Shown here piece by piece: positions 1 to 64,000 of a stretch of DNA of 64,000 nt. Source of the stretch: a virus; the IMG/VR virus record IMGVR_UViG_3300042451_000817, positions 1-64,000 of that record. The stretch is one strand, 5' to 3'. The number at the start of each line of letters is the position of its first letter. Position 1 is the first letter of the stretch. The position numbers and the translations under genes are program-made. The notes under the pieces were generated by a model. That model saw nothing but the letters and a program-made list of their open reading frames with translations. It had not been told where the DNA came from and did not search any database.

Positions 1-211
1 ACCAAAAATCATAATAGTAATAACCGCTTTTATCATACACATTTCTTGTTACACAATAATCAAAGTCATTATAAACATTATATCCCATTCCGTATGTCCA
101 ATAACCTGAATTAGATGGTTGCCAGTTAATATAAACACCCTTTTTATCTCCAATAAAAGAAAATGAGAAAAGGATTGAAATAATGATTAATATTTTTTTA
201 AATAATTTCAT
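1..211 (-). CDS. Partial secreted protein of unknown function (3' end outside window)
   Basis: The reading frame opens with ATG at 211-209 and stays open to the left edge, giving 70 codons without a stop. The first 20 residues (MKLFKKILIIISILFSFSFI) are a textbook signal peptide: two or three lysines followed by a hydrophobic core. The visible mature part is rich in Tyr, Trp and Asn (GYWTYGMGYNVYNDFDYC). An exported or periplasmic product is likely, but the family is not recognised. A TATTTATA element lies four bases upstream of the ATG. The adjacent upstream gene (a methyltransferase) ends in a terminator, so this gene probably has its own promoter. Confidence 0.6.
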   Translation of the reverse strand, partial: MKLFKKILIIISILFSFSFIGDKKGVYINWQPSNSGYWTYGMGYNVYNDFDYCVTRNVYDKSGYYYYDFW

Positions 212-215
212 TAGT

Positions 216-223
216 TATAAATA
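216..223 (-). promoter_or_regulatory. TATTTATA element 4 nt before a start codon
   Basis: TATTTATA in the sense of the minus strand lies 4 nt upstream of the ATG at 211. It is one of eight exact copies found next to gene starts in this window. It could be a phage promoter -10 element or part of an AT-rich translation start region. Confidence 0.35.
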
Positions 224-237
224 TCTAAGAAACAAAA

Positions 238-258
238 AAGGGACTTAATTAGTCCCTT
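238..258 (-). terminator. Rho-independent terminator after the DNA methyltransferase
   Basis: On the minus strand an 8-bp stem (AAGGGACT/AGTCCCTT) with a 5-nt loop is followed by a run of T. The stem overlaps the stop codon of the methyltransferase gene ending at 245. Confidence 0.75.
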
Positions 259-1108
259 CTTCAAATTCAATTTTACTTTGTCGTTTTTCTTTTATAAAAT
301 GACTTATTCTCTCGTTAGCAATTTCCATATAATTTGGAGATAATTCAATCCCTATCCATCTCCTGTCAAGTATTTCTGCCGCGACTGCTGATGTTCCACT
401 ACCCATAAAAGGGTCTAATACAATGTCATTTTTGTAAGTTAATATCTTAATTGCTTTTGTGGGAATGTCCATACTAAAAGTGGCCTTCGTTAATGGTCTC
501 GAATCGTTTAGATATTTCCATTGTCCAAAAACAAGACTCATAAATTCTTTTTTGTCTTCATCAATATAAACTTTCTTATCTTTTGTAACACCAAACAAAT
601 CAGTTTCTTTAACTATCTCAGGTGTCCATTGTGGTTCACCTTTAATTTTTTTAATGTGATTCTTTTTATAAGCCAGGATAACACATTCTTTCGGGTTATA
701 GATGTACGGGGCCGATGGACTCATCCAAGAACCCCAAGCCGTTGTTTTACTTCTGTGTGGTGAGTCTTCTTCTAAGTCAACGATACCAAAGAATTTGAAT
801 CCAATCTCTTTCATTATCTGCCAAACTTCAGACACAAAAAATATTCTTCCCCCTTTTTCTTGTCTATTGATTTCAAATGGAATATTTAAGGCAATTCTAC
901 CATCATCCTTTAACACTCTATACGTTTGTGTTAACCAATCTCTACTGAATATTTTATATTCCTCAAATTCAACATCATCATTATGAACATCATAATTAAT
1001 ACCCACCCCATAAGGGCAGCTAGTAACCACTAAATCAATACTTGATTCCGGTAATGTTTTCATAACCTGAATACAATCACCATTAATAATTTTACCTGTT
1101 TCTATCAT
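245..1108 (-). CDS. Site-specific DNA methyltransferase, N4-cytosine/N6-adenine type
   Basis: This is an S-adenosylmethionine-dependent amino-methyltransferase of the class in which catalytic motif IV precedes the SAM-binding motif. Motif IV is near residues 29-33 as TSCPY, where TSPPY or DPPY is usual. The SAM-binding motif DPFMGSGTSAVAA starts near residue 232 and is followed by WIGIEL, the typical acidic strand. At 287 aa the length fits a small phage or restriction-modification methyltransferase with little target-recognition insertion. It sits 9 bp downstream of a Dam-like methyltransferase on the same strand and ends in a terminator. No restriction endonuclease is adjacent, so it is probably an orphan enzyme protecting phage DNA. 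The Pro-to-Cys change in motif IV leaves activity uncertain. Confidence 0.88.
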   Translation of the reverse strand: MIETGKIINGDCIQVMKTLPESSIDLVVTSCPYGVGINYDVHNDDVEFEEYKIFSRDWLTQTYRVLKDDGRIALNIPFEINRQEKGGRIFFVSEVWQIMKEIGFKFFGIVDLEEDSPHRSKTTAWGSWMSPSAPYIYNPKECVILAYKKNHIKKIKGEPQWTPEIVKETDLFGVTKDKKVYIDEDKKEFMSLVFGQWKYLNDSRPLTKATFSMDIPTKAIKILTYKNDIVLDPFMGSGTSAVAAEILDRRWIGIELSPNYMEIANERISHFIKEKRQSKIEFEEGTN

Positions 1109-1117
1109 ATTTTAAAT

Positions 1118-1906
1118 TTAATAATTTTTCCAAAGAGTTTCAACCTTTGTTTTTTTGTTGAAGTTGCCATCCATTGTTTTAACTTCAAACTGAATTTTTT
1201 CAAAACCATTTTCGGTTAACTTGTTATAAAGTTCGCAATCATATCCACTAATTAATATTTTAGATTTACTTTGGATAACTGAATCTAAAAATTTAATATG
1301 TCCTTCTCTATCCATATCAACTTTATATCTAACATCAGTTCTTGTTGATTGTTCGTATGGGGGATCACAATATATTAAAGTGTTAGGATTACTATACTTA
1401 TTGATTAAATCAACCCCATCTACGTTTGAAATTATAACCTTAGATAATCTATCGTGTAATTCTGGTAACCTATCGATTGACGATAGAAAATCAGATACCG
1501 CTTTACTCATACTTCTTCTTACGTGAGTATTCATTGAGAACCCTCCAACTCCATTGTGAGAAGTTCTATTAACATAGAAGAAGTAAAATGCTCTTTCAAC
1601 CAATGAAAGTTCTTTGTTTAATTCCAACTTGTATTCTTTTCGTATATCATCAGAATAAAATACCAAATCACATTTCTCTTTAAATTCTTTGAATAGTTCT
1701 TTATCCGATATTACCTTATATAGAGAATAAACGTTTTTCTCCAAATCGTTGTAGATTTCAACCTCAACTATGGGTTTCTTTAATCCTACAATGTAAGTTC
1801 CTCCAAATGGTTCTACATACGTTTTAAATGGTTCTTTAGGGAAGTGTTCTATTATTTTATTATAGAACCCTCCCTTACTTCCAAAGTATCTTATAGGTGC
1901 GTTCAT
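1118..1906 (-). CDS. dam: D12-class (Dam-like) N6-adenine DNA methyltransferase
   Basis: The 262-aa protein has the order expected of D12/Dam enzymes: YFGSKGG near residues 7-13 for SAM binding, YVEPFGGTYIVGL near 30-42, the IYNDLEKNVYSLY block near 51-63, and catalytic CDPPYEQS with DPPY at 181-184. The reaction would be adenine-N6 methylation, often of GATC in this family, although the target cannot be read from the sequence. Its start overlaps the end of the DUF3310 gene by 4 nt, and the second methyltransferase follows after 9 bp, so the genes look co-transcribed. All core motifs are intact, unlike those of the other two methyltransferases in the window. Confidence 0.9.
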   Translation of the reverse strand: MNAPIRYFGSKGGFYNKIIEHFPKEPFKTYVEPFGGTYIVGLKKPIVEVEIYNDLEKNVYSLYKVISDKELFKEFKEKCDLVFYSDDIRKEYKLELNKELSLVERAFYFFYVNRTSHNGVGGFSMNTHVRRSMSKAVSDFLSSIDRLPELHDRLSKVIISNVDGVDLINKYSNPNTLIYCDPPYEQSTRTDVRYKVDMDREGHIKFLDSVIQSKSKILISGYDCELYNKLTENGFEKIQFEVKTMDGNFNKKTKVETLWKNY

Positions 1907-2124
1907 TTACCCTCCAAAGTTTCAATGTGATGTTGGATATACCAGATAGCCTTTTTTAAATCCTCGATTTCCTTATCTGAGTTCTTTTTTCCCGCTCTTG
2001 AGATATACTTTACAGCATTACCCAAACTAAATCCCAAAGACCAAGCATCAATAACCTTAATCGATTCGTATACGTTATGTTCTCCCCCATAATGACCTGG
2101 GTGATTAACCTGTTCTTTACTCAT
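1903..2124 (-). CDS. DUF3310 family small phage protein
   Basis: The 73-aa product carries the DUF3310 signature: a VNHPGHY start, then a central helix with VIDAW, GNAVKYISRAGKK and EIEDLKKAIWYIQHHIE. DUF3310 proteins are common in phages and often labelled nucleotide kinase-like, but their biochemical role is not firmly established. ATGA overlaps link it to the Dam-like gene downstream and to the 63-aa gene upstream, indicating translational coupling within one operon. Confidence 0.85.
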   Translation of the reverse strand: MSKEQVNHPGHYGGEHNVYESIKVIDAWSLGFSLGNAVKYISRAGKKNSDKEIEDLKKAIWYIQHHIETLEGK

Positions 2125-2312
2125 ATTTCTTGTTTTAAAATTTTTTCTATTTCTTTATCCGATACCCCATTTCTATGTAGGTCAAAAACTTTTGAAGATA
2201 CTTCATCCATAAAGATGAATGCGTCAGATGAAAATAATTTTTTAAGTTGTTTTTTTTCTTCTAAGTATTCTTTGATTGTGTTCTCACTTACGAACCTACT
2301 ATTGAATCCCAT
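2121..2312 (-). CDS. Hypothetical 63-aa protein
   Basis: No family is recognised. The protein is small and charged, with a predicted helical middle (EYLEEKKQLKKLF) and a C-terminal segment (NGVSDKEIEKILK) that resembles a short helix-turn-helix-like pair of helices. It overlaps the DUF3310 gene by 4 nt and the upstream 256-aa gene by 14 nt. These tight junctions are the main support that it is expressed. Confidence 0.6.
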   Translation of the reverse strand: MGFNSRFVSENTIKEYLEEKKQLKKLFSSDAFIFMDEVSSKVFDLHRNGVSDKEIEKILKQEI

Positions 2313-3069
2313 AATTTTTAATATTAGTTGTTTTAAATTTTTTTGACCTTTGATTAATTTGAGACATTAATTTTCTTTTAAAGAGAGGTATTAGTGTTTC
2401 TTCAAATGGAAACATATCATTACATACCATTTCAAAAACAGGATATTTACTAACCTTCTCCTTATTGTCAAATCTACTTAAAACTTCTGATATTGTCAAT
2501 TTTTCTTTATTTTCCTTATACAATAATTTTATGGTTGATTTCGTAACGTATTCAGAGTTTTTAACTTTTCTAATTGTGTATTCCCAAAAATAAACTTCTT
2601 CACCTTTAACATAAAAAAAGAACCCTTTTTTTGAGTTAATATTATCTTTATTTTTTCTAGTGACAATATCTATCGAGTCATAAACTACCGACCAAAACGC
2701 TTTAACTATATTAAAATAATCAAGTAGTTTTGGTTGAGCCATTTTTAGTATTTTTTGAAACTCGATTCTTTGTTCATCGGTCATTTCAGGAATATCTTTA
2801 TATTTCAAATCCGTAATTAATATTTCTTCATCAGGTGATACTAACTTTTTATCGGTATATAAAATTTTGTGGTGCGATAGTAATGATTGTACATTTCCTA
2901 AATGTAAGGATAATTCTGTAAACATTGGGTATAACTTCATCTCTTCAAGAGAGTTATTTAACTTTTGAAAATAATTTAATAAAATATATTCTTTATGTTC
3001 AGAATCGATGGTACCTTTAAACATCCAGTCGGTATCCATCATAAATTTTATTTTTGGTAATTTTTCCAT
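2299..3069 (-). CDS. Hypothetical 256-aa protein
   Basis: No family is recognised. The sequence is soluble and mixed helical (SLEEMKLYPMFTELSLHLG, MTDEQRIEFQKILKMA), without signal peptide or membrane segment, and has a basic C-terminus (KRKLMSQINQRSKKFKTT). It is the first gene of the minus-strand run leading to the methyltransferases, with a 35-bp gap before the next upstream gene. It could be a DNA-associated accessory protein, but nothing in the sequence decides this. Confidence 0.6.
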   Translation of the reverse strand: MEKLPKIKFMMDTDWMFKGTIDSEHKEYILLNYFQKLNNSLEEMKLYPMFTELSLHLGNVQSLLSHHKILYTDKKLVSPDEEILITDLKYKDIPEMTDEQRIEFQKILKMAQPKLLDYFNIVKAFWSVVYDSIDIVTRKNKDNINSKKGFFFYVKGEEVYFWEYTIRKVKNSEYVTKSTIKLLYKENKEKLTISEVLSRFDNKEKVSKYPVFEMVCNDMFPFEETLIPLFKRKLMSQINQRSKKFKTTNIKNYGIQ

Positions 3070-3104
3070 ATTCGAATTATAAAGAATAATAAAAGTTTTT
3101 TAAA

Positions 3105-4550
3105 TTATTTATTAACCATCATAACATAAAAACGTTCATTCCCATAATGATATGGTCCGGAGTAATCACCATTATAACTATTCATAATACCCCATCCATC
3201 TGAATCTATTAATCCTTGAGCTAAATCATCTTCATTAACATAATACTTAATATCATAACCATGCTGTTTAAGCCAATCCGCCGGATCATAAAGAACATCA
3301 TTCCTAATTATTCTATTAAGTTTTTCTTCAATCATATCTTCAGTAGGTTCTTTATCAATTTCTATTGAGTCTAGTTCATCTTGAGCGGTATCAATATTAT
3401 TTGAAATTTCTTCCAGTTTTTTTTCTAAATCATTATATTCATCACTATCACTATCCTCCAAATCTCCTAGTTCATCTTCAAGTTCACTTTCTAAAGTTTT
3501 CATATCTTCGATATATTTCTCCAATTTTTGAATTCTCTTTTCTTGTTCATCAGTTAATTGGAAGTCATCGTCATCAAAATAAGATTCAGGATTATCTCTA
3601 ATATCATCCTCGTAATATTCTCTAGCAACCTGTTCTACTTGGTCGTTATCAATATAATCATCAATAAATCCCTTGTTAAAACCATCAAGTCCAACATCAT
3701 CAATATAATTTTTAGCATAATCAAGTGCCGCCTCTTCCATTTCACTCTCAGTACCTACGGTAAATTCATAATCTTTAAATTCATATCTTGGTATCATAAA
3801 AACTGATAAATTACCATAATACCCACGATCTTGAAGATATAAATCATATAATCCTATTTTATTATCGGTAATTTCTTCTAACTCGTCTTTGAAATTCTCT
3901 AATTCTTCTTCGAGTTCATCTATTTCTTCTTGTACCGATTCATCACCAGTTTCATTATATCTTTTTGTTAACTTTTCGATTTTTTTGGTTAGTAATTGGA
4001 TAACTTTATTAATACTATTAACTCTATCTTTATCTTCATCTGAAAGGACTTCAATATCTGTTTTTAAATAATTTTTACTTATAAATTCCATAAGAGCATT
4101 TGCCATCAATCCTTCTTTATCAATATTGGGATTGTTAACATCTCTTTCATTATTGAGTTCTTTTTCTTTTAATTCTTCAAGCTCAGACGCCATCTCAGTT
4201 TCAATTCTTTTCCTTTCTCGAGGAGTTCCATGATCCCATATATGACCATTAACGATAGTATTACCTAAACTAAGTATATTGGTTCTTGATATATCTAAAG
4301 TACCATCAATGTAAGCAACATTACCTAAACTTTCTGTCGGAGTATTTGAGATGGTTAATTTACCTGTAATATATAGTGGTTTTTTTTGGAATGTTTTTAT
4401 TTTACTTAGGCCAGGACCATTGTAACTTGCCAGTCTCATTAATTCCAAATATTCTTCAGGAGATATCCTATAATATTCGTCATCTATTTGTTCGTTTAAT
4501 GTTTTAAGGATGTTTAAAACTTTTTTTTCTGAGAAAATATTTGTCTTCAT
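3105..4550 (-). CDS. Hypothetical 481-aa acidic coiled-coil protein with LRR-like N-terminus
   Basis: The N-terminal part (residues about 55-105) holds short beta-solenoid-like repeats of the form LYITGKLTISNTPTESLGNV and IDGTLDISRTNILSLGN. This type is seen in uncharacterised proteins of large phages. The middle is strongly charged and predicted coiled coil (ESVQEEIDELEEELENFKDE and later EKYIEDMKTLESELEDELG). The C-terminus is Tyr and Asn rich (DYSGPYHYGNERFYVMM). There is no signal peptide. The gene stands alone at a divergent junction with the GIY-YIG gene, with promoter-like elements upstream. Function is unknown; a structural or scaffold-like role is one possibility. Confidence 0.65.
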   Translation of the reverse strand: MKTNIFSEKKVLNILKTLNEQIDDEYYRISPEEYLELMRLASYNGPGLSKIKTFQKKPLYITGKLTISNTPTESLGNVAYIDGTLDISRTNILSLGNTIVNGHIWDHGTPRERKRIETEMASELEELKEKELNNERDVNNPNIDKEGLMANALMEFISKNYLKTDIEVLSDEDKDRVNSINKVIQLLTKKIEKLTKRYNETGDESVQEEIDELEEELENFKDELEEITDNKIGLYDLYLQDRGYYGNLSVFMIPRYEFKDYEFTVGTESEMEEAALDYAKNYIDDVGLDGFNKGFIDDYIDNDQVEQVAREYYEDDIRDNPESYFDDDDFQLTDEQEKRIQKLEKYIEDMKTLESELEDELGDLEDSDSDEYNDLEKKLEEISNNIDTAQDELDSIEIDKEPTEDMIEEKLNRIIRNDVLYDPADWLKQHGYDIKYYVNEDDLAQGLIDSDGWGIMNSYNGDYSGPYHYGNERFYVMMVNK

Positions 4551-4554
4551 AAAT

Positions 4555-4562
4555 TATAAATA
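4555..4562 (-). promoter_or_regulatory. TATTTATA element 4 nt before a start codon
   Basis: An exact TATTTATA in minus-strand sense lies 4 nt upstream of the ATG at 4550. A TATATTTG box (4573-4580) lies just upstream and resembles the -7 element of Bacteroidota promoters, although no TTTG sits at the expected -33 position. Confidence 0.35.
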
Positions 4563-4618
4563 TTTTAAGATACAAATATAATCATTTTTTTGGATTTAAA
4601 AAAATAAAATATTGGAAA

Positions 4619-4626
4619 TATTTATA
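4619..4626 (+). promoter_or_regulatory. TATTTATA element 11 nt before the GIY-YIG start
   Basis: An exact TATTTATA on the plus strand precedes the ATG at 4638. It shares the divergent intergenic gap with the oppositely oriented element at 4555-4562. Confidence 0.3.
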
Positions 4627-4637
4627 TTATAAATAGA

Positions 4638-5225
4638 ATGAAATCAGGTATTTATCAAATAAAGAATAAAATGAGTGGTAAAGTTTATGTCGGTTCTTCT
4701 ATTGACATTAAAAAAAGATTTTACAAACACTTATGGTTATTAAAAAATAATAAACACGATAATAACCACTTACAAAATTCATTTAATTTAGATGGTGAAT
4801 CTTCTTTTGAGTTCTCTATTTTAGAATATTGTAATGAAACAGAATTAGTTTTAAAAGAAAATCATTATATAAATCTTTTTAATAGTTGTAGTCAGGAATT
4901 TGGTTACAATATGTCAACGGTGAATGAATTTAGAAGAAATTGTTTTAATAATGAGGTTAAAATTAAACTATCAAAATACAATTTAAAAAAAAATAATAAT
5001 TTTTCTCAATTTTCATTGACAAATATCGATACTGGCGAGATATTTATATTTGATAGTTTAGTTGATGGTGCTAATTATCTTATAAGTAATGGTTTTGCCA
5101 AAGGAAATCCTAGGAATGTAAGAATGAGGATTTCTACTTGCTTAAGAGGTGTTAAAGTGGATAACGGTTATAAAGGTAGTATCAGAAAAACTTGCTATAA
5201 ACACTATTTTAAAATAATAAACTAA
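4638..5225 (+). CDS. GIY-YIG homing endonuclease (Seg-like)
   Basis: The N-terminal 90 residues form a GIY-YIG nuclease domain. SGIYQIKN (residues 3-10) and VYVGSSIDIKKRFYKH (17-32) contain the paired GIY/YVG strands and the catalytic Arg, and LVLKENHYINLF supplies the conserved Glu. The C-terminal part (DTGEIFIFDSLVDGANYL, CLRGVKVDNGYKG) resembles the DNA-binding modules found in phage homing endonucleases. It is a free-standing plus-strand gene among minus-strand genes, with no intron visible around it, which fits a mobile seg-type gene. It probably promotes its own spread by cutting related genomes near this site. Confidence 0.88.
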   Translation: MKSGIYQIKNKMSGKVYVGSSIDIKKRFYKHLWLLKNNKHDNNHLQNSFNLDGESSFEFSILEYCNETELVLKENHYINLFNSCSQEFGYNMSTVNEFRRNCFNNEVKIKLSKYNLKKNNNFSQFSLTNIDTGEIFIFDSLVDGANYLISNGFAKGNPRNVRMRISTCLRGVKVDNGYKGSIRKTCYKHYFKIIN

Positions 5226-5241
5226 AAAAAAACAAAAAACA

Positions 5242-5391
5242 ATGGGCGGATGCGGATGTAAAAACAAAAACAACGGTAATCAGGTTCCACAGCCTCAAAC
5301 GGCTCAACCTGTTCAAAACAACACTCAAAACTCTCCAACAATTCAAGAATCTATTAAAAAGGTTGTTGAAAAATATTACAAGAAAAGATAA
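5242..5391 (+). CDS. 49-aa protein with Gly/Cys N-terminus
   Basis: A short frame runs from ATG at 5242 to TAA at 5389-5391. The product begins MGGCGCKNKNNGN, continues with a Gln/Pro/Thr-rich linker (QPQTAQPVQNNTQ) and ends in an amphipathic basic helix (IKKVVEKYYKKR). Two cysteines in a CGC arrangement suggest metal binding or lipid-type modification, but there is no signal peptide. It follows the GIY-YIG gene by 16 bp and is closed by a strong terminator, which supports it as a real gene. Function unknown. Confidence 0.55.
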   Translation: MGGCGCKNKNNGNQVPQPQTAQPVQNNTQNSPTIQESIKKVVEKYYKKR

Positions 5392-5423
5392 TTCTTTGAT
5401 ACGTTTGTTTTGAGAAAAAATTT

Positions 5424-5448
5424 AAGGGAGTTTTTAACTCCCTTTTTT
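5424..5448 (+). terminator. Rho-independent terminator after the 49-aa gene
   Basis: A 9-bp stem (AAGGGAGTT/AACTCCCTT) with a 3-nt loop is followed by T-rich sequence. It closes the plus-strand GIY-YIG/49-aa pair. Confidence 0.8.
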
Positions 5449-5483
5449 ATTTATATTTTAAATTAAAATCGTTATAGTTTGTT

Positions 5484-6296
5484 ATGAAATATATTAATCC
5501 AAAAAGTATAAGAGGTTTGGTAAACAGATTTGCCGACTTTATTGTTAGTGAATTATCAAAGGACAACAATTTTGTAAGTATAATAAACGTAACATATTTA
5601 GATTCTTTTTTTGTTATTAATGGGATAACCGAATCTGATAAAGTATTAAATATTAACCCTATTAAAGAAAAGTTTTTTGAACTAAATAAAAACACGTTAA
5701 ATGGTTTAGGAATTAAACAAACAAATACTATTGATGTTATCAAATATAATAAAAAACCTGATGTTCCAACAACACATTTTTTTGAATTCTATAATTCAGA
5801 TAGAGTTTTATTTAAAAAAGAAACAATTAATCTAATAAAACATCTTGACTCCGAATACGAATCAATTAATTACTTTAATGAGTTTATTGTTGAGTCTAAT
5901 AAATTTATAACTAATCATTTCACAATTATACCTGAGATCGTATTCACTTCTGAATATCCGTATGGTTATAGTGTAAATTCAAATAGGTCCCACCTATATT
6001 ATTGTGAATATATTTGTAATCATTTATTTAAAACTATTAATATGGAGTATGTTAATTTCAAATTCTCAACTTTAAAAGATGAGAAAACAAATGACCAGTT
6101 AATTTCAATTAAGACTGATTCAATATATGTTGATGATTATATTAAATCTTTAATACTTGATGTGTTCGATTTTAATATTGATAAATTTGTATTAGATAAT
6201 TTATCAGGTTATGATGTTAAAAATGAAATTGATTCTCAATTAGAGAAAAAACCTTGGAATAAGGTTGATAGAATGAATGATATGGTAATATTTTAA
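5484..6296 (+). CDS. Hypothetical 270-aa protein
   Basis: No family is recognised. The protein is globular and alternates beta strands and helices (FFVINGITESDKVLNI, NPIKEKFFELNKNTLNGLG). It has a Tyr-rich central block (SEYPYGYSVNSNRSHLYYCEY) and an acidic-basic C-terminus. No signal peptide or membrane segment is visible. It is transcribed after a terminator and converges on the glutaredoxin gene, with a hairpin at the junction. Confidence 0.6.
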   Translation: MKYINPKSIRGLVNRFADFIVSELSKDNNFVSIINVTYLDSFFVINGITESDKVLNINPIKEKFFELNKNTLNGLGIKQTNTIDVIKYNKKPDVPTTHFFEFYNSDRVLFKKETINLIKHLDSEYESINYFNEFIVESNKFITNHFTIIPEIVFTSEYPYGYSVNSNRSHLYYCEYICNHLFKTINMEYVNFKFSTLKDEKTNDQLISIKTDSIYVDDYIKSLILDVFDFNIDKFVLDNLSGYDVKNEIDSQLEKKPWNKVDRMNDMVIF

Positions 6297-6319
6297 TTTG
6301 GGTGATTATTCACCCAAAT
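6296..6319. terminator. Hairpin between convergent genes
   Basis: A 10-bp perfect stem (ATTTGGGTGA/TCACCCAAAT) with a 4-nt loop spans the convergent gene ends at 6296 and 6306. No long T-run follows on either side, so its strength as a terminator is uncertain. Confidence 0.5.
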
Positions 6320-6590
6320 GTTCTTTAATAATTTTAAGACCTTCATCAAAGTCTTTGAAGTCTCTGTCAGGAGCAAACAATAAGGTGTTAGGATTTTCTT
6401 CAGGAGATTCAACTATCATAAATGCCGGAACGTATTCATTTTCTGTTATTTCAACAAATAAATCATATTCTTCTTGATATTCATCAATGTCTCTTTCATA
6501 ATAGTCAACTTTGTTTTCGTCCAACATTTTTTTAAAGTCTACACAATGTGGACACCCCTTCATTGTGTAGACTAATAATAATTTATCCAT
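6306..6590 (-). CDS. Glutaredoxin-like protein
   Basis: The 94-aa thioredoxin-fold protein has a dithiol active site CPHC at residues 13-16 in KGCPHCVDFKKML. The typical following elements are present: DYYERDIDEYQ, and VPAFMIV with the cis-proline. It would reduce disulfides with glutathione or another low-molecular-weight thiol, and a plausible partner is the ribonucleotide reductase encoded near 58000-61000. It overlaps the thioredoxin gene by 8 nt, so the two are probably co-expressed. Confidence 0.85.
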   Translation of the reverse strand: MDKLLLVYTMKGCPHCVDFKKMLDENKVDYYERDIDEYQEEYDLFVEITENEYVPAFMIVESPEENPNTLLFAPDRDFKDFDEGLKIIKEHLGE

Positions 6591-6897
6591 TTACTAATTC
6601 TTTAACAAGGTTTTTTATTTGCTCTTCGTTCAATAACCCTACTTTAGTATCAACAATTTCCCCCATATTGAAGGTTTTAATTGTTGGTACACTTCTAACC
6701 CCTAAAGACATTGCCACTTCTCTATTAACATCAACATCCAAAGAATACATTTGAACTTCAGTTGTATTTTCTTTAGCCACTTTTTCAAATATAGGTTTTA
6801 AGATAGAGCAGGGGCCGCACCAAGACGCACCTAATTTTAATATAATCTTTTCCCCATTATTTATTTTTTCTTGTAATTCTACGCTACTAATCTCCAT
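6583..6897 (-). CDS. Thioredoxin
   Basis: The 104-aa protein has the canonical WCGPC active site at residues 26-30 (LGASWCGPCSILKPIFEKVA). It also has the VDVNREVAMSLGVRSVPTIK segment with cis-proline and a C-terminal helix. Its likely role is electron donor to the phage ribonucleotide reductase, whose large subunit ends in a CFGC pair able to exchange disulfides. The gene lies 1 bp downstream of a hypothetical gene and overlaps the glutaredoxin gene. Confidence 0.92.
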   Translation of the reverse strand: MEISSVELQEKINNGEKIILKLGASWCGPCSILKPIFEKVAKENTTEVQMYSLDVDVNREVAMSLGVRSVPTIKTFNMGEIVDTKVGLLNEEQIKNLVKELVNG

Positions 6898-6898
6898 T

Positions 6899-7210
6899 TT
6901 ATTTTATTTTTTTTATTATGTTTATTAAATATTCTGAAACGTTTCTTCTATCAATTGTTGTTAATATAAACAGACCTCCACTATCATTTTGGTAAATTAA
7001 AATTCCTGTTGAATCATACTCACACAATCTTTCAATGAAAACGTTTTTGTTTAATTCTGGTTTGAATGTGGATTTGAACCATATTAGATTGTATTTATCC
7101 ACGAAATAATTAATCTTTTCAAATACATCATCGTGAACTCTCATTTCAATTACTGAAGGGTAGTAATTAAATTTTTTGATAAATGTATCTATACAATTTT
7201 GTGGTATCAT
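6899..7210 (-). CDS. Hypothetical 103-aa protein
   Basis: No family is recognised. The sequence is compact alpha/beta (SVIEMRVHDDVFEKINYFVD, GILIYQNDSGGLFILTTID) with no signal peptide. It is packed without a gap between the PcfJ-like gene (ending at 7211) and thioredoxin (starting at 6897), so it belongs to the same transcript. Confidence 0.6.
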   Translation of the reverse strand: MIPQNCIDTFIKKFNYYPSVIEMRVHDDVFEKINYFVDKYNLIWFKSTFKPELNKNVFIERLCEYDSTGILIYQNDSGGLFILTTIDRRNVSEYLINIIKKIK

Positions 7211-8878
7211 CTAAACTAAATAATAAATACTATCTTCTGAATTTTCAACATTACTATCCCATCTTATAGTTGCAGAAGTTTCATTTTTTTGTATGATTAA
7301 CTCTCTTTTAAATTCTTTATTACCTTTTTTGGTTATTATGGTTTGAGGTTTTAGTTTATTATATTTTGTTATGGTATTTAACACATCATCTAACTCCCTA
7401 ATAGGTTCATTCCATTCTTCAGGTAGTGTTTTATTAAACCTACCTAATGTCTGAACTCTATTAAATTTAAACCTTTCATTTACAAAAAGAACTCTATATT
7501 CAATGGTTGCTCTATCTTGTGATTCGATATTATTTTTTCTTAACGAGATAATTAATGATGTTGGTCTTTCAATGTACGTTCTAACACAATTACTTTGAAT
7601 TGTTGACTCTCTATTATATTCTTTAGAATTTGTTAATAACACCGGGTAATATACCTGTTCGTTAATTATAATAGGTTTATTTAACTCGTTTACCAATGTT
7701 TGGTCATAAGTTATATCGTGATTCGCCATAGTATAAAAAGTCATTTTATCCGTCCAATCTAAATGCTCTTTTTGGAAATCATCGTAGGTATTCGATAACC
7801 ATTTAATGTCCTCATATTTATTTACCACTCCGTAAAAATTAGCGTGGTCATTAAAAGTTTGATTTCCAATTTTACCATCAATAACCAATTTAAATATTTC
7901 AAAAACATTATCAAATTCTTTTTTAGTTTTAATTAACTTATTAAAGTTAATAAGATTGTGGTTCACTAACTCACTACATTCTAAAATAGATTTAATTAAA
8001 CTCTCATTTTGATTCATTACATACTCTTCACCAAAATTATTAAAAACTAAATGTAAATTAGTTAATGTTAATTTGTCTACATTATGAATTATCTTTCTAA
8101 GTTTCCTACCTTTAATTTTATTCGCCAACATAAAGCTGTCCACATATTTGTAATCATTCTTTACGTAATCAATTTTTTTTGGTTGTAGGTTATCAAATAT
8201 TAGGTTCTCCCAATTATTGGGTAATTTAACCCCATACTTATCAAAGAACATTTTATAAAACACATTTTGCTCTTTTTTTAAACCAGTTGTTTTATACTTT
8301 TCAATATCAGGTATATTTTTTATAAAAGAATTTATCGCCTCATCAATGATTTGGTCTCTTTTAATTTCCGAATATTCTTCTATAAAATCAGATCTAAAAT
8401 TATTAACCAATGTTTGTTTAAATTCTAATAATGGGTCACCATAAGTTAAAATTCTTCTTATTTTTCTTTTAAATTTTCTTTTCTTGTGGTAATCTTGTAT
8501 GGATCCTTTATAAATTGCGTTGGTTTTAAAATTATAAGTGAAGAAGTAACAGATTGTGGATAATTTGAAGTAAGGTTTTCCAACGACTCTATTTCTATGA
8601 TATAAGAATAGTTTTAAACTAATTTTATCATCTTTTTTGGTTACAATAATTGAAATTTTTGATAGGGATACTGAGGCTAATTTATTGGCATAGTTCTCAA
8701 TATAACAATTTTCATCTTTATTTACCGAAGTATCAAATTCCCATCTTGGATGTTCTTTAGTCCCGATATATTTTATTCCAATAAAATCATTGGAGTCATC
8801 ATCGTGTAAAAGAGTACAAAAATTTTTGTAGAGGCCTACATAATAAATTTTACCCGTAAAATTAAATAATTCACTCAT
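7211..8878 (-). CDS. PcfJ-like domain protein (555 aa)
   Basis: The C-terminal part resembles the PcfJ family of plasmid and phage proteins. SNCVRTYIERPTSLIISL is followed by RATIEYRV and VQTLGRFNKTLPEEW, matching the family pattern of a Cys-Val near a Tyr, a strand with ATIE, and a VQ-Gly-x-x-Asn motif. The N-terminal 350 residues are basic and helical with no clear family. PcfJ proteins occur on conjugative plasmids and in phages, but their function is not established. The gene starts after a terminator and leads a run through thioredoxin and glutaredoxin. The assignment is motif-based only. Confidence 0.6.
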   Translation of the reverse strand: MSELFNFTGKIYYVGLYKNFCTLLHDDDSNDFIGIKYIGTKEHPRWEFDTSVNKDENCYIENYANKLASVSLSKISIIVTKKDDKISLKLFLYHRNRVVGKPYFKLSTICYFFTYNFKTNAIYKGSIQDYHKKRKFKRKIRRILTYGDPLLEFKQTLVNNFRSDFIEEYSEIKRDQIIDEAINSFIKNIPDIEKYKTTGLKKEQNVFYKMFFDKYGVKLPNNWENLIFDNLQPKKIDYVKNDYKYVDSFMLANKIKGRKLRKIIHNVDKLTLTNLHLVFNNFGEEYVMNQNESLIKSILECSELVNHNLINFNKLIKTKKEFDNVFEIFKLVIDGKIGNQTFNDHANFYGVVNKYEDIKWLSNTYDDFQKEHLDWTDKMTFYTMANHDITYDQTLVNELNKPIIINEQVYYPVLLTNSKEYNRESTIQSNCVRTYIERPTSLIISLRKNNIESQDRATIEYRVLFVNERFKFNRVQTLGRFNKTLPEEWNEPIRELDDVLNTITKYNKLKPQTIITKKGNKEFKRELIIQKNETSATIRWDSNVENSEDSIYYLV

Positions 8879-8889
8879 AAATTTAAAAT

Positions 8890-8915
8890 ATATGGCGAGA
8901 GTTACCTCGCCATAT
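8890..8915 (-). terminator. Rho-independent terminator after the DUF932 gene
   Basis: A 10-bp stem (ATATGGCGAG/CTCGCCATAT) with a 6-nt loop lies between the DUF932 stop (8925) and the next gene start (8878). It is followed on the minus strand by an AT-rich ATTTTAAATTT stretch. Confidence 0.7.
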
Positions 8916-8924
8916 TTTTAGTTA

Positions 8925-9677
8925 TTAATAATACAATTCCGCTAACTCCCAAAGTTTGGTATTAACTTGATTAACCGCCATAATGTTTTTTAAACCTTTA
9001 AGTTCGGTTCTTTTACCATTATTTGATGTGTATTTAACCCCACCTCTAACAAACTTTTCCTGAACAACATTAAACACACTCCATAAGTCATTACCATTGT
9101 CACCTTCTCTGTTAGGGACTAACAATTTACTAGGTTCTAAACTTGCCGGAACTGAACCGACTTTCCATCTTAATTTTGTCGCCTCTCTAACAAAAGATAC
9201 TTTTTCAGATTCATCCATTGTTTTTGACATCATTTTTTCAACTGAATTCTGAATCATCGGTAATTTAGCGGCAAAACTTTCTGTTAATCTTTTAACATCA
9301 TCAAGTTCAAAGTTTTTGTGTCTAACTTTAAACGAATCCGCAACACTTGTTGGTACGGTTAAACCATTTGAACATACTAATCTATGTAAACCTGCGGATA
9401 CTGAAAAGGTAGTTAAACCATTATGGGAGTTTTTAATAACCGCCTCAACCAAAGAATCTCCAACTTTTGGTAATTCTCCATTACGGAATCTTAACTCGTG
9501 CATTGAATATATTCCTTTTCCTGATTGTCTCGCGGTTGATAATTCCCACCCTTCTCTTTGGAAATTTTCCATAATTTCATAGGTTGGAACGAACACATAT
9601 CTATCTGACATTTTTGGTGATTGTGTTGTTGTGAAGATTGACGGAACGTTTTGTTTTAGTGTTTCTAATGTTATCAT
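8925..9677 (-). CDS. DUF932 domain phage/plasmid protein
   Basis: The 250-aa protein matches the DUF932 family of phage and plasmid proteins. Diagnostic segments include SDRYVFVPTYEIMENF near the start, MHELRFRN, the central VIKNSHNGLTTFSVSAGLHR followed by LVCSNGLTV, and a helical C-terminal half. The family is widespread on mobile elements but its role is unknown. The gene has its own strong bipartite promoter candidate (9701-9732) and its own terminator, so it is probably a separately controlled and highly expressed unit. Confidence 0.85.
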   Translation of the reverse strand: MITLETLKQNVPSIFTTTQSPKMSDRYVFVPTYEIMENFQREGWELSTARQSGKGIYSMHELRFRNGELPKVGDSLVEAVIKNSHNGLTTFSVSAGLHRLVCSNGLTVPTSVADSFKVRHKNFELDDVKRLTESFAAKLPMIQNSVEKMMSKTMDESEKVSFVREATKLRWKVGSVPASLEPSKLLVPNREGDNGNDLWSVFNVVQEKFVRGGVKYTSNNGKRTELKGLKNIMAVNQVNTKLWELAELYY

Positions 9678-9700
9678 ATTATTGTGTTTTAATTATAATA

Positions 9701-9732
9701 CAAAGATATGAAATATATTTGAACTGGCCAAA
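9701..9732 (-). promoter_or_regulatory. Bacteroidota-type promoter TTTG-N20-TATCTTTG
   Basis: On the minus strand TTTG (9732-9729) is followed after 20 nt by TATCTTTG (9708-9701), 23 nt before the DUF932 start. Both boxes and the spacer match the Bacteroidota housekeeping consensus TTTG-N19/21-TAnnTTTG. Confidence 0.7.
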
Positions 9733-9747
9733 TTTATTTAAATAAAA

Positions 9748-10038
9748 TTAATTCAAACAAATTTTACCGAATTTGGTGTTTTGGAATATCTCCTCTAATT
9801 CAACTATTTTGGGGGTTAAATTATCGTTTCTGTGTAAAGAAACGATTATCTCAATGACTTGTTCTCTTTTTAAAGAAGCTTCACCATCTTTTTCAAAATT
9901 TTTCTCACATTGTTCTCTTATTTTTTGAAAAAAGATGTCCTTATCGATTTTACCTATCAATTCTGTCAGTTCTTTTGGGTTCTTATCGAAGAACCCAATA
10001 AACTGATTCATATAGATATCGATTTCGATGTTTTTCAT
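9748..10038 (-). CDS. Hypothetical 96-aa protein
   Basis: No family is recognised. The product is almost entirely helical and charged (KNPKELTELIGKIDKDIFF, REQCEKNFEKDGEASLKRE). It ends within 50 bp of the DUF932 promoter and starts 16 bp after the LRR-protein stop, consistent with one transcript from the promoter at 11485-11515. Confidence 0.55.
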   Translation of the reverse strand: MKNIEIDIYMNQFIGFFDKNPKELTELIGKIDKDIFFQKIREQCEKNFEKDGEASLKREQVIEIIVSLHRNDNLTPKIVELEEIFQNTKFGKICLN

Positions 10039-10054
10039 ACGAAATTCTTTTTGA

Positions 10055-11434
10055 TTATAATACTGAATAAAATCCCGCTCCGTTGTCTTCTAAAATATCT
10101 TTTAAACTTTCAGGTATTTTAACATTAGGATTAGAATTTTTCAAATTAAGCATTGTCAAATTTTTAAGATTTTTAATTGACTCAGGTATTGATTCTAAAT
10201 CTTTATTATCAGGTAAAGATATAAACGCTAAGTTAGGTAAGTTACCAATAGATTCAGGTACGGTTTTAACCATATTCTGTAATAATATTGTGTGTAAATC
10301 TTTAAATTGAGATATCTCATCAGGAACATCTAACGCAACGTCTTCTTTACTTTTATTAATAATATTTAAAGTTTTAATATCTTTAGGTAAAGATTTGAAT
10401 AAATCTTCAAATCCGTATAACGCTACGAATTTACCTGCGGAACTTTCAGGGTAAATAATTTCCACCTTTGTTCCACCTTTAGTTGTTAATCCTTTAGCGA
10501 ATTCGTGTTTGAATAAAGGTTTTAATTCAGGCGCCTTTTTATTTAAGAACTCAACTAAATTAATTTGGTGGTCATCTCTATCCATAAATTGAGCATCTTG
10601 GAAATGGAATTGATACCTTTCTTTAGGTAATCCTGTTCTTTCTCCAACCTCACCTTTATCATCATTAGGAAATACAACGTATAGTGGACCTTTTGCAATA
10701 TATCTGTCAAACCAATTTAAACCTGGAGATGAAGTACACCATTCGGTTTCACCTTTTCTATGGTCTTTATATCCGCCATACCAAATTGCAGCATCTTTAC
10801 CAGCAGGTCCTGGGTCACTAATCTTAATTAATGTCCAATCTGTACCTTGATAAAGAATTTCAGAACCTTTGTGTGAGAATCCTTCCCTAGACTTTTTAGC
10901 CTCTTTCTTTTCAGTTTCTATTCTTTTCTTTTCAGGTAATTGGAAATTAGAAAAAATATCAAATAAATCGGCAATTGATAGTTTACCAATATCTCTTTTT
11001 TCTAATGGAAGGTATTGTTTAGCTTTAGTATAAAACTCTAATCTTTCAGTTTGTTTATATAAATCTTCTAAGAATAATCTTTCAAATTCTTTTCTTGCCG
11101 TTTTATATTGTGGTGATTTAGGGTCTAAGGTATTTAAAGGATGTTCGGCGTCTAAAACGGGTTTAACAAAGTTTTTTAATAACCATTGGGTATAGTTACC
11201 TACTTTAACTTTTCCCATATCTTCAACACTAGCCCCTTCAATGTCAAAATTTTCAGGCGCCTTTGACGTTGGGTCAGCCATTATAATTCGTTTTAGGATA
11301 TCAAAATCCATTAATCCTTTGGTGGGTTTACCTCCTTCGGTTTTTTTCTCAGGAGCTTTAACCATTTTGTCGTATAAAACTTGGAATCTAGAATTCTCAA
11401 CTATTAGTTTTGATAATAAAGATGTAATTTTCAT
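10055..11434 (-). CDS. Hypothetical 459-aa protein with C-terminal leucine-rich repeats
   Basis: Residues 1-150 are helical (MKITSLLSKLIVENSRFQVL). The middle contains a compact domain with WYGGYKDHRKGETEWCTSSP and YIAKGPLYVVFPNDD, a Trp-Cys-Thr motif pattern recurrent in uncharacterised proteins of large phages. The last 110 residues are leucine-rich repeats: VPDEISQFKDLHTILLQ, VPESIGNLPNLAFISLPD and IPESIKNLKNLTMLNLK. LRRs normally mediate protein binding. There is no signal peptide, so it acts in the host cytoplasm or in the virion. It could be an injected or host-takeover factor, but this is not shown. Confidence 0.65.
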   Translation of the reverse strand: MKITSLLSKLIVENSRFQVLYDKMVKAPEKKTEGGKPTKGLMDFDILKRIIMADPTSKAPENFDIEGASVEDMGKVKVGNYTQWLLKNFVKPVLDAEHPLNTLDPKSPQYKTARKEFERLFLEDLYKQTERLEFYTKAKQYLPLEKRDIGKLSIADLFDIFSNFQLPEKKRIETEKKEAKKSREGFSHKGSEILYQGTDWTLIKISDPGPAGKDAAIWYGGYKDHRKGETEWCTSSPGLNWFDRYIAKGPLYVVFPNDDKGEVGERTGLPKERYQFHFQDAQFMDRDDHQINLVEFLNKKAPELKPLFKHEFAKGLTTKGGTKVEIIYPESSAGKFVALYGFEDLFKSLPKDIKTLNIINKSKEDVALDVPDEISQFKDLHTILLQNMVKTVPESIGNLPNLAFISLPDNKDLESIPESIKNLKNLTMLNLKNSNPNVKIPESLKDILEDNGAGFYSVL

Positions 11435-11449
11435 TTTAAGATTTTTATT

Positions 11450-11457
11450 TATAAATA
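11450..11457 (-). promoter_or_regulatory. TATTTATA element 15 nt before the LRR-protein start
   Basis: An exact TATTTATA in minus sense lies 15 nt upstream of the ATG at 11434 and 27 nt downstream of a TAATTTTG promoter box. The gene may therefore have two start signals. Confidence 0.35.
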
Positions 11458-11484
11458 TTTCGTTTTTTGAAATTGTTTGGATTA

Positions 11485-11515
11485 CAAAATTAAATATTTT
11501 ATTTATAAAAACAAA
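11485..11515 (-). promoter_or_regulatory. Bacteroidota-type promoter TTTG-N19-TAATTTTG
   Basis: TTTG (11515-11512) is followed after 19 nt by TAATTTTG (11492-11485), upstream of the LRR-protein gene. It lies in the 83-bp gap after the second D12 methyltransferase. Confidence 0.6.
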
Positions 11516-11517
11516 AT

Positions 11518-12354
11518 TTAATTCATTATTAGTAATTCCGTTCCAACATTTTGTGTTTTACCTTTTTTGGCTGCGGCGGCCTTTGCGAAATCTTTACTTA
11601 CCCATCTATATTCTGTTTTGGGAAACCATTCAGATAATAAAGGAAAATCGTAGTACGACATATTAAATTTACCTTTAATATTTTTTAAAACATTTGCCAA
11701 TCTTTCGTGGTCATCCCTATCAAAATCGTGTTTAGAATAATAATTTTCAGTTTTCCAATATGGTGCGTCAATATAATGAAAAGTATTTACCCCATCGTAC
11801 TTTTTAATAACATCTTCAAAATCTAAATTTTCAACATCTGTTATTTTTGTGAAATGTTCTATCCAATCAGGTTTTAGTAATTTATCCCTAAATGTTAAAT
11901 ATTTAGATTTATATTTCCCTTTTAAATCAATAAAAGAAGATTTTTCGGGTTTAGACCCACTAAAAACTTGAGTAACCACATATACGTATTTTGCAGCGGT
12001 TTCATAATCGTACTCACCTATTATAAAATTTTCGTTAAAAATTTCTCTTTGGAATCTCTCAAATTGTTCTTTATAAATTTCAGGGGTTTTTTCGACCCCT
12101 TGTTTTTGACAATCAATTGAATTTATTGCCTTTAACATATTAGATGGGTTTTGAACACATTTAAATAAGTTATAATTCAATCGATTAAAATCGTTGTAAA
12201 CTATTTTTTTGAGATTTGGGTAGTCTTTTAAGTCCATATTAAAATAACACCACATCATCCCTCCAAAAGACTCTAAATAAATTTCCATATCTTTAGGGTA
12301 ATATTCAACTATCCACTTACCAATTTTTGATTTTCCACCGATCCAACTCAACAT
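11518..12354 (-). CDS. D12-class DNA adenine methyltransferase with DAPY motif
   Basis: The 278-aa protein has the D12 order: SWIGGKSKIGKWIVEYYP near residues 3-20, YLESFGGMMWCYFNMD near 26-41, the VYNDFNRLNYNLF block near 52-64, and motif IV as YIDAPYWKTE with DAPY at 196-199 instead of DPPY. The first motif's WIGGK form also differs from the first D12 enzyme. It would methylate adenine N6, but the Pro-to-Ala change at the catalytic motif makes activity uncertain. It lies 6 bp downstream of a LAGLIDADG endonuclease gene. Confidence 0.8.
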   Translation of the reverse strand: MLSWIGGKSKIGKWIVEYYPKDMEIYLESFGGMMWCYFNMDLKDYPNLKKIVYNDFNRLNYNLFKCVQNPSNMLKAINSIDCQKQGVEKTPEIYKEQFERFQREIFNENFIIGEYDYETAAKYVYVVTQVFSGSKPEKSSFIDLKGKYKSKYLTFRDKLLKPDWIEHFTKITDVENLDFEDVIKKYDGVNTFHYIDAPYWKTENYYSKHDFDRDDHERLANVLKNIKGKFNMSYYDFPLLSEWFPKTEYRWVSKDFAKAAAAKKGKTQNVGTELLIMN

Positions 12355-12360
12355 AACGTA

Positions 12361-13134
12361 TTAAAATTTAAAATTATATTCCGATTCCGGATTTCTAGGG
12401 TATTTATCGAGTTTGTTAAACGATAAATAACTTTTATATTGATTAAATGTAGTTATATTTTTTTCAACAATCAACTTTAAAAACTCATCTTTACTCACAA
12501 AATCTTTGATCATTCCGTCAAATATTAGTTTTTTTCTTTCTAAACATAGAATTTTATCGTTATTGTTGTATAACAATTCCTTAAATTTAAATAAATCACT
12601 TAAATTACCAATGGTTATACTATATATTTTACCCATTTTATAAAATCCAATGTTAGTTAGACCTTGTGTTTTTAAAAATTCGTAAACACCCGATATAAAA
12701 TTATAATTACCAACAATAGTTCCGTTATACCCGGCAGAGTCTTTCCTCTTTGAAATAGACCCATCACCATCAAAATATCCTCTTATAAAGTGAGTTATTA
12801 AATTTGATGGTAAATCGGGTAAAGTTATTTTAAAAGTCTTATTATTAACACATCCCAACTCAAAAAGTCGTTTAACAACTTTACTTGAATTTATTGATGT
12901 TTGACAAAAATAAGATTTATTGTCTAACCCACATTTAATAGGGTGGTCACTTTCCATATGTTTTAGTAGTTTTTTAATATGGTCAACATCTGTATTTTTT
13001 AATTTCAACTTTAATTCACCGCTTTTACCATCTTTCATTCTAACATACCCATCAGCGTATAGAAACCCTAACCAATATGATGACTCTTCATTTAATATAT
13101 CAAAATAATTTTCATTAACTTTGTACTTTCTCAT
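12361..13134 (-). CDS. LAGLIDADG homing endonuclease
   Basis: The 257-aa protein has two LAGLIDADG helices: YWLGFLYADGY near residues 20-30 and FIRGYFDGDGSIS near 116-128. Both end in the acidic residue that binds metal. This gives a monomeric pseudo-symmetric enzyme with beta segments between them (GELKLKLKNTDVDHIKKL, FKITLPDLP). There are no intein splice motifs, so it is free-standing. Its start overlaps the stop of the ribbon-helix-helix gene by 20 nt, so expression is probably coupled. Insertion next to the D12 gene suggests that gene or its neighbourhood is the homing target. Confidence 0.87.
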   Translation of the reverse strand: MRKYKVNENYFDILNEESSYWLGFLYADGYVRMKDGKSGELKLKLKNTDVDHIKKLLKHMESDHPIKCGLDNKSYFCQTSINSSKVVKRLFELGCVNNKTFKITLPDLPSNLITHFIRGYFDGDGSISKRKDSAGYNGTIVGNYNFISGVYEFLKTQGLTNIGFYKMGKIYSITIGNLSDLFKFKELLYNNNDKILCLERKKLIFDGMIKDFVSKDEFLKLIVEKNITTFNQYKSYLSFNKLDKYPRNPESEYNFKF

Positions 13135-13279
13135 AATACTCTTTCACTAAATTCTGAACAAACTTGGACACACTAATATCCTCATTTTTCATTTTATCGA
13201 AAAGATATCGGTCAATACTAATACCATATTTAACCTTTTTATCTTTTTCATCTTTTTTAGGTCTTCCTGATTTTTTCAT
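13115..13279 (-). CDS. Small ribbon-helix-helix DNA-binding protein
   Basis: A 54-aa frame runs from ATG at 13279 to TAA at 13115. After a basic arm (MKKSGRPKKDEKDKK) the sequence VKYGISIDRYLFDKM, then DISVSKFVQNLVKEYYEK, fits the Arc/CopG ribbon-helix-helix fold: a beta strand, helix A, a turn with a Ser-Lys pair, and helix B. Such proteins dimerise and bind short palindromic operators, often repressing their own operon. It overlaps the LAGLIDADG gene by 20 nt, and a GTGATA-N6-TATCAC inverted repeat lies 35 bp upstream. It is probably the regulator of this homing module and the divergent gene. Fold assignment is by eye. Confidence 0.68.
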   Translation of the reverse strand: MKKSGRPKKDEKDKKVKYGISIDRYLFDKMKNEDISVSKFVQNLVKEYYEKVQS

Positions 13280-13313
13280 ATTATATAAATATACTAAAAT
13301 ATAAGAAAAGTGC

Positions 13314-13331
13314 GTGATAAATCAATATCAC
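13314..13331. promoter_or_regulatory. Inverted repeat, candidate operator
   Basis: GTGATA (13314-13319) and TATCAC (13326-13331) form a perfect 6-bp inverted repeat around a 6-nt spacer. It lies in the divergent gap between the ribbon-helix-helix gene and the small membrane-protein gene, and abuts a TTGACA box at 13333. Confidence 0.45.
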
Positions 13332-13332
13332 T

Positions 13333-13361
13333 TTGACATATTTTTAATTTTTAATTATAAT
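13333..13361 (+). promoter_or_regulatory. TTGACA-N17-TATAAT promoter candidate
   Basis: TTGACA (13333-13338) and TATAAT (13356-13361) match the general sigma-70 consensus exactly with a 17-nt spacer, 14 nt before the ATG at 13376. The -35 box also contains TTTG 20 nt before the TATAAT, the spacing seen in the Bacteroidota-type sites elsewhere in the window. Confidence 0.55.
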
Positions 13362-13375
13362 TAAACAAAAAACCT

Positions 13376-13510
13376 ATGGAAAATAAAAATTGTAAAAAAT
13401 GTAATAACACAGGATTAAAACTTCGTCATTGGTTGGTTGTAATCCTATCTTTCTATCTTTTGTTTGCATCGATATATGGAACAATTAAATTATTTAAGGA
13501 GTTCTTCTGA
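13376..13510 (+). CDS. 44-aa membrane protein with CxxC
   Basis: The frame runs from ATG at 13376 to TGA at 13510. The product starts MENKNCKKCNNTGLKL, where CKKCNNTG resembles half of a DnaJ-type zinc motif. It then has one transmembrane helix (WLVVILSFYLLFASIYG) and a short charged tail. Its 3' end overlaps the convergent DnaJ gene by 17 nt. A near-perfect promoter and candidate operator lie directly upstream, which is the best support for it. Function unknown. Confidence 0.55.
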   Translation: MENKNCKKCNNTGLKLRHWLVVILSFYLLFASIYGTIKLFKEFF

Positions 13511-14429
13511 ACTTAACGTATAATCTAATAAACAAATCACCAAACCCATTATTTTTAAAACCTTTAGATTTAACTCTTAAAGGTTTTGAACTATCGAAAT
13601 CTACCGGTAATTTAATTAACAAATTACCATCTGGATGTGGTATAGTTACATTCTCTTTTTTTAAATCATCTAAATTTAAAAAACAATTATATATTAAATC
13701 ATTACCTTCTTTTTCAAAATTAGACTCCGAATAAAGGTTAAATTTTACAACTAAATTACCATAAAATCCTTTTATAAAATCCCCTTTACCATTTAACCTA
13801 AACATCTGTCCATTATCAATCCCGTGAGGAATTTTTATTTTAACGGTTTCCATATTAGTCTTAGTACTTTCTCCGTTGCAAGAATAACATTTTGTTTTAA
13901 ATTTAAATCCTTCACCTCTACAATCGTTACACGCGTGTCTTACAACCTGAGTGAAAAATCCTCCACCCATTCTTCTTTCAAAAAATCCATTACCTCCACA
14001 GGTAACACAAATATCTTTTTCACCACCATTTCCGTTGCAACTATCACAAGATGTTTTTCTACTAAATGTAATTTCTTTATCCGCAGATATATAAGATTCA
14101 ACAACCCCAATGTTAACCTCAATTATTTTATCAGGAACCACATTTCTTCTTTGCCCTCCAAAATGTTGATTAAAAAAATCTTCAAATGGATTACCGAATC
14201 CGCCGCCTTGGTTATTATGAAATGGATTATTTTTTCTATTATCATAATCTCTACGTTTATTCTCATCTCCAATATTTTCATAAGCCTCGGTTATTTTTTT
14301 GAAATATTCTTCAGACCCTCCCTTATCAGGATGATGTTCTATAGCCTTTTTTCTATACGCTTTTTTTATCTCATCTTGACTTGCGTTTTCCGAAACTCCA
14401 AGTATTTCATAAAAATTTTCAGTTCCCAT
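13494..14429 (-). CDS. dnaJ: DnaJ-family co-chaperone
   Basis: The 311-aa protein has a J domain (residues 5-65) with the essential HPD at 33-35 in EHHPDKGG. A Gly/Asn/Phe-rich linker (NNPFHNNQGGGFGNPF) follows. Then comes a zinc-binding domain with four cysteine clusters: CDSCNGNG, CVTCGGNG, CNDCRGEG and CYSCNGES. The C-terminal substrate-binding region is somewhat shorter than in bacterial DnaJ. It would stimulate host DnaK and could help fold the large virion proteins. Phage-encoded full-architecture DnaJ proteins are unusual but known in large phages. It is the first gene of its unit, facing a divergent gene 33 bp away. Confidence 0.92.
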   Translation of the reverse strand: MGTENFYEILGVSENASQDEIKKAYRKKAIEHHPDKGGSEEYFKKITEAYENIGDENKRRDYDNRKNNPFHNNQGGGFGNPFEDFFNQHFGGQRRNVVPDKIIEVNIGVVESYISADKEITFSRKTSCDSCNGNGGEKDICVTCGGNGFFERRMGGGFFTQVVRHACNDCRGEGFKFKTKCYSCNGESTKTNMETVKIKIPHGIDNGQMFRLNGKGDFIKGFYGNLVVKFNLYSESNFEKEGNDLIYNCFLNLDDLKKENVTIPHPDGNLLIKLPVDFDSSKPLRVKSKGFKNNGFGDLFIRLYVKFRRTP

Positions 14430-14462
14430 TTACTTATTATAATATTATCAAATTATTAATTT

Positions 14463-15104
14463 ATGACACAAAATTATAGTGTAGTTTTATTTAAAAATAA
14501 AATAAAAAAGAAAATAATAAATAAGTTTAAAACCGATAAGAAATGTAACGATTTCTTTAAAAGTTTAATGGACGAGTCTGATTCAATTAAATTCGAAAGA
14601 AAGTATGAAAATGGTTATGAGGTTAGTTATAATTTGTGTGGATTAGAACCTAAAAAAGTTATTTTAGATAAATTATATTATAAAGACGATTTTGGTAGAC
14701 AGATAAAAGTTGAGTTTGATGATAATGATTTTACAATAACAAGGATTGAAAATTACAAAATTGAAGAATTTATAATGGATTATAAAACAAAAAAGAAATT
14801 ATCATTTGATTCTTTTTTTAAAAAATTAAGTTCAATCAATGGTTATAAATTAATCTCAAAATTGAATAATAAAATTGTTGTACAAGTGGATGATGATTAC
14901 AGATTGTACACTTTAAAAAATGTTTTTGATTGTGATAGATTTGCGGATGTTTTATATAATTACTCAATGTCTTTAGGTAGAACGGATTTTTTAATTGTTA
15001 AAGATTATAATACAAATCAAAGAAAGTATTTATATGAAATTTTGGTTGAGAAAGGGTTTTCTAAGACTTATCTTCAGAGGTTGTCAACAACTCATCTTCA
15101 ATAA
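14463..15104 (+). CDS. Hypothetical 213-aa protein
   Basis: No family is recognised. The sequence is lysine-rich and alpha/beta (KIKKKIINKFKTDKKCNDFF, ELRKV-like strands such as KIVVQVDDDYRLYTL), with no signal peptide or membrane segment. It is divergent from dnaJ, and its last 44 nt overlap the convergent 83-aa gene. Such a long antisense overlap at 3' ends is tolerated in compact phage genomes. Confidence 0.55.
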   Translation: MTQNYSVVLFKNKIKKKIINKFKTDKKCNDFFKSLMDESDSIKFERKYENGYEVSYNLCGLEPKKVILDKLYYKDDFGRQIKVEFDDNDFTITRIENYKIEEFIMDYKTKKKLSFDSFFKKLSSINGYKLISKLNNKIVVQVDDDYRLYTLKNVFDCDRFADVLYNYSMSLGRTDFLIVKDYNTNQRKYLYEILVEKGFSKTYLQRLSTTHLQ

Positions 15105-15312
15105 ATATTATTTCAACTCCAGATATATCAACATTAAATCTTTTTACATTTGGATCATAATTTTCAAATTGCAATTTAGCATCTTGAAAATCATTTTTAC
15201 TTAATTCGAAGACTATCATTTTTTTACCCTTAGTATAAAGTTTATCTGCTTGGTCGGATAATAAGGCCAATTGTTCTACTAAGATGCTAACACTTTTTTT
15301 AGTCTTTGCCAT
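15061..15312 (-). CDS. Hypothetical 83-aa protein
   Basis: No family is recognised. The N-terminal half is helical (VSILVEQLALLSDQADKLY) and the C-terminal half is beta-rich and acidic (RFNVDISGVEIIFIEDELL). It overlaps the 62-aa gene upstream by 34 nt and the convergent plus-strand gene by 44 nt. It is the last member of a chain of small genes that begins with the histone-like gene. Confidence 0.5.
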   Translation of the reverse strand: MAKTKKSVSILVEQLALLSDQADKLYTKGKKMIVFELSKNDFQDAKLQFENYDPNVKRFNVDISGVEIIFIEDELLTTSEDKS

Positions 15313-15467
15313 AAAGTTAATTTTTTAGGTTTTTCAGGTAGAATATCCTCTTTTTTATATTTTTTTATTTCATTAATGAAATTTTGTTTTTCTTTTGAAA
15401 CCCAACTTTCATCTTTATTAATCTCATTTTTCAACCACTCCTGTGGTTCTAAGTTCTTCTTCTCCAT
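15279..15467 (-). CDS. Hypothetical 62-aa protein
   Basis: No family is recognised. The product is small, highly charged and helical (WVSKEKQNFINEIKKYKKED), with a C-terminal LTLWQRLKKVLAS helix that could be amphipathic. It overlaps its neighbours on both sides in other frames (34 nt downstream, 44 nt upstream), so expression is plausible but not certain. Confidence 0.45.
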   Translation of the reverse strand: MEKKNLEPQEWLKNEINKDESWVSKEKQNFINEIKKYKKEDILPEKPKKLTLWQRLKKVLAS

Positions 15468-15852
15468 CTTCTAGCTCAATTTTTTTAACTTTAACATCGA
15501 ATTTTAAACTCTGTAAATTTTTTAATGTTTGTTTTTCAAATAAACCTTTAAGTTCTTCAACTTTTTCGTTAAATAGTCTTTCTTTTTGTTCTCTTTCCAA
15601 GTTATAACTAATAACATTTTTAATATTTTTGGAAGTTAATTCAACTTCAATTTCAGTTATTTCTGAAACAAAAGAAATCAATCTTTCATCAGGATTTTGT
15701 GATTGATGTTCCATTACTTTATCCTCTTGGACAAACTTTTTTGGTAATTTCCAATTTTTTGGAAAATTAACATCGAAACTCAAGTGTGTTTTTATTTTTC
15801 TAACCGATTGTAAATAAGGTAACAATGCGGAAAACTCTTTATATAAGCTCAT
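15424..15852 (-). CDS. Hypothetical 142-aa protein
   Basis: No family is recognised. The protein is charged and predicted helical through much of its length (NLEREQKERLFNEKVEELKG, FEKQTLKNLQSLKFDVKVKK). It begins 1 bp after the stop of the 62-aa membrane protein, so it is probably translated from the same message. It could form a coiled coil in the central part. Confidence 0.55.
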   Translation of the reverse strand: MSLYKEFSALLPYLQSVRKIKTHLSFDVNFPKNWKLPKKFVQEDKVMEHQSQNPDERLISFVSEITEIEVELTSKNIKNVISYNLEREQKERLFNEKVEELKGLFEKQTLKNLQSLKFDVKVKKIELEDGEEELRTTGVVEK

Positions 15853-15853
15853 T

Positions 15854-16042
15854 TTAATTTGATAAAATATATGTTAAAAAATAGGATGTTGATAATCCTA
15901 TTAAAAGTAGTTCCTTACTACTAATAACCATTTTTTGTGGCGGATTTTGTAATAAGGAACTAATAAATTTAAAAACCGTTCTCAAAATAATCAACGTTGA
16001 GAATATAAATACGAATAAAAATATTACGTTATAATTTATCAT
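15854..16042 (-). CDS. 62-aa membrane protein with two TM helices
   Basis: The product has two hydrophobic segments, VIFLFVFIFSTLIILRTVF at residues 6-24 and ELLLIGLSTSYFLTYIL near 43-60, separated by a short polar loop. It starts immediately after the stop of the histone H1-like gene (no intergenic base), indicating coupling. Size and topology would suit a small holin or inner-membrane factor, but it is far from the lysis cassette, so no function is assigned. Confidence 0.55.
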   Translation of the reverse strand: MINYNVIFLFVFIFSTLIILRTVFKFISSLLQNPPQKMVISSKELLLIGLSTSYFLTYILSN

Positions 16043-16219
16043 TTATTTTTCGGTTTTTCTATGTTCCAAAATTTCTTTTCTAAGTCCTTGTAATAAGTCT
16101 TTTAAATCTTGGCAAGTTTTTCTTGCTCTAGTTCCAGCACTTTTATTACCATTAAAAAATTTTGTAGCATCAACAGATAATTCTTCTGTTAAGGTTTTGA
16201 TTTTTTCTAGTGTTTCCAT
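16043..16219 (-). CDS. Histone H1-like (Hc1-type) small DNA-binding protein
   Basis: A 58-aa frame runs from ATG at 16219 to TAA at 16043. The product reads as a single helix-rich protein with KFFNGNKSAGTRARKTCQDL in the middle. The GNK-x-AGTRARK signature is characteristic of histone H1-like proteins common in Bacteroidota, which bind and compact DNA. The C-terminal helix (LKDLLQGLRKEILEHRKTEK) is basic. It would act in the cytoplasm on host or phage DNA. The gene is coupled to the 62-aa membrane gene downstream. The match is from memory of the family. Confidence 0.72.
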   Translation of the reverse strand: METLEKIKTLTEELSVDATKFFNGNKSAGTRARKTCQDLKDLLQGLRKEILEHRKTEK

Positions 16220-16277
16220 TTTAAATTAATCTTAGTTTATTTATGTATTAATAATATAACATCTATTTTTTTTAATG

Positions 16278-16748
16278 TCAATATTTACCCATATTTTTAT
16301 CCAAACATTTATAAATCGCTAGTATCATATCAAGATCAGATTTAGTAAAAGGTTTGTTTAAGTCAAATAAATCATTAAAAAAGTTTCCTACAGATTTTTT
16401 AATTAAATCATCTTTTTGTTTGTAAAAAACATCATCAAAAAATGTTTTGAAGTACTCATAGTGATCACCTTTTCTTGTGAACTTTATTTTCTCCTTCTTA
16501 AAATTATCTAAAACTTTGTCCCAACACCAATCAAAATGTTTTTCATTATCTTCATCAGACAATGATATTTTAGTCTCATTCGATTTTAACTCCTCACCTA
16601 AATAAGTGTCAACAATTGTTATATTTAAAGAATGCGAAAAATCTGAAAAAAGTTCTAATTTTTCAGGTATGATGTTATTTACCCTAAACCAAACATCAAC
16701 ATCATCAGGATTTAATGGTTTTGTTACGTAATTAAAAAAATTCTCCAT
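16278..16748 (-). CDS. Hypothetical 156-aa protein
   Basis: No family is recognised. The protein is acidic and helical toward the C-terminus (DDLIKKSVGNFFNDLFDLNK), with a central Trp-rich acidic part (DEDNEKHFDWCWDKVLDNFK). The unusual point is the start: the ATG lies in the 3' arm of a 12-bp hairpin followed by seven T residues, which looks like a terminator for the upstream gene. Transcription or translation of this gene may therefore be conditional. Confidence 0.6.
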   Translation of the reverse strand: MENFFNYVTKPLNPDDVDVWFRVNNIIPEKLELFSDFSHSLNITIVDTYLGEELKSNETKISLSDEDNEKHFDWCWDKVLDNFKKEKIKFTRKGDHYEYFKTFFDDVFYKQKDDLIKKSVGNFFNDLFDLNKPFTKSDLDMILAIYKCLDKNMGKY

Positions 16749-16768
16749 AAGAGTTGTCTTATGGAGAA
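16741..16768 (-). terminator. Strong hairpin terminator overlapping a start codon
   Basis: A perfect 12-bp stem (TTCTCCATAAGA/TCTTATGGAGAA) with a 4-nt loop is followed on the minus strand by TTTTTTT. The 3' arm contains the ATG (16748-16746) of the 156-aa gene, so it could terminate the upstream transcript or mask this start. Confidence 0.75.
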
Positions 16769-16796
16769 AATATAAAGTAGTTTTTAGAAATGTATA

Positions 16797-18461
16797 TTAT
16801 TGAGTCTTTCTGTCGTATGAAATTAATCCTTTCATTCTTTCAAACTCTTCGTTTAAAATCTTTTCTTGTTTTGTTATAGATTCAACTTTAATATCCAATC
16901 CTTTTCCTGAACTATCCCCAGCGCCATCTGTAATTGGTTGTTTTGATTTTCTATAAGCGGCTTGTTTAATTTTAGCCAATTTATTTTCTTTACGTTTTTT
17001 ATTAATTTTTTCATTAACTTCAGTTTCTTCGGCGTTTGCCCATTTAGGGTTATTTCCGGTTTTAGATGAACCTTCAATGGTGTCCTTCATCCATTCTTCT
17101 TCGGGTTGGATTTCATCATAACTTAAATTTTCCATACCGGGTCTCATATAGGTATCAATAAATTCTTTTCCGTCATTAGACATATTGTATTTTTTAGAAT
17201 TCATTTTCGCTAATTGACCATTTCCTTTTGGGAATTGTTTTGGATTTTCTTGAAAATCCCCTTTAGATCCGTCTTTTAAATAATCTTTCATTTTTTTAGA
17301 CACGGATTTAATATAGTCTTCATTTTCTTTTCCAGACCCTTTATGGGCTTTGTTATAGACTTCAAGACCTTTAACTTTACCCATTGATTTTAATTTCTTA
17401 TCTTCTAAAACAATATTCTCAATTAAATCTATAATTTCTTCTTCAGTTAATTGAATGGATTCTTTAACGTATTTTTTACCTTCTTTAGTTTCAGTTTTTT
17501 TATGTCTCATAGATCTTAACATTTTAAAATCTTCTGAGTCTATTTTATTATTTTTGTTTCTATCAAGTTTTCTTTGACCTCCATGCAGTTTTTCTGTCAT
17601 CTCACCAAACTTTTTACGATTAGCATAACTTGAGCAAGATGGTCTATCGTTAAGTTCCTCTGGAGATAATTTTTCACACATATCTCTTTGCGCGGATTCA
17701 TCTTTAAATGAATGTCCTTTATGTCCTTCTACATAATCAAATTCATTTTCTATATCATCGACCTCAATTTCATAAAGATTTTCATTCATTTTATAACCAC
17801 ACTCAGTGCATTCACTTTCCATTATTCCTTTAGCTCCACACATTTCACAAGTTTCACCTTCACCTTCAGTAAACTCATCTTGTAAATCATCCCCTTGCTC
17901 CTCTTCTTTATTTTTTCTTTTTAACGCTTTAAGAAGTGCGTCCATCATTTCGTCACCAACATATTTTTCAGGAGTAATTCCTGATCTTTTATGGGTAATA
18001 TCGCTGTAATCTACTTTACCTAATGGTATGTTACGTTTAAATTCTCTACTATCATAATCTTTACCCATTCTAAAATCTTTCATTGATTCATCGTCAAAAC
18101 CTTCTTCCAGTTTTTCCTCATACTCATCCTCTTCTTCATAATCTTCATCCCCTCTATATCCCGAAAACTCATCAGAATCTCCTTCAGTATCACCATATTC
18201 AAGTTCAAATTCATCATCAGATTCTTCAGCACCTTTTCTTTTTTGAGCTAAAAAAGTTCTTAATTCATCATCATTTAATTTTCCGATAAAATCTAATTGC
18301 TCTGGAGTCATTTCGCCAAAAATATCGTGTTCATCTTCCATACCACCTAATTCTTGTAGATTTTGAATTTTAGATACTAAATTATCCGCCTTTTCTTCAA
18401 GAGTTTCTTTAAGGATTTTTGATGTTAATTTATCAATTGATTTGTTACTTAATTTTTTCAT
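16797..18461 (-). CDS. Hypothetical 554-aa acidic protein with zinc ribbon and EF-hand-like motif
   Basis: This highly hydrophilic protein has a long Asp/Glu-rich N-terminal third (EYGDTEGDSDEFSGYRGDED). A four-cysteine zinc ribbon (CEMCGAKGIMESECTECGYK) lies near residues 208-227. An EF-hand/dockerin-like loop, LDRNKNNKIDSEDFKML, follows near 300-316. The remainder is Lys-rich and low complexity (KMKDYLKDGSKGDFQENP). Similar large charged proteins occur in T4-like phages of environmental bacteria without assigned function. Its size and charge would fit a head-associated or internal protein. Promoter-like TATTTATA lies 15 nt upstream, and a strong terminator follows. Confidence 0.6.
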   Translation of the reverse strand: MKKLSNKSIDKLTSKILKETLEEKADNLVSKIQNLQELGGMEDEHDIFGEMTPEQLDFIGKLNDDELRTFLAQKRKGAEESDDEFELEYGDTEGDSDEFSGYRGDEDYEEEDEYEEKLEEGFDDESMKDFRMGKDYDSREFKRNIPLGKVDYSDITHKRSGITPEKYVGDEMMDALLKALKRKNKEEEQGDDLQDEFTEGEGETCEMCGAKGIMESECTECGYKMNENLYEIEVDDIENEFDYVEGHKGHSFKDESAQRDMCEKLSPEELNDRPSCSSYANRKKFGEMTEKLHGGQRKLDRNKNNKIDSEDFKMLRSMRHKKTETKEGKKYVKESIQLTEEEIIDLIENIVLEDKKLKSMGKVKGLEVYNKAHKGSGKENEDYIKSVSKKMKDYLKDGSKGDFQENPKQFPKGNGQLAKMNSKKYNMSNDGKEFIDTYMRPGMENLSYDEIQPEEEWMKDTIEGSSKTGNNPKWANAEETEVNEKINKKRKENKLAKIKQAAYRKSKQPITDGAGDSSGKGLDIKVESITKQEKILNEEFERMKGLISYDRKTQ

Positions 18462-18476
18462 ATCAGTATTTTTTAT

Positions 18477-18484
18477 TATAAATA
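18477..18484 (-). promoter_or_regulatory. TATTTATA element 15 nt before the 554-aa gene
   Basis: An exact TATTTATA in minus sense lies 15 nt upstream of the ATG at 18461, within the 25-bp gap after the upstream gene. The spacing equals that of the site before the LRR-protein gene. Confidence 0.4.
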
Positions 18485-18486
18485 TC

Positions 18487-19743
18487 TTATTTTTTATAAA
18501 TGGTTTTATTTATTTTTGAGATTAGGATTTTCTTTATTAAATTTTCACTAATTTGTTTTTCTTTACTTATCTTTGAAATGACTTCTTTAAGTTTTTCATT
18601 TTCAAAAATTTTAAGAGCCTTTATATCTCCTTGATTACAATAAGGGAATTTTTTACACTTTTCCTTCACTTTAACAAACTTTCCTCCCGGTATTTGTTTT
18701 CTATTCTTAACATTCTCTTCAACCTCTTCTTTACCTCTATTTAATTCTTTTTGTTTGTCTTTTATTTTATTTTCAATCTTTTCTTTTAATTTTTTTGATA
18801 TGTACCCATCAAATTTTTTCTGAAATAATTCCCAAAAATTAATCATAGTTTTAACTTGGGTTAATTTATTTACGCTTTCTATGACATCAATAAGTTTTAA
18901 ATATTCACTATCCCTTAAATTATATATTTCATCTTCTGTCATATCATTCATATCTTTTTTTGTATTTTCAGATACAAATTTCCCTCCCGGTAATAAAGTT
19001 TTTTTATGTGTTTTACCAGATCCCTTTGGGTGGTTTCCTCTCATTTGAACGTCTTCAAATCCGGGAGCATCATACATTCCGACTGAAGAGGACGATGTTA
19101 CTTCTTTAGTCTCAATTTTTTTCAATTTAGTATAATAGTTCGGGTCTTCGTATAAATGATCCATAGCAATTTCTTTAGCATTTTGCTTGTTATCGGTATG
19201 TTCCATCTCAACTTTAATTCCTTTATTAAGTTCTTTTTTAAGGGTATCAATCATATTGTTAATATGATAATAACCCTTTTTATCGTGTTTTTTTGCAATA
19301 TCTTTAAGAGTCATTTCATCAGATTTACCTCCCTTTAATTTTTCCTCAGAAACATTTTTTTTCTTCCCTTGACAATGGGCTCTTTGTGAAAAACCTTTTG
19401 GGTTATTACAATCAATACTATCCTTATATTTTTTAGACCACTTTTCTTCCATTTCTTTCTTAGTTTCTGAAAATAAAGGTTCACTATAACCACCAGCACT
19501 TACCGCACCCATAGATTCTTTAGATTCTAATTTGTCCGCGGAAAATAATTTTCCAATAGGTAACTTCATTTTTTTATTTTTAATCATTTTTTCTTCTTCA
19601 GATAGTCCTTTAACCATATCACTTGTTGCATTTAATAATTCAACACCAGGATCTGGAGGTAATTCAGTTTTACCAATATTATTAAGTATTTGACCTTTTA
19701 AATCGGTCATCATATCTTCTTTAGTTTCTTTTTTATTTTTCAT
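18487..19743 (-). CDS. Hypothetical 418-aa basic, low-complexity protein
   Basis: No family is assigned. The sequence is Lys/Glu-rich and mostly disordered or coiled. It has two similar short motifs, HKKTLLPGGKFVSENTK and RKQIPGGKFVKVKEK, each with PGGKFV. A CNNPKGFSQRAHCQGKKK segment resembles a conserved Cys-containing motif in structural or head-associated proteins of T4-like environmental phages. It shares the charged, low-complexity style of the downstream 554-aa protein, so the two may work together. Its start overlaps the secreted nuclease gene by 11 nt. Confidence 0.55.
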   Translation of the reverse strand: MKNKKETKEDMMTDLKGQILNNIGKTELPPDPGVELLNATSDMVKGLSEEEKMIKNKKMKLPIGKLFSADKLESKESMGAVSAGGYSEPLFSETKKEMEEKWSKKYKDSIDCNNPKGFSQRAHCQGKKKNVSEEKLKGGKSDEMTLKDIAKKHDKKGYYHINNMIDTLKKELNKGIKVEMEHTDNKQNAKEIAMDHLYEDPNYYTKLKKIETKEVTSSSSVGMYDAPGFEDVQMRGNHPKGSGKTHKKTLLPGGKFVSENTKKDMNDMTEDEIYNLRDSEYLKLIDVIESVNKLTQVKTMINFWELFQKKFDGYISKKLKEKIENKIKDKQKELNRGKEEVEENVKNRKQIPGGKFVKVKEKCKKFPYCNQGDIKALKIFENEKLKEVISKISKEKQISENLIKKILISKINKTIYKK

Positions 19744-20389
19744 TTTTTAAATTAAAAATTAATTCATTTTTATTAAGTTTTAATATTTCGTTTAATTCTT
19801 TAATAGAAACATTAATAATTTCCCCATTAATATTCGACCCAATCCAAACATAACTTATTTTTTTATTTTTTATAAAAATTATTTTGTAAAAAGAGATTGG
19901 TATTTTAATTTTACTTTTACCCAAAAATAATTTTTTATTATTATCATAAATAACCCCTGTAATAATTGTTACATCAGATTTGTATTTAGAAATAGAATCC
20001 TCTACCGATCTTTCTAATCTAGCCCATTTACCTCGATTAAATCCCGCCAATTGGGGCGCTTGATTATAAAAACTGAACGAATGATGATTAACCTTATTAT
20101 CGTAAGAAGTGATATGTGATGGAGTTAGATGACCTAAATCATATCCTGAGTATTCATAAGGTTTTTTTGTATATATTCCCTTAAACTCCGAATACCAATT
20201 ATCATCACGTTCTGAATCTAATTTTAAAAAATCTGCGAATTTTAATTCTTGTTTACTAATAAATGAATTATTGTCATAATCTAAATACAAATTTAAAACT
20301 TCGTTCTTAATTTGTGTTTTGGGTTCATTGAAGGTTATTTGACCGAAACCTAAAAAACTTAATAATAGAAATAAAAAGAATATTTTCAT
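19733..20389 (-). CDS. Secreted DNA/RNA non-specific endonuclease
   Basis: A signal peptide (MKIFFLFLLLSFLGFGQ) is followed by a beta-beta-alpha-metal nuclease domain. The catalytic region reads YDLGHLTPSHI with DLGH at residues 84-87, where DRGH is canonical. NQAPQLAGFNRGKWARLE supplies the conserved Asn and the Asn-x-Gly-x-Trp segment. The family cuts DNA and RNA without sequence preference using Mg. Export to the periplasm fits degradation of released host nucleic acid at lysis or defence against superinfecting DNA. It overlaps the spanin-like gene by 4 nt. The Arg-to-Leu change may lower activity. Confidence 0.83.
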   Translation of the reverse strand: MKIFFLFLLLSFLGFGQITFNEPKTQIKNEVLNLYLDYDNNSFISKQELKFADFLKLDSERDDNWYSEFKGIYTKKPYEYSGYDLGHLTPSHITSYDNKVNHHSFSFYNQAPQLAGFNRGKWARLERSVEDSISKYKSDVTIITGVIYDNNKKLFLGKSKIKIPISFYKIIFIKNKKISYVWIGSNINGEIINVSIKELNEILKLNKNELIFNLKNEK

Positions 20390-21015
20390 TTTTTAAACTT
20401 TATTTTACATAGTATTGACCCCTGTATTGTTATTGATTTGGAATTATTAAGTCCCAATGATACTCCATAAACATTATCTTTTTTTGTTTTAATATTTATA
20501 GTTGGACCTATGAAATTAACTAAGTTAATTTTATCAACTCCCATAGTCCCACCCATATAAAATTCAATTTGTTTTATTGGTTCAACAACTATAGTGTCAA
20601 ATATTTTAATTTTATTAACATTAGATAAAAAAGTCCTACCTTTAATTTTATTTTTTGAGATACTATCTGTTATTGTGATAAATCCTAAACTATCTTTAAG
20701 TTTTAAAGTGTCTTTATAGATTCTTATTGAGTAGTAATCTTTCATAATTAAAGCGGTATCCACTATTTTAGGAGTTTCCACATATATTATTGAGTCTTTA
20801 TAAATTGTTTCACCTTTTTTGTAAATCGTTTCTATAACAGGCTCGTAAATAGTGTCTCTAGTATGTTTTAAAATAATGTGTTCTTTACCATCGATTTTTA
20901 TTGTGTCTTTTGGTTTTTCTATTAAATCATTATCACACATTCTCAGTAATAGAATAATTAAAACCAATATCACTATTACTAAAAATTTAAAATCTATTTT
21001 ATTTAGAAATTTCAT
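20386..21015 (-). CDS. Membrane-anchored 209-aa protein, possible spanin
   Basis: An N-terminal transmembrane segment (FLVIVILVLIILLLRM, residues 10-25) is followed by a periplasmic region rich in repeated strand motifs such as HTRDTIYEPVIETIYKKGET and DSIIYVETPKIVDTA. The C-terminus is beta-rich (MGGTMGVDKINLVNFIGPT). It sits between a secreted nuclease and an amidase-like endolysin, with 4-nt and 1-nt overlaps to its neighbours. By position and topology an inner-membrane spanin-like role is plausible. It lacks the classic coiled coil of Rz, so this stays an inference. Confidence 0.6.
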   Translation of the reverse strand: MKFLNKIDFKFLVIVILVLIILLLRMCDNDLIEKPKDTIKIDGKEHIILKHTRDTIYEPVIETIYKKGETIYKDSIIYVETPKIVDTALIMKDYYSIRIYKDTLKLKDSLGFITITDSISKNKIKGRTFLSNVNKIKIFDTIVVEPIKQIEFYMGGTMGVDKINLVNFIGPTINIKTKKDNVYGVSLGLNNSKSITIQGSILCKIKFKK

Positions 21016-21638
21016 TATTTTTCTATTTTCGTGGTTTTCTTTCTTGAGGAAATAATTTTAGCCCATTTAGATTTAAATTTTTCAAAATAAGATTTAAGTT
21101 TACCAATCAACTCTAATAATTTATCATCAATCTTTATCATATCTCCATTTAAATATAAACCATTTTCCTCACCGATAGAAATTATAAAATCAACATCAAA
21201 GTCAATTATTTTACCTGACCATTCAACATTATTGTTATAAACATTTAATTTATTGAATTCCGCCAAATCAGAAACTTCATTTACAAATTCGTCCATAGTC
21301 TCTTGGAACGCAATTTTTTCATCGGTAGTTAGTTCTAAATCTGTTTGTTCTTTTCCGTGTAAAACTAAAATACCTCCAGATATTCTATATCCTTGTTTTT
21401 TATCTTCAGCGGTTTTAGTATCGTCTTCGATTTCATCTTCAACCGCTTTAGCAGTGTTTATTCTTTTTAATACGTCAGGTTCAGCTAAATCAACCCCATC
21501 ATCTTTGATATCATTATCTTCAGTAATTAAATTATATTTTTTCTTAATATCATAAGATTCTTTAACAGAATTTTTACTTGAAAGCATAGTTCTTGAAGCC
21601 TTCAATAACTTTTTAATTTCATCGTGAGTATTATTCAT
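21015..21638 (-). CDS. Hypothetical 207-aa acidic protein
   Basis: No family is recognised. The N-terminal half is acidic and helical (TAKAVEDEIEDDTKTAEDKK). The middle has a beta segment (GYRISGGILVLHGKEQTDLE) and the C-terminus is a basic helix (LKSYFEKFKSKWAKIISSRK). It overlaps the amidase gene upstream by 8 nt and the spanin-like gene downstream by 1 nt, so it is part of the lysis transcript but need not act in lysis. Confidence 0.55.
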   Translation of the reverse strand: MNNTHDEIKKLLKASRTMLSSKNSVKESYDIKKKYNLITEDNDIKDDGVDLAEPDVLKRINTAKAVEDEIEDDTKTAEDKKQGYRISGGILVLHGKEQTDLELTTDEKIAFQETMDEFVNEVSDLAEFNKLNVYNNNVEWSGKIIDFDVDFIISIGEENGLYLNGDMIKIDDKLLELIGKLKSYFEKFKSKWAKIISSRKKTTKIEK

Positions 21639-22224
21639 TTTCTATTTTTTTTATAAATTCTTCAAAATTAAAGGCCGGACTTAAATCTGTGAAATTAGAA
21701 TCATAATTACTTCTTGTTGTCACACCTTGAAATTTTTCAATACCATTTATTTTAGTGTTATGACCTATAACTTCTTTTTTAATTAACATCTCCTTAAACA
21801 ATTTATTACACAAAAATACCGTTGAGTTTATTTGTGATGTTGTGTACGGTTGCCAATAAAAATAATCTCTCCATTTTTTATCATAAACCTCTCCATTATA
21901 AATATCACCATTCCAGTTAACATAATAATCTTTTAGTGGTTCTTTTTGAACCCACCCCAAATTTTCAAGTACAACTATAATAGAATTCCTATTTATTTTT
22001 TCTTCAGTAAAAAAATTAGTATGCTCAATATCTTTAAGTAGATTAAAGATTTCTCCTCGTCTAGATATTACATAATTTGGTATTCTATTAAATTTACTAT
22101 TAAATCTAAACTTTAAAGAATTTAAATATTCTTCAATAGGTCTTGATGAGTGACATAAAATTATTTGATGTTTTTTCTTCTGTTTACCTAAAGGTTTAAA
22201 ATTCCCATATTTTAAAATTTCCAT
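21631..22224 (-). CDS. N-acetylmuramoyl-L-alanine amidase-like endolysin
   Basis: The 197-aa protein resembles amidase_2/PGRP-type enzymes. QIILCHSSRP near residues 20-29 gives the first zinc-ligand His. VISRRGEIFNLL and SIIVVLENLGW are the strand elements around the active site. GHNTKINGIEKFQG gives the second His, and RSNYDSNFTDLSPAFNFEEF occupies the position of the third ligand region with Asp-x-Ser-Pro-Ala-Phe. It would cleave the bond between muramic acid and L-alanine. There is no signal peptide, so a holin-type partner or other export route is needed. The following membrane proteins are candidates. Confidence 0.68.
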   Translation of the reverse strand: MEILKYGNFKPLGKQKKKHQIILCHSSRPIEEYLNSLKFRFNSKFNRIPNYVISRRGEIFNLLKDIEHTNFFTEEKINRNSIIVVLENLGWVQKEPLKDYYVNWNGDIYNGEVYDKKWRDYFYWQPYTTSQINSTVFLCNKLFKEMLIKKEVIGHNTKINGIEKFQGVTTRSNYDSNFTDLSPAFNFEEFIKKIENE

Positions 22225-22243
22225 AAAAAAATAATTAAGGAAT

Positions 22244-23083
22244 TTATTGGTCTTTAGTGTAAGTTAAAACTCTTTTATTATCTATTGTTTTTGTTGTAAT
22301 TTCATCATTAAGAATATCACCAACTTCTTTTATCTGAGTTTCGTTAAAATTTATTTGTTCGTCACTTACTATTGGATTATTATTAACTTTCGTATCTATC
22401 TTTATTTCATTTTTTTCAATTGTTTTTATTTCATTGTATGTCTCTAATATAGAATCTGAGAAAATTACATTATTTTCAATATTTTGATTATTGTTATCGA
22501 TTTCGACTTCAGATAAATCATTATTAATAAACTCCTTTTCGTTAGGGATAAATTCTTTTTTTATTTTATTAGGAACTATAATCTTTTCTTTGTTTTCGGA
22601 AAGATTTTCTAACTCATTATTAGGGTTCTCATATTTTATAAAAAAATGTAGGGATGTTAATGAAATTATTGGTAATAAACCTCCACCTAAAAACGCTAAC
22701 CACCTCTTGTGCACGACAACATCATTTATATCAGAACCTAGCATTTCCCAAAGAGGCCCTGTCAACTCCATCCAGGATTTAAATAAATCTCCTGTAGCAT
22801 CTATTTCTTTATAAGAGAAAAATATATTACCTATCATTTGTATGAAAGTGACCAAACCAAACATAACCCACACACCTCCTTTAATTTTATTGGTTGCTGC
22901 GACTAAAGCGGTCATCGCACCTATTTCTATCGCTATTGACAGATATATCGCCCAATTATAAGGGTTCATAATATCATACCAAGAGACTACGTGAGATATT
23001 GATATAATCGCAACAAGAATAATAGGGATTATAAACATAGCCCTATTGGGGTTATTTTTAATCCATTCCCATACTTTTTTCAT
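22244..23083 (-). CDS. Multi-pass membrane protein in the lysis region (279 aa)
   Basis: Four hydrophobic segments are visible in the first 160 residues: MFIIPIILVAIISISHVV, WAIYLSIAIEIGAMTALVA, WVMFGLVTFIQMIGNIFF and WLAFLGGGLLPIISLTSLHF. The C-terminal 120 residues are a soluble acidic, Asn/Glu-rich tail (NNDLSEVEIDNNNQNIENN). It overlaps the small membrane gene upstream by 4 nt and precedes the endolysin gene by 19 bp. It could be a large holin or an inner-membrane exclusion factor. No family was recognised. Confidence 0.6.
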   Translation of the reverse strand: MKKVWEWIKNNPNRAMFIIPIILVAIISISHVVSWYDIMNPYNWAIYLSIAIEIGAMTALVAATNKIKGGVWVMFGLVTFIQMIGNIFFSYKEIDATGDLFKSWMELTGPLWEMLGSDINDVVVHKRWLAFLGGGLLPIISLTSLHFFIKYENPNNELENLSENKEKIIVPNKIKKEFIPNEKEFINNDLSEVEIDNNNQNIENNVIFSDSILETYNEIKTIEKNEIKIDTKVNNNPIVSDEQINFNETQIKEVGDILNDEITTKTIDNKRVLTYTKDQ

Positions 23084-23391
23084 TTTTGGAGATTTTCAAT
23101 TTCTTTATCTATCTCAGATTGTCGGTTAACATCTAAAATTTTTCTATCAGTAGACTGAATCATTCTTTTTTCAGATTTTAAACCTTCAATTTTAATTTCA
23201 GTTCTAATTTCTTTTTTTAAATTATCAATAACATTATATATCGAGTCTGACTCTTTAATCGTATTATCAACCTTCTTACCAACAGATTCTATTTTAGAAT
23301 TGGTATTACAGGTTTTTAAAAAAACTATTAAACTCAACGGAAAAATTATTCTAAATCCCCACACATCTATAAATGACAATATTTTTTTCAT
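23080..23391 (-). CDS. 103-aa membrane-anchored coiled-coil protein
   Basis: The start was moved to the ATG at 23391 because a longer frame from 23427 would begin inside the sigma-factor terminator. The product has one N-terminal hydrophobic segment (IIFPLSLIVFLKTC, residues 14-27) and then a long charged helix (SVGKKVDNTIKESDSIYNVI through EIDKEIENLQK). This topology, a membrane anchor with periplasmic coiled coil, matches inner-membrane spanins of the Rz type. It begins the lysis cassette. Function is inferred from topology and location. Confidence 0.58.
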   Translation of the reverse strand: MKKILSFIDVWGFRIIFPLSLIVFLKTCNTNSKIESVGKKVDNTIKESDSIYNVIDNLKKEIRTEIKIEGLKSEKRMIQSTDRKILDVNRQSEIDKEIENLQK

Positions 23392-23410
23392 ATTCTTTTT
23401 TTTTAAAAAT

Positions 23411-23446
23411 AAAAAACCTTCTACCATAATAAATAGAAGGTTTTTT
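23411..23446 (-). terminator. Rho-independent terminator after the sigma factor gene
   Basis: A 13-bp stem (AAAAAACCTTCTA/TAGAAGGTTTTTT) with a 10-nt loop separates the sigma-factor gene from the lysis cassette. Its A- and T-rich flanks allow function on both strands. Confidence 0.85.
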
Positions 23447-23466
23447 ATTTTTTGTGTTAGTATATT

Positions 23467-24267
23467 TTACATATAATCAAATAAAACAGAACTTTCGTTT
23501 CTTAATTTTCTAAGTGCCTTCGCTTTAATTTGTCTAACCCTCTCTTTAGTTAAATTAAAGTCTTCTCCAATATCCTCCAATGTTCTAGGTGTTCCTGATA
23601 TCCCAAAGTAATCTTCGACAATAACTCTTTCTCTTTCATCTAAAGATCCTAACAACCCCATCAATTTTGTTTTTAATATGTCTTTAGTGTTGAATGATTC
23701 ATCGGGCATATCCGCATTATCATTTTTAACAATATCAAATAAAGTATCGCCCTCTTCATTAATTGTTCCATCAAGATTAATTATTGATGGTAATCCCGCA
23801 AATCTATCATCCAATCTACCATCAGTATGTTCTATCTCTTTTTTAGCTCTGTGTAAATCCTGAACAACATTAACCGGTAAACGAATGGTTCTTGCGTTGT
23901 CGTTCAATGATTGTAATATTGATTGTTTAACCCACCAAACCGCGTAAGAAATAAATCTTAAATTTTTAGACCAATCAAAGTTTTTTATCGCCTTTAAAAG
24001 GCCTATGTTACCTTCAGCAATAAGGTCTGGAAAATCTAAACCTTGATTTTGGTATTGTTTAGCCACGGTGATAACAAACCTTAAATTACCTACTAATAAC
24101 TCTTGTTCTATTTTACTTTTCTGTTCTTCAGTAATTTCACTTGACATCATCATTTTGGATAATTCCTTTTCTCTTTCAGGTGTCATTACCTTTATTTTAC
24201 GAATATCTTTTAAGTAATGTTGAATTTCTTCTTGATTGATTGGCATTCCTGTGTTTTTCTCTTTCAT
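23467..24267 (-). CDS. Primary-type RNA polymerase sigma factor
   Basis: The 266-aa protein has the layout of a compact sigma-70 factor. Region 1.2 is IQHYLKDIRKIKVMTPEREK (residues 15-34). Region 2 runs from LLVGNLRFVITVAKQY through GNIGLLKAIKNFDW to FISYAVWWVKQSI, near residues 58-115. Region 3 is RTIRLPVNVVQDLHRAKKEI. Region 4 contains GISGTPRTLEDIGEDFNLTK and VRQIKAKALRKLRN near 225-256. It lacks region 1.1. These are group 1/2 features, very different from the minimal T4 gp55. It would redirect host RNA polymerase, probably to phage promoters. It follows a 178-aa gene by 1 bp and ends in a strong terminator. Confidence 0.92.
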   Translation of the reverse strand: MKEKNTGMPINQEEIQHYLKDIRKIKVMTPEREKELSKMMMSSEITEEQKSKIEQELLVGNLRFVITVAKQYQNQGLDFPDLIAEGNIGLLKAIKNFDWSKNLRFISYAVWWVKQSILQSLNDNARTIRLPVNVVQDLHRAKKEIEHTDGRLDDRFAGLPSIINLDGTINEEGDTLFDIVKNDNADMPDESFNTKDILKTKLMGLLGSLDERERVIVEDYFGISGTPRTLEDIGEDFNLTKERVRQIKAKALRKLRNESSVLFDYM

Positions 24268-24268
24268 A

Positions 24269-24805
24269 TTATTTTGAGTATTTGGTTAAAAGTTCTTTTT
24301 CTTTTTTGGTTAATGAGTTGATCCCTTCTGAGCTTATTTTATCTAACAAATCATTTAGTGTGGGTTCTTTTGTTTTTTTCTTCATTTTCATAATATCATC
24401 ATCTTCGTCTTCCAATTCCTCACAAAATAATTTAAACTTCTCGTCATTGAACTCCCTTAATAAGAGATTGTCAATTTCGTCTTTTTCTTCATTGGTCATT
24501 TTATATGTAAAATCTTCAGATTCAAATAAATGTTTTTTAACTTCGTCAGTCAAATAATAATCAGTTTTATCTTTATCTAATTCAGATAAAAAATAAACAA
24601 CATTACCGAGGCCTAACATCACTCTAAAAAAATCTTTAACTGAGTCAAATGATTCGCTACTTTTAAAGACATATATTGCCGATTCAGGACCGAAATAAAA
24701 TTTAACATCCGATAAATCAGAGACCGCCGATATCTCTTCTGCAATTGATTTTACCAATTTTTCTTGTTCCTCGTGTGCCGCGAAAACGAATAAGATATAT
24801 TCCAT
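24269..24805 (-). CDS. Hypothetical 178-aa protein upstream of the sigma factor
   Basis: No family is recognised. The N-terminal half is alpha/beta (YILFVFAAHEEQEKLVKSIA, DVKFYFGPESAIYVFKS). The C-terminal half is helical and acidic (LFCEELEDEDDDIMKMKKKT). It is the first gene after a near-consensus promoter and is followed after 1 bp by the sigma-factor gene. This placement makes a role in transcription control possible, but nothing in the sequence proves it. Confidence 0.6.
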   Translation of the reverse strand: MEYILFVFAAHEEQEKLVKSIAEEISAVSDLSDVKFYFGPESAIYVFKSSESFDSVKDFFRVMLGLGNVVYFLSELDKDKTDYYLTDEVKKHLFESEDFTYKMTNEEKDEIDNLLLREFNDEKFKLFCEELEDEDDDIMKMKKKTKEPTLNDLLDKISSEGINSLTKKEKELLTKYSK

Positions 24806-24823
24806 ATTTTTCTATTTATAATA

Positions 24824-24855
24824 CAAAGATACAAAATTTTTATTGATCCACCAAA
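24824..24855 (-). promoter_or_regulatory. Bacteroidota-type promoter TTTG-N20-TATCTTTG
   Basis: TTTG (24855-24852) and TATCTTTG (24831-24824) with a 20-nt spacer lie 18 nt before the start at 24805. The upstream box is inside the 3' end of the gp46 gene. It would drive the 178-aa and sigma-factor genes. Confidence 0.7.
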
Positions 24856-27173
24856 CTAATATTATCTTCTTTTTTAATTTTTATCACATTATCCGCCCAA
24901 TTTGTAACCATCGGATTATGAGTGATTAAGAAGATTTTTTCAAAATATTCCTTTATTTTACTGAAAAATTCTGATACCATATCAAGATTTTCATTAGAAA
25001 TTTTACCAAAAACTTCGTCAAATACTACCAAATTTGGTTTTGGTAATGAACATATTTTACTTAAAACCGCTCTTAATGCCAATGACGCTATTGTTCTTTC
25101 ATAACCTGAACCTGAAACCATTAATTTTTCAACTTGAGTATTATTGTCAATCATAATGAATTCAACCTCGTTTTTATCGTTAATTCTAATTTCCAATCTA
25201 AAGTGAGCACTATTCTCCATCAATCTTTGTAATTCAGAATTTATTAATGGCATCATTGTTCTCATTATCATTTTAGATATCCCATTTTTACCATAAATTT
25301 CCAAATAAATTTTATAATATTTCTCTTTTATAGATTCTTCGGATATTAATGCTATTTTATTTAGATTCTCCTTTATTTTAATGTTATACGAATTTATCTG
25401 TGATAAGTTATCATTTATTTTCTTATCCGTTGAATTTTTTTCAAATTCAAGTTCGTCTAACCTAACATTAGCCTTCATTAACAATGAACTTATCTTAGCA
25501 TTTTCCGCAATTTTGTCTTGGACTTCGTAATATTTTTTTAATTTTTCATTTAAGGTGCCAACTTTTAATTGAAACGATTCAATACTTAGTTCATATTTTT
25601 CTTTAATAAGTTTGTTCTTTTCATACTCATCAAACTCTTTTTTAAGTTTAACAAACTCAATATCTTTGCGTGATAAATCCTGCATTAACCCTTCAATTTG
25701 GGTTTTATGCGTGATAAATCCTGCAAGTTCATTAATCTTGTTTTGAGTAATAGCCGCGTTCATTAACTCAATACCACAATGTTCACATTTAATACCACCA
25801 CTAACCGACTCTTGAAGTTCCTCAATATCTTTTATCTTTGTCTCAACCTCTATCTTATTTTTAAGTTGGATGTTATACTCTTCCTTAATTTTATCGTGTT
25901 TATCTTCGTGATAAAATTCTGATGGTTCAACTACTTTTAATTCTTTTAAAAGTTTTTCGGTAGAATCTTTTTTGGAATCAAGTCCTTTAATCTCCTCTTT
26001 AATTTCTTCAGGTTTTAAAAGACTAATTTCTTTATCAATGTCATCGTTCTTTTTACTTAATAATTGGTCTCGATATTCTTTACCCTTACCTAATCTTTCA
26101 TTAATATCCTTTAAATTATTATTCAACTCATCATTTGAATTTTTTAACTCAATAATGTTATTTTCAAATGTCTCATTATCCGACTTTAATTTTTCACTAC
26201 TATAAACATTTGATATCATTGATTTTGAGAAATCAGAATATAGTTCTTTTCCGACCTCTTCTTTTCTTTTTAAGAAGTCTAATCCCATAAACCTAGATAA
26301 TACCTGTCCTCTTGCGGTGGGTTTTGAATCGATTAAATCTTCAAGGTTTGTTGCGGTTGTTAAGATAGTCATTAAGAAATCTTCTTTAGAGCCGATAGAA
26401 GTTTTGATGAATTCCTCAGTTTCTCTTCTTTGTTCACCTGTGAAGTTTTGTAAAGACCCATCGGATAACTTTTTAAAGAAATCCAATTCGGTCTTTACAC
26501 TCCATTCATTTGATTTTGATTTTTTTCTCTCTAATTGTCTTACTATTATATATTCTTCACCATCAATAGTAATCTCACCTTTAACAAAAACCTTATTCTT
26601 GTCTGTAAATCTATTAAAGATTTCTTCTGCCTTAGTTGTCTTTGTGGTTTCATTAAAGAAAAGAAAAAGTAGTAGGTCAACCGTTAGAACCGTCTTACCT
26701 CCAAAATTAGGTGGGTTAGATTCTACAACATTTATCCCACTACATTTATCAAAATCTATTTTTTGATTTTCACCATAAGATAAAAAGTTTGAAAACTCAA
26801 TGTTTTTAATATACCATTTTTTAAATGGTGTTGCTTCATTGTCTTCTAAAGATATTTTATTATCAACTAAAGAATCTATCTTTACAATCTCATCAATTAA
26901 ATCTTCGTTACCCTTAGATATTAGATATGATTTAACCAATTCAAGTTGGTAATTCTTATCGAGAATGTTAAAAGAAATATCTACATTAGTATTTTCAGTT
27001 TCCTCAGTTTTCTTTGTCTTTGTAATTACATTAACATTAGTTGAGTTGTATTTTTTCTGAAAATAATGTCTAACACTTTTAATTTTTTCTTGTGTGAAAT
27101 TTTCTGAATAATCTTCCCAAATAACTCGAATGTAGGGATTATCTAAAGTCGTATAGTCCAATTCTTTACTCAT
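24840..27173 (-). CDS. 46: Gp46-like recombination endonuclease subunit (Rad50/SbcC type)
   Basis: This SMC-type ATPase forms the gp46-gp47 complex that resects DNA ends for recombination-dependent replication. The ATG at 27173 (MSKELDY) was preferred to 27263 because it avoids a 53-nt overlap, giving 777 aa. After an N-terminal extension, IEFSNFLSYGENQKIDF leads to the nucleotide-binding segment NPPNFGGKTVL, where the usual first Gly of Walker A is Pro. Long coiled coils flank a zinc hook CEHCG. The C-terminal signature SGSGYERTIASLALR and Walker B LVVFDEVFG are intact, with a final ITHNP switch His. gp47 is encoded about 1.2 kb upstream. Confidence 0.92.
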   Translation of the reverse strand: MSKELDYTTLDNPYIRVIWEDYSENFTQEKIKSVRHYFQKKYNSTNVNVITKTKKTEETENTNVDISFNILDKNYQLELVKSYLISKGNEDLIDEIVKIDSLVDNKISLEDNEATPFKKWYIKNIEFSNFLSYGENQKIDFDKCSGINVVESNPPNFGGKTVLTVDLLLFLFFNETTKTTKAEEIFNRFTDKNKVFVKGEITIDGEEYIIVRQLERKKSKSNEWSVKTELDFFKKLSDGSLQNFTGEQRRETEEFIKTSIGSKEDFLMTILTTATNLEDLIDSKPTARGQVLSRFMGLDFLKRKEEVGKELYSDFSKSMISNVYSSEKLKSDNETFENNIIELKNSNDELNNNLKDINERLGKGKEYRDQLLSKKNDDIDKEISLLKPEEIKEEIKGLDSKKDSTEKLLKELKVVEPSEFYHEDKHDKIKEEYNIQLKNKIEVETKIKDIEELQESVSGGIKCEHCGIELMNAAITQNKINELAGFITHKTQIEGLMQDLSRKDIEFVKLKKEFDEYEKNKLIKEKYELSIESFQLKVGTLNEKLKKYYEVQDKIAENAKISSLLMKANVRLDELEFEKNSTDKKINDNLSQINSYNIKIKENLNKIALISEESIKEKYYKIYLEIYGKNGISKMIMRTMMPLINSELQRLMENSAHFRLEIRINDKNEVEFIMIDNNTQVEKLMVSGSGYERTIASLALRAVLSKICSLPKPNLVVFDEVFGKISNENLDMVSEFFSKIKEYFEKIFLITHNPMVTNWADNVIKIKKEDNISLVDQ

Positions 27174-27210
27174 TATCTTATAATTAAATTCAACAGGTTT
27201 TAAAAACAAA

Positions 27211-27435
27211 TTAAGCTGATTCGGATCCTTCTGTTGTTTGTGTTTCTTCAGTCGTTTCATCATTAGACTTAGCAGCTTCTTGCTCCATTTTTTCTTTGAG
27301 TAGGGTCATTTGTTCTTCAAGTAATTTACTATACTTCTTCTCAAATTGTTTTTTCATAAGCCCCATTTTTTCGTTTCTTTTCTGAACTCTTTTTCTGTGA
27401 GCCTTAGCCCCTCCTCTTAATCTTGATTTTGCCAT
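27211..27435 (-). CDS. Hypothetical 74-aa basic/coiled protein
   Basis: No family is recognised. The N-terminus is strongly basic (KSRLRGGAKAHRKRVQKR), suggesting nucleic-acid binding. The middle is a helix (KKQFEKKYSKLLEEQMTLLK) and the tail is acidic and Thr/Glu-rich (NDETTEETQTTEGSE). It lies between a membrane protein gene and gp46 on the same strand, with short gaps on both sides. Confidence 0.6.
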   Translation of the reverse strand: MAKSRLRGGAKAHRKRVQKRNEKMGLMKKQFEKKYSKLLEEQMTLLKEKMEQEAAKSNDETTEETQTTEGSESA

Positions 27436-27446
27436 CTTATTTATAT

Positions 27447-27803
27447 TTAGTTGTTATTATTTGGTCTATTTTCTTCAAACCACTCAATTATCGAATTTAT
27501 CGCCCATACCGCTCCAGATGATAAAATACCATCAAAAAACCAAGAACACCACAAAGGTAGTAAAAATAAATTATGTGTGGGAGAATAAATCAATAAACTT
27601 AACACAAAACCGCTCCAAGTGGAAAAACACATAGGACAACTTAATATTCCCGATATAAAAATCCCAACTCCTTGGAATGATGCAAATGAACTAGACCCCC
27701 ATCTGTTAAAAAAATCCCTAAATCCTTGGAATATACTTCCAAATACCATTATGTTCATAAGTCCGTAACTTAAAATGAACCAAACTATTAATTTTGTTAT
27801 CAT
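27447..27803 (-). CDS. 118-aa inner-membrane protein
   Basis: Three hydrophobic stretches are visible (LIVWFILSYGLMNIMVFGSI, GVGIFISGILSCPMCFSTW, FLLPLWCSWFFDGILSSG). The CPMCFSTW motif around the second membrane segment is reminiscent of small DUF1360-like membrane proteins with a Cys-Pro-x-Cys motif, common in phages. The C-terminus is soluble (FEENRPNNNN). It lies between the coiled-coil repeat protein and the 74-aa gene; role unknown. Confidence 0.6.
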   Translation of the reverse strand: MITKLIVWFILSYGLMNIMVFGSIFQGFRDFFNRWGSSSFASFQGVGIFISGILSCPMCFSTWSGFVLSLLIYSPTHNLFLLPLWCSWFFDGILSSGAVWAINSIIEWFEENRPNNNN

Positions 27804-27808
27804 ATTGT

Positions 27809-28444
27809 TTAATCTTTATATAAATTGGAGCTTCTCATATATACAGCCCCTTGGTTTATTGTTAAATTTTCTAATTGTTTTATTTTTTCTTCAAGTTCAC
27901 TAATCTTTTGAGTTTTCAAAGTTAGTTCTTTTTTCTGATTCAACAAAGTATTTTGCAACATTTTTATTTTTTCATCTGAATCATTACTAGGAACTTCTTT
28001 TATTATTTCCTTAATAACCTCTTTTTCTACAGGAACTTCAACTATTTTCTCAACTTCTTTAATTACTTCTTTCTCTATGATTTGAGGTTCAGTTTTGTCG
28101 TAAATATATTCTATTTTTGAGACAATTTTTTCAACAGGAACTTCCTTAATTACTTCTTTATCAACATATTTTATCACTTCAACTTCTTTAATCGTTTCAA
28201 CAATTCTATCAACAGGGACTTCAACTATTTTCTCAACCTCAACAATCTTTTCTACGACTTCAGGTTTGACTTGGGGTGGTGTTTCTCCACCCAACATTCC
28301 GTATTTTTGAATGTCAAACCCTTGTTTAAAACATTTATTAACAAACGAATTCATATCAATTATCTGATTAAGATAACAATAATCATAAACTTCTTTAAAG
28401 TTTTTTAACTCTATTTTAAATGTTTGCGAGTTTTTCTGTTCCAT
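27809..28444 (-). CDS. 211-aa protein with Val-Pro-Glu-Lys repeats
   Basis: The N-terminal 45 residues form a small domain (FKIELKNFKEVYDYCYLNQI). Residues about 65-160 consist of degenerate repeats of the type EKIVEVPVEKEVIKE, with at least six Val-Pro or Val-Glu-Lys units. A C-terminal coiled coil follows (MLQNTLLNQKKELTLKTQKI). Such repeats give extended charged rods. The gene overlaps gp47 by 29 nt, so it is probably translated with it. It may act as a tether, but no family is assigned. Confidence 0.6.
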   Translation of the reverse strand: MEQKNSQTFKIELKNFKEVYDYCYLNQIIDMNSFVNKCFKQGFDIQKYGMLGGETPPQVKPEVVEKIVEVEKIVEVPVDRIVETIKEVEVIKYVDKEVIKEVPVEKIVSKIEYIYDKTEPQIIEKEVIKEVEKIVEVPVEKEVIKEIIKEVPSNDSDEKIKMLQNTLLNQKKELTLKTQKISELEEKIKQLENLTINQGAVYMRSSNLYKD

Positions 28445-29198
28445 TTATAATATCATCGAAAGAATTTATATTGAAAGATAGGAATGGTTTTGGATTAGAC
28501 AAATTTCTTGTTTCGTAAATTAATGTTTGAATGTTTAATATTCCGTATCCGTGATTATATATGTCTTCTCCATAGTTTTGTTGTATTACCGATCCAATCA
28601 TTTCACCTTTTTTACCGTTAGGTATTGTAAAACTACTTCTCTTATGGATGTCTCCACATAATACAATGTCAAGTCCTTTAAACTTTTCAACATCATAAGC
28701 ATGGTCTCCAAAGTCATAACCTAAATCAGTTTTAAGTCCTTGGACAGGTCCGTGAAATAATCCAACTTTAACACCTTTAGCTTCAGATATTTCTGGAGGT
28801 ATATTCCCTTGAAACTGGGAATACACGCACCAAGAAACATTTTCATCCTCATAGACACCCCTATCTTTGTAATAAACAACATTTGGGTTTTTCATTGATT
28901 CAACGATTGGTGTTATACTATCAAGTCTTTGATTGTTATTAACAAGCCCATCGTGATTTCCGAAAATTAATATTGTTTTACTAATCTTAGAACATTCACT
29001 TAATAACCAAACCGAAATTTCAATTAATTCAGGTGTAAGTTGATTTTTAGAATGTAATAAATCACCAGTAAACAATATCCTATCAGGATTTATCTCTCTA
29101 AACTGATTTAACATATCGGTTAATATTTTACGATACAAATCGTGATCCTTAAATAACCTCAAATGTAAATCTGAAAAGTGAACAATTTTTTTAATCAT
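28416..29198 (-). CDS. 47: Gp47-like recombination endonuclease (Mre11/SbcD type)
   Basis: This 260-aa metallophosphoesterase is the nuclease partner of gp46. The five metal-binding motifs are visible in order: FSDLHLR (residues 8-14), FTGDLLHSKNQ, GNHDG, LFHGP and CGDIHKRS. It would cut and resect double-strand ends in an ATP-regulated way with gp46. Length is slightly shorter than T4 gp47, with a small capping domain. It overlaps the repeat protein and follows the zinc-ribbon gene by 5 bp. Confidence 0.92.
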   Translation of the reverse strand: MIKKIVHFSDLHLRLFKDHDLYRKILTDMLNQFREINPDRILFTGDLLHSKNQLTPELIEISVWLLSECSKISKTILIFGNHDGLVNNNQRLDSITPIVESMKNPNVVYYKDRGVYEDENVSWCVYSQFQGNIPPEISEAKGVKVGLFHGPVQGLKTDLGYDFGDHAYDVEKFKGLDIVLCGDIHKRSSFTIPNGKKGEMIGSVIQQNYGEDIYNHGYGILNIQTLIYETRNLSNPKPFLSFNINSFDDIINGTEKLANI

Positions 29199-29203
29199 AA
29201 GTT

Positions 29204-29419
29204 TTAGAATAAATCAAAATCTTTGTTAACGTGACCACAACTATTACACATATAAGTTGGGAACGGCACTAGTGTATCTTCGCTACTTCCAGTCATTAAT
29301 TTTGATACTTTCTTAATTAAAACAACTTCTTTAAAGAATTTTGACCCACATTCAGGGTTTTCACAAACAACGGTTGGTTGTTCTTTTAAATCTATTTTAG
29401 GTCCTCCTATATTTTCCAT
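29204..29419 (-). CDS. 71-aa zinc-ribbon protein
   Basis: Two cysteine pairs, VVCENPECGSKFF near residues 18-30 and MCNSCGHVNKDF near 58-69, form a zinc ribbon. Between them is a helical basic segment (KEVVLIKKVSKLM). Small zinc-ribbon proteins of phages often bind nucleic acid or RNA polymerase, but the partner cannot be read. A clear Bacteroidota-type promoter lies directly upstream and would also serve gp47 and following genes. Confidence 0.7.
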   Translation of the reverse strand: MENIGGPKIDLKEQPTVVCENPECGSKFFKEVVLIKKVSKLMTGSSEDTLVPFPTYMCNSCGHVNKDFDLF

Positions 29420-29423
29420 AACA

Positions 29424-29455
29424 CAAATATATAAATTTATTTCTTACTTGTCAAA
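29424..29455 (-). promoter_or_regulatory. Bacteroidota-type promoter TTTG-N20-TATATTTG
   Basis: TTTG (29455-29452) and TATATTTG (29431-29424) are spaced by 20 nt and lie 4 nt before the zinc-ribbon start at 29419. The short distance implies a very short leader, or a start slightly downstream. Confidence 0.65.
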
Positions 29456-30303
29456 TATTTTTTAACGTCCATATCTAATACGGTACCTACAACTTCTTTA
29501 GGGACTCTGTATTCTTCAAATTGTGAATCATCTTTTAAATGAACGATTATACAACCATATAATTTTTTATCTTCAAATTTTGTTCCTTTTAACATTTTAA
29601 GTAATAATTTTCCGTATAATGGTAATTGTACGAAGTAATGACCTAAAGCGTTGTTTGGTTGATTGGTAAATGGATAATACATTCTTTTAGTGAACTGATT
29701 TTCCTCAAAATTTTTCTTTTTGTTTGTTTTGTAATCTGTAATTATAAACCCCCAATCATCATTTGTTTTATTTTTGATTAGCCAAGCAGTATCTCCCTGT
29801 CCGGTATATCCAAGTTCAGGGTCACCTAATACAATCTCAGTATCTAATAAAACCGCTCCTCGTTCTTTCATTAAATTAAGAAAGTTAGTCCCCGCATGAA
29901 TCATAGAATCACTTTTTAATATTTGAGTAAAATCGCACTCAAATATTGGTTGTCTAATAAGTTTCATATAATCAAACAACTCTAAAGATTTTTTTTCTAA
30001 CATAAAATGAACTCTACTACCCATATTAGTTGAGTATGTCCCTGCTTCCGCCCATTCTTTAATTAACTTTTCTTTTAAAACAGGGTCTCCCTTACTTTTC
30101 TTTTCTGCGGCGTCATCTGTTGGGAATTCTTGGTAGAAAGATTTTAAAACCTTTGAAACTGAAGGCCAGTCACCTTTAATGACTCCTTTAGTGTCTCTCA
30201 TACTATACTTATGTAATTCTTCCTCAAATGTGAGGTCTAGGTTGTCTCTTCTTTTTTGTAAAATTTCCCTAATTTCTTGTGCAATAATTTTTAAATCCAT
30301 CAA
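29437..30303 (-). CDS. PD-(D/E)XK nuclease-like protein
   Basis: The 288-aa protein carries a RecB/Cas4-type nuclease core. GQGDTAWLIKN provides the Asp of the first motif, and WGFIITDYKTNKKKNFE gives the D-x-K motif. HYFVQLPLYGKLLLKML is the conserved Q-x-x-x-Y helix of PD-(D/E)XK exonucleases. The upstream half is helical (FEEELHKYSMRDTKG). It would cut or trim DNA ends in replication or recombination. A 4-nt overlap with the primase gene supports that role. Confidence 0.82.
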   Translation of the reverse strand: MMDLKIIAQEIREILQKRRDNLDLTFEEELHKYSMRDTKGVIKGDWPSVSKVLKSFYQEFPTDDAAEKKSKGDPVLKEKLIKEWAEAGTYSTNMGSRVHFMLEKKSLELFDYMKLIRQPIFECDFTQILKSDSMIHAGTNFLNLMKERGAVLLDTEIVLGDPELGYTGQGDTAWLIKNKTNDDWGFIITDYKTNKKKNFEENQFTKRMYYPFTNQPNNALGHYFVQLPLYGKLLLKMLKGTKFEDKKLYGCIIVHLKDDSQFEEYRVPKEVVGTVLDMDVKKYLTSKK

Positions 30304-31199
30304 TCTTTAATATTAACATAATAGTCATTAATCTCACCTTTTAAATCACAAACATCTTTATCATCCATTAATTTTATTATTTTTATCCTACCATATAACT
30401 CTCCACCATTCAATTCGTGATAAAGTTTTTTCGCGTTTTCCCACGCATCAGCATCTAAACAAATAATAATATTCCCTTTGGATTTATTATATAGATTCTC
30501 AAATAAAAGTGACGACATATGTTTCCCCAACATTGGAATTGAATTCGGTAAAAATAGTCCGTCAAAAACGCCTTCGACAAGATGTATGTCTTCATTCCAA
30601 TTAATATGATTTTCCCAAAATATAATTTTGTCTTTTTCTTCTTGCGGATTTTTGTATTTGGCTCGCGATTTTGGATCCCAACTTCTGGCGATATAATAAT
30701 TTAATTCATCCTCATTATTATATGATGGAACAACTATCCTACCCGAATGAGAACCACTATCACAAAAACCGATATCATACTTTTCTATCATACCATCAGT
30801 AATACCTCTACTTTTTAGGTAATTATACGCCTGTTTTCTCACGGGATATATTGGACTTGAGTCTGAAAATTTAACGAATGATTCAGGTAATTTTAATTTA
30901 ACCTTTTTTACTTCTTTAATTTGTACGGTTTCAGGCTTTAAAATACCATACATTTTTTTTTGTTTTTTATTACCGAATTTATCAAATAATTTACCTAAAG
31001 TTCCGTGAGTACCGTCACTATCCCCGCAAGACCAACAATGAAATACAGATTTATCGATATTAATCTCAAGATTACCTTTATTTTTACCTTCGTCACATAT
31101 TGGGCAGTTCCAAGAAACCTGAGATTGATTCTCATATATTTTTTTTGGTCTCCCTAAAAATTCACTTATTAAATCAACAACGCTTTGAAATTCGTCCAT
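30300..31199 (-). CDS. DNA primase (zinc-binding and TOPRIM)
   Basis: The 299-aa protein has an N-terminal zinc-binding domain with cysteines at about residues 32, 35, 55 and 58 (CPIC and CWSCGD). A TOPRIM core follows, with HLVEGVFDGLFLPNS (catalytic Glu) and IIICLDADAWE (Asp-x-Asp). This is the DnaG/T4 gp61 arrangement and would lay RNA primers for lagging-strand synthesis with the helicase encoded near 61200. It is the first gene of its unit, at a divergent junction with the plus-strand virion genes. Confidence 0.88.
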   Translation of the reverse strand: MDEFQSVVDLISEFLGRPKKIYENQSQVSWNCPICDEGKNKGNLEINIDKSVFHCWSCGDSDGTHGTLGKLFDKFGNKKQKKMYGILKPETVQIKEVKKVKLKLPESFVKFSDSSPIYPVRKQAYNYLKSRGITDGMIEKYDIGFCDSGSHSGRIVVPSYNNEDELNYYIARSWDPKSRAKYKNPQEEKDKIIFWENHINWNEDIHLVEGVFDGLFLPNSIPMLGKHMSSLLFENLYNKSKGNIIICLDADAWENAKKLYHELNGGELYGRIKIIKLMDDKDVCDLKGEINDYYVNIKD

Positions 31200-31279
31200 A
31201 TCTAAAATATAGTAAAAAATATTAATATTTCAAACTTCACAAGATTTTTCATTCTTCTATATTTATTAATGATAAATAA

Positions 31280-31513
31280 ATGCCGGTACAAATAACCATA
31301 AATTCAATAACTGGATTGTCTCCATACGATGTATATTTGTGCGACGACCCAATTACTAGTTGTTTTTATATAGACACTATAACAACTGGTTCAATACCTT
31401 ATGTGTTTAATGTTCCCGCAATTGTTGAAGATAATCTCTCATTCAATTTAAAAATTGTGGATAGTAATGAGTGTGAGTTTTACACATATTTAATAGTTAG
31501 CGGATTATGGTAA
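31280..31513 (+). CDS. 77-aa virion-associated protein, paralogue of the gene at 40074
   Basis: The product (MPVQITINSITGLSPYDVYL) is beta-rich, with Cys at similar spacing to the 73-aa protein encoded at 40074-40295. The two align through the V-x-I-x-x-(V/I)-x-G opening, YDVYLCD versus SVYVCTI, PYVFNVPA versus PVSFNLPS, and the final S-N/E-C-E-F-Y/E. It overlaps the next fibre-like gene by 7 nt. Its paralogue lies next to a large SprB-repeat virion protein, so both are probably small accessory subunits of adhesins. Confidence 0.65.
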   Translation: MPVQITINSITGLSPYDVYLCDDPITSCFYIDTITTGSIPYVFNVPAIVEDNLSFNLKIVDSNECEFYTYLIVSGLW

Positions 31514-33831
31514 CAACAGGATGTTCGTCAACATATTGTATACAAGGAACTAATTCCATATTGGATGATGTTTATAGTGCTAACACAGGTTCAACGGTAC
31601 CATCATATAATGGTGAGTTATATTGGACAGGTTCAAGTAATGGTTATTTCATATATTATAAAAGTGCAACAACTCAATGGTGTTTATCAACGGCTTTGGG
31701 TGGAACTTGTTTATTATCAGGACCATCACCATCACCTAATAGTTGTCCTAATTTATCTCCATTTTTATTTAGTGAGGGAGATTGTCCGACAACCACGACA
31801 ACAACAACTAATCCTTGTAATGATTTTGACTTTGACGCATATTTTGATTGTTATGTTCCGCCTACAACAACTACTACATCAACTTCAACAACAACCACAA
31901 CAACCACAATACCTCCTACCATATGTGTTGGTGTTGGTGTTGACGCGATAGCTGAATATGTTGATCCAATTCCAACATCAACTACAACCACATCTACAAC
32001 CACAATCGCTCCTGTAGTCAGAGATTGTATATTTTTTGGTGATGTTACTTTTAATACTATAAATTCTATTATTGAATGTCCCGCTCTTGATGGTGATCCT
32101 CTTAGTGAACAATTTCAAGATTGTTTTACTGGTGAATTATTATACGCCCCAATTCCAATTGCGACTCCAAGTGGAGACACTATAACTAAATTTATGATTT
32201 TTAGGTCAATAGTTAATGGAGAATCAAGATGTATATCCTATTTAGGTCAAAATACTTGTAATACCGGTGTTAATAATATTGTGTTAATTGAAGGGCCTAT
32301 TGGTTACTCTAACTTGGGCGATTGTGATAAATGTATACCACCAACAACTACCACCACAACAACAATTCCAATAGAATTTTGTGTATTAGGTACTGAAGAT
32401 TTTAATTTTATTTCTAGCGAACTTGAGGAATACTTATTTGAAGTGCCTTGTTATTCTTCCACGACAACTACCACCACAACTTCTCCATCTTGTTCTTGTC
32501 CTGAAGGTTATACTTTACTACCTGACGGAGTTACCTGTGAAGAGATATTAGAAGAATTAGCAACTCCACCATTAAATCCAAGAATAATAGGGGTTAATTA
32601 TGAAGATTATCCTGCAACAAATGGTGGTCGTTTAGGTTTATTAGTTTATGAAGAAATAACCAATAAAGGATGGCCTATTTTTGGTTTACCTAATATACAG
32701 ACAGGTTCTCCATCATTAAATAGTGCAACTCCAAGTAGTTTATCAATAATACCTGTTAGTGGTTATACCAATCAAGGTATTCTATACAATTCGTTATCAC
32801 CATCGTCACTTCCGAACACCCCTCACGCATCTTTAAATTATCCTTTCGGATATTGGCCAGTACCTTATCCACCAACCAATAACCCACCTAATACACCTAA
32901 TTTAGGTTTAGTCGGTAATCCACAAAGTTTGTCTTACTTAGCTGAAAGTTTTGTTAATTCAGGAGTTTTAAATCTTGGCAGCGGTAGTTCTATTAATATA
33001 GAATATAATAGATACGACGCAATAAATTTATTATGGGGTAAATATTCTGTATCGGGTTCTTGGGCTTCTCAAGTCGGAGTTTGGTCTGACGCACCATCAC
33101 CACCTAATACTAGTCCTTTATACGTATTAGCAAACACTTGGATAGGTATAACTCAATGTATAGAAATACCTGAAAGTAAAAAATATTATATATTAGTAAA
33201 TGCCAATAACGCAGTTAGAATCACTATTAATGGGTTACTTGCCGTAGAACTTAATAATGGTGATGGTGAAAAACAAGCTTTAGCATTTGTGAATTGTTTC
33301 CCAATAAGTCTGTCGGCCGGTACTTCAATAATTAATGTTGAGGGTGGTAACTATTTCGGTGGAGGTAATTTAGCCTTTGAATTATTAGACATACCTATAG
33401 ACGATTTATTATCCGCGACAACATATTCGAGTATTGAACCATATGTAATATTCTCAACAAAACAAAAAAGACCTAGAGCTTTTGATATTAATTTTATTAG
33501 TGGTAGTACCACAATAACATCATCGAGTAATTTTTCGACTAATGATGTCGGAGCATTTGTTCAATTCCCTTCTTTTGTTTATTCTGGAACATATATAACC
33601 CAAGTTATTGATTCAAGTACCGCAATAATTAATTCAGGAGCAACCGCAACAGGTTTAGGAGTTGCGGGAGTCGCTAACGGATCATCAACAGGTAGAATTT
33701 ATTTCATATTTGATACGGGTCAATTATTTGCCAGTGGATTACCTCAAGGATTTACTTGTCCGGCAGGTTATACATATGTAAATTGTGGAGGCCCAACTTG
33801 TTTAAGTGTTTCTAGAGTTAATTGTACTTAA
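31507..33831 (+). CDS. Modular adhesin/tail fibre-like protein with poly-Thr linkers
   Basis: The 774-aa protein consists of Cys-containing beta modules linked by Thr tracts. The first module has NGELYWTGSSNGYFIYY, then TQWCLSTALGG. Poly-Thr linkers (CPTTTTTTTNPC, PPTTTTTSTSTTTTTT, PPTTTTTTTIPIEF, STTTTTTTSPSC) follow, and an EGF-like CPEGYTLLPDGVTCEE lies near residue 332. The middle is Pro/Ser-rich, followed by beta-rich domains and a Cys-rich end (PAGYTYVNCGGPTC). It is probably a host-binding distal virion component. It is on the plus strand among minus-strand virion genes. A terminator follows. Confidence 0.7.
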   Translation: MVTTGCSSTYCIQGTNSILDDVYSANTGSTVPSYNGELYWTGSSNGYFIYYKSATTQWCLSTALGGTCLLSGPSPSPNSCPNLSPFLFSEGDCPTTTTTTTNPCNDFDFDAYFDCYVPPTTTTTSTSTTTTTTTIPPTICVGVGVDAIAEYVDPIPTSTTTTSTTTIAPVVRDCIFFGDVTFNTINSIIECPALDGDPLSEQFQDCFTGELLYAPIPIATPSGDTITKFMIFRSIVNGESRCISYLGQNTCNTGVNNIVLIEGPIGYSNLGDCDKCIPPTTTTTTTIPIEFCVLGTEDFNFISSELEEYLFEVPCYSSTTTTTTTSPSCSCPEGYTLLPDGVTCEEILEELATPPLNPRIIGVNYEDYPATNGGRLGLLVYEEITNKGWPIFGLPNIQTGSPSLNSATPSSLSIIPVSGYTNQGILYNSLSPSSLPNTPHASLNYPFGYWPVPYPPTNNPPNTPNLGLVGNPQSLSYLAESFVNSGVLNLGSGSSINIEYNRYDAINLLWGKYSVSGSWASQVGVWSDAPSPPNTSPLYVLANTWIGITQCIEIPESKKYYILVNANNAVRITINGLLAVELNNGDGEKQALAFVNCFPISLSAGTSIINVEGGNYFGGGNLAFELLDIPIDDLLSATTYSSIEPYVIFSTKQKRPRAFDINFISGSTTITSSSNFSTNDVGAFVQFPSFVYSGTYITQVIDSSTAIINSGATATGLGVAGVANGSSTGRIYFIFDTGQLFASGLPQGFTCPAGYTYVNCGGPTCLSVSRVNCT
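31789..32010 (+). repeat. ACA/ACC-rich tracts encoding poly-Thr linkers
   Basis: Three near-microsatellite runs of Thr codons (31789-31809, about 31864-31908 and about 31970-32008) encode poly-Thr linkers of the adhesin. They are candidates for slippage-driven length variation. Confidence 0.8.
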
Positions 33832-33837
33832 AAAAAA

Positions 33838-33857
33838 TGGTGACAAAATAATCACCA
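33838..33857. terminator. Bidirectional terminator between convergent genes
   Basis: A TGGTGA/TCACCA stem with an 8-nt loop is flanked by A-rich sequence on the left and T-rich sequence on the right, which provides a T-run on both strands. It lies between the convergent fibre and RuvC-like genes. Confidence 0.65.
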
Positions 33858-34451
33858 AATTTTTTCTTGTTTCATATAACCTAAAACACAACAATAAGCA
33901 TCGGATTGGTCGAAATTTTCTTTTTTAAGAGTATTGTTTTTGGTATATTGCCATTGTATTTGAGGTTCTCTTTTAGCAACTAAATCCCAAATTATTTGTT
34001 TTTTATCACAATCTTTTGGATAACCTCCAAATAATACAAACTTACCCTTTTGATTTTGTTGAACCAAATGTGGGAAAGCATTTTTTCTTGAATTATACGT
34101 TGATATGAATTCAGGAACAATACCTAAAGAATCGTAAATGAGTTTACATAGAAAACTATTGAACCTTAATAAGGTTTGTATTGTGTAGATATTGTTAGAA
34201 TTAAGTAAAGGCTCTTCTATAATAACCTTAGTAATACCTAAATCAGTATATTGTATTAATTTTGTTTTAAAAATGTCACTCTTTAAAAGAAGTTCTTTAA
34301 TTTTATCTTCTTCTTTTGGTTTTGGTTTAGGGGAAATGTGAGTTAATTCTAATAATTCTTTTGTTTGAATATCGAATAATGCCCAACCAATGGTGCTAGT
34401 GGAAATGTCAAGTCCTAATACTTTAGGACTTTGCTTTAAATTTTTTCTCAT
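33852..34451 (-). CDS. RuvC-like Holliday junction resolvase
   Basis: The 199-aa RNase H-fold protein begins with VLGLDISTSTIGWALFD, where the first catalytic Asp sits at residue 15. IIEEPLL supplies the Glu on the next strand, and the C-terminal NFDQSDAYCCVLGYM supplies the final Asp. This is the arrangement of phage RuvC-type resolvases, which cut four-way junctions before packaging. In T4 that role is played by the unrelated endonuclease VII (gp49). The gene is embedded among virion genes, 1 bp after the 815-aa virion gene, and shares a terminator with the convergent fibre gene. Confidence 0.85.
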   Translation of the reverse strand: MRKNLKQSPKVLGLDISTSTIGWALFDIQTKELLELTHISPKPKPKEEDKIKELLLKSDIFKTKLIQYTDLGITKVIIEEPLLNSNNIYTIQTLLRFNSFLCKLIYDSLGIVPEFISTYNSRKNAFPHLVQQNQKGKFVLFGGYPKDCDKKQIIWDLVAKREPQIQWQYTKNNTLKKENFDQSDAYCCVLGYMKQEKIW

Positions 34452-34452
34452 A

Positions 34453-36900
34453 TTAAAAATCTAATTTTACTAAGAATTGCTGAGTTCCCTGTCTTAAAAC
34501 AGGTGATTGCATCTTAGATATAATCATAAGATTTTTTTCGTTATCGTAAAGACCAATTTCGGTAATAAATCTACGTTCGCTAACGTTCCAAGTAGGATTA
34601 GAAGGTGTTTGAAATTCTGTCTGACTCAAATTTACCTTATATCTCATTTCATAAATCGTTGCCTCAATATCAGCTTCAATTGAACCGTAAAAATAATACT
34701 CGTCTCCAAAGTTAAGTGATGTTCCACTATAATTGGCCGGTGTTAGAGGTATATAATCATTCAAATTATATAATGGAGCGCTATCGTATAAATCTTTAGT
34801 TATTACAAAAGTGTTTTGAGTTAATCCGTCTTGAGTTATATAACCATTAATCATAGTTGAATCTAATTGATCGGTAAAATCAATTACTTTCCATAAAGAA
34901 GAGTCAGGTCTACCGGTTCCAGAAACTTTTTGTACTAATATCTCAAATTTATTAGCGTAATAACCTTCAATAGTATCACAAGAAGTTGGACATAATGTCG
35001 TTGTTGTGGTTAATGGTTCATATGTTGTAGTTGTTGTGACATAAGGTGAAAATGGTTGTTTTAAACAATTAAATTCGGGTCCGAATTGTAAAGTAACATT
35101 TTGAGAACTTAAATTAGTACAATCAATATTTGGTCCTTGAATTTTAGTATAATAATTACAATGTAATGAATTTAGACAAAAAATATCATCATTAAATCTA
35201 TAAGTTACATACAAATATTCGTCACTATTAAGTAGAATTCCTGTTGAATTACCTAATGTTCCGCAAACATTTGGCGTTATTAACCCTAATTTTGGTGCCG
35301 GTAATGTCCAATTTCTATTAGATTTATAAGACATAGCGGCAATTATTTCTTCATCATCAAAAATAATCATTTTTTGGTCAGGAAATACTTTACCAACTCT
35401 ATTAGGTCTTCCGTTGCTATCATTAGCATTTGTATCCCATAAGTGATAATATCTATGTCCAGGATTATTCATATCTAAATTTTTATTAGATTCTAAATAA
35501 TAAACTTGAAACAGATTAAGATTCTCAAATCCTGGAGGGTCAACCCAAAATGTTTGACCATAACAACATTCAGGGTTTTTGTGCCACATAATCCAAGGTA
35601 TATGAACTCTAAAATTTCTAGCCTGTCCCGTATTACCAGGATTATCTTGATCAAAAGGCTCTAACGCAAATTTTTCACCATAATATAAACCAGGTGAATT
35701 ATTGGTATAATGAACTATCGATATTGCTTTTTGTTCTTTAGGTTCAACAAATACTATTTCTCCTAAAGAATTATAATAATAAACATAATCGGTATCATTT
35801 TGACCATTACTATTAGAGTAGCCAAAATATTCTTTAGAACCCAAATAATTTATCGATCCAAATTTCGTATAACCAGCATAGAATGATGGATTTAACCCTG
35901 CGGGGTTTTCAGACCAAGGAGTGTTCATATTCCACACATTTGTAAATGTTACCCCCGCATTACATTCAGATTGGAAATCTATTACCCCAGCATTATATGT
36001 TGGTACCGTACTATCATAAATGGTGGTCATATTTGGTGGATATACCAAAGCTCTAACATAACAATCTCCACCTAAAATTGATAAATTTGGTGTTGGTCTA
36101 TCTAAAGTAACCTCATTATTACATATTGAGATTATTCTATATGTCATCATTGGATGGCAACTATCGATATTCATAACACAATCCACAGGTGGTGTTGGTA
36201 TGAAAGGTTCTGTTGTCGTTGTTGTGGTTGTCGGCTCAATCGTTGTCGTTGTTGTGGTAGTAGGTGAACAAGGATTAAATGTGGTTGTGGTAGTTGTTAT
36301 TGGTATTGTGGTAGTAGTCGTTGTTGTTGCGGTGCAAACACAAGTATCGGTAATGTTAGGATTATAATAAAAAGTTATAAAATCTCCCGCCGCAGGTTGT
36401 CTAACAATTCCTTCACTACAATCCGAATAAATTAAAGTAACTTTATCACTACAACCAAAATCTGAAATATGTACAACATAATTAGAATTAATCACATAAT
36501 CTTCACTTGTAAAAACTTTCCAATCAACAGGTGTATCCTCAATATTTTCTGTATCCCCATCAAAAAAACCTTTCATAGCGGCGGTATTATATATTAAAGA
36601 AACTACTGAATCGGAAAAAGGGATTCCGTAAGTATTTCCGCTAGTCCCATCTACATAGTAAGGATATTTAGTATATTGTTTGTTTGATTCCGGAACTCCC
36701 GATATATTACTAGAATTAAATGATGGTTCTAAAACATATGAATTTGCGTGAGGAAAAGAAGGTATTGCGTCGTAAGATACTTCACTATCCCCTATTTGAA
36801 AATAAGAAATATTAAAATTTCCCTGAGATAATTTTCTTCTACCTGTATCAGTTAATTTTGTATTAATTAACCCTGATGTGTTTTTTATTATATAAGACAT
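34453..36900 (-). CDS. Virion protein with poly-Thr linkers (815 aa)
   Basis: The N-terminal SYIIKNTSGLINTKLTDTGR and SYFQIGDSEVSYDA, and the C-terminal RRFITEIGLYDNEKNLMIIS, resemble the start and end blocks of virion baseplate or neck proteins in T4-like phages of environmental bacteria. Between residues about 195 and 235 lie long Thr tracts (ATTTTTTTIPITTTTTT and PTTTTTTTIEPTTTTTTT), and another near 615-640 (TTTTTYEPLTTTTT). The middle is beta-rich with Trp/Asn-rich loops. It is probably a tail or baseplate-associated adhesin carrier. A TATTTATA element directly abuts the ATG. Confidence 0.65.
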   Translation of the reverse strand: MSYIIKNTSGLINTKLTDTGRRKLSQGNFNISYFQIGDSEVSYDAIPSFPHANSYVLEPSFNSSNISGVPESNKQYTKYPYYVDGTSGNTYGIPFSDSVVSLIYNTAAMKGFFDGDTENIEDTPVDWKVFTSEDYVINSNYVVHISDFGCSDKVTLIYSDCSEGIVRQPAAGDFITFYYNPNITDTCVCTATTTTTTTIPITTTTTTFNPCSPTTTTTTTIEPTTTTTTTEPFIPTPPVDCVMNIDSCHPMMTYRIISICNNEVTLDRPTPNLSILGGDCYVRALVYPPNMTTIYDSTVPTYNAGVIDFQSECNAGVTFTNVWNMNTPWSENPAGLNPSFYAGYTKFGSINYLGSKEYFGYSNSNGQNDTDYVYYYNSLGEIVFVEPKEQKAISIVHYTNNSPGLYYGEKFALEPFDQDNPGNTGQARNFRVHIPWIMWHKNPECCYGQTFWVDPPGFENLNLFQVYYLESNKNLDMNNPGHRYYHLWDTNANDSNGRPNRVGKVFPDQKMIIFDDEEIIAAMSYKSNRNWTLPAPKLGLITPNVCGTLGNSTGILLNSDEYLYVTYRFNDDIFCLNSLHCNYYTKIQGPNIDCTNLSSQNVTLQFGPEFNCLKQPFSPYVTTTTTYEPLTTTTTLCPTSCDTIEGYYANKFEILVQKVSGTGRPDSSLWKVIDFTDQLDSTMINGYITQDGLTQNTFVITKDLYDSAPLYNLNDYIPLTPANYSGTSLNFGDEYYFYGSIEADIEATIYEMRYKVNLSQTEFQTPSNPTWNVSERRFITEIGLYDNEKNLMIISKMQSPVLRQGTQQFLVKLDF
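34984..35036 (-). repeat. Thr-codon tract in the 815-aa virion gene
   Basis: A GTT/GGT-rich stretch in plus-strand sequence encodes two Thr runs separated by Tyr-Glu-Pro-Leu on the minus strand. Confidence 0.7.
36211..36330 (-). repeat. Long Thr-codon tract in the 815-aa virion gene
   Basis: About 120 bp of nearly pure Thr codons on the minus strand encode four Thr runs interrupted by Ile-Pro, Phe-Asn-Pro-Cys and Ile-Glu-Pro. Confidence 0.8.
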
Positions 36901-36908
36901 TATAAATA
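36901..36908 (-). promoter_or_regulatory. TATTTATA element directly abutting a start codon
   Basis: TATTTATA in minus sense ends at the base before the ATG at 36900. If it were a -10 element, transcription would start inside the gene, so a translational or leaderless role must be considered. Confidence 0.35.
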
Positions 36909-36932
36909 ATTATTTTACATTATTTTTTTTTA

Positions 36933-39047
36933 TTAAAATAAATCATTAAAATCGTTACCTTTATTAATTAGGCTTTTAAATGAAACATTTTTACTAATTG
37001 TTTTTAAACTAATCATTATCGGGCACTCCCCCTCCACTACCGTTGCGGTTCCTGATAACCCAACAACAATCCAATTATTTAATGGTGGAAAAGCCGGATT
37101 TAAAGATAGTACAAAATAACTTCTAACAGGATTGAAATTAACTTTCCATTGTGACGATGTATTATCCCAAATTAATGAATCTCCTCCAGATGAAACCCAA
37201 GATAATTTTCCATTAACAACTACATTAGGTTCAAATTGTATTGATTCTGTTGTAGTTCCAGTACTTTGTATTGTAGATATTGACATACAAAGTGTATTCC
37301 CTGTAGGTGTTGGAGCGATTGTCGTTGTTGTTGTAGTTGTTGGTCTTACCGCAACTAATTCACAAATTGTTACCGCAGTAAAATCACCATAATAATCAAC
37401 GGTCGTTGCCGTATACGACCCTTCCGTTAAATTAAAAATGTCGGGGTTAGTGTTTCCATTACTCCAAGTTGTTAAATATGGTGAAGTTCCTCCTGATATT
37501 GATAATGATATTGATCCGTCAGCTGAGGTAGGTGATGTAGGATTTGTTGGTATACATTCTACATCCATAGTAAATACCGTTGTAGGTATACACTCATTAC
37601 AGGTAGGTATTACATAAGGTATTGGTGTTGGTGTTGGGGTGGGTGTTGGTGTTGGAAGTTGGGGACATATTTTAGGTAAAACTGAAAAACTAATTGGGGA
37701 ATCTCCAACGCAATTACAAATTTCACTATCGTCAATTTGCCATTGACCATCGTAAGGACATTCGATGTCTTTTTCCGCAATTTGTGCTAAAATTAATTGG
37801 TTGGTTGTATCATAATAAATCCAAACACCACTATAAAATAATACTTTATCATCATTAAGATAAAAAGGTTTTCCATTTATAGTTCCTGAAGGAGTTAAAT
37901 TAGATATCTGTGTCAATCCTTCACCAGCCTCCAAATCACAGGTTAATGTTGTTTTAATACAACCACAAATATCAATAGAATTACAAAAATTATAACAAGA
38001 TCCTGTTGTCTCAATTATAGTGGTTGCTGAACTGGTGCTAATTGGTTTATCATATGCACAAACCTCCATAGTATCATCAATAGATAATAAAATAGCTTTT
38101 TTAGGATTTGTATTTAAATTATCATAAAAAGTTATTACTTCGTCATCTGTAGTCGCGGTAATTACCCAACATTTCTTAGATTCATTAAATTCGGGATAAC
38201 AATCGTAAAGACTTAATGTAAAATCATCTACAAAAATTGATGGTGTCCAATTGGTGTTAATAGAACCTGTTGGTGGACATATTCCTCCTCCGGTTGTGGT
38301 TGCCGATACTTGTCCGTCAATTTCAAAAACCCATTTAGAATCGTCCCAATATATTCTATAACCAACATCACTAATCCAAAATGTTTTTCCGTTGATAGTT
38401 CCTCCAACATAAAATTCCAAATTATCGTCTTCATTCGAAACTATAATACATTCACAATATCCTGTTGGGACGCAATCTAAAAAACAATTATTTGAAGTTT
38501 TGGCGGAATAAAAATTAGATACGTTTGGTGGAACTACTATCGGTTCTCCTTTTAAACAAAATGAGGAAGTTCCTCCTGAACTTAATACAAACGCTTTCCC
38601 TTCATTATTACAATCATAATATGAAATTGTGTAAGTACTATCCGCACTAAAAAACCAACAACTACAATCACCGCAAGTATCTCCTGTCGGGTTTGGACAA
38701 GGTTGGTCTCCTTTATAGGATAAAATAGGCGCCGTACCCCCTGAACAAAATTCAAAATCTGTAGTATCCGCAATATCCCAATTATTAAAATTACAAATAC
38801 TAGAATTTGTAGATGAGGAAAAAATTGTAACTCCGGGATTCAATACGTCTTCAAAAGACCACCCGTTTATTACGAAATTCCAATATATTATATAATTGTT
38901 TCCTGAATAACTACCAATATAATATGGTTTTTCACCATAACCTGTATTAATATAACCTTCTTGAAACAAATCGATGCTAAAAACGCTCTCATCAGAACAT
39001 TCAAAACTTAATTTAAGACAAACACAGGCACTTGATCCACCAGCCAT
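36933..39047 (-). CDS. Modular Cys-rich virion protein with SprB-like repeat (704 aa)
   Basis: At least four diverged modules repeat along the chain, with centres NTGYGEKPYYIGSYSG, GGTINGKTFWISDVGYR, SGTINGKPFYLNDDKV and PNVVVNGKLSWVSSGGD. Each is followed by an I-x-W or Y-D/S strand, and Cys residues flank the modules. Between residues about 450 and 580 lie a Pro-Thr linker (PTPTPTPTPTP), an SprB-type repeat (ISGGTSPYLTTWSNGN) and a poly-Thr run. It is probably an adhesin of the tail tip or fibre. The module type also occurs at the start of the plus-strand adhesin at 31507, so the two genes share building blocks. Confidence 0.65.
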   Translation of the reverse strand: MAGGSSACVCLKLSFECSDESVFSIDLFQEGYINTGYGEKPYYIGSYSGNNYIIYWNFVINGWSFEDVLNPGVTIFSSSTNSSICNFNNWDIADTTDFEFCSGGTAPILSYKGDQPCPNPTGDTCGDCSCWFFSADSTYTISYYDCNNEGKAFVLSSGGTSSFCLKGEPIVVPPNVSNFYSAKTSNNCFLDCVPTGYCECIIVSNEDDNLEFYVGGTINGKTFWISDVGYRIYWDDSKWVFEIDGQVSATTTGGGICPPTGSINTNWTPSIFVDDFTLSLYDCYPEFNESKKCWVITATTDDEVITFYDNLNTNPKKAILLSIDDTMEVCAYDKPISTSSATTIIETTGSCYNFCNSIDICGCIKTTLTCDLEAGEGLTQISNLTPSGTINGKPFYLNDDKVLFYSGVWIYYDTTNQLILAQIAEKDIECPYDGQWQIDDSEICNCVGDSPISFSVLPKICPQLPTPTPTPTPTPIPYVIPTCNECIPTTVFTMDVECIPTNPTSPTSADGSISLSISGGTSPYLTTWSNGNTNPDIFNLTEGSYTATTVDYYGDFTAVTICELVAVRPTTTTTTTIAPTPTGNTLCMSISTIQSTGTTTESIQFEPNVVVNGKLSWVSSGGDSLIWDNTSSQWKVNFNPVRSYFVLSLNPAFPPLNNWIVVGLSGTATVVEGECPIMISLKTISKNVSFKSLINKGNDFNDLF
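37311..37350 (-). repeat. Thr-codon tract in the 704-aa virion gene
   Basis: A GTT-rich plus-strand run encodes Thr residues next to the SprB-like repeat. A separate Pro-Thr (GGTGTT) run lies near 37620-37655. Confidence 0.65.
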
Positions 39048-39072
39048 ATAATTAAACTTTAATCATAAATAT

Positions 39073-40053
39073 TTAGTTTTCATTTTTAATTATGCTTTTC
39101 ATAATTTCAATGTATTTTATTGTAGAACTATTCTTATCAATATAATCGAAATGATTAATATTTTGTTTTAATCTATCTAAAGGGTTGACATTAATATATT
39201 CTCCTTTATAAAATTTTTTACTTTTTAAATTTTCTGTCACACCCGCCATATGTAAAATTGGTTTTTTTTCATAAGTCTTAATGTCGTCAGTTGCCCAAGA
39301 AAAATCTAAACTATTATGTATTTTTGTTTCAAAACCAAAATACCATAAATTCCATAATAAAGACCACATTTCAGCTGTCCAAAATTGAATTTGTCCCGGA
39401 TTAATTGGAAATCTTTTTTGGTAATCTAACATTTGATTATACAAGGGAGTACAATCTGAATATATTTTTTCCCACATATCTTTGTTTGTGTTTTTTATAA
39501 TATATTGACCTCCACCTGAGTTTTCTTGATTACATTTTATACAATCAATAGTAATTCCGACAACATTAACCATTTCATCTAATAATTGTTCTTTATTTGA
39601 ATTTGGGTGATGTTTTTCATATCTGTCACAACAATCTTTTATGTAGTTGTAACCAATATAACCTATAGTATCGGATAAATAAATTATGTCGTCTTTTAAT
39701 AAGTCATCATAATTTGGTTTTTCTCTAAAAACAATATCCGCATCGTGAAGAAAAAAATTTTTACCCAAATTAGGATATTGTTCTAACCATTTTGATATTA
39801 AAAATGGTTTTATACTGGGTATATATTTTTTATCTTTTCTATCATCAATATAGTGATGAACGTTAACTTCATATTTTTTTAAATTAAGTGACCCTGTTGT
39901 GGGATTTTCTCTACCATTCTTTAACGCAAAGATAACGTGAATATTTTTTGGATTAATACCTTTTTCGATAAAATTATTTATGTAGATTTCCGATTGCCAA
40001 TGGAAATAGGGTACATCGGGTTGTGCCGAAACAAATACTAAATCATTATTCAT
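39073..40053 (-). CDS. Glycosyltransferase-like protein
   Basis: The 326-aa protein has the look of a GT-A fold sugar transferase. NDLVFVSAQPDVPYFHWQS starts the nucleotide-sugar domain. FLHDADIVFR (residues 101-110) contains a DAD metal-binding DxD motif after a strand, and GGGQYIIKNTNKDMWEKI matches the acceptor-side loop. HMAGV near residue 268 could be the late His motif. It has no signal peptide or membrane anchor. It lies between the 704-aa and 803-aa adhesin genes, so it may glycosylate virion Thr/Ser residues. The family is not pinned down and no specificity can be read. Confidence 0.7.
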   Translation of the reverse strand: MNNDLVFVSAQPDVPYFHWQSEIYINNFIEKGINPKNIHVIFALKNGRENPTTGSLNLKKYEVNVHHYIDDRKDKKYIPSIKPFLISKWLEQYPNLGKNFFLHDADIVFREKPNYDDLLKDDIIYLSDTIGYIGYNYIKDCCDRYEKHHPNSNKEQLLDEMVNVVGITIDCIKCNQENSGGGQYIIKNTNKDMWEKIYSDCTPLYNQMLDYQKRFPINPGQIQFWTAEMWSLLWNLWYFGFETKIHNSLDFSWATDDIKTYEKKPILHMAGVTENLKSKKFYKGEYINVNPLDRLKQNINHFDYIDKNSSTIKYIEIMKSIIKNEN

Positions 40054-40073
40054 AAATCAAATATATGAATAAA

Positions 40074-40295
40074 TCAAGAACAATAAAGTATTTCGAAATT
40101 TTCACATTCAGAACACACAATTCTTAATAGTATTACGGGAGCGTAAATATATTGTGAAGGTAGATTAAATGAAACAGGAAAAGATGGTGTTGTGATTTGT
40201 CCTATTTCAACGCATTCCGTATTATATATAGTACAAACATAAACACTACACGGAAATGAGTCGCCAGAAACGTTATTTATTTCAACTGATGTCAT
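40074..40295 (-). CDS. 73-aa virion-associated protein, paralogue of the gene at 31280
   Basis: This small beta-rich protein is alignable with the 77-aa product at 31280. VEINNVSGDSFPCSVYVCTI corresponds to QITINSITGLSPYDVYLCD, and PVSFNLPSQYIYAPVILLRI corresponds to the middle part of the other. Cysteines are partly shared. It starts directly after the SprB-repeat protein stop. It may cap or chaperone the adhesin; only the paralogy is shown. Confidence 0.65.
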   Translation of the reverse strand: MTSVEINNVSGDSFPCSVYVCTIYNTECVEIGQITTPSFPVSFNLPSQYIYAPVILLRIVCSECENFEILYCS

Positions 40296-42707
40296 TTAAT
40301 CGCAAGAAACACAAGAAATTAAATATTTAATTATCATATCGATTCTAACTTGAGCGCCTCCCAAGTTGGACGCGATATCTTCGCAATCATTTTTAACTTC
40401 AATAGTATTGTTTTCACCGTCAATATCGACCGTTTGTATTCCGTTATAACTTAATAACAATTCGGTTATTGTTTCGTACCATAAATTGTTCGATGGATAA
40501 TCGGTAATTGATGTCCCAGTGTAAAAATATTTTTGTCTAATATCTCCATTGATATTTGTTTGAGCGACGAATACTGATTCATTAATTATACAATCTGTAT
40601 CTCCGCTAGTTAAATCGTTGAATCCTTCTATTAGAAGAGATTTAGGTCCTTTAACTAAAACAAATCCATTGTCGTCTAAATTAGAGTCACATATATTAAA
40701 AACTTCATAACTAACAACGCTACCTAAACCATTAACTCGTATTGTTTTTGTTTTAGTACAACCGCTACTATCAGTTACTTCCAAAGAATATGTACCCGCG
40801 GTTAAGTTTGTTATAGTTATACCTGTTTGACCATTAACATTAGGACTCCAATCCAATATAAATGGAGGTGTTCCGTCAGTTATTAATGCCGTTATAGTTC
40901 CGTTACCACCTAAATTAGCGTCTGTGGCCACCAAACTAAAATCTACGGAGTTTGTGGATATAACACTAAAATTAATATTTTGACCACAATTAGTCGCATC
41001 TGTAACCGTACCAACATAATTACCAGGGGTTAAACCTGTAAATGTATAAGTTAATCCTGTCGTTATTACAAATTGGTCATTTATTTGATAGGTGTACGGT
41101 TGAGTTCCTCCTGTACTTATGGTTAATGTTACTTCACCTTCCGCAGAATCACATAAACTACCGATTGTTGTGGCACTTAAACCAAACTTACTAGTATTGT
41201 TAATTGTGAAATTATTATTATATACACAAGTTCCAACCCCAGAGTCCTCAATTTGAATTGAGTATGTCCCTGACTTTAACCCTGTAAATGTGGCGTTTGG
41301 ACTTGTTGCGGTTTGATTATATGTATTACCGCTCGAATCTATTATTGTAAAATTATATGGGGATGTACCTCCAACCAATGAAATTACTACTTTACCCGAA
41401 CTATCGTTACAAAATGAATTTGTTGTAATAAAACTAACTAAACTAAATGAATTAGGGGTTAAAAGAGCAACGCTTTGCGTGAAAGAACATAATCCGGCAT
41501 CAGTAACAATAACCGTAAAATTACCGCTACCTAATCCTGTGAAAGTATAACTTTGTGAAAAACTAATAGCATTAATACCATTAGACCCTAAATAACTATA
41601 TGGGGGGGTTCCTCCTATTACGTTTACGGTTATTTCACCGTCACCAGCAAAACAACTTGGGGGTAGTAAATCAAATGATCCAAAACTTACGGGTTCAACG
41701 TCAACAACCGTAGCTCCGGTTACTTTAACACAACCTACAGAGTCTTCAACCGTAACACTATAAACACCTGATGTAATTCCTGTTATATTTTGAGTGGTTT
41801 CTCCATTACTCCAAAGATAAGTATATGGAGGAGTTCCTGTTAATCCTGTTATATAAATCGCTCCCGCATTATCAACTGAACATCCGGCATTATTTACAAC
41901 ATAAAACCCATAATCTAAACTAGTGGAAGGTCCAACTAAAAATGTGGCACTTTGTCCTGTACATCCTCCACCATCATCACCAATTACATAATAATAGCCG
42001 CTTTCAATATCATTAAAAACATATGTATCAGATAATAATGTTCCAGATGTTACATATGTGTTATCTTGTTTATATAATTGAAAAGTTGCTAATCCGTAGT
42101 AATTTGAGGTTTCCGCGGTAACCGCCCCATTGGGTAAATCACATAAAGTGTTTTTAATCCCTGTTATGGATACGTTAGTTCCGCTTGAAATGTAAATATC
42201 AATAGGATATATGTTGTTTATAGGTAAACAACTATCAATTAAATTTATTGTATAGGTTCCTGCCGATAAATTAGTTTGTGTGTATGCCGTTACTCCAGGA
42301 CCTAATGGAACAATATCGGATTCTTGTAATGAATCAACCGTTATTGTTATGTCATTAGTAGGACTTGATCCCCCAACATTACTTCCTAAAATAGTTAATG
42401 AATCTCCAATTTGGTATCCTGTACCTGGGTCACTAAGATAAACCGTATATACCCCATATAAGTTGACAACATTAAACTTAACATCAGCACCGCTACCGCC
42501 TGAAGCTCCTACATTTGAATAGGTGTTATTGTCAATAACATTTCCGCCGCTTGACGTATCTGTAAACCCTGAAACTCCGGTTCCAGGATATAACTCTTGT
42601 ATTGAATAATCCGGAGCACTTCCGTAAATTTCTATGGTATACGCACCTAATCCGGCGTTTCCACAATCACCCGTAACCGATAAACTATATGATAAAGCAC
42701 AAGACAT
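40296..42707 (-). CDS. Virion adhesin with SprB-type repeats (803 aa)
   Basis: From about residue 250 to 660 the protein has five or six consecutive repeats of about 80 residues with the SprB pattern: GTPPYTYLWSNGETTQNITG then SGVYSVTVEDSVGC, GGTPPYSYLGSNG, GGTSPYNFTIID, GGTQPYTYQIND and DGTPPFILDWSPN. SprB repeats are known from the Bacteroidota gliding-motility adhesin SprB. The N-terminus (ALSYSLSVTGDCGNAGLGAY) and the C-terminal Cys-rich domain (KYLISCVSC) are different. It is probably a fibre that meets or mimics the host surface adhesin. It overlaps the 1010-aa virion gene by 1 nt. Confidence 0.75.
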   Translation of the reverse strand: MSCALSYSLSVTGDCGNAGLGAYTIEIYGSAPDYSIQELYPGTGVSGFTDTSSGGNVIDNNTYSNVGASGGSGADVKFNVVNLYGVYTVYLSDPGTGYQIGDSLTILGSNVGGSSPTNDITITVDSLQESDIVPLGPGVTAYTQTNLSAGTYTINLIDSCLPINNIYPIDIYISSGTNVSITGIKNTLCDLPNGAVTAETSNYYGLATFQLYKQDNTYVTSGTLLSDTYVFNDIESGYYYVIGDDGGGCTGQSATFLVGPSTSLDYGFYVVNNAGCSVDNAGAIYITGLTGTPPYTYLWSNGETTQNITGITSGVYSVTVEDSVGCVKVTGATVVDVEPVSFGSFDLLPPSCFAGDGEITVNVIGGTPPYSYLGSNGINAISFSQSYTFTGLGSGNFTVIVTDAGLCSFTQSVALLTPNSFSLVSFITTNSFCNDSSGKVVISLVGGTSPYNFTIIDSSGNTYNQTATSPNATFTGLKSGTYSIQIEDSGVGTCVYNNNFTINNTSKFGLSATTIGSLCDSAEGEVTLTISTGGTQPYTYQINDQFVITTGLTYTFTGLTPGNYVGTVTDATNCGQNINFSVISTNSVDFSLVATDANLGGNGTITALITDGTPPFILDWSPNVNGQTGITITNLTAGTYSLEVTDSSGCTKTKTIRVNGLGSVVSYEVFNICDSNLDDNGFVLVKGPKSLLIEGFNDLTSGDTDCIINESVFVAQTNINGDIRQKYFYTGTSITDYPSNNLWYETITELLLSYNGIQTVDIDGENNTIEVKNDCEDIASNLGGAQVRIDMIIKYLISCVSCD

Positions 42708-45700
42708 TAATTACAATCTATATTAAATTCAACCCCAATGTTTATTTTAAAATTAATTTCTAAATCCGATACCGAACAAACTTCATTATATATTATTACG
42801 GTATCATCATCGGTTAAAAGATAACCATATCCGTAATCATTTAAAGAGTCCAAACCATTAATCAAAGCATCTTCCCATTGTGAACTTGTTGGTGTACTAA
42901 GATTAACTATGTTATACCCATACCCTGTAAAAAAAGATTCACTAACTAATACCACATCGTCAACTCTTAAATCAACATACCAAACAGAAGATAATGAATT
43001 GGTGTTACAATCATTTAACTCATATCCGTTTAACACCAAATAATTATTTAAAGTCGTACTTAAAACGTTGTTAAACGAAACTCCAGGATATAATCCACAT
43101 TCAGTAGATTCGACAGGACAATCTTTAGCAAAAACATTAGTTTTAAATGAACAAGGTTCGCAAGGAACCGGAACTAAATTACAACCTCTTTGTCTTCTCC
43201 AAGCGAATTTTTGTCTATGAAAAATAGAGTTTTCAAATCTAGAACCTGTATTCCATATTGTACTTGCAGGCATCATTTGTTCTACAAGTCTAATCCAATA
43301 ATCCCCAATACCATTAACATATTCTGTCATAGTTTCATAGTTAAAATTATTGTTCTCTATTCCAACATTTTGTTCTGATTGTAGATATTTCCAATATATT
43401 GACTCCAACGTAGGATATCCCATAGTCTTACCATTTGTCGCATATTGTCTATCTCTAACATTAATCATATTCTTCCAAAATGTCTGAGCAAATTCGAAAA
43501 ATGTTTTTTGTTTTGGTTGTGGATTTATTATTGTTTCGTCAATAGGTTTATAAGGGTAAGGTGCGTTTAAACTTAATGGTGTTGATGTTCTTAAACTACT
43601 AAGTAATGACGGAACTACCGTTGATGGTGTGAAATCTAAACCTGAGTTTGGTATAGGGTAATTAAATTCTCTAGACATATACCAAATATCGTATAATATA
43701 CCTTGAGACGGATTTAAAAATAAATCAACATTTTTAACATTTAAAACTAGTCGTTCGTCTGCGGTATAATATAAAGCATTGTAATTACCATCAAGATTTC
43801 TTCTATATCCGTTTTCACTATCAGTCCAACTTTTGTTATTATCAATTTGTTGTGTTAGAAAATAACCTAATTTCATATAAGGGAAATTTCTAAACCTATC
43901 TAAATAATCTTGACCATAACTATATGGCGCTAATGATGTTTGATAATTGGGATTTGACCCCGTAAATACATTACCGGTAAGATTTAATTGTTCAGGAGCT
44001 CTGTGTTGTGGAGTTTGTTCAAACCATCCGCTACCTGATTGGAAAAAATACGTATCTGTTTCGGGCGGTGTTGATGGGTATCCAAATTCATCAATAGGGT
44101 AGTCACTTCTTTCTGAATCAGCACTTAAAACAACTTCCTCAGTAGTAAATCCTGTATATTGAACTCCGTAAATTGTAAAAACTTCACTAGGATTCAACAC
44201 AGGTATTTCTTCGACATATGTTCCTCCTGATATTCTTGCGAACTGAGTTTCAAATTGTTGTAAATTTATTTTTTGATCAGCAACATAAACATACTCATTA
44301 AAATCTATTAAAGCTTCAGGTGCCCCTATCAATTTCAATAAAATTTCAACAGACTTTCTAGTTCCTTTTGATTTGAAGAGGTACGCCGAGTTTAATACCA
44401 AATTTCTATAAAACTGATAATTTAATTCGTCAGGAGTTTTAGGTATTGGTTCACCACTAAACTGAGATTTTTCAGAATTTGTTGTTCCAAAGACTGAATT
44501 TAAAAAATCTTCAGAACTTATAGGTGAGATATTTGTTGACCAACCTAATGTTTGTGCTAAATTTTTAAGTAACTGAGATGGTATATCATTTCCAACGTTA
44601 TAATTAACAGAGTTCATATAGGCCAAAGCATTTACAAATTTTTGAGTTTCATCAAAACTCCTACCGTAAATTTGTAAAACTTTCTCCATTTTTCTACCTA
44701 CCGTATCGAACTCACTAAAAGCTCCCGTAGTTAAAAATCTTGACACTAAATTAGTTCTAAAGGTATCGAAAAATTCGCAAGTTTCATTTAATTTAACCAG
44801 ATAATCTTGGAAATAATTTGACGTTATATCCAAATTCCAAAGTCCATTCAAAGGCCAAGTTATCCCTACTTTTTCAATAAAATAAGTCCCTTCACTATTT
44901 TCTTTCGGTACATTAAAAACTGCGGTGTATATTGGGAATGATGTTCTATTCAATAGAAAGTTTTCGACTTCATCTAAATTTTCTTTAAAAACTTTATTAA
45001 CTTCATAGTCATTAGGTCTTATTAATATATCATTTGTTACCGAACTTTGACCGGAAAAAGGGTCTCCTTCAACATAAATTTTTAAATCACCACTACTTAA
45101 AGATTGTGTTGGGACTATCCCTTTAACCTGATATCCTCCACCATTAAAATATAATGAGTATTTTGAATATTCGGCCGTCATATTTCTGAGGGACGAAACC
45201 TCAATCTCTCTTAGAGATAAATTCCTATCCGAATTTACCGTGAAATCAATACCTAAAGGATTTCTTATTTTAGATACTTGTAAAATAAACGATGTTTCAT
45301 TAGTTGTTTCATTAAATGAAATATTTTCGGCCGTATTTCCCGTAGAATAATCCGCACCAAAAAAATTACACTCCAATCCCGCAGGGAATTGACTAATTAT
45401 TACCGTTATTGACGCTGAAACTCTTTTAGATAGAGACCCATAAACCGTAAAATTTGTAACCTCACTTAAATCAAAATTTGGATAAACTTTAAAATTATTT
45501 TCAGCAATTGCTTTAGATTGATTTACACTATCAATATTAAGTTTTTCAAGATTTATTGGTTCTGAGAAAACGCCAGTTATAAAATTCCTATTAGTTTTTT
45601 CACTAACAGATTGGGTAAATTCAAAATTTCCTTGCGTAAGACCTCCTCCTTGAACTAGTTGTAGTCCTACTAAATTATCAGAAAATGTTCCTTTTCCCGA

Positions 45701-45739
45701 AGGTGTCTGGGGTGGGCAAGTATATTTATTATTCGCCAT
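42707..45739 (-). CDS. Large tail/baseplate-associated virion protein (1010 aa)
   Basis: No specific T4 counterpart is assigned. The protein is soluble, beta-rich and Tyr/Asn-rich. A SKGTRKSVEILLKLIGAPEA segment near residue 450 resembles a helix common in tail-baseplate proteins (GTrKS type). The C-terminal third has a Cys-containing domain (PCEPCSFKTNVFAKDC) followed by an alpha/beta end. It overlaps the upstream 302-aa gene by 1 nt and the SprB-repeat gene downstream by 1 nt, as expected for a tightly coupled structural operon. Confidence 0.65.
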   Translation of the reverse strand: MANNKYTCPPQTPSGKGTFSDNLVGLQLVQGGGLTQGNFEFTQSVSEKTNRNFITGVFSEPINLEKLNIDSVNQSKAIAENNFKVYPNFDLSEVTNFTVYGSLSKRVSASITVIISQFPAGLECNFFGADYSTGNTAENISFNETTNETSFILQVSKIRNPLGIDFTVNSDRNLSLREIEVSSLRNMTAEYSKYSLYFNGGGYQVKGIVPTQSLSSGDLKIYVEGDPFSGQSSVTNDILIRPNDYEVNKVFKENLDEVENFLLNRTSFPIYTAVFNVPKENSEGTYFIEKVGITWPLNGLWNLDITSNYFQDYLVKLNETCEFFDTFRTNLVSRFLTTGAFSEFDTVGRKMEKVLQIYGRSFDETQKFVNALAYMNSVNYNVGNDIPSQLLKNLAQTLGWSTNISPISSEDFLNSVFGTTNSEKSQFSGEPIPKTPDELNYQFYRNLVLNSAYLFKSKGTRKSVEILLKLIGAPEALIDFNEYVYVADQKINLQQFETQFARISGGTYVEEIPVLNPSEVFTIYGVQYTGFTTEEVVLSADSERSDYPIDEFGYPSTPPETDTYFFQSGSGWFEQTPQHRAPEQLNLTGNVFTGSNPNYQTSLAPYSYGQDYLDRFRNFPYMKLGYFLTQQIDNNKSWTDSENGYRRNLDGNYNALYYTADERLVLNVKNVDLFLNPSQGILYDIWYMSREFNYPIPNSGLDFTPSTVVPSLLSSLRTSTPLSLNAPYPYKPIDETIINPQPKQKTFFEFAQTFWKNMINVRDRQYATNGKTMGYPTLESIYWKYLQSEQNVGIENNNFNYETMTEYVNGIGDYWIRLVEQMMPASTIWNTGSRFENSIFHRQKFAWRRQRGCNLVPVPCEPCSFKTNVFAKDCPVESTECGLYPGVSFNNVLSTTLNNYLVLNGYELNDCNTNSLSSVWYVDLRVDDVVLVSESFFTGYGYNIVNLSTPTSSQWEDALINGLDSLNDYGYGYLLTDDDTVIIYNEVCSVSDLEINFKINIGVEFNIDCN

Positions 45740-46647
45740 TATTGAGTAATATTTGTAAAGTTTTTAGTAAAATCAATATTATCTTTTCTATCTTGTCTAA
45801 CCTCGTAAAGTAATTCGTTGAATTGGTCTCTAATTTCGTATAGGTTATATTGTTTGTAAATGTTATTATTAGAGTCGTAAAGAGTATACATACCATCTTC
45901 CATAGATTTACTTTGATTACCGTAAAGAGCAATTGCAAGTGTTGAGAAGTCGTGTTCCGCCATTTCAATGTCTAATGTGATAGGATTAAAAAATGTATTA
46001 GTAACTATGATGTCTTGATCAGGTTGTCCAATATAAGGGACTGCAATTGGTTTATTACTTGGTGCCGCTGATGGTGTTAATGTACAAAATATTAACCCTG
46101 TATTACTATCACTATATCTATATCTGATAGCTTTTTGAGAACTATTAGTTAAATTTTGTACTACAGGTTCACAAAAAAAAGAAGAGGTAATTATTCTAAA
46201 GAAATTAGGTATTTTAGTCCCGTTTGTATTTAAGTACTCGATTCTAAACCCTACAAGTCCCTGATTTACAAATTTATTTCTAAACTGAGTGGGGACATTA
46301 TTTAAATCTATAACTAATCCTCTGACATTAGGTAATGCCGATAAAACACCGCAATCTAGTATTTTTGTTCTTATTTCCGCCGGTCTAATTAATAATGTAT
46401 ATATTCCAATTTTATTGAAGATGTCCGCCGGTAATTTTAAATTATATAATCCTCCCAATAATTCAATACCATTATTACCACCTGTACTATCATTGTTAAA
46501 ATAAGGTTTTAAAATTGAGGGGGTATCTAATTTTGTTAATACAAAATTATCTGTATTATCCCTAGATGGAGTATAATTTAAAATTATATCAACATCTTCA
46601 GGGGAAACGTCCGCGGGTCTTATTGTTCCGTAAATTCCAACTGCCAT
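45739..46647 (-). CDS. Virion protein (302 aa)
   Basis: No family is recognised. The sequence is beta-rich (AVGIYGTIRPADVSPEDVDI, GLYNLKLPADIFNKIGIYTL) with repeated Asn and Thr and a helical C-terminus (LYEIRDQFNELLYEVRQDRK). It is placed within the minus-strand virion operon, and its start carries a TATTTATA element 3 nt away, so a new transcript may begin here. Confidence 0.6.
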   Translation of the reverse strand: MAVGIYGTIRPADVSPEDVDIILNYTPSRDNTDNFVLTKLDTPSILKPYFNNDSTGGNNGIELLGGLYNLKLPADIFNKIGIYTLLIRPAEIRTKILDCGVLSALPNVRGLVIDLNNVPTQFRNKFVNQGLVGFRIEYLNTNGTKIPNFFRIITSSFFCEPVVQNLTNSSQKAIRYRYSDSNTGLIFCTLTPSAAPSNKPIAVPYIGQPDQDIIVTNTFFNPITLDIEMAEHDFSTLAIALYGNQSKSMEDGMYTLYDSNNNIYKQYNLYEIRDQFNELLYEVRQDRKDNIDFTKNFTNITQ

Positions 46648-46650
46648 ATT

Positions 46651-46658
46651 TATAAATA
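46651..46658 (-). promoter_or_regulatory. TATTTATA element 3 nt before a start codon
   Basis: TATTTATA in minus sense ends 3 nt before the ATG at 46647. The extended site TATTTATAAATA is a palindrome and so also contains the T4 late promoter sequence TATAAATA in the minus-strand sense. Confidence 0.4.
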
Positions 46659-46663
46659 CTTAA

Positions 46664-47839
46664 TTATTCATTTATTATATTAAAAAACTTATACCCATAT
46701 TTGGTTAAATCTCCAACATTATCAACTTCTCCCAATCTTTGCAAACTTTCAAGTGCCGATATTTTACCTCTTTCAACCATTACATCACTTTGAATTAATG
46801 GTTCGTCAATAACATTTAATAAAACCTCGTCTTTGGTTATTGCGGAACAAATTAACATATCTTGAGTATAACCGGATGATGATACCTCAAAAATTGTAGT
46901 TCCTCCTGAATAATCCTTATATGAAATGTCGTTTATTGTATATGATGTATAAGAATTATCTGAAGAAGGTCCGAAGAATGTACCAATACACCCTGAAGTT
47001 CCGGTAACTTGTATACCGAGTTTAAATTTACCAGCATATAAACTTGTTTTAGGTCCATATTGTTGTAAATCATTAACGGATGATGTTGTATATCCCGTAA
47101 CTAAAAATGGTACCGTGGTATAGTTACTACTAATTTGTGAGTTCGCATCACAATACGAATCTCCTGTAAAAATATAGTCGTAATTAACAGGTGTTGCCGA
47201 CCAGTTACCCCCTTGAGGATAAAAGGTTGCGGTTCCGTATGGGTTTGATATAACCGCATCTGTAAATGGTACTATTATATCTTTTTTTATTATATTAACC
47301 CCCCAAGGACTTACCCCCGAAAAGGTTATTGTAAAATTACCATTAGATCCGTAAGTATGGATATAATAATCAGGTGATGAAGTGGTTATTGTCTGTATTG
47401 GCGTTCCGTCGCCCCAATCTAAATTAAAATCACTAAATTGTAAGTATTTTTTATCACTATCATAAGTGTTGTAAAAATAGTAAGTGTAAGGGTCTATAGT
47501 TGTTGATGAAAATAAAAAATTTAACATCGTATCTTTTTGTAAAACCGCCCCATCAAAAACACTATAATAACCCAAATCAATTGTTTCTTGAGTTAATAAT
47601 ATAGGTATTGTTAACCCTGTTAACAATGATGTTTGTCCCGTCCCTCCCGATAAAACTTGCGTCATCGATGAATACACATAAGTTATACCAGTATACTTTG
47701 AGGTTGTGGTTGTTGTAACTATATCACAACAAGGGTCATCAATAATATTAGGAAATATTTCACCATAACTATAAGTTACAGGATAAATAGTATTAACAAC
47801 TTCAGGTGATATTTTTATATAATATTTTCTATCTTCCAT
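46664..47839 (-). CDS. Virion protein with PKD-like domain (391 aa)
   Basis: After an N-terminal Thr-containing region (DIVTTTTTSKYTG), residues about 135-185 show a PKD/Ig-like fold. It has a strand with FNLDWGDGTPIQTITTSS, where WGDG is the family signature, followed by YIHTYGSNGNFTITFSG. PKD domains are usually cell-surface or carbohydrate-binding modules. It overlaps the upstream gene by 1 nt and is separated from the downstream one by 16 bp. It is probably part of the distal tail or fibre complex. Confidence 0.68.
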   Translation of the reverse strand: MEDRKYYIKISPEVVNTIYPVTYSYGEIFPNIIDDPCCDIVTTTTTSKYTGITYVYSSMTQVLSGGTGQTSLLTGLTIPILLTQETIDLGYYSVFDGAVLQKDTMLNFLFSSTTIDPYTYYFYNTYDSDKKYLQFSDFNLDWGDGTPIQTITTSSPDYYIHTYGSNGNFTITFSGVSPWGVNIIKKDIIVPFTDAVISNPYGTATFYPQGGNWSATPVNYDYIFTGDSYCDANSQISSNYTTVPFLVTGYTTSSVNDLQQYGPKTSLYAGKFKLGIQVTGTSGCIGTFFGPSSDNSYTSYTINDISYKDYSGGTTIFEVSSSGYTQDMLICSAITKDEVLLNVIDEPLIQSDVMVERGKISALESLQRLGEVDNVGDLTKYGYKFFNIINE

Positions 47840-48669
47840 TAAGGATTAACATATTCATACCATTTTATGGGTTGAGTTGTTCCGACTCTATTGTTTGAAT
47901 AATTAAAAACTTTATAAGTTTTTTTCGCTTTATCTAAAACAACTTTATAATAAAAGTATCTATCGGGTCTAAAGTTAAATTTATCCGATAAAGATGATTG
48001 TGGGGTGGTCATCATTTTCACATACTCCCCTCTTCTTGCGTCAAAAAATTTTGCGGTCATATAGAAAGTATTAATATTTAAAAATCCACTATCTCTTAAC
48101 CAATATATAAAAAAACCTTCTTTATCACCAATAAAATCCAAATTAAAATAAGGTTTCTTTATTTTAACGGGTGGTTTGTAAGTTGAGATTGTTTTAGTTT
48201 CAGTATCTCCTTGTTGTGTTGGTAATATTATCGTTAGATAATTAGTCTGTTTAGCACTATCCGCACTATCATAAAAATCCAATTTAAAAAATGATTTTGT
48301 GAAAGGTTTTTCAAAATAATACACTTGTGAGGTTGAGAACCCGTCGCTAACATAACTATCAAAAACATAACTATTAACCCAATTTGAGGGTGATGTTGAA
48401 GCTGTCACAGGTGATGTTATATTATAAAAATTAAATTCGTATTTTATTTTTGTTAATGTAACAGGTTCAGCCCCGTTAGTGTAAGGATCGTGAGAATATC
48501 TACTAACCTCAAAATCTTCAGGAGCACCAACTATTTCTGTTACTACTTGGTCTTCATAAATTTCAATTAAATCGTCTTTACCCAAATAATCCCATTTTAA
48601 CTCTATAGGAATATTAAAGGCGGTATCACCACTAGGTAAAGTAAAATAATATTTATCATTCACAATCAT
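47839..48669 (-). CDS. Virion protein (276 aa)
   Basis: No family is recognised. The sequence is beta-rich (DKYYFTLPSGDTAFNIPIEL, FFIYWLRDSGFLNINTFYM). The second half is rich in aromatic residues and ends YKVFNYSNNRVG then IKWYEYV. It overlaps its neighbours by 1 nt (downstream) and 14 nt (upstream) in a structural operon and would be one of several baseplate-adjacent components. Confidence 0.6.
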   Translation of the reverse strand: MIVNDKYYFTLPSGDTAFNIPIELKWDYLGKDDLIEIYEDQVVTEIVGAPEDFEVSRYSHDPYTNGAEPVTLTKIKYEFNFYNITSPVTASTSPSNWVNSYVFDSYVSDGFSTSQVYYFEKPFTKSFFKLDFYDSADSAKQTNYLTIILPTQQGDTETKTISTYKPPVKIKKPYFNLDFIGDKEGFFIYWLRDSGFLNINTFYMTAKFFDARRGEYVKMMTTPQSSLSDKFNFRPDRYFYYKVVLDKAKKTYKVFNYSNNRVGTTQPIKWYEYVNP

Positions 48670-50395
48670 CTATCGTAGGTTCGGCTATTATTGTCTGTTC
48701 ATTATAATTAGTTCCTTCCGGTATTATTCTAAAAATAATATTAGTAAAAGGATAATGTTTACCATTTAAAAATGGATAATTAACCCCAATAAAATCACTA
48801 TCAATAAAACCATAAGAGTATATGTCTCTCCAAATAAATTTTTGTACGGTTGTTGAATAATATGAGTAATTAGGTATGTTAACTCCTGTTGTATCTCCCT
48901 CTTCAATATATGGTGAAAACACTCTAAGAGTTATTGGGTGATGTGGTTGATAATAATATCCTAAAGGGTTTGTGGGAATCACAGAATTAATTTTAAAATG
49001 TGTCCCGTTGAAAGTGAATTTATGATATATTTTTGATAACACTCTTTCTTGTTGTTCATAATCATTCCACTCGCAAAAATCGCCATCTATTAAATCCCCA
49101 TTCTTTAAAGATTTATTATATTTAAAAGGCCCTGAACCTAATGTTGTCGTATATGCGGATGTTTGTATTCCAGTATTTGACGCCGAAGATGGTGAACTTG
49201 TTTTATCCCACCAAATATTAGGTTGTAGGTTCGCAGGACTTAATGGTAAATTAAATTCCCAACCTTGTTTTAACCCGTCAGTCCATCCAAAATATCCAAC
49301 CCAAATAGCGGTGAAAAATAATTCCGTTATAGGTCTTTTTTGATTATCTAATAATTCACTAACGTCTATATCATTATTAAATGATAAAGTATAGGATTGT
49401 GAACCTTCAATTGTGGTTATTTTTTCTTTATTGTCAGGTGTTAGTGACGCACTTTCATACTTTTTTTTAGTTCCAAATATATTTTGCTCAAAACCGGCCT
49501 TAACTAATATCGATTCAGATAAATCTGTTAATATTTTATGTCTTTTAACGTAGTATTTTGAAGTGGTGTCTGTAGGATTATCTTTAACTACAACCCTTTT
49601 AGCTGTTCCGGTAACGTTACTATTGAATGTTGTTCCCGTGTAACCAACGTTTATTATGTTAAAATAATATTCATCACTTCCTGAAGTTCCATTACCTAAA
49701 GAATCGATTTCAAATGTATCATCACCGTCATAATCAATACTTAATTTAACCGCCTCTCCCACGGATAATCCGTGTTTAACAGGACATTTAAACGATATTA
49801 TATTTATTCCATTCTCATTACCCGTTTCAATTATAAATGGTATACCTTCAGAACAAATCCAATCAATTGTAACATTATTTTGATTTATATAGTATAATTT
49901 TCTTGTCGTTGAATTACTAAAAGGGTAGCTGAGAAAAAAATTCCAATTATAGGTTGACGCACTTATATTTGAAAATTTTAAATGCTCGTCAGGTGGTTGT
50001 GTATACCCTTCAACATTATTATCAGTTCTTATAAAGTCAAATTCATTATATAGTGGAAAACCGCTCCACGCAACACTTGGGTTAGGTGGACAAGAATCTA
50101 TCGCAGATTGTTTAGCATTTATATAGGATAAGTTATTCTCAAAAGGAGGGTAATTAGTAAAACCCGCGTACGAATTTTTAAATATCACACTAAATTTAGC
50201 CGCGGGTCTAAATATTGTCGATTCTTGCCTTTCTTTGTCAAAAACATCCTGTAATCCGACAACAACACTTCTATCGTATTCGATTAAAAGTTTTGAAGTT
50301 TGAGCTAATGGTAATTTATATTCGGAATCTTTTTTAGGTGCCGTTTTATACCTTAAATTAGGTAATACTATTCTATTTTCAAATCTGTTACCCAT
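48656..50395 (-). CDS. Virion protein (579 aa)
   Basis: No family is recognised. The protein is beta-rich with many aromatic residues (YNEFDFIRTDNNVEGYTQPP, YYFNIINVGYTGTTF, SYTLSFNNDIDVSELLDNQ). No signal peptide or membrane segment is present. It follows the 1658-aa gene by 1 bp and overlaps the 276-aa gene by 14 nt, which shows common translation. Placement after gp6-like and the giant protein suggests the baseplate or tail-tip region. Confidence 0.6.
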   Translation of the reverse strand: MGNRFENRIVLPNLRYKTAPKKDSEYKLPLAQTSKLLIEYDRSVVVGLQDVFDKERQESTIFRPAAKFSVIFKNSYAGFTNYPPFENNLSYINAKQSAIDSCPPNPSVAWSGFPLYNEFDFIRTDNNVEGYTQPPDEHLKFSNISASTYNWNFFLSYPFSNSTTRKLYYINQNNVTIDWICSEGIPFIIETGNENGINIISFKCPVKHGLSVGEAVKLSIDYDGDDTFEIDSLGNGTSGSDEYYFNIINVGYTGTTFNSNVTGTAKRVVVKDNPTDTTSKYYVKRHKILTDLSESILVKAGFEQNIFGTKKKYESASLTPDNKEKITTIEGSQSYTLSFNNDIDVSELLDNQKRPITELFFTAIWVGYFGWTDGLKQGWEFNLPLSPANLQPNIWWDKTSSPSSASNTGIQTSAYTTTLGSGPFKYNKSLKNGDLIDGDFCEWNDYEQQERVLSKIYHKFTFNGTHFKINSVIPTNPLGYYYQPHHPITLRVFSPYIEEGDTTGVNIPNYSYYSTTVQKFIWRDIYSYGFIDSDFIGVNYPFLNGKHYPFTNIIFRIIPEGTNYNEQTIIAEPTIDDCE

Positions 50396-50396
50396 C

Positions 50397-53300
50397 TTAA
50401 TCTATTACATTATCACTATTTATCCATTTCCTATAAAATTTGTCAAATGAACTTCTACCTTTTTTAAGTCCAAAATAAAAATAATACGGAGCTCCTACCG
50501 TAATAACCCTTGGTAAGGGATAATTACCGCTTTGTGAGTTAGGATTTGGGTCTAATTCTCCCGTTGAGGGGTTTCTTGAGAATATATATCCTTTAAAATA
50601 ATCTGTAGTACTTCCATTACCCCTAAAATACCTTGAGGATGCGTTGAGTCTATCTAAAGTCTGATATCTATAACTTAAAAACTTATTATCTAGTTTATCC
50701 GAATACCATTCATTTTTTTGGGACCCAAAAATACTATCCCCTGAAGGATTTTGTTTAATCTCCCATTGATATAAAGGTATTTCTTGTGAAAAAGTTGGTA
50801 TATTGTTAAATGAACATTGTTGTGTTATTGGTGCTGTAGTATCGATAATTTCTCTTCTTGGTGAAATAAAATCTCTAATTTGAGTATCTGATGAGAAAAA
50901 TATTCCAAAAATTCCATCGCTAGAGTTACCATTATTAAAATATATAGGGTCTTGTCCTGTTGGATTGGTTGGATAATTTGCCGAATCAAATTCATTGACA
51001 CCTAACTCGGAATTTATAGAAACCATTTGAGCGTAGTCAGCGTCAACAAATTTATTACTTCTACTAAAAAATCTAAGAATGTTAGTCCCTCCTATCATCT
51101 GACTTCCTATTGAGGTGTTTGCCAATCTAGATAAAACAAAAATATTAACAACATCTGAAACATCACCAAAAGTGGTTGTGTTTAGTCTGTTAAGAATATA
51201 ACCATCATATTTATCGGAATATATAATTTCTTGTATATAGTTATTTCTAGGTCCCAAATCAATAATTGTTGTGGGATTTTTTAAATTTCTAATATTACCA
51301 TCTTGTCCTGAAGATATTCCAATAAAATATTGTTCGCTGGCCCCCGAATAATAAGGGGTACTTCTGTAATAGAAGTTTTTATCATTATTATTAAGATAAA
51401 TCATTTTAGTACAAATATCACTATAAGGCTGATTGTTAGAATCAAAAAACCTTTCATTTTTAAATGAAGGTGCGTATAATGTACCGTTAATCCAATTATT
51501 TGTAAAAACGTGTGAAAAAACATTTCTACACGCTGCGAATGTTATATTTGTTCTTGACATCCATTCGGTAAATAATTTAATATCGTCCACTATTGATAGA
51601 AATGGTCTGGTTACTATAATATAACATCCGTTATTAAAAATTTGTTTTCCCCCCATTTTTTGACAATCACCGTACTGAACATAAAACTCTCCATTTGAGT
51701 ACCCATAACACCCCAAATTAACACTTTTATCACAATTATTTAAACTTTCAACAACTTGACTATTTATTGCGGTTGTAGGGTCTCCGTCATAATTTCCAGG
51801 ACTTGTTGATGGATTTGTTCCCGATATATTATTAGGAATAACCCCATCATCGGAAATTTTGTAAATTGTAAAGTTATCATTTTGTTGTAATAATAAAGAC
51901 GTATCACAATTATCTATTTTATTAGTCGATGTGGGTAATCTATCGGATCTCATAACAATTTTTCTTCCACTAATCCCCCCATCAAAGTACATTGGAGATG
52001 AAGTATCATATATTGGTGATATATAACCAGCATAAACTACAGGATTTAATGGTGACGTAGGATAAGGAATTGTTGCATCCATCATCATTAATGACCCCCC
52101 TTCAACTATTTCATTAATATAATAACCTCTATTTTGGGTAGGCGTAAATATTATATTATTAAATTCAAATTTATAATATGTACAAGGAACCGTTTCAATA
52201 ACGTTCCACTCTCTAGTAAAATGATTGTTTATATTAACTCTAAGTCCATTAGAGCTTGTTTCCGCACCCGTAGATACCGATACAAAACAAGAGCACGATG
52301 GTGTAAATAAGGAATTATTATTATCTAAATTAGAATAGTATTTTGGTAAAACACTATTAAATTGTAAGAAACTCGATGGTTGGTAATTAAAAGTATCATA
52401 ATATAAATCCATATTTGAGTATATGTCGTTGTCACTATTAGTGGCTAAACTATGTCTCACATTTTTAAATCCTCCGTTTATAGGTATATTTAACTTATAA
52501 TTTCCTCTAAATTTAATAAAACCAAAATTAGAATAACCAAATATTTTACTTAAATCATATTCAATATCGACTCTAGTTGAATATGGGTCTACCCCTCTTA
52601 CCAGAAATAAAACTATCTGTTGTTGATACTCGGTATAGGACGTTAAAGGGTTATCGCTAGTATCTGTAACACAATTATTATTTGATGGGTTAGAATCGAT
52701 ATTAAGTCGATTAATCCTCATATCATTATTAAGATATCTCTTGTTTAACGAATTATCTAACGATGTGTCACATTGAGAATTAAAATCGCTATATGTCATT
52801 GCGGTGATTACTTGAAAATACTCAATGTCTGAAGGATATTTGCTGTAATTCGTGTCATTAGGGTTTGGCGGAGGGATTTGATAGGTAACACTGCCAGTTA
52901 TCCCATTAGATTTTACATAATTTATATTTATGTTTGTGTTATTTAAAGATGTCCCAGTAACCGCGTTATTACTAAAAGCGTTTTGGGTGGATCCGGTTAA
53001 ATTCTTATCGGTACTTAAATCAGGGTTTTGGAATGTCATTATCATTCCGGGGCTAATATAATCAATACTATATTTATCTAAAAGAATAACTAAAACATTA
53101 TCGGTATGATAATCATTAGGGTCAGGATTTAATGTCGGTTCTATTCTAACTTTAATCTGGTTAACCCCCCCACCAGGATTTGTTGGCGAATTTTCGAAAT
53201 ATTTCGCCTTTGTGTTAAATAAATTTATTCTTTCGGGTAATGTTAAACTACTACTAAAATAATAATATTGGTCAGAACCCAAAGAACCTTGATATATGTA

Positions 53301-55373
53301 GGGTATTTTTGTTTCACAACTAGGTATTGTTGTGGTTGGGTATCCTCCTAACACGTTGTTAGTATTATTAATATTTTGATTCGCGCTTCCTTGATTATAT
53401 GATGAACTATTAAAACTTAAAATTGTGATGGTCTCTAAATCGGTATTTAAATTAACACCACTAGGTATAAAATCGGAAGGGGTATTTATTGTTGGAGCAC
53501 TTATTGAGGGGGAGTCGGAACAATTACAAAATTCACATTGATCATATAATAATAATGGAATATTCAAACCCGACAATTTAGCGTCTTGTAATTTTTGGTA
53601 AAGTGCCACCAATCCAACCGCAACACCTATTTTAAAAACCCCACTAGCTAAAATATTCAAACCTAATAATAATGTCTGAAAATTAAAAGTGACAACAGGA
53701 CCTGCTGGACTTATCCCTGTTGCCCACGCGGATGCTATTGTTGTTCCTCCATCAATTATCGATTGTACTCCCAAATATAGAAAAAAGGCGGCAACAATAA
53801 TTCCAAAATTTTTAATAATATCTAAGATAAAAAAAACTACGTGTATTACAAGTATTAAAGGTATTGCGAGTACTCTAGTAACTAACATTAGTAGTTGAAA
53901 TAATAGAAATAATATATCACTCCTATATACTGAGTCGTTTGTCGGGAACTTATTATGTTCGCTTTCACATCTATCATCAAGAACGTTTTTTATAGATACA
54001 AATCTATTTGGTAATGTTCCTGTTCTAAACCTATCAATCATTTGAGATACCGTATACACTTTATTATATACCATAGGGTAGAATGTGTCTTCGCAATCAA
54101 TTGCCGATTGTGTGTCAGCATAATCATCCCAATCAAGACTAAAAGAATAAGATTTTTGTTGTAAATTTACATCCACAGAATTTCCTGCGGAATCCCAACC
54201 ATATTCTCTAATATTCGGTACTAAAAAATACCCTCTTTTTATGTTTTCAGATAAAGATGGTGATTGATTCCATTTTACTTTAAATCTATATTTAGCAGTT
54301 GTTGGTACACCTATTTTTGGATCGTTTGAGATTACTCTTTCTCCGAACTCATTTGTTGTTATATAATCCATATTCATTGGTATATCTAACAACCAAGTTC
54401 CGTCTTCATCTATTACTTGACCCCCATTGTCCAAATCAAAACTTTCAAGTATTGGTCTACCATTTGAATCATCGAATATTGTTTGTCTTATCGCCAAAAT
54501 TTGTCCGGGTCCTGCAACTAAATTACATAACTCACCTTGTTTAAATTTTGGTTTACAATTTTTTCTTAATGACAATGTTTCTAAGTCGGATATCATCGAC
54601 CCCATAAAAATTGCTGTAGGTTGTATTGTAATATTCAATTCTTCAGATAAATCAAAATCAACTCTAGTTATACCTAAATTACATACTTCGGGTTGTCCCC
54701 ATAACGGCTCAACATTTGTTTGTTTATCAATTGTTACAATTTGCGGTAATCTAGATAAATTAGACGCGGTTTTAAATTTAGTACCGGCGACTTGTTCTTC
54801 ATTAGCAACACCAACCCTGATTAAATCTTGTGGTGATTGTGAAAATTCTCCAATATCAGACAAGTCAACATCCATATGAATTTGTTGTTGTCCTACAGGA
54901 ACACCAAAAATCATAAAATCACCACTATCATTCGTTACTGAAGTATATTTATAATATTTGTCAAAAACCTCAATTATTGTTTGGTTAGTTAGTACTTCAT
55001 CTTTTGTAAAAAAACTACCTGTCGGTGAATGTTCACTATATGATTTAACTTTAGGTAGGAGATTATATCTATAACCATCATCATTAGTATCCGTTAATTT
55101 TTTATAAGGATATAATTCGGTTATTACTGGATTGTTTTCATCTTCATCGGTTAATGGAACAAAGATAGAAACTTTAGAGTTAGGTATTCCAAACCCTCCA
55201 TTAGTCGTAACTCTACCTATAACAACTCCGTAATCTGAACATTGTCTTGTATAAATGTCTGTTTGACTAATTTTAAAAGACAAAACTTCTAAAAACTCAA
55301 AATCTTGGTCTAATAATACTTTAATTGATTTGTCCTTACCTACTTCGGTTCTAACCCTATATGAATTTGACAT
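50397..55373 (-). CDS. Giant virion protein (1658 aa) with an internal hydrophobic segment
   Basis: The N-terminal 180 residues include a carboxypeptidase-regulatory-like fold (VVIGRVTTNGGFGIPNSKVS, NDSGDFMIFGVPVGQQQIHM). Residues about 480-590 contain several transmembrane-like helices: LFLLFQLLMLVTRVLAIPLI, LVIHVVFFILDII, IVAAFFLYLGVQ and TLLLGLNILASGVFKIGVAV. CEFCNC follows. The rest is beta-rich and Asn/Ser-rich. It is encoded after the gp25/gp6 baseplate genes, so it could correspond to the gp7-like wedge or a tail-tip protein. Hydrophobic helices in a virion protein suggest host-membrane insertion during DNA entry. Confidence 0.68.
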   Translation of the reverse strand: MSNSYRVRTEVGKDKSIKVLLDQDFEFLEVLSFKISQTDIYTRQCSDYGVVIGRVTTNGGFGIPNSKVSIFVPLTDEDENNPVITELYPYKKLTDTNDDGYRYNLLPKVKSYSEHSPTGSFFTKDEVLTNQTIIEVFDKYYKYTSVTNDSGDFMIFGVPVGQQQIHMDVDLSDIGEFSQSPQDLIRVGVANEEQVAGTKFKTASNLSRLPQIVTIDKQTNVEPLWGQPEVCNLGITRVDFDLSEELNITIQPTAIFMGSMISDLETLSLRKNCKPKFKQGELCNLVAGPGQILAIRQTIFDDSNGRPILESFDLDNGGQVIDEDGTWLLDIPMNMDYITTNEFGERVISNDPKIGVPTTAKYRFKVKWNQSPSLSENIKRGYFLVPNIREYGWDSAGNSVDVNLQQKSYSFSLDWDDYADTQSAIDCEDTFYPMVYNKVYTVSQMIDRFRTGTLPNRFVSIKNVLDDRCESEHNKFPTNDSVYRSDILFLLFQLLMLVTRVLAIPLILVIHVVFFILDIIKNFGIIVAAFFLYLGVQSIIDGGTTIASAWATGISPAGPVVTFNFQTLLLGLNILASGVFKIGVAVGLVALYQKLQDAKLSGLNIPLLLYDQCEFCNCSDSPSISAPTINTPSDFIPSGVNLNTDLETITILSFNSSSYNQGSANQNINNTNNVLGGYPTTTIPSCETKIPYIYQGSLGSDQYYYFSSSLTLPERINLFNTKAKYFENSPTNPGGGVNQIKVRIEPTLNPDPNDYHTDNVLVILLDKYSIDYISPGMIMTFQNPDLSTDKNLTGSTQNAFSNNAVTGTSLNNTNININYVKSNGITGSVTYQIPPPNPNDTNYSKYPSDIEYFQVITAMTYSDFNSQCDTSLDNSLNKRYLNNDMRINRLNIDSNPSNNNCVTDTSDNPLTSYTEYQQQIVLFLVRGVDPYSTRVDIEYDLSKIFGYSNFGFIKFRGNYKLNIPINGGFKNVRHSLATNSDNDIYSNMDLYYDTFNYQPSSFLQFNSVLPKYYSNLDNNNSLFTPSCSCFVSVSTGAETSSNGLRVNINNHFTREWNVIETVPCTYYKFEFNNIIFTPTQNRGYYINEIVEGGSLMMMDATIPYPTSPLNPVVYAGYISPIYDTSSPMYFDGGISGRKIVMRSDRLPTSTNKIDNCDTSLLLQQNDNFTIYKISDDGVIPNNISGTNPSTSPGNYDGDPTTAINSQVVESLNNCDKSVNLGCYGYSNGEFYVQYGDCQKMGGKQIFNNGCYIIVTRPFLSIVDDIKLFTEWMSRTNITFAACRNVFSHVFTNNWINGTLYAPSFKNERFFDSNNQPYSDICTKMIYLNNNDKNFYYRSTPYYSGASEQYFIGISSGQDGNIRNLKNPTTIIDLGPRNNYIQEIIYSDKYDGYILNRLNTTTFGDVSDVVNIFVLSRLANTSIGSQMIGGTNILRFFSRSNKFVDADYAQMVSINSELGVNEFDSANYPTNPTGQDPIYFNNGNSSDGIFGIFFSSDTQIRDFISPRREIIDTTAPITQQCSFNNIPTFSQEIPLYQWEIKQNPSGDSIFGSQKNEWYSDKLDNKFLSYRYQTLDRLNASSRYFRGNGSTTDYFKGYIFSRNPSTGELDPNPNSQSGNYPLPRVITVGAPYYFYFGLKKGRSSFDKFYRKWINSDNVID

Positions 55374-55454
55374 TTACTTAATAATCTTTTTTTTGATAAA
55401 TAGTTTATGACCTATTTTTCAAAAATATAGTTTACGATTTAATAAAATAAATTA

Positions 55455-57293
55455 TCAGGAGAAATTAACGGATTTTAGATTTTTAACTCTAATGTTAATA
55501 TCTCTACTTGGAAATCTCACTTGATATATTTGTGTTGGTTCCGCGAAAATCGTATCGTCTATTAACTCTATTTGTTTTGTTGCCGGGTTAGAATATCTTT
55601 GAGATGTTTGAGATGATGAGTATTGTCCTCCTACATTATTAAAAACTGAAATGTCTGATAAAGATATTACCCCGTTTTCACTTTGTATTTGTCTTCTTAA
55701 TTCTGATATATTAACGTTTTTACCTAATTGCATATTGTCGGGTGAAAAATAATTAGTAACAAGATTGACAACACTTGATATTACGTTTCCTTGGTTTTGA
55801 GTGTTATCTAACACAATATCAATACCTAATGATAAATCAATAACTTTTGCGGTTTCAACTGAGATATAATCATTCATCATTCTATAATTAGATAAATAAT
55901 TAGCAATATTACTTTTTAAAGTGTTTGAAACAATGTCTGTTAATACCCCATTTTCATCAAATGAAAGAATTTTTATTTTAATTTTATTATCTTCTTCAAC
56001 AATAGCCACTTTAGCCGGAGCTCCGAATTGGGATGGCATTGTTCTTAAAATAGAATCGTAATCATTAACCGTAACTGCTCTATTTTGAGACGCGAAATTA
56101 AAACTAACTAAATTTCTAATTTCTTCAAGTGTCGGTAAACCCGCACCCCCAATAGCTGCCGTCACATTATTACACCTTAAAGAATTGACAACATTAGCAT
56201 TTACGCTTGTTGATGGTCCGTTTACAAAAAATGATACGGTTCCAATTTGAGTTATAACATTAACCCCTAAATTACTTGTAGTTCCTCCACCAATTCTATA
56301 TTGAATGAATAGTGTTGAGTTAGGTTTTAGGGTACTGCCTAAGGCGAAATTATTTGAATATTTATATAAATCTAATTTATATCCGTTTCTCGCGAACTCT
56401 CTTAATTGTTCGTCAGCAGATTGTGAACCGCCGCCAAAAGTTAGTTTACAAAAACCTTCAGGTGTATATTCGGTAATGAATTTATTATTCGCCGTTACGT
56501 ATTTTCCAACTTTAATACCCGGATTGTCAGATGTTTTTGTAGGATCTTCAATAAAAACTCTATCTTCAGCAAGAGCTTTAACTTCGTACCACCTGTTCTC
56601 GGTATTTAAAAATTCTTGCGAATTAGGAACGTTCGCGTATTGTGTCCCATCCTTCAATATTACACTTGTTACACCTAAAACATTTTTTTCGGGTAAAAAA
56701 AGTTCGTAAAATGGTTTAACTTCTTGTGGGGTAATAACTTTCTTAAATACTTTAGTAATCCCATTAACAACGGTTTCTCTTTTAGTTATCGTATAATTAA
56801 CCAATCTATTAAAACTATCAAAATTTGGTATTTTTACTCTATTTGGATATCCTTCAGCGTTTGTTGGTGAAGTAAAGTCAATATCGTATACGGTTTCAAA
56901 AACTTGTCCTGCCCCAATAACTTGAGATCCTCTTCGTAAAAGACCACAATACCTTAAATCCTCAGCATCACCATTTGCCGGAACCGTTATCGAAAAATCA
57001 ACTAACGCGACTGATGGTCTTTGTCCGGGTATCTTTAATCCGTAAGTTCTTGCGATATTATATACTGAAGATTTTTGTTGTGCGTATTGTAGTACCGTTT
57101 CTTGTATACTCCTGTCAATATTAAATTGTAGATTATCTGTTACCGCAGCATTTAAATCAATTAAAACTGAAAATATCGAGGCGTCATTGAAATTTTCTAC
57201 TACTTCAGGATAATAAATTTTTGTAAAATTTATTAATTCTGTTCTTATGGAATCAAAATCTCTTGTAGTGTAGGATATTTTTTTATTTGCCAT
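55455..57293 (-). CDS. 6: Baseplate wedge protein, gp6/baseplate J-like
   Basis: The 612-aa protein resembles T4 gp6/baseplate J proteins. It begins SYTTRDFDSIRTELINFTKI, followed by NFNDASIFSVLIDLNAAVTD and a helical ring-forming block. The central portion has strands with GDAEDLRYCGLLRRGSQV (the barrel domain), FCKLTFGGGSQS and NYDSILRTMPSQFGAPA. It would dimerise to form the wedge ring that connects to gp25 and the inner baseplate. It lies 5 bp downstream of the gp25-like gene in the same operon. Confidence 0.82.
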   Translation of the reverse strand: MANKKISYTTRDFDSIRTELINFTKIYYPEVVENFNDASIFSVLIDLNAAVTDNLQFNIDRSIQETVLQYAQQKSSVYNIARTYGLKIPGQRPSVALVDFSITVPANGDAEDLRYCGLLRRGSQVIGAGQVFETVYDIDFTSPTNAEGYPNRVKIPNFDSFNRLVNYTITKRETVVNGITKVFKKVITPQEVKPFYELFLPEKNVLGVTSVILKDGTQYANVPNSQEFLNTENRWYEVKALAEDRVFIEDPTKTSDNPGIKVGKYVTANNKFITEYTPEGFCKLTFGGGSQSADEQLREFARNGYKLDLYKYSNNFALGSTLKPNSTLFIQYRIGGGTTSNLGVNVITQIGTVSFFVNGPSTSVNANVVNSLRCNNVTAAIGGAGLPTLEEIRNLVSFNFASQNRAVTVNDYDSILRTMPSQFGAPAKVAIVEEDNKIKIKILSFDENGVLTDIVSNTLKSNIANYLSNYRMMNDYISVETAKVIDLSLGIDIVLDNTQNQGNVISSVVNLVTNYFSPDNMQLGKNVNISELRRQIQSENGVISLSDISVFNNVGGQYSSSQTSQRYSNPATKQIELIDDTIFAEPTQIYQVRFPSRDINIRVKNLKSVNFS

Positions 57294-57298
57294 ATTAG

Positions 57299-57742
57299 TT
57301 AAATATTGATAATTACAAAATCGCTAGCGTTAAATACACTATCAGTAATGATGTAATCTATTTTTATTTTTGCGGTATGTTCTTTAATACCTATATTTGG
57401 AACGGTATATACTCTTTCTCCATTGTCAACATAAGTCCCTTTATTTTCCTCATCCTCTGAAGCATCTTTTATTTCAATACTCGTTATTGTCATATTTGGT
57501 ATATACTCTGAAACACTATCTCTAATTTCAGACTCTAATTGTGAAAATGTTGGTCCGTCTAATGGTTCAAAAATATATTCATATAATCTTGTTCCGAAAT
57601 CAGGTAAATAATACCTTGTACCCTTTCTAGTTAGTAATAAATGAACAAGATTTGACCTTATTTCCTCGTCTTGCGAATCCGATAAATCAAAATATGTTCC
57701 AACAAAAGAATCTCTAAATGGGAAGTTTATTCCGTAACTCAT
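57299..57742 (-). CDS. 25: Baseplate wedge protein, gp25-like
   Basis: The start was taken at ATG 57742 (MSYGINFPFRDSF) because the longer reading to 57838 runs back through the RNR terminator. The 147-aa product has the gp25/GpW family core (DLSDSQDEEIRSNLVHLLLT, RKGTRYYLPDFGTRLYEYIF, EPLDGPTFSQLESEIRDSV). In T4 this protein binds gp6 and forms the inner baseplate core that contacts the sheath. It begins the wedge operon after the RNR terminator. Confidence 0.88.
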   Translation of the reverse strand: MSYGINFPFRDSFVGTYFDLSDSQDEEIRSNLVHLLLTRKGTRYYLPDFGTRLYEYIFEPLDGPTFSQLESEIRDSVSEYIPNMTITSIEIKDASEDEENKGTYVDNGERVYTVPNIGIKEHTAKIKIDYIITDSVFNASDFVIINI

Positions 57743-57756
57743 AACTATTATTTTAT

Positions 57757-57764
57757 TATAAATA
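57757..57764 (-). promoter_or_regulatory. TATTTATA element 14 nt before gp25
   Basis: An exact TATTTATA in minus sense lies between the RNR terminator and the gp25-like start (14 nt away). It is the best-placed candidate for a virion-operon promoter, since transcripts from upstream should stop at the terminator. Confidence 0.5.
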
Positions 57765-57779
57765 TAATATAATACAAAA

Positions 57780-57802
57780 AATCCCGACATTATGTCGGGA
57801 TT
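57780..57802 (-). terminator. Rho-independent terminator after the RNR genes
   Basis: A 9-bp stem (AATCCCGAC/GTCGGGATT) with a 5-nt loop is followed by TTTTG. It separates the nrd operon from the baseplate operon. Confidence 0.8.
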
Positions 57803-57816
57803 ATTGTCGGGATTAT
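57793..57816. repeat. Tandem 12-bp repeat at the NrdA stop
   Basis: TGTCGGGATTAT occurs twice in tandem (57793-57804 and 57805-57816). The first copy is part of the terminator stem and the second overlaps the stop codon. Confidence 0.75.
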
Positions 57817-60242
57817 GATGAACATCCAAAACATTCAAATTCAGAATCTTTTGGTTTTTCAGGTAGATTCATTTTTGAGAAATCTACTTTAGGTTTTTCT
57901 ATCGTTTTAGGTTTTTCAACTTTAGATATATCAACCGCTAAGTGTTTTGCTCCCGTTGAAATTGCCTTTGTTCTAACATAATAACAAAGTGTTTTTAATC
58001 CTTTCTCCCAAGCGTGGAAGTGGGATGATGTTATTTTAGATATTGACGGATTCCCCATATAAATGTTCATTGATTGTGATTGGTCAATGAATGGGGCTCT
58101 GTCAGCCGCCATATCAATAAGTTCTCTTTGTGATATCTCCCAAATTGTTTTGTATTTAGGAATTAAATGCTCAATTCTCTTAACTTTCTTATGGTAATTT
58201 TTTTCTTCAGTATCCAAATACTTGTTAAAGTTAATATTTTGAATTGACCCTTCATTTAATATAATTTCATTTTTTAAATCTTCACACCAAATTCCAAGTT
58301 TTTCAAAATCATTAATTAGATATTTGTTAACAATCATAATTTCACCACCAACAACTCTACGATTAAAAATCGCCGAATGAGCCGGTTCTGTCATCTCATA
58401 CGAACCTGTTATTTTAGCAGAACTCGCCACAGGCATTTGAGCCGTAAATAATGAGTTACAAACTCCATACTTTTTAACATTTTCTTTTAAATCCTCCCAA
58501 GGCCATCTTCCCGATAAATCTTGTTCTTTTAATCCCCACATATCAAACTGAAATACTCCTTTTGACATAGGTGAACCTCCAAAGAATTCATAAGGTTTAT
58601 AGTTACCATCAATACAAAGTTTATTACTTTCTGAGATTGATGCGAAATAAATTGTTTCAAATATTTCTTTATTTAATTTACGAGCCTCATCGGAAGTAAA
58701 CTTATAATCCATAATATAGAATACGTCAGCCAAACCTTGTGTACCAATCGCAATAGCTCTTTGTTCAAGTCCACCTTTTCTACCTTTTTCTGTTGAGTAA
58801 TTGTTAATATCGACAACTTTGTTTAAAGCTCTAACCACTTTTCTTGTTTCGTTATAAAGTAAGTTAAAATCAAATTTACCGTCAATAATAAAGTTCTTTA
58901 ATACCATAGATGATAAAGTACAAATAGCGGTTGTTCTTTCATCAGTATATTGATAAATCTCATTACATAGGTTTGATTGTTTAATTACACCTATATTTTG
59001 ATGATTCGTCTTATTGTTTGCATTATCTTTAGAACATAAATAAGGAACACCTGTTTCTACTTGAGATTCTACTACTTTAGACCAAACATCTTGAGCTTTA
59101 ACTTTCTTACCCAACCCCATAGAAACCGCCTTGTCGTAATTTTCTTCATATTCTTGACCATAACATTCTTGTAGTGGTTTTATTCCCGCTCTTTTAATGT
59201 CGTTAGGACAAAACAAATACCAGTCAGAATTATTTTTAACCGCCCTCATAAAATTATCAGGAATCCAAAGTGCGGTAAATAAATCTCTCGCTCTTAATTC
59301 TTCGGCTCCCGTATTCTTTTTAATGTCTAACAAATCGAAAATATCTTTATGCCAAGGTTCTAAATAAATCGCGGCACTTCCAGGTCTTCTACCTTGTTGA
59401 TTAAAGAATCTTAGTGATTCATTAACTATTTTAAGATATTTTAAAAGACCTCCCGCAAAACCTCCTGATGATGATATTCTACTTTCTTTACTTCTTATAT
59501 TAGACATAGATAAACCAATACCTGCCGCGTCTGATGAGTATGTTGATATATCATTTAAGGTGTGTAATAATCCTTCTCTTGAATCTGAATTGTTATAATG
59601 TAATACACAAGAAGCTAATTGCGGAACTTTTGTTCCTGAATTAATCATTATTGGTGTTGCTGGTGAAATTAACTGATTAGATAATGAATTATAATAATCA
59701 ACCGCCTCTTCAAATGTTTTAGTCACCCAAACCGCAACTCTCATATACATATGTTGAGGTCTTTCAACAACTTTACCATTTGGTAATTTTAAAAGATACA
59801 TTTCTTGTAATGATCTCCAAGCAAAATAATCAAAATTATAATCGTTTTCGTGATTAATTACCTCATCAATCTTTTCTTTACCATAAAGAACCATAGTATC
59901 AATAAATTCATCATTAAGAATTCCACTACGATGTAATTCCATCATAGTATCGTAAAAACTTGGATTAGTTTCTTTATGATAAGACGAAATCGCTACTGAC
60001 GATGCTAGTCTTGAATAGTCGTGATGACTTCCAGTGTAAGCGGCGGCGATTTCATACACCAACTTGTCAAGTTCTTTTGTGGTGATACTACCTTCAACCG
60101 GTACTGATGTTATTACTTTAATAAAAATCTCATCAGAATTAACACTAAGACCTTTTGAGGATCGTTTAATTCTATTATAAATCTTTTGTGGATTGAATGA
60201 AACTTCGTCCCCTGCTCTTTTTTTAATCTTCAATGACATCAT
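57813..60242 (-). CDS. nrdA: Class I ribonucleotide reductase large subunit
   Basis: The 809-aa protein reduces ribonucleoside diphosphates to deoxyribonucleotides. An ATP-cone lies near residues 1-90 (KIYNRIKRSSKGLSVNS). The catalytic cysteines are Cys212 in ASCVLHYN, Cys426 in NLCNEI with Asn424 and Glu428, and Cys441 in AICTLSSM. A CFGC pair near residue 804 exchanges with thioredoxin. A full ATP-cone implies dATP-regulated allostery. It lies 2 bp downstream of nrdB on the same message, which ends in the terminator at 57780. Confidence 0.95.
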   Translation of the reverse strand: MMSLKIKKRAGDEVSFNPQKIYNRIKRSSKGLSVNSDEIFIKVITSVPVEGSITTKELDKLVYEIAAAYTGSHHDYSRLASSVAISSYHKETNPSFYDTMMELHRSGILNDEFIDTMVLYGKEKIDEVINHENDYNFDYFAWRSLQEMYLLKLPNGKVVERPQHMYMRVAVWVTKTFEEAVDYYNSLSNQLISPATPIMINSGTKVPQLASCVLHYNNSDSREGLLHTLNDISTYSSDAAGIGLSMSNIRSKESRISSSGGFAGGLLKYLKIVNESLRFFNQQGRRPGSAAIYLEPWHKDIFDLLDIKKNTGAEELRARDLFTALWIPDNFMRAVKNNSDWYLFCPNDIKRAGIKPLQECYGQEYEENYDKAVSMGLGKKVKAQDVWSKVVESQVETGVPYLCSKDNANNKTNHQNIGVIKQSNLCNEIYQYTDERTTAICTLSSMVLKNFIIDGKFDFNLLYNETRKVVRALNKVVDINNYSTEKGRKGGLEQRAIAIGTQGLADVFYIMDYKFTSDEARKLNKEIFETIYFASISESNKLCIDGNYKPYEFFGGSPMSKGVFQFDMWGLKEQDLSGRWPWEDLKENVKKYGVCNSLFTAQMPVASSAKITGSYEMTEPAHSAIFNRRVVGGEIMIVNKYLINDFEKLGIWCEDLKNEIILNEGSIQNINFNKYLDTEEKNYHKKVKRIEHLIPKYKTIWEISQRELIDMAADRAPFIDQSQSMNIYMGNPSISKITSSHFHAWEKGLKTLCYYVRTKAISTGAKHLAVDISKVEKPKTIEKPKVDFSKMNLPEKPKDSEFECFGCSS

Positions 60243-60244
60243 AA

Positions 60245-61192
60245 TTAGAAATCCTCCGTAAAATTAATTGTTTCGTTTAACTTAGCTTTTTGATATTCAA
60301 CGGTTCTTGATTCAAAGAAATTACCCTTTGTTTCAACCGCAATTTGTTCCATAAATTTAAATGGTTGTTCAACATTAAATTGTTTTTGACATCCCATTTT
60401 AATTAAAAGTCCGTCAACAACAAATTCAAGATATTGTTTCATTAAATTAGAATTCATACCTATTAATGAGACAGGTAAAGATTCTGTAATAAATTCTTTT
60501 TCAATCTCAAGTGCGGACAATAAAATTTCTTTTATTCTCTTTTCACTTGGTTTGTTTTCTACGTGATTATTTAATAAATGAATAGCGAAGTCACAATGTA
60601 AGTTTTCATCCTTAAAAATTAAAGAATTTGCGTTACATAATCCTTGCATAACACCTCTTGATTTTAACCAAAATATAGAACAGAAAGATCCCGAAAAGAA
60701 AATACCTTCAACCGCTGCGAATGCCACTAATCTTTCTTGGAAAGACGCATTATTAATCCATTCTAAAGCCCATTTAGCTTTCTTTTGAACCGCAGGTAAT
60801 CTATCAATAGCGTTAAAACATTCATCTTTTTCTTTAGGGTTTGATACATAGGTATCAATTAATAAAGAATACATTAATGAATGGATGTTTTCCATCATTA
60901 ACTGAAATCCGTAAAAGAATTTTGCTTCAGGATATTGAACTTCTCTGTAGAAATTTTCTGCCAAGTTTTCATTAACAATACCATCTGACGCGGCGAAGAA
61001 TGAAAGAACATTTTTAATGAAAAATTGTTCATTCTCAGTTAATTTTTCCCAATCTCTAATGTCCCCTGTTAAATCAATCTCTTCAGCCGTCCAAAATGCC
61101 GCTTGATGTTGTTTGTAATACTCCCATATATCGTGATATTCGATGGGGAATATAACAAATCGATTAGGATTCTCTTTTAAAATTTTTTCCAT
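60245..61192 (-). CDS. nrdB: Class I ribonucleotide reductase small subunit
   Basis: The 315-aa protein holds the di-iron/tyrosyl cofactor. Ligands are visible: Asp40 in EEIDLTGD, Glu101 and His104 in ENIHSLMYS, Glu162 in VEGIFFSG, and Glu196 and His199 in DENLHCDFA. The radical Tyr is Tyr108. All metal ligands are intact. It overlaps no other gene but lies 2 bp upstream of nrdA, and its partner helicase gene is 7 bp further upstream. Confidence 0.95.
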
Positions 61193-61199
61193 ACTTTAA

Positions 61200-63647
61200 T
61201 TAATTATTTTGTTGTCTTTGTTTTCTTTTTTCTAGTAAGTCTAGAACTCTTTTTCTATTTTGTTCTTCTTTCTGTTCCTCTAACCCTAAGAATGTTACGG
61301 AACTTTCTGTATCAATTTCTAACATTCCGTTATCAAATTTACAATTTTCAAAAACAACACCATCATCACCAATACGTGACTTAGTAATTGCAATTGTCGC
61401 CAATTTCATTTCTTTTTGTTGTAATGTTTTTGCTACGGATATGATAACGTGACCAACTTGAGCCTTCTTAATTGACCCTCCCATTTGGTCGGTTGTAACT
61501 ACCTCAGATGAAATTGAACTTCTATTACCTTGTGTTGCTGTCCACCCTACAATAGATAATTCGTGACACATAGCCTCAAACGCTCTCATAACTGAACCTT
61601 CAGATTTCCATTCATCACCTAAATTCTTATCGGGTACCACACAATCAATATAATCTAATAAAACCATATCAATTTTAATACCATCAGCAATCATTTTTCT
61701 AATCTGATTTTTTATTTGTAACATTGTTAATGTATCCGAAGGTAATTTTTCAAGAATAAGTCTGTTAGTCATAGTTTCTTTTATATGATTAACTTTTGAT
61801 ATTATCTCTTCTTTCCTATCCGACATCTCGTCAGGGTGTATTTTCGTCCAAAGTGTAAAATGTTTTCTTTGGATAATCTTCGGATTATCTTCAAAAAATA
61901 TTTGAAGTACGTTGTATCCCAAATTGAAAGCATGATTTGAAATTTTAGTCATTATGGTTGTGTTATGGGTCAACACATAGTCTCTCGTAACGAATAATTC
62001 ATCAGGATTTGATACTTTAATACAGGTGGCCGCCTCATCGTGAGAATATGTAATTGATTTAACATATTTTTGTTCGACATACTTCGTTCTTTTATAGTAT
62101 CTGTCAACTTTTCTAAGTAGTTTAAAAGGTACTACGTTATTAGCAAAAGACATTGTTATTGTATACGCCAATTGACCTTCTTTTAATTCTCCATTATGTC
62201 TGTATTTAGGTATTTTTGTATTAACTCTAGCGGTACCACCCAATGACAATACCAATTCTTTAACGTCCTCACATAATTGTTTAGAGATTGTTGTGTATTG
62301 AGATGTACCTTTTTTGTTAATATATCCGTCAGTATCCATTAATCCTTGTAAAATAGCAATTCTTACGTTTAAAGAATTATAAAGATAGTCTTTAGGTATA
62401 AATTTATCATTTGATTTTTTATTTAAAAGATTATAACTTTCTATTCTTTTTTTAATGTCGGTTTTTAAATGAATAGTTTTTATTGTTTTGGTGTTATTAT
62501 CTTTTTGATATTCTCTAAAAGAAGAGTGTTCGTTTAAATGTTTAACATTTTCAAATAATTCGTCATCTTTTGTTGTTATCTTAATACCACTATCACAAAT
62601 ACTACCATCACCTAACATTAAACCTAATAAATAGGGGTCAATTAAAACTTCTCTATTTTCAAAATCAACAGGGGAAACTACCGGTAATCTATAATTATAT
62701 CTTCCTCTTTTTTTGATGTCTTTCATCATATCTGAGGTTTTAACCACCTTATAACCAAATTTAGGTTTATAAATACCCTTCCCACCTTTTCCTCTTGTTT
62801 TTGCGGTTCTCATATTAAGAGTATTAACACTCCAAAGATGTTCTTCATCACAATTTACAAAAGTTTCATCGGTAAATTCTACTTTATATATTGGTCTTAT
62901 CCCTTGCGGATATACACCAATTACGTATTGTTCTTTACCATCACTACCAATAACTTTATCACCAAGTTTAATATCCCCCATTTTTACCCATCCTGTAGGG
63001 GTTAAAACGGGTTCTGAGTTACTCAAACTTTTCCCAACGCCGGTCGGAGCGAGTATTACCCCAATTTCTCCCTTAGCCAAACCACCTTTTAATAGTCTGT
63101 CAATTCCAGGTATACCCATTGGTATTGGATGTCTATAATCTTCATTAAGTACCTCGTCCAAATTAAAAAACACATCTTGAGTCCCTTCGCTTTTAGCTCC
63201 TACTTGTAAAGCCTCTCTAACCAAGGTTTCAAGTTGTTCGTAATTTTCAAACTCACCTCCATCAATAACTTTTTGAGCTTTAGTAATAGCCTTTTGAAGT
63301 TCTTGTTGTTTACAGAACTTCATAGCCTTATCTTGAACAAATAGACTTCCTTCAATTGGTGAATCTTTAATTTTAATAATGGTGTCTAATACTATTTTTG
63401 ACGCCAATTCTTGTTGTAACTCAGATTTAGTTATTTGTTCAAGTGTCTCAAAATTAGGAGTGTGTTCATATTTTGAATAATATTCTTTAATCATTTGGAA
63501 AATGATTTTGAAATATTTGTTTTCAAAATACTGAGTTTCCATCACGTCAATAATTGACCTTGAAAACTCTTTGTCCAGTATAATTTGATTCAATAATTGT
63601 AGCTGAAATGTACTACCCAAATAATCGAAGTTTTTGTTTGTCGCCAT
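61200..63647 (-). CDS. Replicative DNA helicase (DnaB/gp41-type) with in-frame intein
   Basis: The extein is about 459 aa: an N-terminal helical domain (residues 1-150), then GIDRLLKGGLAKGEIGVIL with the ATP-binding loop. The Walker A lysine (Lys206) is followed by the intein. After splicing, APTGVGK joins TTIMTKISNHAF to restore GVGKTT. Walker B is MVLLDYIDC, and RNLILEKLP-type strands follow. It unwinds DNA at the fork, working with the primase. A GGG-containing site (AAAAGGGTAAAAAT) lies before the ATG. Without splicing the helicase cannot bind ATP. Confidence 0.92.
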   Translation of the reverse strand: MATNKNFDYLGSTFQLQLLNQIILDKEFSRSIIDVMETQYFENKYFKIIFQMIKEYYSKYEHTPNFETLEQITKSELQQELASKIVLDTIIKIKDSPIEGSLFVQDKAMKFCKQQELQKAITKAQKVIDGGEFENYEQLETLVREALQVGAKSEGTQDVFFNLDEVLNEDYRHPIPMGIPGIDRLLKGGLAKGEIGVILAPTGVGKSLSNSEPVLTPTGWVKMGDIKLGDKVIGSDGKEQYVIGVYPQGIRPIYKVEFTDETFVNCDEEHLWSVNTLNMRTAKTRGKGGKGIYKPKFGYKVVKTSDMMKDIKKRGRYNYRLPVVSPVDFENREVLIDPYLLGLMLGDGSICDSGIKITTKDDELFENVKHLNEHSSFREYQKDNNTKTIKTIHLKTDIKKRIESYNLLNKKSNDKFIPKDYLYNSLNVRIAILQGLMDTDGYINKKGTSQYTTISKQLCEDVKELVLSLGGTARVNTKIPKYRHNGELKEGQLAYTITMSFANNVVPFKLLRKVDRYYKRTKYVEQKYVKSITYSHDEAATCIKVSNPDELFVTRDYVLTHNTTIMTKISNHAFNLGYNVLQIFFEDNPKIIQRKHFTLWTKIHPDEMSDRKEEIISKVNHIKETMTNRLILEKLPSDTLTMLQIKNQIRKMIADGIKIDMVLLDYIDCVVPDKNLGDEWKSEGSVMRAFEAMCHELSIVGWTATQGNRSSISSEVVTTDQMGGSIKKAQVGHVIISVAKTLQQKEMKLATIAITKSRIGDDGVVFENCKFDNGMLEIDTESSVTFLGLEEQKEEQNRKRVLDLLEKRKQRQQNN
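61962..63029 (-). mobile_element. Intein with LAGLIDADG endonuclease in the helicase Walker A
   Basis: The intein spans residues 207-562 of the helicase ORF (356 aa). It begins with Ser (SLSNSEPVLTPTGWV, block A) and has the block B-like LFVTRDYVLTHN end with final His-Asn. The next extein residue is Thr. Two LAGLIDADG motifs, LLGLMLGDGSI and LQGLMDTDGYI, mark a homing endonuclease, so the element may still be mobile. Boundaries follow from the restored GVGKTT Walker A. Confidence 0.9.
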
Positions 63648-63679
63648 ATTTTTACCCTTTTCGTATTTGATAAATATTC

Positions 63680-63961
63680 TTAAATAGTATTAACTTCAAG
63701 GTAATTGTAAGTTAAATTTTCGGATGAAAAAATGTCAGTTAGACCCGAAAGAATACTTTTTATACGCGGGCGTATGTCTACGGTGTATCTTATTTTAGGA
63801 GGATAAAGTTTAGCATCCATCCTTCTATGACAAATTGTCTTATCACCTTCTCTTAAAAAGATGTTAAAACTTTCAGGACCATCTGTATAAGATGTGTTAA
63901 GGACTTCAGGGTTGTTCGCGATTTCATACTCGTTGTCCATCATATAAACAACCGTCTTCAT
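63680..63961 (-). CDS. Hypothetical 93-aa protein, start uncertain
   Basis: No family is recognised. The product is alpha/beta (TVVYMMDNEYEIANNPEVLN, FNIFLREGDKTICHRRMDAK). The frame is open upstream to the window edge (…LKSELEYELKMK), so the ATG at 63961 may not be the true start and the gene may extend past position 64000. It lies 32 bp upstream of the helicase on the same strand. Its role is unknown. Confidence 0.5.
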   Translation of the reverse strand: MKTVVYMMDNEYEIANNPEVLNTSYTDGPESFNIFLREGDKTICHRRMDAKLYPPKIRYTVDIRPRIKSILSGLTDIFSSENLTYNYLEVNTI

Positions 63962-64000
63962 TTTTAACTCATATTCGAGTTCACTTTTTAAATCTTTAAT

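Follow-up and report, generated by a model that had tools for sequence, protein, structure and literature searches.

A phage homing cassette with a replaceable nuclease and a probable ribbon-helix-helix autorepressor of its own

How free-standing homing genes settle in compact genomes without wrecking expression is known mostly from phage T4, case by case. A 64,000-nucleotide stretch (the window) of the 69,910-base virus record IMGVR_UViG_3300042451_000817 raises this question in a particular form, as a gene for a small protein resembling ribbon-helix-helix (RHH) regulators runs into the start of a LAGLIDADG homing endonuclease gene. What does such a protein do in front of a nuclease, and which of the surrounding sequences belong to it? 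A sequence-only reading had proposed a self-regulated mobile module in which RHH binding to a palindrome, beside a promoter for a divergent membrane-protein gene, could repress transcription in both directions.

The two overlapping ORFs exist as that reading described them. The RHH-like gene (13115-13279, minus strand; 54 aa), recognized from its ORF, its relatives and an AlphaFold model, is the first cistron, and overlaps by 20 nt the LAGLIDADG gene (12361-13134, minus strand; 257 aa), which starts in the +1 frame. A LAGLIDADG domain is present in the endonuclease (LAGLIDADG_3, E = 1e-8, 35.7 bits against a cut-off of 22.5; PHROG 4645, 1.5e-41). Six nucleotides past the endonuclease stop lies a gene for a D12-class adenine methyltransferase (Dam-like, hereafter Dam; 11518-12354, minus strand; Pfam MethyltransfD12, 1.7e-19), which forms the right flank, and a resident DnaJ-like gene (13494-14429, minus strand; Pfam DnaJ, 1.4e-22) forms the left flank of the insertion site. 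Elsewhere in the window, by eye, an ORF starting at 1901 (minus strand) resembles another D12-type methyltransferase and a 218-aa ORF (19733-20389, minus strand) a secreted DNA/RNA non-specific endonuclease; a strong terminator-like hairpin at 8890-8915 is usable from either strand, and a 459-aa protein with weak leucine-rich-repeat matches (10055-11434, minus strand) resembles the product of a gene found after Dam in several relatives.

We collected relatives in uncultured phages by searching IMG/VR with the RHH protein (39 loci) and with an RHH profile (at least 147 relatives, 79 loci kept), and reduced all collected loci to 67 distinct leaders, each made up of an RHH ORF and the 60 nt upstream of it; where a decayed copy shares its leader with another locus, as L036 and L037 do with L035, it was not counted separately. 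A full-length nuclease follows 61 of the 67. By BLAST against six references from the same loci these fall into six kinds: zinc-ribbon HNH (25), LAGLIDADG type 2 (15), LAGLIDADG type 1 (11, plus one truncated), zinc-ribbon LAGLIDADG (4), HTH-LAGLIDADG (4) and a NUMOD3-type nuclease (2). Pfam backs LAGLIDADG_3, HNH and NUMOD3 in representatives (NUMOD3 in L206), and gave no match at 0.01 for the zinc-ribbon HNH proteins of L035 and L182. Five leaders have no nuclease or a short remnant only. L202 and L055 have no ATG-started overlapping nuclease, L055 having an HNH stretch adjoining the RHH gene, and the minus-strand entry of L046 is an additional RHH-like ORF that no nuclease follows. In that locus two diverged RHH-like ORFs, 5402-5584 (minus strand) and 5645-5842 (plus strand), are opposed, and the plus-strand one precedes an HTH-LAGLIDADG gene.

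The junction between the two genes is fixed. All 61 full-length nucleases begin within the RHH gene in the +1 frame, most commonly with a 20-nt overlap; since a start had to be ATG and to lie in one of the two frames not used by the RHH gene, the chance of this frame is one in two for each, and the relatives are not independent. What stands behind the junction changes repeatedly. On a tree of 37 Dam-site leaders, built from 135 columns with the nuclease overlap excluded and with 15 of its 34 inner branches open, nuclease kind changes 16 times, against a minimum of 4 and a mean of 18.8 for shuffled labels; the well-supported branches alone force at least four changes for LAGLIDADG-2, five for LAGLIDADG-1 and three for HNH. 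The near-identical RHH genes of L022, L030 and L032 (tree branches 0-0.011) illustrate the exchange: they carry LAGLIDADG-1, LAGLIDADG-2 and HNH nucleases, and the L022/L032 and L030/L032 pairs are 91-95% identical over about 330 bp, the similarity ending just past the nuclease start. In the 309-kb phage G006, which has four RHH copies, the three diverged copies are also followed by HNH nucleases. A conserved bicistronic RHH-nuclease anatomy is combined with nuclease swapping. We suggest that the locus is probably a homing cassette of a large phage, equipped with an RHH autorepressor and with a nuclease that can be replaced.

The RHH subfamily follows the insertion site. With neighbors assigned by tblastn, all 41 leaders whose RHH protein has the motif KYGISI adjoin Dam, as do none of the 26 others, most of which adjoin RecA/exonuclease or DNA polymerase genes. 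This linkage, perfect while the nuclease kind varies at both the Dam and the RecA/exonuclease sites, together with the fixed overlap and frame, could also mean that the RHH protein guides the nuclease to its DNA target, in trans or as a frameshift fusion, by recognizing the insertion site and bringing along whichever nuclease the second gene encodes. We consider this unlikely. The linkage is also expected if the leader merely resides at the site; no slippery site common to the inspected junctions was found by eye; and LAGLIDADG proteins have their target specificity built in. Related nucleases in annotated phages, moreover, occur without an annotated RHH neighbor: among eight regions around such nucleases that we compared, the annotated genes include none in Flavobacterium elemo phages, the crAss-like phages cr116_1 and cr125_1, Fpv1 or Pseudomonas phage JBD44. 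Three tblastn queries for the RHH gene in annotated phages gave no match at E up to 1. In the uncultured 642-kb huge phage LR756502 (L216), a 49-aa ORF that looks RHH-like by eye (1362-1511) overlaps an HNH gene (1498-2190) by 14 nt.

The autorepressor reading treats the RHH gene as part of what moves, and cassette-free alleles bear on this directly. We examined 84 Dam loci, made up of the best 80 of 495 relatives from a Dam scan plus the window, L056, L057 and L058; 21 are occupied by the cassette, 34 are empty, 26 hold something else and three are without DnaJ. In the empty alleles the gap between DnaJ and Dam is 220-277 bp and the RHH gene is absent too. Presence or absence thus varies at one intergenic site, and the cassette lies between whole genes, as would be expected of a free-standing homing cassette. 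The gap looks like an insertion hotspot. A gene of about 158-210 aa on the opposite strand takes the place of the cassette in 23 of the 26 "other" loci (among them L063, L072, L075, L079, L096, L117 and L128), and L057 has a gene of that type alongside the cassette. The same alleles make it very unlikely that the RHH gene simply belongs to the resident phage and that nucleases have inserted next to it by chance. That reading would account for cassettes in which RHH gene and leader are intact and the nuclease has decayed, but it fits poorly with 34 of 84 loci without nuclease and RHH gene alike, with relatives at other sites that are also followed by nucleases, and with a collection of bacterial and archaeal genomes in which none of 485 pattern matches proved to be this RHH protein.

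The boundaries of the insertion were drawn by comparison with L058, the only relative found in a DnaJ scan and the decisive one, an empty-site close relative whose DnaJ protein is 90% identical to that of the window. The two align at 86% up to about 13320 and then diverge. Sliding identity is 79-94% left of this junction, drops to 56-77% across most of Dam and returns to 84-100% past about 11600, so that the exchanged tract (11600-13320) comprises the cassette and most of Dam. Such a one-sided tract through Dam would be the expected trace of homing with a break in Dam. No donor of the tract was found among the collected loci, where the best Dam match is 79-81%, and for this reason the tract may instead reflect independent recombination of Dam.

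The RHH assignment itself rests on distant similarity. The window protein has no Pfam match and only weak Arc-like PHROG matches (E 0.03-0.04); its diverged relatives match CcdA and BrnA, which are RHH antitoxins, at best at 1.1e-5 (CcdA). A monomeric AlphaFold model (pLDDT 82) predicts two helices, at residues 24-32 and 37-53, following a segment of strand length, and among solved structures Arc, CopG and CdbA come closest, though they score poorly (Foldseek E above 1, VIA-align Z 2.0-2.7). The gene is under purifying selection: within the Dam-site clade its median dN/dS is about 0.07, compared with 0.15 for LAGLIDADG-2, and the synonymous sites of the RHH gene are close to saturation (median pS 0.71).

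These antitoxin matches, the overlap of a small regulator gene with a nuclease gene, and the retention of the RHH gene where the nuclease has decayed would also suit a toxin-antitoxin-like addiction pair, in which the RHH protein neutralizes the nuclease by direct contact. We regard this as highly improbable. The predicted second helix ends at residue 53 of 54, which would leave no tail for toxin binding, and one shared contact is unlikely with six unrelated nucleases behind one RHH family; a type II toxin-antitoxin pair has a cognate toxin of one fold, and here there are six nuclease kinds. Repression by the RHH protein of the cassette's own promoter is the likeliest role that these sequence comparisons suggest.

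Where, then, would an RHH autorepressor bind? The palindrome GTGATA-N6-TATCAC proposed as its operator is present at 13314-13331 as the only exact copy in the window (six matches with up to two mismatches, 3.7 expected), and TTGACA-N17-TATAAT likewise occurs exactly once, at 13333-13361 on the plus strand (three matches with up to one mismatch, 2.4 expected), in front of the resident gene for a 44-aa membrane-protein-like product (13376-13510, plus strand), which is next to DnaJ in empty alleles. The palindrome, however, spans the insertion junction near 13320: GTGATA lies on the cassette side and TATCAC on the resident side, where L058 has TATTAC. Because the alignment of the window with L058 runs through the promoter and the TATCAC half-site before it diverges, the promoter (TTGACT-N17-TATTAT in L058) and half of the palindrome are resident. 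The promoter-like site of the membrane-protein gene is conserved, here exactly consensus, and is no part of the cassette. Although the palindrome is exact, unique in the window and abuts both control regions, we give almost no credence to RHH binding there and repressing both directions, since it is a product of the junction and other RHH genes lack it in their upstream regions; we rejected it as operator, and two-way repression is at most an accident of the junction rather than a trait of the module. What stands of the proposed module is a mobile bicistronic RHH-endonuclease unit with its own upstream element; the palindrome, the promoter and the membrane-protein gene were wrongly included. 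The same reading expected homing homologs to share RHH gene and repeat: the close family has the RHH gene without the palindrome, and the distant homologs are without an annotated RHH neighbor.

The cassette's own upstream element is a better candidate. The leader (13280-13317, minus strand), a putative promoter region recognized by a leader matrix and by counts of ACGCACTTT, contains ACGCACTTTT (13306-13315, minus strand), a candidate RHH half-site or operator. With KYGISI in the protein as the mark of the Dam-site group, ACGCACTTT occurs upstream of 41/41 Dam-site RHH genes versus 0/26 others, and the shorter ACTTTT upstream of 40/41 and 23/26, respectively. The matrix gives the window leader a score of 32.9, against 12.2 for the second-best site in the window, and 118 of 135 strong matches precede an RHH gene, in collected loci that overlap, so that matches are not independent. 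We rejected the possibility that the ACGCACTTTT leader is a general phage promoter, as in the loci collected it stands almost only before RHH genes. With RHH synonymous sites near saturation and dN/dS as low as given above, the motif has been kept far beyond neutral expectation.

Half-sites also recur in pairs. The upstream-motif set comprised 54 of the 67 leaders (L025, L046, leaders shorter than 62 nt and near-duplicates were dropped), and the repeat tests used the 49 of these with the box at its usual distance, leaving out five. Allowing at least five of six matches, inverted AAAAGT-N12-ACTTTT occurs in 9/21 non-Dam leaders and AAAAGT-N3-ACTTTT in 7/21, and direct ACTTTT-N6-ACTTTT in 14/28 Dam-site leaders. 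The N12 and N6 counts were reached in none of 1000 row shuffles each, and, under joint column permutation, which keeps relatedness, in 23/1000 and 98/1000, respectively. These pairs are suggestive of RHH sites, unevenly so between clades. The conserved leader could instead be a promoter box.

The insertion has a consequence for the downstream gene. In many empty alleles a box like TATATTTG lies 4-5 nt upstream of Dam; it resembles the Bacteroidetes -7 consensus TAnnTTTG as given in the accessible part of one source (PMC7366714), and from it one may guess at a host among the Bacteroidota. We inspected 34 occupied alleles, 31 of them with an intact nuclease: in 31/31 the nuclease stop lies 1-23 nt before Dam, and by eye none retains a promoter-like box there. 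We infer that Dam would be transcribed from the cassette leader. The decayed-nuclease cassettes L001, L007 and L014, with RHH gene and leader intact, are consistent with Dam needing the leader.

The autorepression proposed for the cassette is reminiscent of the T4 intron endonuclease I-TevI, which represses its own promoter, according to the accessible part of PMC2988022. In both systems a DNA-binding protein would hold down expression of a homing endonuclease by acting on an operator within the promoter of that endonuclease, which for the cassette is our reading of the leader; I-TevI uses its own DNA-binding domain, whereas the cassette would use a separate RHH gene common to unrelated nucleases. 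The same excerpt describes the T4 seg and mob genes as free-standing, with promoters embedded in these genes and cleavage sites away from the insertion, and seven T4 homing genes as apparently promoter-less, with downstream promoters inside the endonuclease gene (PMC2988022). As far as that account goes, they and the cassette are alike intergenic, without intron and with the target (for the cassette, the probable target) in a neighboring gene, and displace the promoter of the downstream gene, favoring retention; unlike them, the cassette comes with a regulator and with a leader of its own that serves several nuclease kinds. NUMOD modules are a further case of one DNA-binding motif recurring with unrelated nuclease domains, but are part of the nuclease polypeptide, whereas the RHH protein is encoded by a separate, overlapping gene. 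Restriction-modification C proteins are small HTH regulators that time restriction enzyme versus methylase; their genes, like the cassette as read here, place a small regulator before an endonuclease gene, and the operator lies in the promoter that the two genes share, but C proteins differ in being of the HTH type and in serving a restriction-methylase pair. Rhizobium phage 16-3 p099/p100 (L218, 1293-1502 and 1456-2253) perhaps represents the same solution with another DNA-binding fold: a 69-aa regulator gene overlaps an HNH/endonuclease VII gene by 47 nt, and the regulator is of Xre-type HTH (Pfam HTH_31, 5.9e-6) instead of RHH. In the open PMC literature, a corpus without most subscription papers and bioRxiv preprints, we found no description of an RHH-led homing cassette; the accessible part of one paper treats RHH proteins and homing endonucleases separately (PMC8987985).

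We propose the following course for the autorepressed cassette. In cassette-free relatives the endonuclease probably cuts in Dam or close to it, and repair would copy the cassette, together with adjoining Dam sequence, into the site between the DnaJ/membrane-protein genes and Dam. By binding repeats of the ACTTTT half-site within the cassette promoter (ACGCACTTTT in the window), the RHH protein would most likely repress the operon and keep nuclease production brief or low. Dam, its own promoter-like element replaced, would become the third gene under the cassette promoter. The RHH leader stays with its insertion site, and unrelated nucleases replace one another behind it. A tentative generalization is that of a selfish element divided into a site-specific socket, the RHH gene and its matching operator, and an exchangeable nuclease plug at a fixed junction; the socket may take over the downstream gene, and may survive nuclease decay because that resident gene has come under its promoter. 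If this is true, different RHH-operator pairs at each site would allow several cassettes to coexist in one phage without cross-repression.

The RHH-led homing cassette is real and recurrent, and is an apparently undescribed variety of free-standing homing cassette with a dedicated RHH gene. Six nuclease kinds, at three or more sites, share this type of regulator gene and control region, and the cassettes offer a set of small putative RHH-operator pairs with varied site arrangements. It thereby becomes possible to test directly how the cost of selfish nucleases is controlled, how nuclease modules are exchanged and how a promoter captures a neighboring gene.
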